Of a DNA stretch of 20,089 nucleotides, positions 1-20,089 are shown in pieces. The DNA is from a virus, in IMG/VR virus record IMGVR_UViG_3300021425_000246, positions 1-20,089 of that record, one strand, 5' to 3'. A program made the position numbers and the translations under genes. Within the stretch, counting starts at the first letter, position 1, and the number at the start of each line of letters is the position of its first letter. The notes under the pieces are model-generated. The model was not told the DNA's origin and ran no database searches. It saw only the letters and a program-made list of their open reading frames with translations.

Positions 1-2
1 TA

Positions 3-272
3 TTTCAGTTGTGGATGAACCTCTGCGAAGAGTACACTTGGCGTTATGGAAAAACTCACATGTCTTGGACGAAACTTGGCGTCGCGCTATCTCGTCCCCC
101 TAAAAATATTGATGACAAACCATTTATCCAACCACCTCCAGCAATGTCGCACTTCCCTCAATGCATCGTGGAAGGAGACTCCATCGAATCCTACAGAAAT
201 TACTACAGAGAAGCAAAGGCAAGTTTCTCCAAATGGACAAGGCGACCAGCACCAGAGTGGTGGACAATATGA
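3..272 (+). CDS. conserved marine phage protein of unknown function, 5' end missing
   Basis: The frame is open from the first bases of the window, so this is the C-terminal part (about 89 residues) of a longer protein whose start lies upstream. Visible conserved-looking blocks are LCEEYTWRYGKTH near the start, a proline-rich PPPAM segment, and a C-terminal SYRNYYREAK stretch followed by a Trp-rich end (KW, EWW). I recognise this pattern from hypothetical proteins of T4-like cyanophages and other marine myoviruses, but I know no function. The stop codon overlaps the next start (ATGA at 269-272), indicating translational coupling. The Trp/Tyr/His-rich composition suggests a soluble globular protein; no signal peptide or membrane segment is visible in the part present. 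Confidence 0.8.
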   Translation, partial: FQLWMNLCEEYTWRYGKTHMSWTKLGVALSRPPKNIDDKPFIQPPPAMSHFPQCIVEGDSIESYRNYYREAKASFSKWTRRPAPEWWTI

Positions 273-478
273 ACTGGATTAAGAAACTACTGGGAACTCC
301 CCTTGATAAAAATCCTATAGATACTGTTATCATTGAGAAACTTCCTGGTGCAGATAATGAACAAGTGCAGGAAGTGTATCAGGCAAGGTGGGTTTGGTAT
401 CACACTATCCTTGCGGTAGAGATCGCGTTTACCAATATTTTGCTATTGGGCATATTGATTATTTTGGCATTTAAATGA
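269..478 (+). CDS. small single-pass membrane protein
   Basis: This encodes 69 residues beginning MNWIKKLLGTPLDKNP. I chose the ATG at 269 because it overlaps the upstream stop as ATGA and because a longer in-frame extension would lie entirely inside the upstream gene. The N-terminal half is hydrophilic and contains a short acidic/Gln-rich helix. The C-terminal half, after the WYHTIL block, is one hydrophobic helix of roughly 22 residues ending in AFK, so the protein is probably inserted in the inner membrane by its tail. Small proteins with a Trp-Tyr-His block before a terminal membrane helix are common in marine T4-like phages. The function is unknown. The next gene starts at 475, again overlapping by 4 bases. 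Confidence 0.75.
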   Translation: MNWIKKLLGTPLDKNPIDTVIIEKLPGADNEQVQEVYQARWVWYHTILAVEIAFTNILLLGILIILAFK

Positions 479-717
479 GTAACGGTTACAAATCAGGAAA
501 CACACGGATGTTCAATATCCGTGTTCCCGAGTATCTACATGCACAGTTTAAAGAAATCTGTGGAGAAGCAGATGTAACCATGGCGAGTGCATTGATTGGT
601 TACATGGAACGTATTGTTGATGGCACTGAAGATATCGGTGGTAAGAGCAAACCGAACGCTGAGTTTGATCCACTGTCAGATATCCGAGGACAGTACAAAG
701 AAGGTGAAGATTTTTGA
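475..717 (+). CDS. ribbon-helix-helix-like small DNA-binding protein
   Basis: This encodes 80 residues. Residues 11-50 fit a ribbon-helix-helix (Arc/MetJ-type) fold: a short beta strand (RMFNIRVPEYL), a first helix (HAQFKEICGEAD), a turn, and a second helix (MASALIGYMERIVDG). The C-terminal 30 residues are polar and acidic and probably disordered. Proteins of this fold dimerise and insert the paired strand into the DNA major groove, so a transcriptional regulator is the natural guess, but the target is not visible. The start overlaps the upstream stop as ATGA. The stop sits in a run of five T, and the -1 frame stays open for a further 30 codons, described separately. The family call is moderate and rests on pattern only. 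Confidence 0.65.
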   Translation: MSNGYKSGNTRMFNIRVPEYLHAQFKEICGEADVTMASALIGYMERIVDGTEDIGGKSKPNAEFDPLSDIRGQYKEGEDF

Positions 718-726
718 CAGGTTTCC

Positions 727-785
727 GATACAGGTACGGATTAGTGAGGATTGGTCCTAACCTATACAGATATGGATTAGTGAGG
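727..785 (+). repeat. imperfect tandem repeat, 23-bp copies spaced 36 bp
   Basis: Two copies (727-749 and 763-785) match at 20 of 23 positions and share the exact core GGATTAGTGAGG. The spacing of 36 bp equals 12 codons. In the frame -1 to the upstream gene both copies read YRYGLVR. The second copy ends just before the DUF3310 start codon and supplies its GAGG ribosome-binding element. A shorter echo, GATTAGTGAG, occurs inside the DUF3310 gene at about 837. Confidence 0.7.
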
Positions 786-789
786 GCAG

Positions 790-1089
790 ATGAGAATGAA
801 AGAAGCAATTGATTATCGCTACAATGAGTTCGCATTGATTAGTGAGTTAGAAGATTATGTTAACAGCACGTACCAAGAGCACTACTCGAAAAACAAATTT
901 CAAGCAACCGAGTTTATCATCGACGGTGGACACGGCGAGGGGTTTTGTCTGGGCAACATCCTCAAGTACACGCAAAGGTATGGCAACAAAGAAGGAAAGA
1001 ATCGCAAAGATCTTCTCAAAGTCTTACATTATGCTTTGATTGCTTTACATGTTCATGATCTGGAGCATGAAGATGATAACAGATTTTAG
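790..1089 (+). CDS. DUF3310-like phage protein
   Basis: This encodes 99 residues. The central block GFCLGNILKYTQRYGNK, followed about 6 residues later by a Leu-rich helix (KDLLKVLHYALIALH), matches the DUF3310 pattern seen in many tailed phages (Gly-x-x-x-Gly-Asn-x-x-Lys-Tyr, then a second helix). The family is widespread but its biochemical role is not established as far as I know; some databases label it nucleotide-kinase-like without proof. ATG at 790 and ATG at 796 are both possible starts; GAGG upstream favours neither strongly. The 3' end overlaps the oxygenase gene by 17 bases. N-terminal residues vary in the family, so the start is the least certain part. Confidence 0.8.
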   Translation: MRMKEAIDYRYNEFALISELEDYVNSTYQEHYSKNKFQATEFIIDGGHGEGFCLGNILKYTQRYGNKEGKNRKDLLKVLHYALIALHVHDLEHEDDNRF

Positions 1090-1666
1090 AGTCGATCATC
1101 ATTTCGTTACACCAATCATGAAGTGTCAGGTTAATTTGCCTCACGCTGAGATTGCTGACTTCTGTAGAAAAAAATTGAGCTCGCGCAACATGTACACAAG
1201 TTACTTCGACAAAGAGTTCAACGAACATATGAAGCAGTTCGTCCCGTATCGCCATGCTTTAGAAAATTGCTTAATGGCAGTCGGGAAGTTGTACGCCGAT
1301 GAAAGAAAGATTGAAACGGAACCACAGTTTGACTATTGGTTCTCAGTTTATTGGTCAGGCGAAGATCATGTTTTACATACTCATCCTGGGACGGTGGTGG
1401 CGGGAACCTACTATCCTCATGGTGATGAGAAATCTACCAAGATAAGATTTAGACATCCGGCAGCAACTCTTTTATCTCACGCCGAACCATGCAATGACGA
1501 AGAAATGTTCTACACTCATTACCCCAAAACGGGAGAGTTGAATTGCTGGCCAAGTTGGTTGGAGCACGAGGTCAGACCCCAAGGTGAGGTTGACCCCAAA
1601 CAAACTAGAGTTGCCATATCATTTAATTATGGCAAATCTCACACAGCGAGAAGCATATCTAATTGA
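1073..1666 (+). CDS. 2OG-Fe(II) oxygenase family protein
   Basis: This encodes 197 residues from the ATG at 1073, chosen because GGAG lies 7 bases upstream; the ATG at 1067 is too close to it. The protein matches the putative 2OG-Fe(II) oxygenases common in T4-like marine phages (TIGR02466-like). The metal-site motif reads H102-T-H104-P-G, followed by a beta-strand block with TYYPHGD. The distal histidine is H165 in PSWLEHEV, and R179 in TRVAISFN would bind the 2-oxoglutarate carboxylate. In this family the canonical HxD is often replaced, as here by HTH. Such enzymes use Fe(II), O2 and 2-oxoglutarate to hydroxylate a substrate; the phage substrate is unknown. It overlaps the DUF3310 gene. 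Confidence 0.85.
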   Translation: MITDFRVDHHFVTPIMKCQVNLPHAEIADFCRKKLSSRNMYTSYFDKEFNEHMKQFVPYRHALENCLMAVGKLYADERKIETEPQFDYWFSVYWSGEDHVLHTHPGTVVAGTYYPHGDEKSTKIRFRHPAATLLSHAEPCNDEEMFYTHYPKTGELNCWPSWLEHEVRPQGEVDPKQTRVAISFNYGKSHTARSISN

Positions 1667-1686
1667 TTTCATTAGAGTTATTTCTC

Positions 1687-1715
1687 TTGCTTTTTCCCCT
1701 TGATTGAGGCATAAT
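1687..1715 (+). promoter_or_regulatory. possible sigma70-type promoter
   Basis: TTGCTT (1687-1692), a 17-base spacer and CATAAT (1710-1715) lie in the 76-base gap ahead of the small gene at 1743. The -10 box matches consensus at 5 of 6 positions and the -35 box at 3 of 6, so the call rests on spacing and gap position. It would serve the 1743-onward gene run with host polymerase. Confidence 0.35.
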
Positions 1716-1742
1716 AGGTGTTCTGGTTGAGGAGGACGCTTA

Positions 1743-1874
1743 ATGATTACAGTAGTAGATAACACCCTAACCGCCATCAAAGGCGAAATCAAGAGACTCA
1801 AGAGTTTAGGTTACAAAGTAACCGAAGTCATCATTTTCGCAGGTATTATACTTTACGAAGAAGGGGAGGCATAA
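1743..1874 (+). CDS. 43-residue hypothetical protein
   Basis: This short gene is supported by a strong ribosome-binding site (GAGGAGG about 8 bases upstream of the ATG) and by a TAATG overlap with the next gene at 1874. The product begins MITVVDNTLTAIKGEIKRL, contains a basic amphipathic helix followed by a Gly-Tyr turn, then a hydrophobic strand or helix (VTEVIIFAGIILY), and ends EEGEA. I do not recognise a family. The hydrophobic stretch is only about 12 residues, too short for a confident membrane segment. It fills most of what would otherwise be a 200-base gap. Confidence 0.6.
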   Translation: MITVVDNTLTAIKGEIKRLKSLGYKVTEVIIFAGIILYEEGEA

Positions 1875-2188
1875 TGCCAATTTACGGTTCAATGCGCCAC
1901 GATTTTACTGGTCGTAAGATTAAAAAGAAGAAAGTCAAGGGTGAGGTCTACGCTAAATATAAGCGACCTGCGTTCACTCCGATGACTGCTTCTAGCGGAC
2001 CAGTTCGTCGCGATGAAGGTGTGGTCTATGCTTCGGTAGACTGTACGAAGGGTGGTCCCTGCGCTGCTCCTGAGAAGAAACAGTATACGGGGACTCTGGT
2101 CAAAGGTATTGCGACGATGCATAAGTCGAACGCTGTACCTGTCATTGACGACGAGCAAGCGAAAGATCTTGCCCGTATGCGGAGGTGA
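1874..2188 (+). CDS. conserved phage protein of unknown function
   Basis: This encodes 104 residues. The N-terminus is basic and polar (MRHDFTGRKIKKKKVKG), the middle is rich in Ser, Pro and Gly, and the C-terminal third holds the block YTGTLVKGIATMHKSNAVPV followed by an acidic helix ending in MRR. I recognise that C-terminal block from many hypothetical proteins of marine T4-like phages; its function is unknown to me. GGGGAGG sits upstream of the start, and the ATG overlaps the preceding stop (TAATG). The final GGAGG bases serve as the ribosome-binding site of the small gene at 2192. No membrane segment or signal peptide is visible. Confidence 0.8.
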   Translation: MPIYGSMRHDFTGRKIKKKKVKGEVYAKYKRPAFTPMTASSGPVRRDEGVVYASVDCTKGGPCAAPEKKQYTGTLVKGIATMHKSNAVPVIDDEQAKDLARMRR

Positions 2189-2191
2189 TGT

Positions 2192-2326
2192 ATGCCGTCA
2201 GGTGTTTGGACAGAAGAACGTGTGCGCGATTATTTTGATACGCACTGGGACGTAACTCTACGACAACTAGCGAGGATGAGTGGGTGGTCTGTTAAAGACC
2301 TGAAGACAATTCTACTTATGGGGTAG
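2192..2326 (+). CDS. 44-residue helix-turn-helix-like protein
   Basis: This very short gene begins MPSGVWTEERVRDYF and has a good Shine-Dalgarno (GGAGGTG) 4-8 bases upstream of its ATG. The C-terminal half, TLRQLARMSGWSVKDLKTIL, reads as helix-turn-helix: LRQLARMSG as first helix and turn, SVKDLKTILL as the second, recognition-like helix. Small proteins of the form 'WTE-RVRDYF ... ARMSGW-V-DLK-IL' recur in marine T4-like phages near this block of small genes. A DNA-binding role is an inference from the helix pattern only. It lies tightly between the 1874 gene and the lipoprotein gene at 2330. Confidence 0.65.
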   Translation: MPSGVWTEERVRDYFDTHWDVTLRQLARMSGWSVKDLKTILLMG

Positions 2327-2329
2327 GAT

Positions 2330-2710
2330 ATGCGATACTTACTTTTCGGAGCATTAGTTTTGCTCTTTGTTGGTTGCGGTCAGTTAGCGCAATGGAAACC
2401 AAGTGAGTTCGACAACGTAGAGTTTAACTCGTTGGCGACTCTATATGTCATGGCGAACACACCAGCGTCAGAAGAAGATTGGTGTAATCGTCGTGAGTTG
2501 TTTGGCATGAAACGTATGTCGCTGAGGTTGCAAGTTTATAGCGAACATAGATTGAACGATAACATCGGTGATATCTACAGAGAACTTAATTCTCTTATCA
2601 ATGAGTTGTATGACAGGGAGAATCCTACTGACGTCTACTGTAAGATAAAAAGGATGACCGTTGCTGAATCTATAGATCGTACTCTCGAAGTGTTCGGAGG
2701 AAGGAAATGA
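2330..2710 (+). CDS. small lipoprotein, unknown function
   Basis: This encodes 126 residues. The N-terminus MRYLLFGALVLLFVGCGQL is a short lipoprotein signal with a plausible lipobox (F-V-G-C, cysteine 16); Phe at -3 is less usual than Leu. The mature protein is helical and charged and has two further cysteines (DWC and DVYC), an even number available for one disulfide, fitting a periplasmic location. I do not recognise the family. It overlaps the next gene by 4 bases. Phage-encoded lipoproteins can act in superinfection exclusion, envelope protection or lysis; nothing here decides which. It is not near the candidate spanin pair at 17469-18198. Confidence 0.7.
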   Translation: MRYLLFGALVLLFVGCGQLAQWKPSEFDNVEFNSLATLYVMANTPASEEDWCNRRELFGMKRMSLRLQVYSEHRLNDNIGDIYRELNSLINELYDRENPTDVYCKIKRMTVAESIDRTLEVFGGRK

Positions 2711-2922
2711 ACGTAGAACTTTGGCAAAAAGCAGGAGAAATAAAAGTTCGGGAGTACAGAGAACTCTTGGACGCAGGACATATTACTCTCGGGGAGTATG
2801 AAGAACTAGTTGAAGACATCTGCGACTATGCTAGAATAGAAGCAGACTTGGAAACTGAAGATCTTAAAAACAAAGCAGTGAAGGCGATTGACGCAATAAA
2901 GATGGTAGCAGGATTGCTCTAG
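2707..2922 (+). CDS. small conserved phage protein, acidic helical
   Basis: This encodes 71 residues starting at the ATGA overlap with the lipoprotein gene, with GGAGGAAGG just upstream as ribosome-binding site. The protein is almost entirely alpha-helical by composition: a first helix (ELWQKAGEIKVREYRELLD), a turn with AGHITLGEYEELVEDI, and a long acidic then mixed helix ending IDAIKMVAGLL. A similar arrangement (an 'I-T--EY-ELVEDI' block followed by a helix) is familiar from hypothetical proteins beside the RecB-like exonuclease gene in marine T4-like phages. The function is unknown; a helper or binding partner of the adjacent exonuclease is only a guess from location. Confidence 0.75.
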   Translation: MNVELWQKAGEIKVREYRELLDAGHITLGEYEELVEDICDYARIEADLETEDLKNKAVKAIDAIKMVAGLL

Positions 2923-2924
2923 TT

Positions 2925-3614
2925 ATGAAAAAATTTAATTTGGACTTGATCGAGTTACCCAAGATCAAGCGTGTTACCGTTAATGGTAAACGTCATTATG
3001 TAAAAGAGGATGGGGTGGCAGTTCCGTACCCTTCTGTCACAACCGTCCTTGCCTCTTGTAAAAAGACCAAGAGGGCATTACATGAGTGGCGTCGGCGAGT
3101 AGGTGCTGAGCAAGCGAACAAGATATCGAAGCAAGCATCTTCTCGTGGCACGTCAGTCCATACTTTGATAGAGGACTATATACAAGGCAAAGAATCAACT
3201 GGCGTAATAATGCCAAACGCTCGCGACATGTTTGGTCGCTTGCGAGATGTTGCTGATGAGCACATCGACAATGTTAGGTTGATCGAGGGACTAATGTATT
3301 CCGAGTATCTGCGAGCAGCAGGCACTGTGGATATGGTCGCCGAGTATGATGGGAAGATTTCAGTGATCGACTGGAAAACTTCTGCGCGGCGAAAGACTCG
3401 ATCTAAAATATATAACTACTTCAAGCAAGAAGCTGCATATGCTGTCATGTTTGAAGAGATGACTGGAATACCTGTGACTCAGTTAGTCACAATCATTACA
3501 ACACAAGAAGGAGAGTCTCAAGTATTCATTGAACACCGCGACGAGTGGGTAGATGAGTTCTTGAAATTGAGAGACCAGTATGAGTTGGAATTACAGGATA
3601 GCGCATCGCCCTAA
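2925..3614 (+). CDS. PD-(D/E)XK superfamily exonuclease (RecB/Cas4/MGME1-like)
   Basis: This encodes 229 residues. Catalytic features of a RecB-type nuclease are in the expected order: a helix with R74-G-T-S-V-H, then D136 in GTVDMV, then D149-W-K151 in VIDWKTS (the D/ExK element), then Q168-E-A-A-Y172 (the QxxxY motif typical of RecB, Cas4 and MGME1-type enzymes). These residues coordinate divalent metal for cleavage of DNA ends. Length and motif order agree with the single-domain exonucleases encoded by many marine T4-like phages, thought to act in replication or recombination or in host DNA breakdown. The following gene overlaps its 3' end by 35 bases. No Fe-S cluster cysteines are visible, which argues against a Cas4 proper. 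Confidence 0.88.
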   Translation: MKKFNLDLIELPKIKRVTVNGKRHYVKEDGVAVPYPSVTTVLASCKKTKRALHEWRRRVGAEQANKISKQASSRGTSVHTLIEDYIQGKESTGVIMPNARDMFGRLRDVADEHIDNVRLIEGLMYSEYLRAAGTVDMVAEYDGKISVIDWKTSARRKTRSKIYNYFKQEAAYAVMFEEMTGIPVTQLVTIITTQEGESQVFIEHRDEWVDEFLKLRDQYELELQDSASP

Positions 3615-3846
3615 GACTGATCCCCTGTTGGGATATCAGATCCACGAGATCTATTATGACGATGAGGGCAATGTCAAATTTTATTCAACAAATCCTGTAA
3701 CTGCTTTTGGTGATATACCAGATGAGTTGTATGAAGATATGTGTAACATGATGCGTGCGTTCGACGAAGAACCGTTGAACCTTGATCATGTAGATTACCT
3801 GCTGACAAGGAAGGAGCAGGGTTCCGGTCAAAAGAGGGAAACGTAA
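3580..3846 (+). CDS. small conserved phage protein
   Basis: This encodes 88 residues, starting inside the exonuclease gene (35-base overlap) with GAGAG upstream of the ATG. The opening MSWNYRIAHRP, followed by GYQIHEIYYDDEGNV and then an acidic region with an YLL block, resembles a frequent marine-phage pattern of the type 'MSWNYRV...IHEVYYDEDG', of unknown function. The N-terminal part looks like a small beta sheet with a Asp-Asp-Glu-Gly turn. The last 15 residues are basic and polar and probably disordered. It is the last gene before a 172-base non-coding stretch with structured-RNA and promoter signals. Confidence 0.75.
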   Translation: MSWNYRIAHRPKTDPLLGYQIHEIYYDDEGNVKFYSTNPVTAFGDIPDELYEDMCNMMRAFDEEPLNLDHVDYLLTRKEQGSGQKRET

Positions 3847-3852
3847 GGGTAC

Positions 3853-3930
3853 GACTGCGAGGGCATGGTAGAGATGTCCTGATGTGTCACTGCTATAGAC
3901 TAGGAGAGCAGCGTAGACGGGGTCGCAGTC
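3853..3930 (+). ncRNA. candidate structured RNA, cloverleaf-like
   Basis: Ends pair perfectly over 8 bases (3853-3860 with 3923-3930). Enclosed are a 6-bp hairpin (GGGCAT 3861-3866 with ATGTCC 3874-3879, one G-U, 7-base loop) directly abutting the outer stem, and a 5-bp hairpin (3890-3894 with 3907-3911). Total length is 78 bases in a gap with no credible gene. It superficially resembles a tRNA in length and in the first two stems, but I could not fit an anticodon arm or a TTCGA-type T-loop, so I do not call a tRNA. A 6-bp hairpin follows at 3936-3952. Confidence 0.35.
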
Positions 3931-3971
3931 ATAAGTCGTTGATTCACAACGATATTTCCAGATTGCTTTTG

Positions 3972-4006
3972 TTCCACTATTCAGTCATAATATATAAATA
4001 GTGGAA
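3972..4006 (+). repeat. 10-bp inverted repeat straddling a late promoter
   Basis: TTCCACTATT (3972-3981) is the exact reverse complement of AATAGTGGAA (3997-4006), with a 15-base loop that contains most of the TATAAATA box. The right arm abuts the Shine-Dalgarno AAGGAG (4006-4011) of the gene at 4019. RNA read through from upstream would fold here; RNA begun at the late promoter would lack the hairpin. Confidence 0.6.
3993..4000 (+). promoter_or_regulatory. T4-type late promoter TATAAATA
   Basis: The exact T4 late consensus octamer lies 19 bases before the gene at 4019. By analogy with T4 the transcript would start at about 4006-4007, right at the Shine-Dalgarno. It is recognised in T4 by the gp55 sigma factor with the gp33/gp45 co-activators; equivalents are not in this window. 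Confidence 0.7.
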
Positions 4007-4018
4007 AGGAGAAAGACT

Positions 4019-4354
4019 ATGTGGACACCTACTAAACTCGCAGTTCTTGTGACGTTCTTCGTTGTCGGTCTTTGGACTGGCGCTGCATATGGTCAAGTCA
4101 ATATCCCTGCGGATACTGAAATCCGCGTGGTGAAATCTACGACTTGCCGTGATTCTGTTTACTATTCATCCACCAACGTGTTGTATGTGTACGACTGTAC
4201 CAGTAAGGGTAGAGTCGCGACTGCTACTGACCGAGTCATTGATCGAAGTATCAATCGTGCTGCTGGTCAGGTTGAACGTTCTATTCAACATGGTATTGAT
4301 CGTCAGATCTATGAGATGGGAAGGAAAATCGACAAGGCACTTGGACGTTTCTAA
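4019..4354 (+). CDS. secreted/periplasmic protein with signal peptide
   Basis: This encodes 111 residues from the ATG at 4019, chosen over an upstream in-frame GTG because AAGGAG lies 7 bases upstream of the ATG and the GTG would sit inside the late promoter's leader. Residues 1-25 form a Sec signal peptide (hydrophobic LAVLVTFFVVGLW, then a likely cut after GAAYG). The mature part has two cysteines (STTC and YDC) about 22 residues apart, likely a disulfide, then a basic, Arg- and Ile-rich helical region with a repeated pattern (RVIDRSINRA, ERSIQHGIDRQI). I do not recognise the family. The dedicated late promoter suggests a late function at the envelope, such as assembly-time remodelling or lysis. 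The stop overlaps the SprT-like gene start (TAATG). Confidence 0.75.
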   Translation: MWTPTKLAVLVTFFVVGLWTGAAYGQVNIPADTEIRVVKSTTCRDSVYYSSTNVLYVYDCTSKGRVATATDRVIDRSINRAAGQVERSIQHGIDRQIYEMGRKIDKALGRF

Positions 4355-4797
4355 TGTTAGTATATTATCATGCTAGGACTCCTCTGTATATTGAGGAGTT
4401 CGCCGATTGGTGTTGTGAAGAACTAGGCATAGACAAACTCCGCGGATGGATTGACTTCCGTTGGAATTACGGTGAACTGGAAGACAATGCGTTTGGTTTA
4501 TGTACAGGTGACTCTCGTGAAGTTTCCATACAAGTTGCCACTAGGCAGTTTGGCGAATCAATATCCTACGAAGATAAACTCAAAACTGTTGCACATGAAC
4601 TAGTGCATGCTCGTCAGTATCTCCGAAGAGAACTCACTAGTCACCCTGACGAATGGGATCTACCTGTTTCCCGTTGGAAGGGCAGGACTGTTCGATACGG
4701 CAAAGGTATCTACGCTGAGAACGATACTCCTTGGGAAAGAGAGGCAAGACGTCTCGAAGAAAAACTATTTAAGAAGTGGATGGAGGAAGAAGTATAA
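4354..4797 (+). CDS. SprT-like zinc metallopeptidase-fold protein
   Basis: This encodes 147 residues. The zinc-binding signature is H81-E-L-V-H85-A-R-Q-Y, the HExxH motif with a following helix, preceded by a helix containing EDKLKTVA, as in SprT-like and other minimal zincin domains of phages. The N-terminal half (a helix with EEFADWCCEELG and a short sheet including GLCTGDSREVSIQV) matches the beta strands preceding the active helix. The C-terminal part is charged and helical. Phage SprT-like proteins are common in marine myoviruses; proteolytic activity is presumed from the motif and the substrates are unknown. The third zinc ligand is not obvious. It shares its late promoter with the secreted protein upstream. 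Confidence 0.75.
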   Translation: MLVYYHARTPLYIEEFADWCCEELGIDKLRGWIDFRWNYGELEDNAFGLCTGDSREVSIQVATRQFGESISYEDKLKTVAHELVHARQYLRRELTSHPDEWDLPVSRWKGRTVRYGKGIYAENDTPWEREARRLEEKLFKKWMEEEV

Positions 4798-4800
4798 ATA
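4793..4800 (+). promoter_or_regulatory. T4-type late promoter TATAAATA
   Basis: An exact late octamer overlaps the stop of the SprT-like gene, 25 bases before the ATG at 4825; the start site would be at about 4806. A short 6-bp inverted repeat (TGGATG 4777-4782 with CATCCA 4805-4810) straddles it. AGAAGGAAGG provides the ribosome-binding site downstream. Confidence 0.7.
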
Positions 4801-4824
4801 GATGCATCCAGAAGGAAGGTATCT

Positions 4825-5889
4825 ATGGCATACGACTTTTTTCCAAAGACGAAAGACGAACTTATTCGCAGGACTCAGAGTCATGACCCTGCTATTAAGT
4901 CCGACCTCGTATTACTTTTCGAGTATCTCAAAGAAACTTTCCCAAAAGTTGAAACCCCGATCAACTTAGATTTATCCAAAAGAGGTTCTGCCAACATTAC
5001 TCGTATGGTAGAGCAGGATACAGACATAAGAAAAATAAAGTCTGAAGCGAACATAGAAAAATTATCAATCAAGTTTGGTAACGGATCGTCAGGTAATCGC
5101 GGCAAGAACAACAGGGGCAACCTGTTCGAACCACAGTATGCCGAAGCATTGCTGAAGTGGTATAACGGCGAACCAGTGACAGACAACATGATGCTGACTT
5201 CCATTGAGCATCTAGACGAACTCTATGATCTTAGAGGCACTAAGAAACTAAAGATCGACGTTGTAGGTGGCGAAAACACCAAGCGTCCGTTATACTTCAC
5301 GCCAAAGATTGGATTGTCAAATCCAAAAGGAAGCGGCACAGATATCGGTAAGTCGGTCACTGATATTACTCTGATAAAAGACGGCAAAGAAGAAATTTAT
5401 CTTTCGTTGAAAATGGGAACTACAGTTACATTCTTCAACGTTGGTATCCGAACCATCCTTCCTCCTGATCACATACAAACATACAACCTCACAAACCCGA
5501 ACGGATGTAAACTCCTAGACTTGTTTGGTATTGACTACAAGTTGTTTTGTGATGTGTTCAACGGTAAGTTGAAACGAGGAAAGGTTGTCAACACCAGACC
5601 AAATCAAACCAACATGAAAAGTTTGATGGAGACTGGTATTGGTAAAGGGTATCATATCATACACAAACTTTCAGGAAAGATTGTTTCTAAAAAGATGGAC
5701 AATGATGCTTTGAGAAAAGCAGCTGCTGTTAATAGTTGTAAGGTTTATTATGGTGGTAAGACAGGCACAGGTAAGCGAATCGATATGGAGATGGAATCGC
5801 AGACCTACAAGTTCAAAATAAACATTAGAGACACACAGGGAAAGGATGGGTATCCTACACGAATGATGTGTGACTTCAGTTACAAATAA
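4825..5889 (+). CDS. conserved marine phage protein with possible restriction-endonuclease-like core
   Basis: This encodes 354 residues under its own late promoter. I recognise the overall sequence style (MAYDFFPKTKDE opening, SIKFGNGSSGNRG, NNRGNLFE, DIGKSVTDIT, GYHIIHKLSGKIVSKK, DTQGKDGYPTRMMCDFSYK end) from large hypothetical proteins of T4-like cyanophages and relatives. Some features recall a PD-(D/E)XK nuclease core: a helix with R97-G-N-L-F-E102, then D180 in VTDITL, then a strand ending S194-L-K196, where the usual acidic residue of the ExK element would be Ser. That substitution means an active nuclease is uncertain. An alternative is a structural or virion-internal protein. Late expression fits a virion or assembly role. 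No signal peptide or membrane helix is present. Confidence 0.75.
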   Translation: MAYDFFPKTKDELIRRTQSHDPAIKSDLVLLFEYLKETFPKVETPINLDLSKRGSANITRMVEQDTDIRKIKSEANIEKLSIKFGNGSSGNRGKNNRGNLFEPQYAEALLKWYNGEPVTDNMMLTSIEHLDELYDLRGTKKLKIDVVGGENTKRPLYFTPKIGLSNPKGSGTDIGKSVTDITLIKDGKEEIYLSLKMGTTVTFFNVGIRTILPPDHIQTYNLTNPNGCKLLDLFGIDYKLFCDVFNGKLKRGKVVNTRPNQTNMKSLMETGIGKGYHIIHKLSGKIVSKKMDNDALRKAAAVNSCKVYYGGKTGTGKRIDMEMESQTYKFKINIRDTQGKDGYPTRMMCDFSYK

Positions 5890-5901
5890 GAGTATACTAA
5901 C

Positions 5902-6723
5902 ATGGCACAATTTAATAAATTATTTCAAACGATGCTTGGTAATAACGAAGACATCTATGAAGTCCAGATGCTTTCCGACAAAGATGGTAATCTCATAAAC
6001 ACGTTTGGAGATGCTGCTAATATTCCGATTGCCTCTGGCTTGGTAGAAGGTTACACCGTTGTACACAAGTTTGGACTTGTAGATGGAACTTCCTCTGGTA
6101 ACTTGTCAACAATTTGGTCGCCAGCGGATACAGCATCAACTCTCTTATACCCATGGGATTTTACTCCGAGCGTTGTAACTGCTGTGAGTACCAGCGGAGA
6201 TGACGCTGCTGCTGGAGCAGGTGCTCAGACTCTCACAATTGAAGGACTTGATGCAAGTTACAATGAAATTTCAGAAACTGTAACTATGGCAGGTCTGAGT
6301 GCATCTACAGCAACCACTGCGGTGTTTGCTCAAGTGCATCGAGCATTTGTTGCAAGCGGAGATACTAACGTAGGAAAGATACAAATTAAAACCGCAACCA
6401 ATGTCGTGGTAGGCGAAGTCGCTGCTGGGTTTGGTCAAACATTGATGAGTGTATACACCGTCCCTGCTGGTAAGACGGCATACCTGTCTAATCTAAGAGT
6501 CTCCTCGTCGAAGCAAACTTCTTCGATTATTCGACTGATGGTTAGACCGTTCGGTGGGGTATTCAGAGTCCAGTCTACCATCTCGTTGTACTCAGGATCT
6601 GGGGAAACTCAGTTTGTGACCCCACTCAAGATCACTGAGAAGTCCAATATCGACGTCCGGATCACTGGGGGCACCAATAATACGGTCTCCTGCGACTTCG
6701 ATATGGTGATGGTTGATAACTAA
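5902..6723 (+). CDS. virion structural protein, likely surface/fibre-like
   Basis: This encodes 273 residues, rich in Thr, Ser, Gly, Ala and Val with almost no Cys, typical of beta-rich phage structural proteins. The block ASGLVEGYTVVHKFGLVDGT, followed by a LYPWDF motif and Ig-like repeats (QTLTIEGLDASYNEISETVT), is a recurring pattern in structural proteins of pelagiphages, cyanophages and similar marine viruses. The C-terminal third (YTVPAGKTAYLSNLRVSS onward) forms a second beta domain. It is probably a decoration, neck or fibre protein; I cannot say which. The leader has only a weak AAGAG ribosome-binding site. It ends 63 bases before the DUF6267-like gene. Confidence 0.7.
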   Translation: MAQFNKLFQTMLGNNEDIYEVQMLSDKDGNLINTFGDAANIPIASGLVEGYTVVHKFGLVDGTSSGNLSTIWSPADTASTLLYPWDFTPSVVTAVSTSGDDAAAGAGAQTLTIEGLDASYNEISETVTMAGLSASTATTAVFAQVHRAFVASGDTNVGKIQIKTATNVVVGEVAAGFGQTLMSVYTVPAGKTAYLSNLRVSSSKQTSSIIRLMVRPFGGVFRVQSTISLYSGSGETQFVTPLKITEKSNIDVRITGGTNNTVSCDFDMVMVDN

Positions 6724-6727
6724 AAGT

Positions 6728-6739
6728 TATATGCATATA
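6728..6739. repeat. 12-bp perfect palindrome TATATGCATATA
   Basis: A self-complementary site lies 7 bases after the structural gene stop, in the only spacer between it and the DUF6267-like gene. It could be a dyad operator. With no U-run after it and a very AT-rich stem, it is a poor terminator. Confidence 0.35.
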
Positions 6740-6751
6740 GCCAAACAATCC

Positions 6752-6780
6752 TTTACTTTTGTGTTCAGATATAGTACAAT
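6752..6780 (+). promoter_or_regulatory. possible sigma70-type promoter close to the start codon
   Basis: TTTACT (6752-6757), a 17-base spacer and TACAAT (6775-6780) lie immediately before the ATG at 6787, which has no Shine-Dalgarno. Transcription starting about 7 bases after the -10 box would begin at the AUG itself, suggesting a leaderless message. The evidence is sequence pattern only. Confidence 0.35.
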
Positions 6781-6786
6781 GCGCGT

Positions 6787-8022
6787 ATGAAATCGTTTAT
6801 GACACATCAAATGCTCTCTGAGGCGAAGAATACTCACATGACTCACATCGAGGATAAAGTCCTCTATGGGGGAGTTGAGGGAACTCGTCAGGCGATCAAC
6901 GCACTTCGTTCCCTGCGCGATATGCTTGCTGGCAAACATAAGGGCGATATCTCCGTCAAGTGGGACGGTGCTCCTGCTATCTTCGCAGGCATTGATCCTC
7001 GGGACGGTAAGTTCTTCGTGGCGAAGAAGGGTATCTTCAACAAGAACCCCAAAGTATACAAGACGAAAGCAGATGTAGACGCTGACACTTCCGGCGACTT
7101 GAATGTAAAACTCAACGCTGCACTTGAGGAACTCCCTGCTCTTGGCATCAAGGGTGTCATACAGGGCGACTTCTTGTTTGGTCCTGGAGATGTAGCGACC
7201 AAGAATATTGGCGGCGATAGTTATGTCACATTTCACCCTAACACTATCGTGTATGCTTTGCCTACTGGCAGTGCTGCGGCGAAGGAAGTGAAGAATGCTC
7301 GTATCGGTATCGTATGGCATACAACATACACTGGTGATACGTTTGAAAGTATGCGAGCATCATTCGGCGTCAACGTTGGTGCTCTGAAGAACAGTCGTAA
7401 GGTTTGGAGTCAAGATGCTATGCTCCGTGACGTGACGACTGCTACTTTGTCTGCTCGTCAAACGAAAGAAGTCACTGAGTATCTATCAACTGCTGGTAAA
7501 ATATTCCAGAAGATTGCTGGCAGCACCCTTCGGCAACTTGAGGCGAACCAAGAACTCGCTCAGTTGATTGAACAGTTTAATAACACGTTCGTCCGTAAGG
7601 GTATGGTGATACAAGACTCGCGTAGGCACGTAATCGCGTTACAGCGTTGGTTGCGTACAAAGTACAAAGCAGAAATGGATAAGCGATCCACGGAGCGTGG
7701 TAAGAAAACACAAAGAGAAAAACTCAACAAAATTATGGCGTTCTTCTCGAAGCAAAACACCGCATCATTGATCGCTATGTTCGAACTGCAAAAGAATATT
7801 GTATTGGCGAAATTAATGCTTATAAATAAACTAAACGCTCTTGCGAATATAGGCACTTTCGTTAAAACACGCAAGGGTTATAAGGTAACAGGTCAAGAAG
7901 GATTTGTTGCTATCGACAAACTTGGTGGTGATGCGGTGAAGTTGGTTGACCGTATGGAATTTTCATATAACAACTTTTCACCAGATATATTAAAAGGATG
8001 GGATAAACCTAGTAGGAATTAA
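6787..8022 (+). CDS. DUF6267-like protein with nucleic-acid ligase-like motifs and capsid-targeting-like N-terminus
   Basis: This encodes 411 residues. The first 12 residues, MKSFMTHQMLSE followed by Ala, resemble the T4 capsid-targeting sequence with an LxE prohead-protease site. The core carries the order of covalent nucleotidyltransferase motifs: K58-W-D-G61 (motif I, KxDG), a Q126-G-D-F block that could be motif III, E371-G-F-V (motif IV-like) and V384-K-L-V-D-R389 (motif V-like). Between the putative motifs III and IV lies an unusually long helical insertion (about residues 225-350, very Lys/Arg-rich). This suggests an ATP-grasp-unrelated ligase or capping fold that would attack ATP or another NTP with K58; whether it is active is unknown. 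I recall this type of protein as DUF6267 in marine phages. No ribosome-binding site precedes the ATG, but the N-terminal motif supports this start. Confidence 0.8.
   Translation: MKSFMTHQMLSEAKNTHMTHIEDKVLYGGVEGTRQAINALRSLRDMLAGKHKGDISVKWDGAPAIFAGIDPRDGKFFVAKKGIFNKNPKVYKTKADVDADTSGDLNVKLNAALEELPALGIKGVIQGDFLFGPGDVATKNIGGDSYVTFHPNTIVYALPTGSAAAKEVKNARIGIVWHTTYTGDTFESMRASFGVNVGALKNSRKVWSQDAMLRDVTTATLSARQTKEVTEYLSTAGKIFQKIAGSTLRQLEANQELAQLIEQFNNTFVRKGMVIQDSRRHVIALQRWLRTKYKAEMDKRSTERGKKTQREKLNKIMAFFSKQNTASLIAMFELQKNIVLAKLMLINKLNALANIGTFVKTRKGYKVTGQEGFVAIDKLGGDAVKLVDRMEFSYNNFSPDILKGWDKPSRN
7821..7828 (+). promoter_or_regulatory. T4-type late promoter octamer inside a gene
   Basis: An exact TATAAATA lies within the 3' part of the DUF6267-like gene, about 200 bases before the GTG start at 8025. 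It could drive late transcription of the two following genes, whose products look virion-associated. A chance match within AT-rich coding sequence is also possible. Confidence 0.4.
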
Positions 8023-8024
8023 AC

Positions 8025-8513
8025 GTGGCTAAACCTCTTTCATTTAAAGACTTCGTTGTCGTAGATTACGTCCCAGGAACTGGGGAGTATATCAACTATC
8101 AGGCGAACAAACGTCACAAGCAGCAGGGTGCTGGCAGCAATGCCGAGTATGCTTCTTATCAACCAGAAGGCGAGAAGATCGAAGAAGCACTCACTCATGC
8201 TCAGCGCATCAAAGCAAGTCTCCGAATGAAGAAGATGAAGGCACGTATCAAACTCGGAAGGCAACGTGCCCTCCGCAAGACTCCAGATATGGAGACTGTA
8301 CGGAAGCGAGCAAAGAAGAAGGCAAGACTCCTTGTCCTCAAAAGACTTACTCGTGGACAATCTAAGAAAGACATCTCATTCGCACGTAGACAATCATTGG
8401 AAAAGAAACTAGATAAAATGGGTCCAAGGATTGATCGCATTGCCAAAAAGTTAATCCCCGATATCCGTAAAATTGATAGAGAGCGAAAGAAAGCATCTGC
8501 TCAAAATAAATGA
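8025..8513 (+). CDS. highly basic conserved phage protein, probable virion/core component
   Basis: This encodes 162 residues from a GTG start with AGGA 8 bases upstream. The N-terminal 50 residues are polar. From residue about 55 the protein is a very Lys/Arg-rich helical array (QRIKASLRMKKMKARIKLG, then ARLLVLKRLTRGQSKKDISF, RRQSLEKKLDKMGPRIDRI). The block 'F-RRQ-LEK-LDKM-PRI-RI-KKL-P-IRK' is a familiar signature of a protein that follows DUF6267-like genes in cyanophages and other marine T4-like phages, sometimes found in virions. The sequence KIEE followed by Ala at about residues 51-55 would fit a T4-type prohead protease site that releases the basic part. DNA binding in the head is inferred from charge. 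Confidence 0.75.
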   Translation: MAKPLSFKDFVVVDYVPGTGEYINYQANKRHKQQGAGSNAEYASYQPEGEKIEEALTHAQRIKASLRMKKMKARIKLGRQRALRKTPDMETVRKRAKKKARLLVLKRLTRGQSKKDISFARRQSLEKKLDKMGPRIDRIAKKLIPDIRKIDRERKKASAQNK

Positions 8514-8531
8514 TGTAACTAGGGAGACGAC

Positions 8532-9659
8532 ATGATTAAGTCGTTCAATGACTATTTGGTAGAAGAAGCGAAGGTCGCTTATTTTACTTTCGGTCGTATG
8601 AATCCTCCAACCTCTGGTCACCAGAAGTTGTTGGACATGCTCGCAAAAAATGCAGGCAGAAATCCATATTTCGTTTTCCTATCACAGTCGCAAGACGCTA
8701 AGAAAAATCCACTCGACTACAGCGCGAAGGTGAAGCATGTTCGTAAGATGTTTCCTCGTCACGCTCGCCGAGTTTTAATTAATAAGAAAGTCCGCACTGC
8801 CTTTGACGCAGCATCATATCTGTATGAGCAAGGTTTTAAAAACTTGGTCATGGTTGTTGGTTCTGACCGTGTTCGAGAGTTTACGACATTGCTAGAAAAG
8901 TATAATGGTGTGAAAGGTAAGCATGGATTTTACAACTTCAAGAACATCCAAGTAGTTTCTGCTGGAGCACGTGATCCTGACGCCGAAGGTGTAGAGGGTA
9001 TGTCTGCTTCTAAACTCCGTGCATTCGCAGCGGATAATGACTTCGCAGGTTTCTCTCAGGGTCTCGGATCTATGAGTAACAAGGACGCGAAGAAGTTATT
9101 CGTTGATGTGCGCAACGGTATGGGCATCAAGGAAGAAACTGTATTCAAACGTCACGTAGAACTTGACCCTGTGTCAGAGACTCGAGAGAAGTTTGTGAAG
9201 GGTGAGTTGTTTGAAGTTGGTGATCAGATTGTTATTAAAGAATCTGAAGAAGTCGGTACTATTACCCATCTTGGTAGCAACTATGTTATCGTTCAATTGA
9301 GCGAAGATAAAGTTGTTCGCAAATGGCTAGATGCCATTGAAAAGTTGGATGAATATGTGTCCAGCGCAGAGTTTGTTCCGTCGCCCACTGGCGGCAAGAA
9401 ATATGCGACGCTCAACATGCGCGAAGAACCTAAAACTCCTCAAGACCCTGACATTAAAGATCGCAAGGGTTCTCAACCAAAAGCATACCATAAAGGTTTA
9501 AATAAGTCGATGAAACGTCGACGCGATGCTCAGTTTAAGAGGCAGACTAAAATGTCAGACTCTGATCCGAAGGCATACAAACCTGCTCCTGGCGACAAAA
9601 CAACAAAGACAAAACCGTCGAAGTATACGAAAGCGTTTTCTAAGATGTATGGTGACTAA
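8532..9659 (+). CDS. cytidylyltransferase-like nucleotidyltransferase with capsid-targeting-like N-terminus
   Basis: This encodes 375 residues. After a 12-residue leader (MIKSFNDYLVEE, then Ala) that resembles a T4 capsid-targeting sequence, the HxGH-type nucleotidyltransferase motif appears as GRMNPPTSGH (residues 21-30, H30 in SGH), with the second signature of the superfamily, an ISSTxIR-like M157-S-A-S-K-L-R163. Such enzymes transfer NMP to a phosphate acceptor (NMN, phosphopantetheine, CTP-dependent sugars or glycerol phosphate); the substrate here cannot be told. Residues about 205-270 look like a KOW/SH3-type small beta barrel (VGDQIVIKESEEVGTITHLG). The C-terminal 100 residues are basic and low-complexity. 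Marine T4-like phages commonly encode this protein. GGGAGACGAC precedes the ATG. Confidence 0.85.
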   Translation: MIKSFNDYLVEEAKVAYFTFGRMNPPTSGHQKLLDMLAKNAGRNPYFVFLSQSQDAKKNPLDYSAKVKHVRKMFPRHARRVLINKKVRTAFDAASYLYEQGFKNLVMVVGSDRVREFTTLLEKYNGVKGKHGFYNFKNIQVVSAGARDPDAEGVEGMSASKLRAFAADNDFAGFSQGLGSMSNKDAKKLFVDVRNGMGIKEETVFKRHVELDPVSETREKFVKGELFEVGDQIVIKESEEVGTITHLGSNYVIVQLSEDKVVRKWLDAIEKLDEYVSSAEFVPSPTGGKKYATLNMREEPKTPQDPDIKDRKGSQPKAYHKGLNKSMKRRRDAQFKRQTKMSDSDPKAYKPAPGDKTTKTKPSKYTKAFSKMYGD

Positions 9660-9782
9660 ATAACCTTGGTCTCCGTAATGCTCGTGACCTGATTTTCCGT
9701 TTTATAATCTTTTGTAATTACGAATAATACTATGCAAATCTGATTTGATTTGTTGGACAAAACTACATTAGGAAATTGTAAA
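9660..9782 (+). other. non-coding spacer upstream of the exported-protein operon
   Basis: This 123-base AT-rich spacer has no credible gene. TATAAT occurs at 9703-9708 but no convincing -35 box lies 16-18 bases upstream, and no exact TATAAATA is present. AGGA about 8 bases before the ATG at 9783 is the ribosome-binding site. It is the obvious place for the operon's promoter, whose type I cannot determine. Confidence 0.4.
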
Positions 9783-10388
9783 ATGGATAAACTGGACGCA
9801 AGTCTATGGCGCATTATCTGTGCCGCCATATTAGTAGTAACATTAGCAGTTGTTGCATCAGAGGCGATAGCGCAAGATGAAAACCAACCGCTTGATGATG
9901 TTATTAGAACCGAGTCGGTCACTAACAGTACAGTGACTACGAACGGCAACACAACCACAACACTGAAATCTCCACCTGCTTCAGCGATCACTCCTACTAT
10001 AAACACTTCCAACTCCGACCTCTGTACGTTCGGAGTTGCTGGTGCAGTACAAACGCAGATTCTTGGTATCTCTACTGGTACACAGTTTACTGATGAAAAC
10101 TGTGAACGTCTCAAGAACGCAAAGACCTTGTACGATATGGGTATGAAAGTTGCAGCAGTATCAATGATGTGTCAGGATGAAAGAGTGTTTAAGGCAATGA
10201 TGAATGCTGGAACACCTTGTCCGTATGATGGACTCATCGGTGATCAGGCAAGAGCAGCGTGGTTAGCAGAAGGTAACACAGTAGAAGAAAACGTAAAACC
10301 AGAGGAAGGAATGGATGAAACGGATAAGACTACAGCAGCTGCTAGTGGCGGCATTGCTGGTTTGCTTGCCCTCTTACTCTTACTCTGA
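9783..10388 (+). CDS. exported protein, first gene of secreted-protein operon
   Basis: This encodes 201 residues from the ATG at 9783 (AGGA upstream; an in-frame TTG further up lacks one). Residues 1-30 form a signal peptide or anchor (RIICAAILVVTLAVV, then ASEAIA before QDE). A Thr/Ser/Asn-rich linker (TNSTVTTNGNTTTT) leads to a conserved-looking core: SPPASAITP, SSN-SDLC-like NSDLCTFGVAGAVQTQILG, and an alpha-helical part with LYDMGMKVAAVSMMCQDERV. Four cysteines in the mature part can form two disulfides. The C-terminus is a hydrophobic run, GGIAGLLALLLLL, ending abruptly without basic residues. That run is encoded in the 74-base overlap with the next gene. I recognise the core as a common hypothetical protein of marine T4-like phages; no function is known to me. 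Confidence 0.8.
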   Translation: MDKLDASLWRIICAAILVVTLAVVASEAIAQDENQPLDDVIRTESVTNSTVTTNGNTTTTLKSPPASAITPTINTSNSDLCTFGVAGAVQTQILGISTGTQFTDENCERLKNAKTLYDMGMKVAAVSMMCQDERVFKAMMNAGTPCPYDGLIGDQARAAWLAEGNTVEENVKPEEGMDETDKTTAAASGGIAGLLALLLLL

Positions 10389-11199
10389 GCAAGTATTCGG
10401 CACCACAACTAATGCGGCGAGTGCTGGTTATAACTGGGTTATGACCAACGTCTTGCCTCAGGCGACAGGGTTGACGGTCAGTAACGTAATATACAGATAC
10501 ACTACAGTGAAAGATCCTGATGATCCTATGTTGGTGCACGTGTCTAACGAAAATCCTATAGACGGTGGATATACATTTAGAAGTACCGATGACTGGACTG
10601 GGATACCAGGAAATACAATAAATAGAGTTATACCAGTGGGTCAAATACCTATTGAGTATTGGGGAGATGGAAGTATTCAGTGGGAAGGCAGAGGAACTGT
10701 AGACGATCCGTTTGTTGCCTACACTTATCAATACGACACTTGTTTTGATCCTCAGTCTAATCCAGATTGCCCAGGATACAAACCTGAGATACCTGACATC
10801 CCACCCGTCCCAGATGTTGCTGATCCGCTTAATGATCAGTTTGTGCAAGATGAGCTCGATCGCGAAATGATGTTGCGCGATGAAGACGAAGAAGAAAAAC
10901 AAAGAGCAAAACTTGCAGATGCTGAAGAGGAAGAAGAAGACGTAGACCTAGAAACTGTTCTGGGTATTGTTGGTCGCTCATTACAAGGAGCGCAAGACAC
11001 TGCCAAGCACAATCAGGTTATGTCATTGAATCAGTTTTCTCAAATATATTTTCAACAGTTACCTGATAATAAGATAGAGGACACGGTAGTCCTAAAGGAT
11101 TCTAGACTCCCGAGGAATAATCGGGGTCGTAGACTACAGTTTGCGCAAGACTTACTTCATGATAAACTAGTAAAATCTCAATATAGAGGAGAACAGTAA
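10315..11199 (+). CDS. exported protein with acidic C-terminal region, operon gene 2
   Basis: This encodes 294 residues. The start lies inside the upstream gene, right after a strong AGGAAGGA ribosome-binding site. Residues 1-24 form a Sec signal peptide (MKRIRLQ, LLVAALLVCLP, cut after SYS). The mature N-terminal half has the conserved-looking block NVIYRYTTVKDPDDPM, DDWTGIPGNTIN and VPVGQIPIEYWGDGS-type strands, and one cysteine pair (DTC ... PDC, 10 residues apart) likely disulfide bonded. Residues about 190-215 are extremely acidic (DEDEEE, DAEEEEEDVD). The C-terminal region is helical with basic patches. I recognise this as a widespread marine T4-like phage family that follows the 9783-type protein, function unknown. 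It ends TAATG with the next gene. Confidence 0.82.
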   Translation: MKRIRLQQLLVAALLVCLPSYSYSEQVFGTTTNAASAGYNWVMTNVLPQATGLTVSNVIYRYTTVKDPDDPMLVHVSNENPIDGGYTFRSTDDWTGIPGNTINRVIPVGQIPIEYWGDGSIQWEGRGTVDDPFVAYTYQYDTCFDPQSNPDCPGYKPEIPDIPPVPDVADPLNDQFVQDELDREMMLRDEDEEEKQRAKLADAEEEEEDVDLETVLGIVGRSLQGAQDTAKHNQVMSLNQFSQIYFQQLPDNKIEDTVVLKDSRLPRNNRGRRLQFAQDLLHDKLVKSQYRGEQ

Positions 11200-11696
11200 T
11201 GTTCAAAAAGACGTTGGCATTGTGTGTATCGCTCGCAGCGATGAATGCATATGCTGTAGACACACCGATCATTGGGCAGGTAGAGTCTAAGTGTGTGGTG
11301 ACAACTGATAAGCAGGGTGTTTATGGAAACCCGAGTGCTAGCATTCTCAGTACTGATGCAGCAGACGGTGGAGTAGAACCTGTTGTGCGATTCGATGTTG
11401 TCCTCGCTGAAGCATACAAGGCAGTAATTGCTCATCCGATTTCTTTCTCACAGAGTCCACAGTTGAACGACGTTGTTAACTGGACTGGATCAACTTCTGT
11501 CGAAGCAGTATCTGACGCTGGTATGTCAGCATACGACACTTCCAAAGTTGAGTACGATAATGTGACAGAAGTCGATCTTGATATCGCTGGTAGTACGTGG
11601 TTCAAGGTAAGTTCTGAAGCAGATTACGGTTTTAATAAGGCACTCCCAGGAGGCACTTATACTGCAATCGTAGAAGCGAACTGCATAGCACTATAA
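11199..11696 (+). CDS. exported beta-rich protein, pilin- or spore-coat-U-like (tentative), operon gene 3
   Basis: This encodes 165 residues. AGAGGAG precedes the ATG, which overlaps the previous stop. Residues 1-19 are a signal peptide (cut after NAYA). The mature protein has exactly two cysteines, at its two ends (C32 in SKCVVTT and C162 in ANCIAL), so a disulfide would tie together the first and last strands. The body is beta-rich with Val/Thr/Asp strands and ends LPGGTYTAIVEANC, much like the last strand of Ig-like fimbrial or spore-coat-U subunits. That resemblance is by eye only. With the chaperone-like protein encoded next, a secreted surface or pilus-like subunit is a reasonable hypothesis. 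Its ribosome-binding site is the best in the operon, fitting higher expression. Confidence 0.75.
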   Translation: MFKKTLALCVSLAAMNAYAVDTPIIGQVESKCVVTTDKQGVYGNPSASILSTDAADGGVEPVVRFDVVLAEAYKAVIAHPISFSQSPQLNDVVNWTGSTSVEAVSDAGMSAYDTSKVEYDNVTEVDLDIAGSTWFKVSSEADYGFNKALPGGTYTAIVEANCIAL

Positions 11697-11699
11697 ACT

Positions 11700-12074
11700 A
11701 TGCGCTTCGTTATGGCGGTAATCGGGTGTCTGCTGTGTGCGCAAGTTTATGCTCACCAGTGGACACCCACATATCCCAAGGTAACTGGTTCATTTGTTCC
11801 TGGGATATATCAAGCAAAGATGTACTTATGGAATAATCGAAAGGATGTTTCATATTATACGTTTGAAGTGTTTGATGAGGATTTCCAACCTGTACCGTTC
11901 GCAACAGCAGAGAGGACGATACAGTTAGATTATTTGAAAAAGAAAGAAGTGGTAATTTATTTTAGAGAGGCAGACTACCTTCGTTCAGTTTATATTTGTA
12001 GTCGGTCAATGATTTTACAGGGGGACGTAAGTAGAACGGTTGTGTCCTCGAGGATATGTTCGAAAATACGATGA
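11700..12074 (+). CDS. exported small Ig-like protein, possible chaperone-like, operon gene 4
   Basis: This encodes 124 residues. Residues 1-18 are a signal peptide (MRFVMAVIGCLLCAQVYA). The mature protein is a compact beta domain: strands YQAKMYLWNNRKDVSYYTFEV, a VPFATAERTIQL segment, VVIYFREADYL, and a cysteine pair (C100 and C120) near the end. The strand order and the 'N--K-V-YYT-EV-D' pattern recall the first domain of PapD-like periplasmic chaperones or other Ig-like exported proteins, but it lacks a second domain. No Shine-Dalgarno is visible; the start is 3 bases after the upstream stop, so translation is probably coupled. The stop overlaps the next start (ATGA). I recognise the family from marine T4-like phages only as hypothetical. 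Confidence 0.72.
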   Translation: MRFVMAVIGCLLCAQVYAHQWTPTYPKVTGSFVPGIYQAKMYLWNNRKDVSYYTFEVFDEDFQPVPFATAERTIQLDYLKKKEVVIYFREADYLRSVYICSRSMILQGDVSRTVVSSRICSKIR

Positions 12075-12553
12075 AAAGATTATTGTTATTTTTATTTTTA
12101 GTTTCTGGTTCGGCATATGGACAGAACAACGGGATAAACCTTGCGATACCGCAAACTCCCCAGTCCTTCCAATCAGATAGAGTTAGAGCGGGTGACGTCG
12201 AGTGCTCAGCAGCAATCGGGTCATCCACAAACGTAGAGTTTGGTGTTGTTGGTATATTAAACCAAGAAGATCCAATTTACAACCTTGCGTCGCAAGACCC
12301 GTATATGATGAACCGATATAATACTGGTGAGTTCTTGCGAGACATTGGTGTATACGGGAAGATCACCATCCCGATAGGAGCACCGAAGCAAAGGTTGAAT
12401 TGTAATGCGTTATATCAGTTAGAATTAGAAAAGAAGCGATTGGAAGTTATGAAACTACAGCAGGAAATAGTAAACCTGCGTCAGTTAAAGTTTGAAGGAT
12501 CTGGACTACCGACAGCACCGAACTTGATGGCAGGACCACCAAGAGAGGAATAA
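12071..12553 (+). CDS. exported protein with C-terminal coiled coil, operon gene 5
   Basis: This encodes 160 residues from the ATG at 12071, chosen over 12056 because it gives an ATGA overlap with the upstream stop and a cleaner signal peptide (MKRLLLFLFLVSGSAYG, cut before QNN). The mature part has two cysteines (VEC and LNC), beta strands with alternating hydrophobics (NVEFGVVGIL, IGVYGKITIPIG), then a heptad-like helix (LELEKKRLEVMKLQQEIVNLR) and a proline-rich tail. The strands could line a membrane or a pore, and the coiled coil could oligomerise the protein; both are inferences. The architecture of a small exported beta domain plus coiled coil is seen in marine T4-like phage homologues of unknown role. 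GAGAGGAA precedes the next gene. Confidence 0.75.
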   Translation: MKRLLLFLFLVSGSAYGQNNGINLAIPQTPQSFQSDRVRAGDVECSAAIGSSTNVEFGVVGILNQEDPIYNLASQDPYMMNRYNTGEFLRDIGVYGKITIPIGAPKQRLNCNALYQLELEKKRLEVMKLQQEIVNLRQLKFEGSGLPTAPNLMAGPPREE

Positions 12554-12554
12554 A

Positions 12555-13016
12555 ATGGTAGAAGTAGCAGCAGCGTTGTCAATGGCAGGCTCTGCTTTTA
12601 AGATGTTAAAAGGGGCAATTGAACAAGGACGTGAGGTACAGGATATGTATGCGCAGTTCGCCCAGTTTTTTGATGCGAAGGAATCGCTTGCAGAGGCAGA
12701 TCAACATGCAAAGAATCCATCGATGGTGGGTTCGCTTTTTGGTGGCAGCAGTGTTGAAGCGCAGGCACTACAGGTTACTGCTGCCCGTCATAAAATTAAG
12801 CAACTAGAAAAAGAGTTGTACGAATATTTGTTGTACACTGGTCAACAACAATTCTACGATGATATGATGAAAGAAAGACGAGTTATTCGTCAGCGTAGAA
12901 TAGAGGCAGCACAAGCAGCTGCTCGGAAAAGGGCAAATATAATAGACGGCATCGCAATAGTTTTGTTTTTATGTTTTTGTGGTGCTATGATTGCTGGATT
13001 TATGAGTATCTTATGA
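12555..13016 (+). CDS. tail-anchored membrane protein with helical body
   Basis: This encodes 153 residues. There is no signal peptide; the N-terminal 100 residues are helical and mostly hydrophilic (an Ala-rich helix, then a KNPSMVGSLFGGSSVEAQAL block), followed by a strongly basic stretch (ERRVIRQRRIEAAQAAARKR) and one C-terminal membrane helix (IIDGIAIVLFLCFCGAMIAGFMSIL). Charge bias places the bulk in the cytoplasm, with the tail in the inner membrane. Its gene follows the five exported proteins with only 1 base between, so it is probably in the same operon. Proteins with this shape ('A----SAFK--K-----G-E' start, basic stretch, terminal helix) are common in T4-like marine phages; the role is unknown. 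It overlaps the next tiny gene at 13013. Confidence 0.75.
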   Translation: MVEVAAALSMAGSAFKMLKGAIEQGREVQDMYAQFAQFFDAKESLAEADQHAKNPSMVGSLFGGSSVEAQALQVTAARHKIKQLEKELYEYLLYTGQQQFYDDMMKERRVIRQRRIEAAQAAARKRANIIDGIAIVLFLCFCGAMIAGFMSIL

Positions 13017-13147
13017 TAAAGACTGAGATCACACAGACTGGCATCAGATATATTGTATATGATAATAATGATCGTATCGTCGTTATTACGTCTGATAGAA
13101 AACTTGCTCAAAAATTATGGGAGGAGAAAAGGGATGCGCAGAGGTAA
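13013..13147 (+). CDS. 44-residue hypothetical protein
   Basis: This tiny gene starts at an ATG that overlaps the upstream stop (TTATGA) and ends inside the next gene (14-base overlap). The product opens MIKTEITQTGIRYIVYDNND, then continues with a strand (RIVVITSD) and an amphipathic helix (KLAQKLWEEKRDAQR). It reads as a small beta-beta-alpha unit. Comparable short 'TEIT-TGIR' proteins follow the tail-anchored protein gene in related marine phages, to my recollection. Function unknown; because of its small size the call rests on position, coupling and resemblance. Confidence 0.5.
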   Translation: MIKTEITQTGIRYIVYDNNDRIVVITSDRKLAQKLWEEKRDAQR

Positions 13148-13322
13148 GAAAACTGATATAATTGATTATATCGACATTCGTATTTCACAACTCGCTTCTG
13201 ATATGCACAAAGCGAAAGACGAATACGACAAGCAATGGTATAATCGTATCATTCAAGAACTCAGTTGGGCAAGGTCGCAAGATCACAACTGTTACATGGG
13301 AGAAAACAATGGCGGAGTTTGA
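13134..13322 (+). CDS. 62-residue hypothetical protein
   Basis: This encodes 62 residues starting MRRGKKTDIIDYIDIRIS, with GGGAGGAG about 7 bases upstream of the ATG at 13134; longer in-frame starts lie within the preceding gene and are not needed. The first half is a helix with charged and hydrophobic residues, and the middle (DEYDKQWYNRIIQELSWAR) is another amphipathic helix, so a small helical hairpin is likely. The last 10 residues are Asn/Gly-rich. The 3' end overlaps the next start by 14 bases. No family is recognised. Confidence 0.6.
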   Translation: MRRGKKTDIIDYIDIRISQLASDMHKAKDEYDKQWYNRIIQELSWARSQDHNCYMGENNGGV

Positions 13323-13788
13323 ATTCGCTGGCATGACGTTCCGTGGTGGTAAGATAGTGGTGTTGATCACTGCTCTCTCTACACTTGGCGGTGGCGCATG
13401 GGGTGCGTTTGAATTTTATAACGACTACCGTAACATGAAAGCACAAATAACAAGTTACGTCGCTCCTGATCTTTCTCATATTGATCAAGAGTTAGCAGTG
13501 CAGAAAGAAACTATGGCATCTGTAGAGGCGAGTTTATCTGCCCTCTCGTTAAAGATTGATGCCTTGAAATCAGACTTGAGTACTGATATGGATAAGGTTG
13601 AAGCACTTGCTCGTCGCGTAGACGATACAACTGCAACTACCCAACGCGAATTACGAGATGATGTTTACGAGATTGAGATTCGAGTAAACGAAAGGATGAG
13701 GACTTTGGATAAAGACCTTCGAGATGCACGCAAAGATCTCGAAGAGAAGATTCAGATTATCCTTGACAATCCGCTCAATAATCCGTAG
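13309..13788 (+). CDS. membrane-anchored coiled-coil protein, lysis or envelope candidate
   Basis: This encodes 159 residues from the ATG at 13309 (GGGAG upstream). After a short N-terminus (MAEFEFAGMTFRGGK), residues about 16-38 are a Gly-rich hydrophobic helix (VVLITALSTLGGGAWGAF), then a long mostly helical region with heptads from about residue 58 to the end (SHIDQELAVQKETMASVEAS, EALARRVDDTTATTQRELR, RMRTLDKDLRDARKDLEEKI). The shape is an N-terminal anchor plus a soluble coiled coil. The Gly-rich anchor followed by a coiled coil resembles inner-membrane spanin or anti-holin-like layouts, but a better spanin pair is at 17469-18198. A holin-like gene follows 9 bases later. A similar protein is common in marine T4-like phages. 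Confidence 0.72.
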   Translation: MAEFEFAGMTFRGGKIVVLITALSTLGGGAWGAFEFYNDYRNMKAQITSYVAPDLSHIDQELAVQKETMASVEASLSALSLKIDALKSDLSTDMDKVEALARRVDDTTATTQRELRDDVYEIEIRVNERMRTLDKDLRDARKDLEEKIQIILDNPLNNP

Positions 13789-13796
13789 GAGGGGAC

Positions 13797-14099
13797 ATGG
13801 AACCTGAAAAGAAAGTAGTACAACTAGAACTTGAAGTTGATACTCGAACCGTTGACAGCGGCAAGAATCCATATCAAAACTGGATACACTTGGCACGAGC
13901 AGTAGATTCATGGCGGATCTTTCCTCGTCTGTTTTTATCAGTATACATATTCTTATTGTATAAAACAGTGCTTTGGTATATGGATCTACCAGAACCGAGT
14001 ATGGAACAGTCAGGTTTGATTTCTGTTATTGTAGGTGCAGGTGCAGCGTGGTTTGGTTTGTACGCTGGAACTCACAAAGACTCGTCAGATAATAAGTAA
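13797..14099 (+). CDS. holin-like small membrane protein (tentative)
   Basis: This encodes 100 residues with a strong AGGAGGGG ribosome-binding site. The N-terminal 35 residues are hydrophilic and acidic. Two hydrophobic segments follow: about residues 43-61 (WRIFPRLFLSVYIFLLYKTV) and about 73-90 (SGLISVIVGAGAAWFGLYAG), connected by a short loop, and a charged tail. The Gly-Ala-Trp-Phe-Gly-Leu-Tyr block is a recurring pattern in small membrane proteins of marine T4-like phages. Two helices and small size fit a class II or III holin, which would make lesions in the inner membrane for lysis, but sequence alone cannot prove it. The gene lies between the coiled-coil membrane protein and a late-promoter-driven gene. 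Confidence 0.65.
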   Translation: MEPEKKVVQLELEVDTRTVDSGKNPYQNWIHLARAVDSWRIFPRLFLSVYIFLLYKTVLWYMDLPEPSMEQSGLISVIVGAGAAWFGLYAGTHKDSSDNK

Positions 14100-14108
14100 A
14101 ATCTAAAC

Positions 14109-14186
14109 TCCTCTGCGATATAAATAACAGTACTATAATCTAAAATGGTACTGTCAAATGAAGTTTTCAGACTATATCGCAGAGGA
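14109..14186 (+). repeat. 14-bp inverted repeat plus nested hairpin around a late promoter and start codon
   Basis: The arms at 14109-14122 and 14173-14186 are perfect reverse complements over 14 bases (TCCTCTGCGATATA and its complement). Nested inside is a second hairpin, ACAGTAC (14127-14133) with GTACTGT (14148-14154), extendable by U-G and two A-U pairs. The right outer arm lies in codons 6-10 of the gene at 14158; the left arm overlaps the late promoter. Read-through RNA would fold the start region; RNA started at about 14132 would lack both left arms. Confidence 0.7.
14119..14126 (+). promoter_or_regulatory. T4-type late promoter TATAAATA
   Basis: The exact octamer is 31 bases upstream of the ATG at 14158; the expected start is at about 14132. 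A TATAAT also occurs at 14134-14139. The octamer forms part of the left arm of the inverted repeat. Confidence 0.7.
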
Positions 14187-14391
14187 CGTGTCCAAAGGTC
14201 TCGCCAAGAAAGCAGACAAATCAGGTATCTCCGTCGGAACATTGCGAAAAGTTTATAATCGCGGTGTCGCCGCATGGAAGACAGGTCATCGACCAGGAAC
14301 CACTCCTTCGCAGTGGGGTATGGCAAGAGTAAACGCATTCATTGTTAAAAAGAAAAAGGGTGGACTGAATCACGACAAGGATCTTGCGTGA
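14158..14391 (+). CDS. DUF5824-like protein with capsid-targeting-like N-terminus
   Basis: This encodes 77 residues. The first 9 residues, MKFSDYIAE (then Asp), closely resemble the T4 internal-protein leader ending in the prohead-protease site IAE. The rest has the signature I associate with DUF5824: GISVGTLRKVYNRGVAAWKT, then a GHRPGTTPSQWGMARVNAF block, then Lys-rich KKKKGGLNHDKDL. This motif occurs in many T4-like marine phages, sometimes fused to other domains; its function is unknown, though the basic, helical fold suggests nucleic-acid contact. It has its own late promoter, no strong ribosome-binding site, and a hairpin over its start region. The stop overlaps the next gene as GTGA. 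Confidence 0.8.
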   Translation: MKFSDYIAEDVSKGLAKKADKSGISVGTLRKVYNRGVAAWKTGHRPGTTPSQWGMARVNAFIVKKKKGGLNHDKDLA

Positions 14392-14747
14392 AAGGTTACA
14401 ATCCACAAAAACAAGAGTGGGGCACAGATGCCTCCGATAAACGCGCAAGGAAGATAACTCCGAACGAAGGGAAAAATAAAATGTTGCGGTTTAAACAGTT
14501 TTCTGAAGCAGAGTATCAAGGTAGGAAAGTTACTCTGAATAAACCAATGGCGGGTGACGTCAAGAAGTCCAAGGTCTATGTAAAAGATCCGACGACTGGT
14601 AACGTCAAGAAAGTAAACTTCGGCGATAAGAACATGAAGATTAAGAAGAATATTCCTGGTCGCAGAAAATCTTTCCGTGCTAGACATAACTGCGACAGTC
14701 CAGGACCAAAGACTAAGGCAAGATATTGGAGTTGTAAGGCGTGGTAG
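14388..14747 (+). CDS. small basic conserved phage protein, with internal start bearing a capsid-targeting-like leader
   Basis: This encodes 119 residues from a GTG at 14388 (AAGGA 6 bases upstream, GTGA overlap). An internal in-frame ATG at 14481 (GAAGGG 9 bases upstream) would give 88 residues beginning MLRFKQFSEAEYQG, where FSE followed by Ala resembles a T4 prohead-protease cut after a capsid-targeting leader. The remaining protein has the conserved-looking blocks RKVTLNKP, KVYVKDP, KKVNFGDKNMKIKKN, SFRARHNCDSPGPKTKARYW and ends SCKAW, with two Cys. I recognise this protein from cyanophages and other T4-like marine phages, where it usually begins at the equivalent of the internal ATG. Which start is used here is open; the N-terminal 31 residues (containing WGTDASDKRARK) may be a local addition. 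Confidence 0.75.
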   Translation: MKGYNPQKQEWGTDASDKRARKITPNEGKNKMLRFKQFSEAEYQGRKVTLNKPMAGDVKKSKVYVKDPTTGNVKKVNFGDKNMKIKKNIPGRRKSFRARHNCDSPGPKTKARYWSCKAW

Positions 14748-15085
14748 CAAAACCTTGGAAATCTCCAAGAGGTGTTGATGTTGTCAGAACCGAAGTCCAT
14801 GCTGACCCCGATGGTCGGTTTACTTGGAATGGAGATAAAAAGAAAAGAAGTATAGTAATAGACCCTGAATATGGTACTGATGGTTGGTCTTTTACTGTTG
14901 AAGGGGATGAACGGGTAAGATCGTTGCTTCCTAGTGTGCCGTTTATATTGCCGCACAGCAAGGATAGATTGTTTTCAAGAGATTCTGAGGGCAGAGGTAA
15001 TTTGTTTTTATTAGTTTCGACAATACCATTTGAAGAAGGGGAAGATCTCTACCGTTATGGCGACCCTGAGGATTCTTCGTCATGA
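14741..15085 (+). CDS. hypothetical beta-rich protein, tandem paralogue A
   Basis: This encodes 114 residues starting with GTG at 14741, overlapping the upstream gene by 7 bases. The region RFTWNGD, then TDGWSFTVEGDERV, SVPFILPHSKDRLFSRDSEG, NLFLLVSTIPFEEGEDL aligns by eye with the next gene's product (FYWQYD, TSGWNFKSEVDSDW, EKFILPQTMKRHFRPDSAG, YLILRTTVVPFDIEPDP). The two proteins are therefore diverged tandem duplicates. The pattern looks like an all-beta fold with a long loop. I do not know the family. It overlaps the paralogue by 4 bases (ATGA). It could be a small structural or inhibitor-type protein, but nothing shows which. Confidence 0.65.
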   Translation: MVAKPWKSPRGVDVVRTEVHADPDGRFTWNGDKKKRSIVIDPEYGTDGWSFTVEGDERVRSLLPSVPFILPHSKDRLFSRDSEGRGNLFLLVSTIPFEEGEDLYRYGDPEDSSS

Positions 15086-15498
15086 CATGGATTAATCCAT
15101 ATAAAGATATTACTGGACAAATTCATTCCTCAGAAAGGAAAGGGTTTGAACATATTCCGAATGAAGAAGTTGAAGGAAATATATTGTGGAGACTAGATTC
15201 GTCTGGAGTGACTTTTTGGATTGCGGAATCTTGTGGAGAATTTTACTGGCAGTATGATCATAAAATAAGGGAAGCGAGATTAGATAGTGACAACCCAACT
15301 TCTGGTTGGAATTTTAAGTCAGAGGTGGATTCTGATTGGACGCCCATAGTTTTTGGCGAAAAATTCATATTACCTCAAACTATGAAAAGACATTTTCGTC
15401 CAGATTCTGCTGGTGTAGGATACTTGATACTAAGAACAACAGTTGTACCCTTTGATATTGAACCAGACCCTAATTTTGGATTCAGGCCACAAGAATGA
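15082..15498 (+). CDS. hypothetical beta-rich protein, tandem paralogue B
   Basis: This encodes 138 residues, paralogous to the protein encoded just upstream. It has an extra N-terminal part (about 30 residues, MTWINPYKDITG onward, with the acidic HIPNEEVEGN segment) and the shared domain from about residue 45 (GVTFWIAESCGEFYWQYD, TSGWNFKSEV, KFILPQTMKRHFRPDSAG, VVPFDIEPDPN). The Trp/Phe-rich strands suggest a beta sandwich. It ends in an ATGA overlap with the Lys-rich gene. Both copies keep the pattern FILP-10-residues-F-R/S-D-S-G and a following hydrophobic strand, so the duplication has been maintained rather than decayed. Function unknown. Confidence 0.68.
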   Translation: MTWINPYKDITGQIHSSERKGFEHIPNEEVEGNILWRLDSSGVTFWIAESCGEFYWQYDHKIREARLDSDNPTSGWNFKSEVDSDWTPIVFGEKFILPQTMKRHFRPDSAGVGYLILRTTVVPFDIEPDPNFGFRPQE

Positions 15499-16931
15499 AA
15501 AATCCAGTAGCAAAATATGCCAAGAAGTTTAACAAGGGTGGTCCAATGCGAGACCGCAAGAAAGATAGTAAGCGAGGATACATGAAACACAAAGGCAAAC
15601 AACAAAAGGAAGATGGTCAGCAAACTGATACTACTGGTCATACCAATGCTGCTGCTAAGAAACCTCAAGACTATATTGACCCGAAAGACGGTAAGAAAAA
15701 AGTTCGCATGGTTCCTGTACACAAAGATGTACAGAACGAAAAGTTAGATCCTTCGCAGGGCATCAAGGCATACATCGACGACTTTAAAAAGTCAGACGCA
15801 CCTCAGTTTAAGGGTAAGTCCGATGCTAAGAAAAAAGAGATGGCAATTGCTGCATACCTTGATGCCAAGAAAGGCGAAAAGAAAGAAGATTGTTGGGACG
15901 GATACAAAAGGGTAGGCATGAAAAAGAAAGGTGGTAAGATGGTACCGAACTGTGTACCAGAAGGTTACAACCCTCGCGCTGCACGTGCTCAAAGTCATGC
16001 AGCAAATAAAATGTATGGTCGCACCTCTGACCCGATTGACAAGAAACCTTCCTCTGCTCCAAAGAAACCAATCTCTAAAGCAGATCTGTTTAGAGCACTT
16101 GATAAGAAGTACGGCAACCCTAAGAAGAAAACAGGAATATATGCCCCAAAGAAAGAAGGTAGCGATAAGATGAACGGCAACAAGTTCAATCCTCGAGATA
16201 TGGTTACTTTCCAAAAGATGACTAAAGAAGATGCTGAAGCACGTGCACGTTTAAAGTTAAAGCACGCCAAAGAAAAAGAGAATCTTAAGAACCGTCACTC
16301 CAAGGAGCGCGAAGCAATGAAAGAAACAATGGATCCACGCGACTTCACTGACAAGCCAGGGCATGTTGTCGTCGTCAAGAAAAAAGACGGTACTAGGATG
16401 ATCAAGCATTATCACCCCACTCCAGCGGGTGCGAAGAAGTATGCTGATCGCGTAAACAAAGTCAATAAGGTCGGCGACAAGGCAACTGTCCACAAGACTG
16501 ATGGACGTAAGATTCATGAGGCGACCTCTAAGAAACTGGCAGATAAGATGAAGGAGTTGCGTGGCGGTAAAACTGGTTATATGCCCCCAGCGGAAAGAAA
16601 AGCACTGAAGGCAAAAGCGCAAGCGGAACTGAAGAAAGAGCGCGAAGCGAAGAAGGCAGCGCCACCTAAACCTGTATCTAAAACTTCTAAAGGTAAAGTG
16701 CGTACTGGTTCTGCGGATCCAGCAGATCGTAACATCTTTATGCAACTGCGCAAGGCACAAGACCGTGGTGGTAATCAAGCAGTGACTGTATCTCCTACTG
16801 GTAAAAAGGTGACACTGAATCCTAAGCAGATCGATATGATTTTAAAGAGGCACGACGGTCTTCAAAAACCAGATGATAAGCGAAGATTTAAAATTATGTT
16901 GATCAAATCATTGAGGGCGAAAGCAAAATAA
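15495..16931 (+). CDS. large lysine-rich modular protein, probable virion or nucleic-acid-binding
   Basis: This encodes 478 residues, extremely rich in Lys with many Asp/Glu, and few aromatics. It appears modular: an N-terminal basic stretch (AKYAKKFNKGGPMRDRKK), a block YIDDFKKSDAPQFKGKSDAK with AIAAYLDAKK, a Trp/Cys block EDCWDGYKRVGMKKKGGKMV ending NCVPE, low-complexity basic linkers, a Lys/Arg/Glu helix (ARARLKLKHAKEKENLKNRH), a small beta region (HVVVVKKKDGTRMIKHY), more basic helix (KALKAKAQAELKKEREAKK) and a C-terminal folded part (FMQLRKAQDRGGNQAVTVS). The first two blocks recur in virion-associated proteins of cyanophages and relatives. It probably packs with DNA in the head, but it lacks the short targeting leader. 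No signal peptide or membrane helix is present. Confidence 0.75.
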   Translation: MKNPVAKYAKKFNKGGPMRDRKKDSKRGYMKHKGKQQKEDGQQTDTTGHTNAAAKKPQDYIDPKDGKKKVRMVPVHKDVQNEKLDPSQGIKAYIDDFKKSDAPQFKGKSDAKKKEMAIAAYLDAKKGEKKEDCWDGYKRVGMKKKGGKMVPNCVPEGYNPRAARAQSHAANKMYGRTSDPIDKKPSSAPKKPISKADLFRALDKKYGNPKKKTGIYAPKKEGSDKMNGNKFNPRDMVTFQKMTKEDAEARARLKLKHAKEKENLKNRHSKEREAMKETMDPRDFTDKPGHVVVVKKKDGTRMIKHYHPTPAGAKKYADRVNKVNKVGDKATVHKTDGRKIHEATSKKLADKMKELRGGKTGYMPPAERKALKAKAQAELKKEREAKKAAPPKPVSKTSKGKVRTGSADPADRNIFMQLRKAQDRGGNQAVTVSPTGKKVTLNPKQIDMILKRHDGLQKPDDKRRFKIMLIKSLRAKAK

Positions 16932-17468
16932 ATGCATCAACAAATCGCGGATTATGTCGAGGAAATAAAAGAAACATATCCTGATAACTTTTGCGAAAGT
17001 ACTGTCTTAGAGATAGGCAGTTTAAATATTAATGGTACGGTGAGGGAACTTTTTGATAATTGTAACTACACTGGCATAGATATAATGAAGGGTCCCAGAG
17101 TAGATGTGGTATGTGAGGGGCAAAATTTTGATGATCCAGATGAAAGTTTTGACACAGTAATATCTTGTGAGTGTTTCGAGCATAATCCATATTGGCGCGA
17201 AACCTTTTTAAATATGTATAGACTGTGTAAGAAGGGTGGGTTGATGTTAATAACCTGCGCTACAGAAGGGAGAGCGGAGCACGGGACTAGAAAGAATGCA
17301 CCAGCAGCGTCTCCGTTTACAGTAATAAAGGGTTGGAATTATTATCAAAATCTTACTGACTATGATTTTTATAAGAGTTTCGATTTGAACCGAATGTTTA
17401 AGGAATATGAGTTTAGTACAATACATGAAGATTGGGTCCACGACTTGCGATTTTATGGAGTAAAATAA
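16932..17468 (+). CDS. class I SAM-dependent methyltransferase
   Basis: This encodes 178 residues. Motif I is VLEIGSLNINGTV (residues about 26-38), the glycine-poor variant of the SAM-binding loop; motif II is the acidic end of the next strand (NYTGIDIMKGPRVDVV); the SFDTVISCECFEHNPYW segment is the post-motif strand typical of type-11 methyltransferases; and KKGGLMLITCA is the last conserved strand of the fold. The enzyme would transfer the methyl group of S-adenosylmethionine; the acceptor is not predictable. Such short methyltransferases occur in phage glycan or surface-modification gene sets, but no glycosyltransferase is present here. It has no good Shine-Dalgarno and begins immediately after the upstream stop. 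Confidence 0.85.
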   Translation: MHQQIADYVEEIKETYPDNFCESTVLEIGSLNINGTVRELFDNCNYTGIDIMKGPRVDVVCEGQNFDDPDESFDTVISCECFEHNPYWRETFLNMYRLCKKGGLMLITCATEGRAEHGTRKNAPAASPFTVIKGWNYYQNLTDYDFYKSFDLNRMFKEYEFSTIHEDWVHDLRFYGVK

Positions 17469-17861
17469 ATGCCTATCCTTTTAGTATTATTGTTGTTTGG
17501 TTCTATTGCTGGCGGTGGTTACTTTTATTACACCGATACGCAAAATACCATACGACAACTTGAAGCAAATAATGCAACTCTGAAGATTGCTGTAGAGGAT
17601 AATCAGCGGACTATAGATACTATGAGAGAGAACGCTGAAAAGACAGCGGAGTTGACAGCAAAGTTGGAAGCGGATTTAGAGAAGTCCGAAGAAAGCAGGA
17701 ACAAATTAATTGAGGTGTTTGGTAATCACGACCTCACGAGACTTGCGTTGAAAAAACCAGGATTGATTGAAAAGAGAGTGAATAATGGAACTAAGAAAGC
17801 ATTCGACGGGATTGAAACTATTAGTGGCAAGCCTGCTCCTGCTGACGACAGCGGCGTGTAG
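17469..17861 (+). CDS. candidate inner-membrane spanin (Rz-like)
   Basis: This encodes 130 residues. Residues 2-21 are a membrane helix (PILLVLLLFGSIAGGGYFYY), followed by a long coiled coil, about residues 25-85 (NTIRQLEANNATLKIAVEDN through KLEADLEKSEESRNKLIEVF). Then comes a soluble tail. This is the layout of Rz-type i-spanins, which anchor in the inner membrane and cross the periplasm. The candidate outer-membrane lipoprotein gene starts inside it at 17785 in another frame, a 77-base overlap much like Rz/Rz1. In the lysis model the pair fuses the inner and outer membranes after murein breakdown. GGAG precedes the ATG. Sequence similarity to lambda Rz is not claimed; the call rests on topology and gene arrangement. 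Confidence 0.65.
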   Translation: MPILLVLLLFGSIAGGGYFYYTDTQNTIRQLEANNATLKIAVEDNQRTIDTMRENAEKTAELTAKLEADLEKSEESRNKLIEVFGNHDLTRLALKKPGLIEKRVNNGTKKAFDGIETISGKPAPADDSGV

Positions 17862-18198
17862 CACAACTCCTAAAGAAGTTGTTGTCACTCGAACAGTAGT
17901 ACAGTATCCTGAGATCCCACTAAGGAACTCTCCTCGTCCAATCAATATGATTGACGTCAACTGGTATACCGTTACCACTGACAACATTCACGAGTTTGAG
18001 GAAAGGTTTGAAAACGCAAACGGCGATTTAGTTTTCTTTGCGTTGTCTGTTCCGCACTATGAGAATCTGTCACTAAACCTTGCAGATATTCGTAGATACA
18101 TTGAACAGCAGAAGGCAATTATCATTTATTATGAAGAACAGATTACAGCGCAAACAAAGAATATAAATAACGATACTAACTCTACTGATCAGGAGTAA
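17785..18198 (+). CDS. candidate outer-membrane spanin lipoprotein (Rz1-like arrangement)
   Basis: This encodes 137 residues, starting inside the i-spanin candidate. The N-terminus MELRKHSTGLKLLVASLLLL then TTAAC is a lipoprotein signal peptide with lipid-modified cysteine at residue 25 (lipobox T-A-A-C; Thr at -3 is not ideal). The mature part has no proline-rich stretch, unlike lambda Rz1, but has conserved-looking blocks (MIDVNWYTVTTDNIHEFEER, VFFALSVPHYENLSLNLADI) and a helix ending IIIYYEEQI, which recurs in marine T4-like phage hypothetical proteins. Embedded overlap, lipid anchor and neighbour all fit an o-spanin. It is longer than typical Rz1. The late octamer at 18162 is inside its 3' end. 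Confidence 0.65.
   Translation: MELRKHSTGLKLLVASLLLLTTAACSTTPKEVVVTRTVVQYPEIPLRNSPRPINMIDVNWYTVTTDNIHEFEERFENANGDLVFFALSVPHYENLSLNLADIRRYIEQQKAIIIYYEEQITAQTKNINNDTNSTDQE
18162..18169 (+). promoter_or_regulatory. T4-type late promoter TATAAATA
   Basis: The exact octamer lies in the 3' end of the lipoprotein gene, 34 bases before the ATG at 18204, which has AGGAG 9 bases upstream. The expected transcript start is at about 18175. I see no strong inverted repeat here. Confidence 0.65.
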
Positions 18199-18203
18199 TA
18201 ACG

Positions 18204-18857
18204 ATGGACTTAGAATCCATGAAGAAAGTTTGGGAGGCATATCTCGAAGTAACCGAGAAGAAACTGTCTCCTAAGCAAAAAGAACTCGACCATGATGGCG
18301 ACGGGGATATTGAAGGTAACGACCTTGCTGCTCTGCGTGCCAAAAAGGCGAAAAAGAAAGACGAATCTTCTTGCGGCAAAGATCGCATGAAGAAAGAAAA
18401 CGACAACGGCGACGATGACGACGACGACAAGGAAGAGTGCCCGAAGTGTAAGGGCAAAGGTTGCGACCACTGTGATAACAAGGGTTATCATATGAAGGAA
18501 GAAGCACCTGCTGATCCAGTCGCTGGCGCACCTGCGCGCAAGGGCGATAAGAAGAACAGCGACAAAATGCAGAAAGAGTTTGTCGAAGTTCTAGAGCGTG
18601 CTGTTGCCTCGCCTGATAGTAAGCACACCAAAGGTGCTACGAAACCAGAAGGACTTCTGGACAAAGAATCTCCGAAGTCAAAAGAGTTTGTCGATATGCA
18701 CAAAGTCGATAATACCTACACTGACTTTGAAGAGAAAGGTCACGACGATGTAGCGAAGGCAGGAAGGGCAGTGAAGTCTCAAGCATCTTCTCGTCGCGGT
18801 GACAATCTCGGTGGCGGTGACTCAAAGAGTCCGGAGAAAGTAAAAGATAATTCATAA
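18204..18857 (+). CDS. acidic phage protein with EF-hand-like loop and DnaJ-type zinc knuckle
   Basis: This encodes 217 residues under a late promoter. The N-terminus MDLESMKKVWEAYLEVTEKK is a helix seen at the start of several marine T4-like phage proteins. Residues 29-40 are a perfect EF-hand-type calcium loop (D29-H-D31-G-D33-G34-D-I36 ... D40). An acidic run (DNGDDDDDDKEE) leads to a CxxCxGxGCxxC knuckle (C79, C82, C87, C90, ending NKGY), like half of the DnaJ cysteine-rich zinc site. The rest is polar, with Lys/Ser/Asp-rich, probably disordered sequence. Calcium and zinc binding are inferred from the motifs. Its partner and role are unknown. A virion-associated or injected protein is possible. 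Confidence 0.72.
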   Translation: MDLESMKKVWEAYLEVTEKKLSPKQKELDHDGDGDIEGNDLAALRAKKAKKKDESSCGKDRMKKENDNGDDDDDDKEECPKCKGKGCDHCDNKGYHMKEEAPADPVAGAPARKGDKKNSDKMQKEFVEVLERAVASPDSKHTKGATKPEGLLDKESPKSKEFVDMHKVDNTYTDFEEKGHDDVAKAGRAVKSQASSRRGDNLGGGDSKSPEKVKDNS

Positions 18858-18872
18858 TTGGAGTTTGTTATA

Positions 18873-19187
18873 ATGGAAGCATTATTTGTACTTGGTTTGG
18901 TTGCACTAGCAGGTGTTGTAATTTGGTATGTAATGAGCGAGTCGAAAGACTTGTTCCCGAAGGTAGAAGAAACAATTGAAGAGATCGAAGAAAAGATCGA
19001 TGAGGTTGTTGATGATATCAAAGAAGAAGTTCAAGAAGCACTTGACTCATTACCATCTGCTGCTGAACTGAAAAAGTTGACGAAAGCAAAGTTGGAAGAA
19101 CTTGGTCGGGATCTTGGCGTAGAGTTAGACAAGCGAAAGACCAAAGACAACATGATCAAAGAGTTACAAGAAAAGGTCGGCAAGTAA
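18873..19187 (+). CDS. membrane-anchored protein with coiled coil and SAP-like C-terminus
   Basis: This encodes 104 residues from the ATG at 18873 (GGAG about 11 bases upstream; an in-frame TTG at 18858 is less likely). Residues 1-20 are a membrane helix (MEALFVLGLVALAGVVIWYV). Then follows a highly acidic coiled-coil region (VEETIEEIEEKIDEVVDDIK through about residue 60). The C-terminus reads LTKAKLEELGRDLGVELDKR and continues with KDNMIKEL, fitting the two-helix SAP-like or similar DNA-binding motif. An anchored protein with a DNA-binding tip could tether DNA to the membrane, but that is speculation. It follows the EF-hand protein by 15 bases and probably shares its late promoter. Confidence 0.7.
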   Translation: MEALFVLGLVALAGVVIWYVMSESKDLFPKVEETIEEIEEKIDEVVDDIKEEVQEALDSLPSAAELKKLTKAKLEELGRDLGVELDKRKTKDNMIKELQEKVGK

Positions 19188-19214
19188 GTTTAAAATCTCA
19201 ACTATATAATCTGT

Positions 19215-19577
19215 ATGAATGTTGAGATAAACGAAGGCAATTTCTTGATCTATGCTGCGAAGAATTACCATACTCCTCGCAGCATCGATGCTGAAGAATT
19301 TTATGAAGAACTAAATCGCTTTAAGTATATCAAGCGATTGTTCAACAGGTACACTCGTGGAGGAGACTTGTGTGAGAGACTAATACTCAATCACATAACG
19401 ATCCTCCTAAACGTATTTGGGCAGGAGGCAGGAGTCTTGATGTTGATGTTCAAGACTGGTGCGAAAGACCTGCCTGTACTAAAACCTTTCCTAGAATATC
19501 TGAAGGCATTGAGAGAAGGGGACTTAGAGGGAATAGAATCGGATCCTTGGGTGGTCCATAAATTGGAAAATATCTAA
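19215..19577 (+). CDS. conserved marine phage protein of unknown function
   Basis: This encodes 120 residues. The blocks NFLIYAAKNYHTPRSIDAEE, FYEELNRFKYIKRLFNRYTR and ERLILNHITILLNVFGQEAG form a highly recognisable all-helical protein that I know as hypothetical in nearly all T4-like marine phages, where it precedes a structural-type gene such as the one starting at 19577. The stop overlaps the next start (TAATG). The ribosome-binding site is not obvious; a TATAAT-like sequence precedes the ATG (CTATATAATC at about 19202-19211) and could serve as a -10 box. It has no membrane helix or signal peptide. The conserved gene order argues for a joint role with the downstream protein. Confidence 0.85.
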   Translation: MNVEINEGNFLIYAAKNYHTPRSIDAEEFYEELNRFKYIKRLFNRYTRGGDLCERLILNHITILLNVFGQEAGVLMLMFKTGAKDLPVLKPFLEYLKALREGDLEGIESDPWVVHKLENI

Positions 19578-20089
19578 TGGGACTTTTATCCAGAACAGGC
19601 GACCTAGTATACACCCTTCGGTTCTTGCGATTACTCACAACCAAGTTTGAAGATACAACTGCATACAAACTTGGACTCATTGACGAAAAAGGCAAAAAAC
19701 TTAAAAGTGCCAGCACCTCTGAGGAAAGAGATGCGTACAACGCATTTCACCGTCTAGTCTTCAATCTTAAGAAATTACTCGAGAAAGTTCCTGGTGGCAG
19801 TAGCAAACTTGCCTCTTATGCCGCAGCACTTTTCTTAATCAAGGAACACCTGAACCTATCCGACTCCTCTGTCGACAAAATAGTGCAGGCGTCCGATGTG
19901 GATCCTCTAGAGGCACTTGCAGAAGGTAATTCATGGTTCTGTACTAAGGACGGTATGTTGTCTCCAGGAATCTATAGACTCGCCAATGATAAGATGCTCA
20001 ACACTACTTGTGAAGAAGTTTGTAGGAAAGGCGATAAGGTGCGGGTCTTTGACAACACGTATTCAACAGGAAATATGCTCGGCGTAGAT
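19577..20089 (+). CDS. conserved phage protein (probable structural/assembly), 3' end cut by window
   Basis: The frame is open from the ATG at 19577 to the window end, giving at least 171 residues; the C-terminus lies outside. It opens MGLLSRTGDLVYTLRFLRLL, then KFEDTTAYKLGLIDEKGKKL, AYNAFHRLVFNLKKLLEKVP, GGSSKLASYAAALFLIKEHL, and continues to a GMLSPGIYRLAND block and a VRVFDNTYSTGNMLGVD segment where the window stops. I recognise this family from T4-like marine phages, where it follows the 19215-type gene and is usually a hypothetical protein, in some cases found in virions. The C-terminal part looks like a small beta domain. It starts in a TAATG overlap. Confidence 0.83.
   Translation, partial: MGLLSRTGDLVYTLRFLRLLTTKFEDTTAYKLGLIDEKGKKLKSASTSEERDAYNAFHRLVFNLKKLLEKVPGGSSKLASYAAALFLIKEHLNLSDSSVDKIVQASDVDPLEALAEGNSWFCTKDGMLSPGIYRLANDKMLNTTCEEVCRKGDKVRVFDNTYSTGNMLGVD

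Follow-up and report, generated by a model that had tools for sequence, protein, structure and literature searches.

Positions 14109 to 14186 of the 20,089-nucleotide viral sequence analysed here (the window) raise the question of whether a late promoter and a start codon set among nested inverted repeats could form an RNA switch like the one at the lysozyme gene e of phage T4. The gene that would be regulated (14158..14391, plus strand) is the first in a tightly packed run of genes, and its 77-aa product corresponds to the C-terminal half of DUF5824 (PF19141), matching profile positions 64-125 of 127 with 67.7 bits against a cut-off of 25. The N-terminus, MKFSDYIAED (14158..14187, plus strand), resembles the T4 capsid-targeting sequence, for which an L/I-x-E cleavage motif rule has been described (PMC9026906). 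Both MKFSDYIAE/D in the window and MKTYQEFIAE/A in T4 IPIII end in such a motif (IAE here), and head targeting of the 77-aa product is a reasonable inference from its sequence. The gene upstream (13797..14099, plus strand; phrog_10198) encodes a small membrane-like protein and is a possible source of read-through RNA. DUF5824 is seemingly split in the window: the N-terminal half ends the cytidylyltransferase (8532-9659), to which profile positions 1-53 match weakly (20.4 bits, below the cut-off), and the C-terminal half lies 4.5 kb away. In L413, both halves form one uninterrupted reading frame at the corresponding place. The window also carries an overlapping Rz/Rz1-like spanin pair (17469-17861 and 17785-18198; phrog_739 and phrog_812).

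The original prediction described a perfect 14-bp inverted repeat (14109-14122 and 14173-14186) and an inner hairpin of 7-10 bp (14127-14136 and 14145-14154), together enclosing the start codon at 14158. This description holds: the outer arms lie exactly there and are 100% complementary, the inner arms form 10 pairs (nine Watson-Crick and one U-G), and the repeats flank the ATG. On the plus strand, the outer left arm (TCCTCTGCGATATA), which pairs in all four versions of the element that we found, shares its last four bases with the first four of the late-promoter box, and the outer right arm (TATATCGCAGAGGA) falls within the coding region, at codons 6-10 (YIAED). The predicted late RNA begins in the middle of the inner left arm (ACAGTACTAT, plus strand). 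The inner right arm (ATGGTACTGT, plus strand) covers positions -13 to -4 relative to the start codon, the usual place of a Shine-Dalgarno sequence, and no such sequence is present in these bases (14145-14154) before the AUG.

RNA read through from upstream (14090-14200) folds with -33.7 kcal/mol (z -6.58), and none of 200 shuffled sequences was equally stable. In this fold, the AUG sits in the internal loop between the inner and outer stems, outside any stable helix. An intrinsic terminator was considered and rejected, given that no U run follows the stem (CGTGTCC from 14187 onward) and that the site is absent from a terminator scan. Rfam matched no known RNA family anywhere in the window. As computation, the fold and its conservation are solid.

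The late promoter is a T4-type box, TATAAATA, at 14119-14126 (plus strand), which overlaps the outer left arm as had been proposed. This motif occurs five times in the window against 0.8 expected, an over-representation that marks it as a genuine late-promoter motif in this sequence; genes follow four of the boxes, and the fifth (7821) is intragenic. When the four leaders are compared, the other three late genes have purine-rich, Shine-Dalgarno-like stretches and the gene at 14158 does not. In T4, the TATAAATA box occupies positions -13 to -6, with transcription starting 13 nt downstream of its first base (PMC1524935), and the first RNA base is therefore predicted at 14132. A second late promoter, at 3993, lies in a 10-bp inverted repeat (3972-4011) adjoining a Shine-Dalgarno sequence; this repeat is kept in G003 and differs in sequence in G002 and G001, and its fold is no better than that of shuffled sequences (z -0.9). 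On the minus strand of G001, a late box (149041-149048) is part of a tight palindrome, and a late RNA starting as predicted would have almost no leader, since the ATG comes 14 nt after the start of the box.

An RNA that begins at 14132 was said to lack both left arms. The whole outer left arm is indeed gone, but only half of the inner one is, and the remaining bases (14132-14136) could form a weak 5-bp hairpin. Compared with the -33.7 kcal/mol of the read-through RNA, the predicted late RNA (14132-14200) folds with -8.2 kcal/mol (z +0.6) and has no unusual structure. Across the four versions, read-through RNA requires 17.1-21.0 kcal/mol to free positions -20 to +19 and late RNA 6.4-9.4 kcal/mol, so that the opening cost drops by 10-13 kcal/mol from the predicted late start; with that start shifted by 2 nt, the late-RNA cost rises to as much as 12.1 kcal/mol. 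The probability that the bases at -13 to -4 are unpaired likewise increases from 0.01-0.13 to 0.29-0.41. The anticipated opening of the start region thus applies to the cost of freeing the ribosome footprint but not to the AUG, which is about half unpaired either way (0.49-0.68 when read through from upstream, 0.44-0.78 from the late start). Because the pairing at -13 to -4 shifts while the AUG itself changes little, we place the predicted block on ribosome loading, through clamping of both sides of the start, with neither the AUG nor a Shine-Dalgarno sequence being masked.

We think that this element is probably a late-promoter-embedded RNA switch working like that of T4 gene e, with the protein translated mainly from its own late transcript. 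In this model, RNA reading through from upstream would hold both left arms and fold into the two nested stems, the inner covering the bases just 5´ of the start codon and the outer clamping codons 6-10, and for these two reasons loading of the 30S ribosome would be hindered. Late polymerase acting at TATAAATA would instead produce an RNA from about 14132, inside the inner left arm. Since the outer left arm would be absent from this RNA and the inner one halved, the start region would be much more open and the protein could be made. We infer the position of the RNA start, the read-through RNA, its poor translation and the benefit of such timing to a head-targeted protein.

The same architecture is common to eight sequences (the window, L002, L003, L004, L005, L086, L087 and L088), which represent four distinct versions. 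Pairing of the outer stem is intact in 56 of 56 cells across these versions: 12 of the 14 pairs are invariant, another alternates between A-U and G-U, and the last is U-A in L087 but C-G in the three other versions. The change in L087 is compensatory, with GAG replaced by GAA in the right arm, a synonymous glutamate codon, and C by T in the noncoding left arm; with the left arms of the window and L087 exchanged, the fold is 2.7-4.2 kcal/mol less stable. The inner stem has one pair that becomes U-G and two end pairs that are each broken in a single version, and the base that breaks an end pair in L005 contributes to a small alternative stem beside the AUG. Two A to G changes, one in the outer stem of L004, L005 and L086 and one in the inner stem of L087, create G-U pairs that would form in the sense RNA only, which argues for pairing in the mRNA over pairing in DNA or antisense RNA. 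When the arms were slid as controls, no double change was seen and pairing was 22-52%, against 97.9% for the actual arms. The covariation of the arms that had been proposed as a check is therefore borne out as conserved pairing with one compensatory change, but not as a significant statistic, which 147 of 500 shuffles reach with only four versions to compare.

Conservation extends beyond the arms. The noncoding leader of roughly 60 nt (14100..14157, plus strand) is nearly identical among relatives and more conserved than its surroundings. It is near-invariant from the stop codon of the upstream gene, which forms its 5´ edge, to the AUG, although two versions have an unrelated gene upstream; the upstream protein of L005, for instance, shows no resemblance to the window's. 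When the element was sought with wider patterns, only the same lineage and unrelated sequences came up, and L292, L357 and L358 were rejected as relatives, their short shared strings being due to chance. We also rejected the idea that the hairpin is general to the 77-aa gene: more distant DUF5824 relatives have neither the promoter nor the hairpin, and outside the lineage the gene follows the cytidylyltransferase or lies elsewhere and the repeat is absent. Among the sequences searched, the putative switch was found only in one narrow lineage.

How closely does this element follow gene e? The T4 leader hairpin contains two internal late promoters, and its formation in long transcripts cuts lysozyme synthesis 100-fold (PMC3014915). 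Folded as a positive control, gene e gave the same signature as the window (-19.6, z -2.67). As in T4, the late box of the window lies in the 5´ strand of the structure, read-through RNA is stably folded across the start, and late RNA is without the 5´ strand (PMC3014915); the loss of structure from the predicted start, the lower opening cost of late RNA and, in the few sequences available, the conserved pairing together give good in silico support to the proposed gene e-like logic. One defining feature is different. In gene e, the Shine-Dalgarno sequence (AGGAGG) and the AUG are both hidden in a single leader stem, whereas the window element has no Shine-Dalgarno sequence to hide, its AUG is in an internal loop, and two nested stems, the outer one paired with codons 6-10, hold those codons and the bases at -13 to -4 instead. 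The predicted switch would thus be a variation of the gene e trick in which neither a Shine-Dalgarno sequence nor the AUG is in a helix.

Other leaders offer further points of comparison. The T4 genes soc, 49, segB and I-TevI and the Aeh1 gene mobE also have structures at the translation start on long transcripts (PMC2988022), and for I-TevI and the like the placement of the late promoter lets late RNA escape the structure (PMC2988022). These leaders belong to homing endonuclease and other genes, with consensus Shine-Dalgarno sequences in the endonuclease cases, unlike the window gene, which encodes a DUF5824 fragment, probably head-targeted, of a marine T4-like phage. In phage C48C1 (Kyanoviridae, L359), a late box at 80999 is embedded within a long stem, as in the window, with folding energies of -40.3 kcal/mol and, for the late RNA, -14.1 kcal/mol. 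Unlike the window element, this stem hides a clear Shine-Dalgarno sequence (AAGGAGAGAG), that of an unrelated 89-aa gene, and it resembles gene e more closely than the window element does.

A small scan of phage genomes (T4, C48C1, HTVC008M, Mosig, Melnitz-1, the 151.7-kb relative G001 and the window) showed that late promoters are enriched for such hairpins. Among the 103 TATAAATA boxes at most 60 nt from a start codon, 14 have 5´ sequence that pairs with the start region better than nearly all shuffles do (at most 2 of 100 do as well), compared with 4 of 120 other gene starts; some boxes of the window and G001 are the same sites, so the count of 14 is not fully independent. The top interaction score belongs to the window's element as present in G001. 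T4 genes e, 25 and 26 are among the recovered sites, the last two being presumably these genes given their N-terminal sequences and position. RNA structures have been reported at all three (PMC2988022). A second score, the cost of opening -15 to +15 after the 45 nt upstream were shuffled, failed to rank the window site, unlike the interaction score, because the inner stem is mostly downstream of the shuffled part. In Melnitz-1 (75082; L360), a terminator-like hairpin (AATCCCTTGT...ACAAGGGATTTTTT) carries a late promoter in its loop, just 5´ of the gene that precedes the tail lysozyme gene. The broader proposal, that the window holds a clamp switch without a hidden Shine-Dalgarno sequence or AUG whose outer stem uses capsid-targeting codons, and that marine T4-like phages commonly time their genes by placing a late promoter in such a hairpin, is one we would put forward only tentatively, as a whole that may well not hold.

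Early silence followed by late expression is just one possible use of the switch, since the upstream RNA might stem from the late promoter at 4793. The same RNA structure could then serve to keep the gene off long late transcripts, such as those from 4793, with the dose of protein set by its own promoter. Two late promoters, at 3993 and 4793, are indeed located upstream on this strand, the genes between them and 14158 are packed on one strand, and no early promoter is evident, sigma-70-like sites upstream numbering 18 against 19.2 expected. However, the early and middle promoters of such phages may not match a sigma-70-like scan, and the terminator-like sites in between (12 against 6.1 expected, both strands) could limit read-through from 4793. 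We regard this use as unlikely.

Two further readings seem to us quite improbable, and about equally so. In one, RNase III-type processing at the long stem, or an effect of this stem on mRNA stability, parts the upstream message from the late operon. A perfect 14-bp stem together with a second stem is a plausible double-strand substrate, and it is located between two genes, but it extends ten codons into the gene, so that RNase III-type cutting would destroy the message; the position of the promoter at half an arm would be a coincidence, and the known T4 uses of such a layout are translational (PMC3014915). In the other, the repeat arose by chance and persists merely through close relatedness. 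No other perfect inverted repeat of the window (span up to 120) is as long as the outer one, and 1146 first-order Markov shuffles of the full window yielded 11 repeats of at least 14 bp, a frequency of about 0.01 per window that was counted without demanding overlap with a late promoter or start codon, so that some 1% of shuffled windows contain an equally long repeat; the four versions also show few changes, and formal covariation is not significant. Against chance stand the coincidence of the repeat with both the late promoter and the start codon, outer arms in which every change retains pairing and one is compensatory, and a noncoding leader that is better conserved than the sequence around it. 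A DNA-level element, with the repeat binding a protein or forming a cruciform to influence the late promoter that it overlaps, is hardly credible, as the arms are 50 nt apart and two substitutions break the DNA symmetry yet keep G-U pairs in the sense RNA.

T4-type timing hairpins have already been documented for T4 and close relatives, and a survey of gene e found several marine cyanophages without an apparent copy of that gene (PMC3014915). The translational switch that we favour would place a predicted timing hairpin in an uncultured marine lineage, at another gene, whose product is probably targeted to the head and whose targeting-peptide codons themselves supply half of the stem. This suggests that phages reinvent the device where a late promoter sits in an operon that is read through from upstream.
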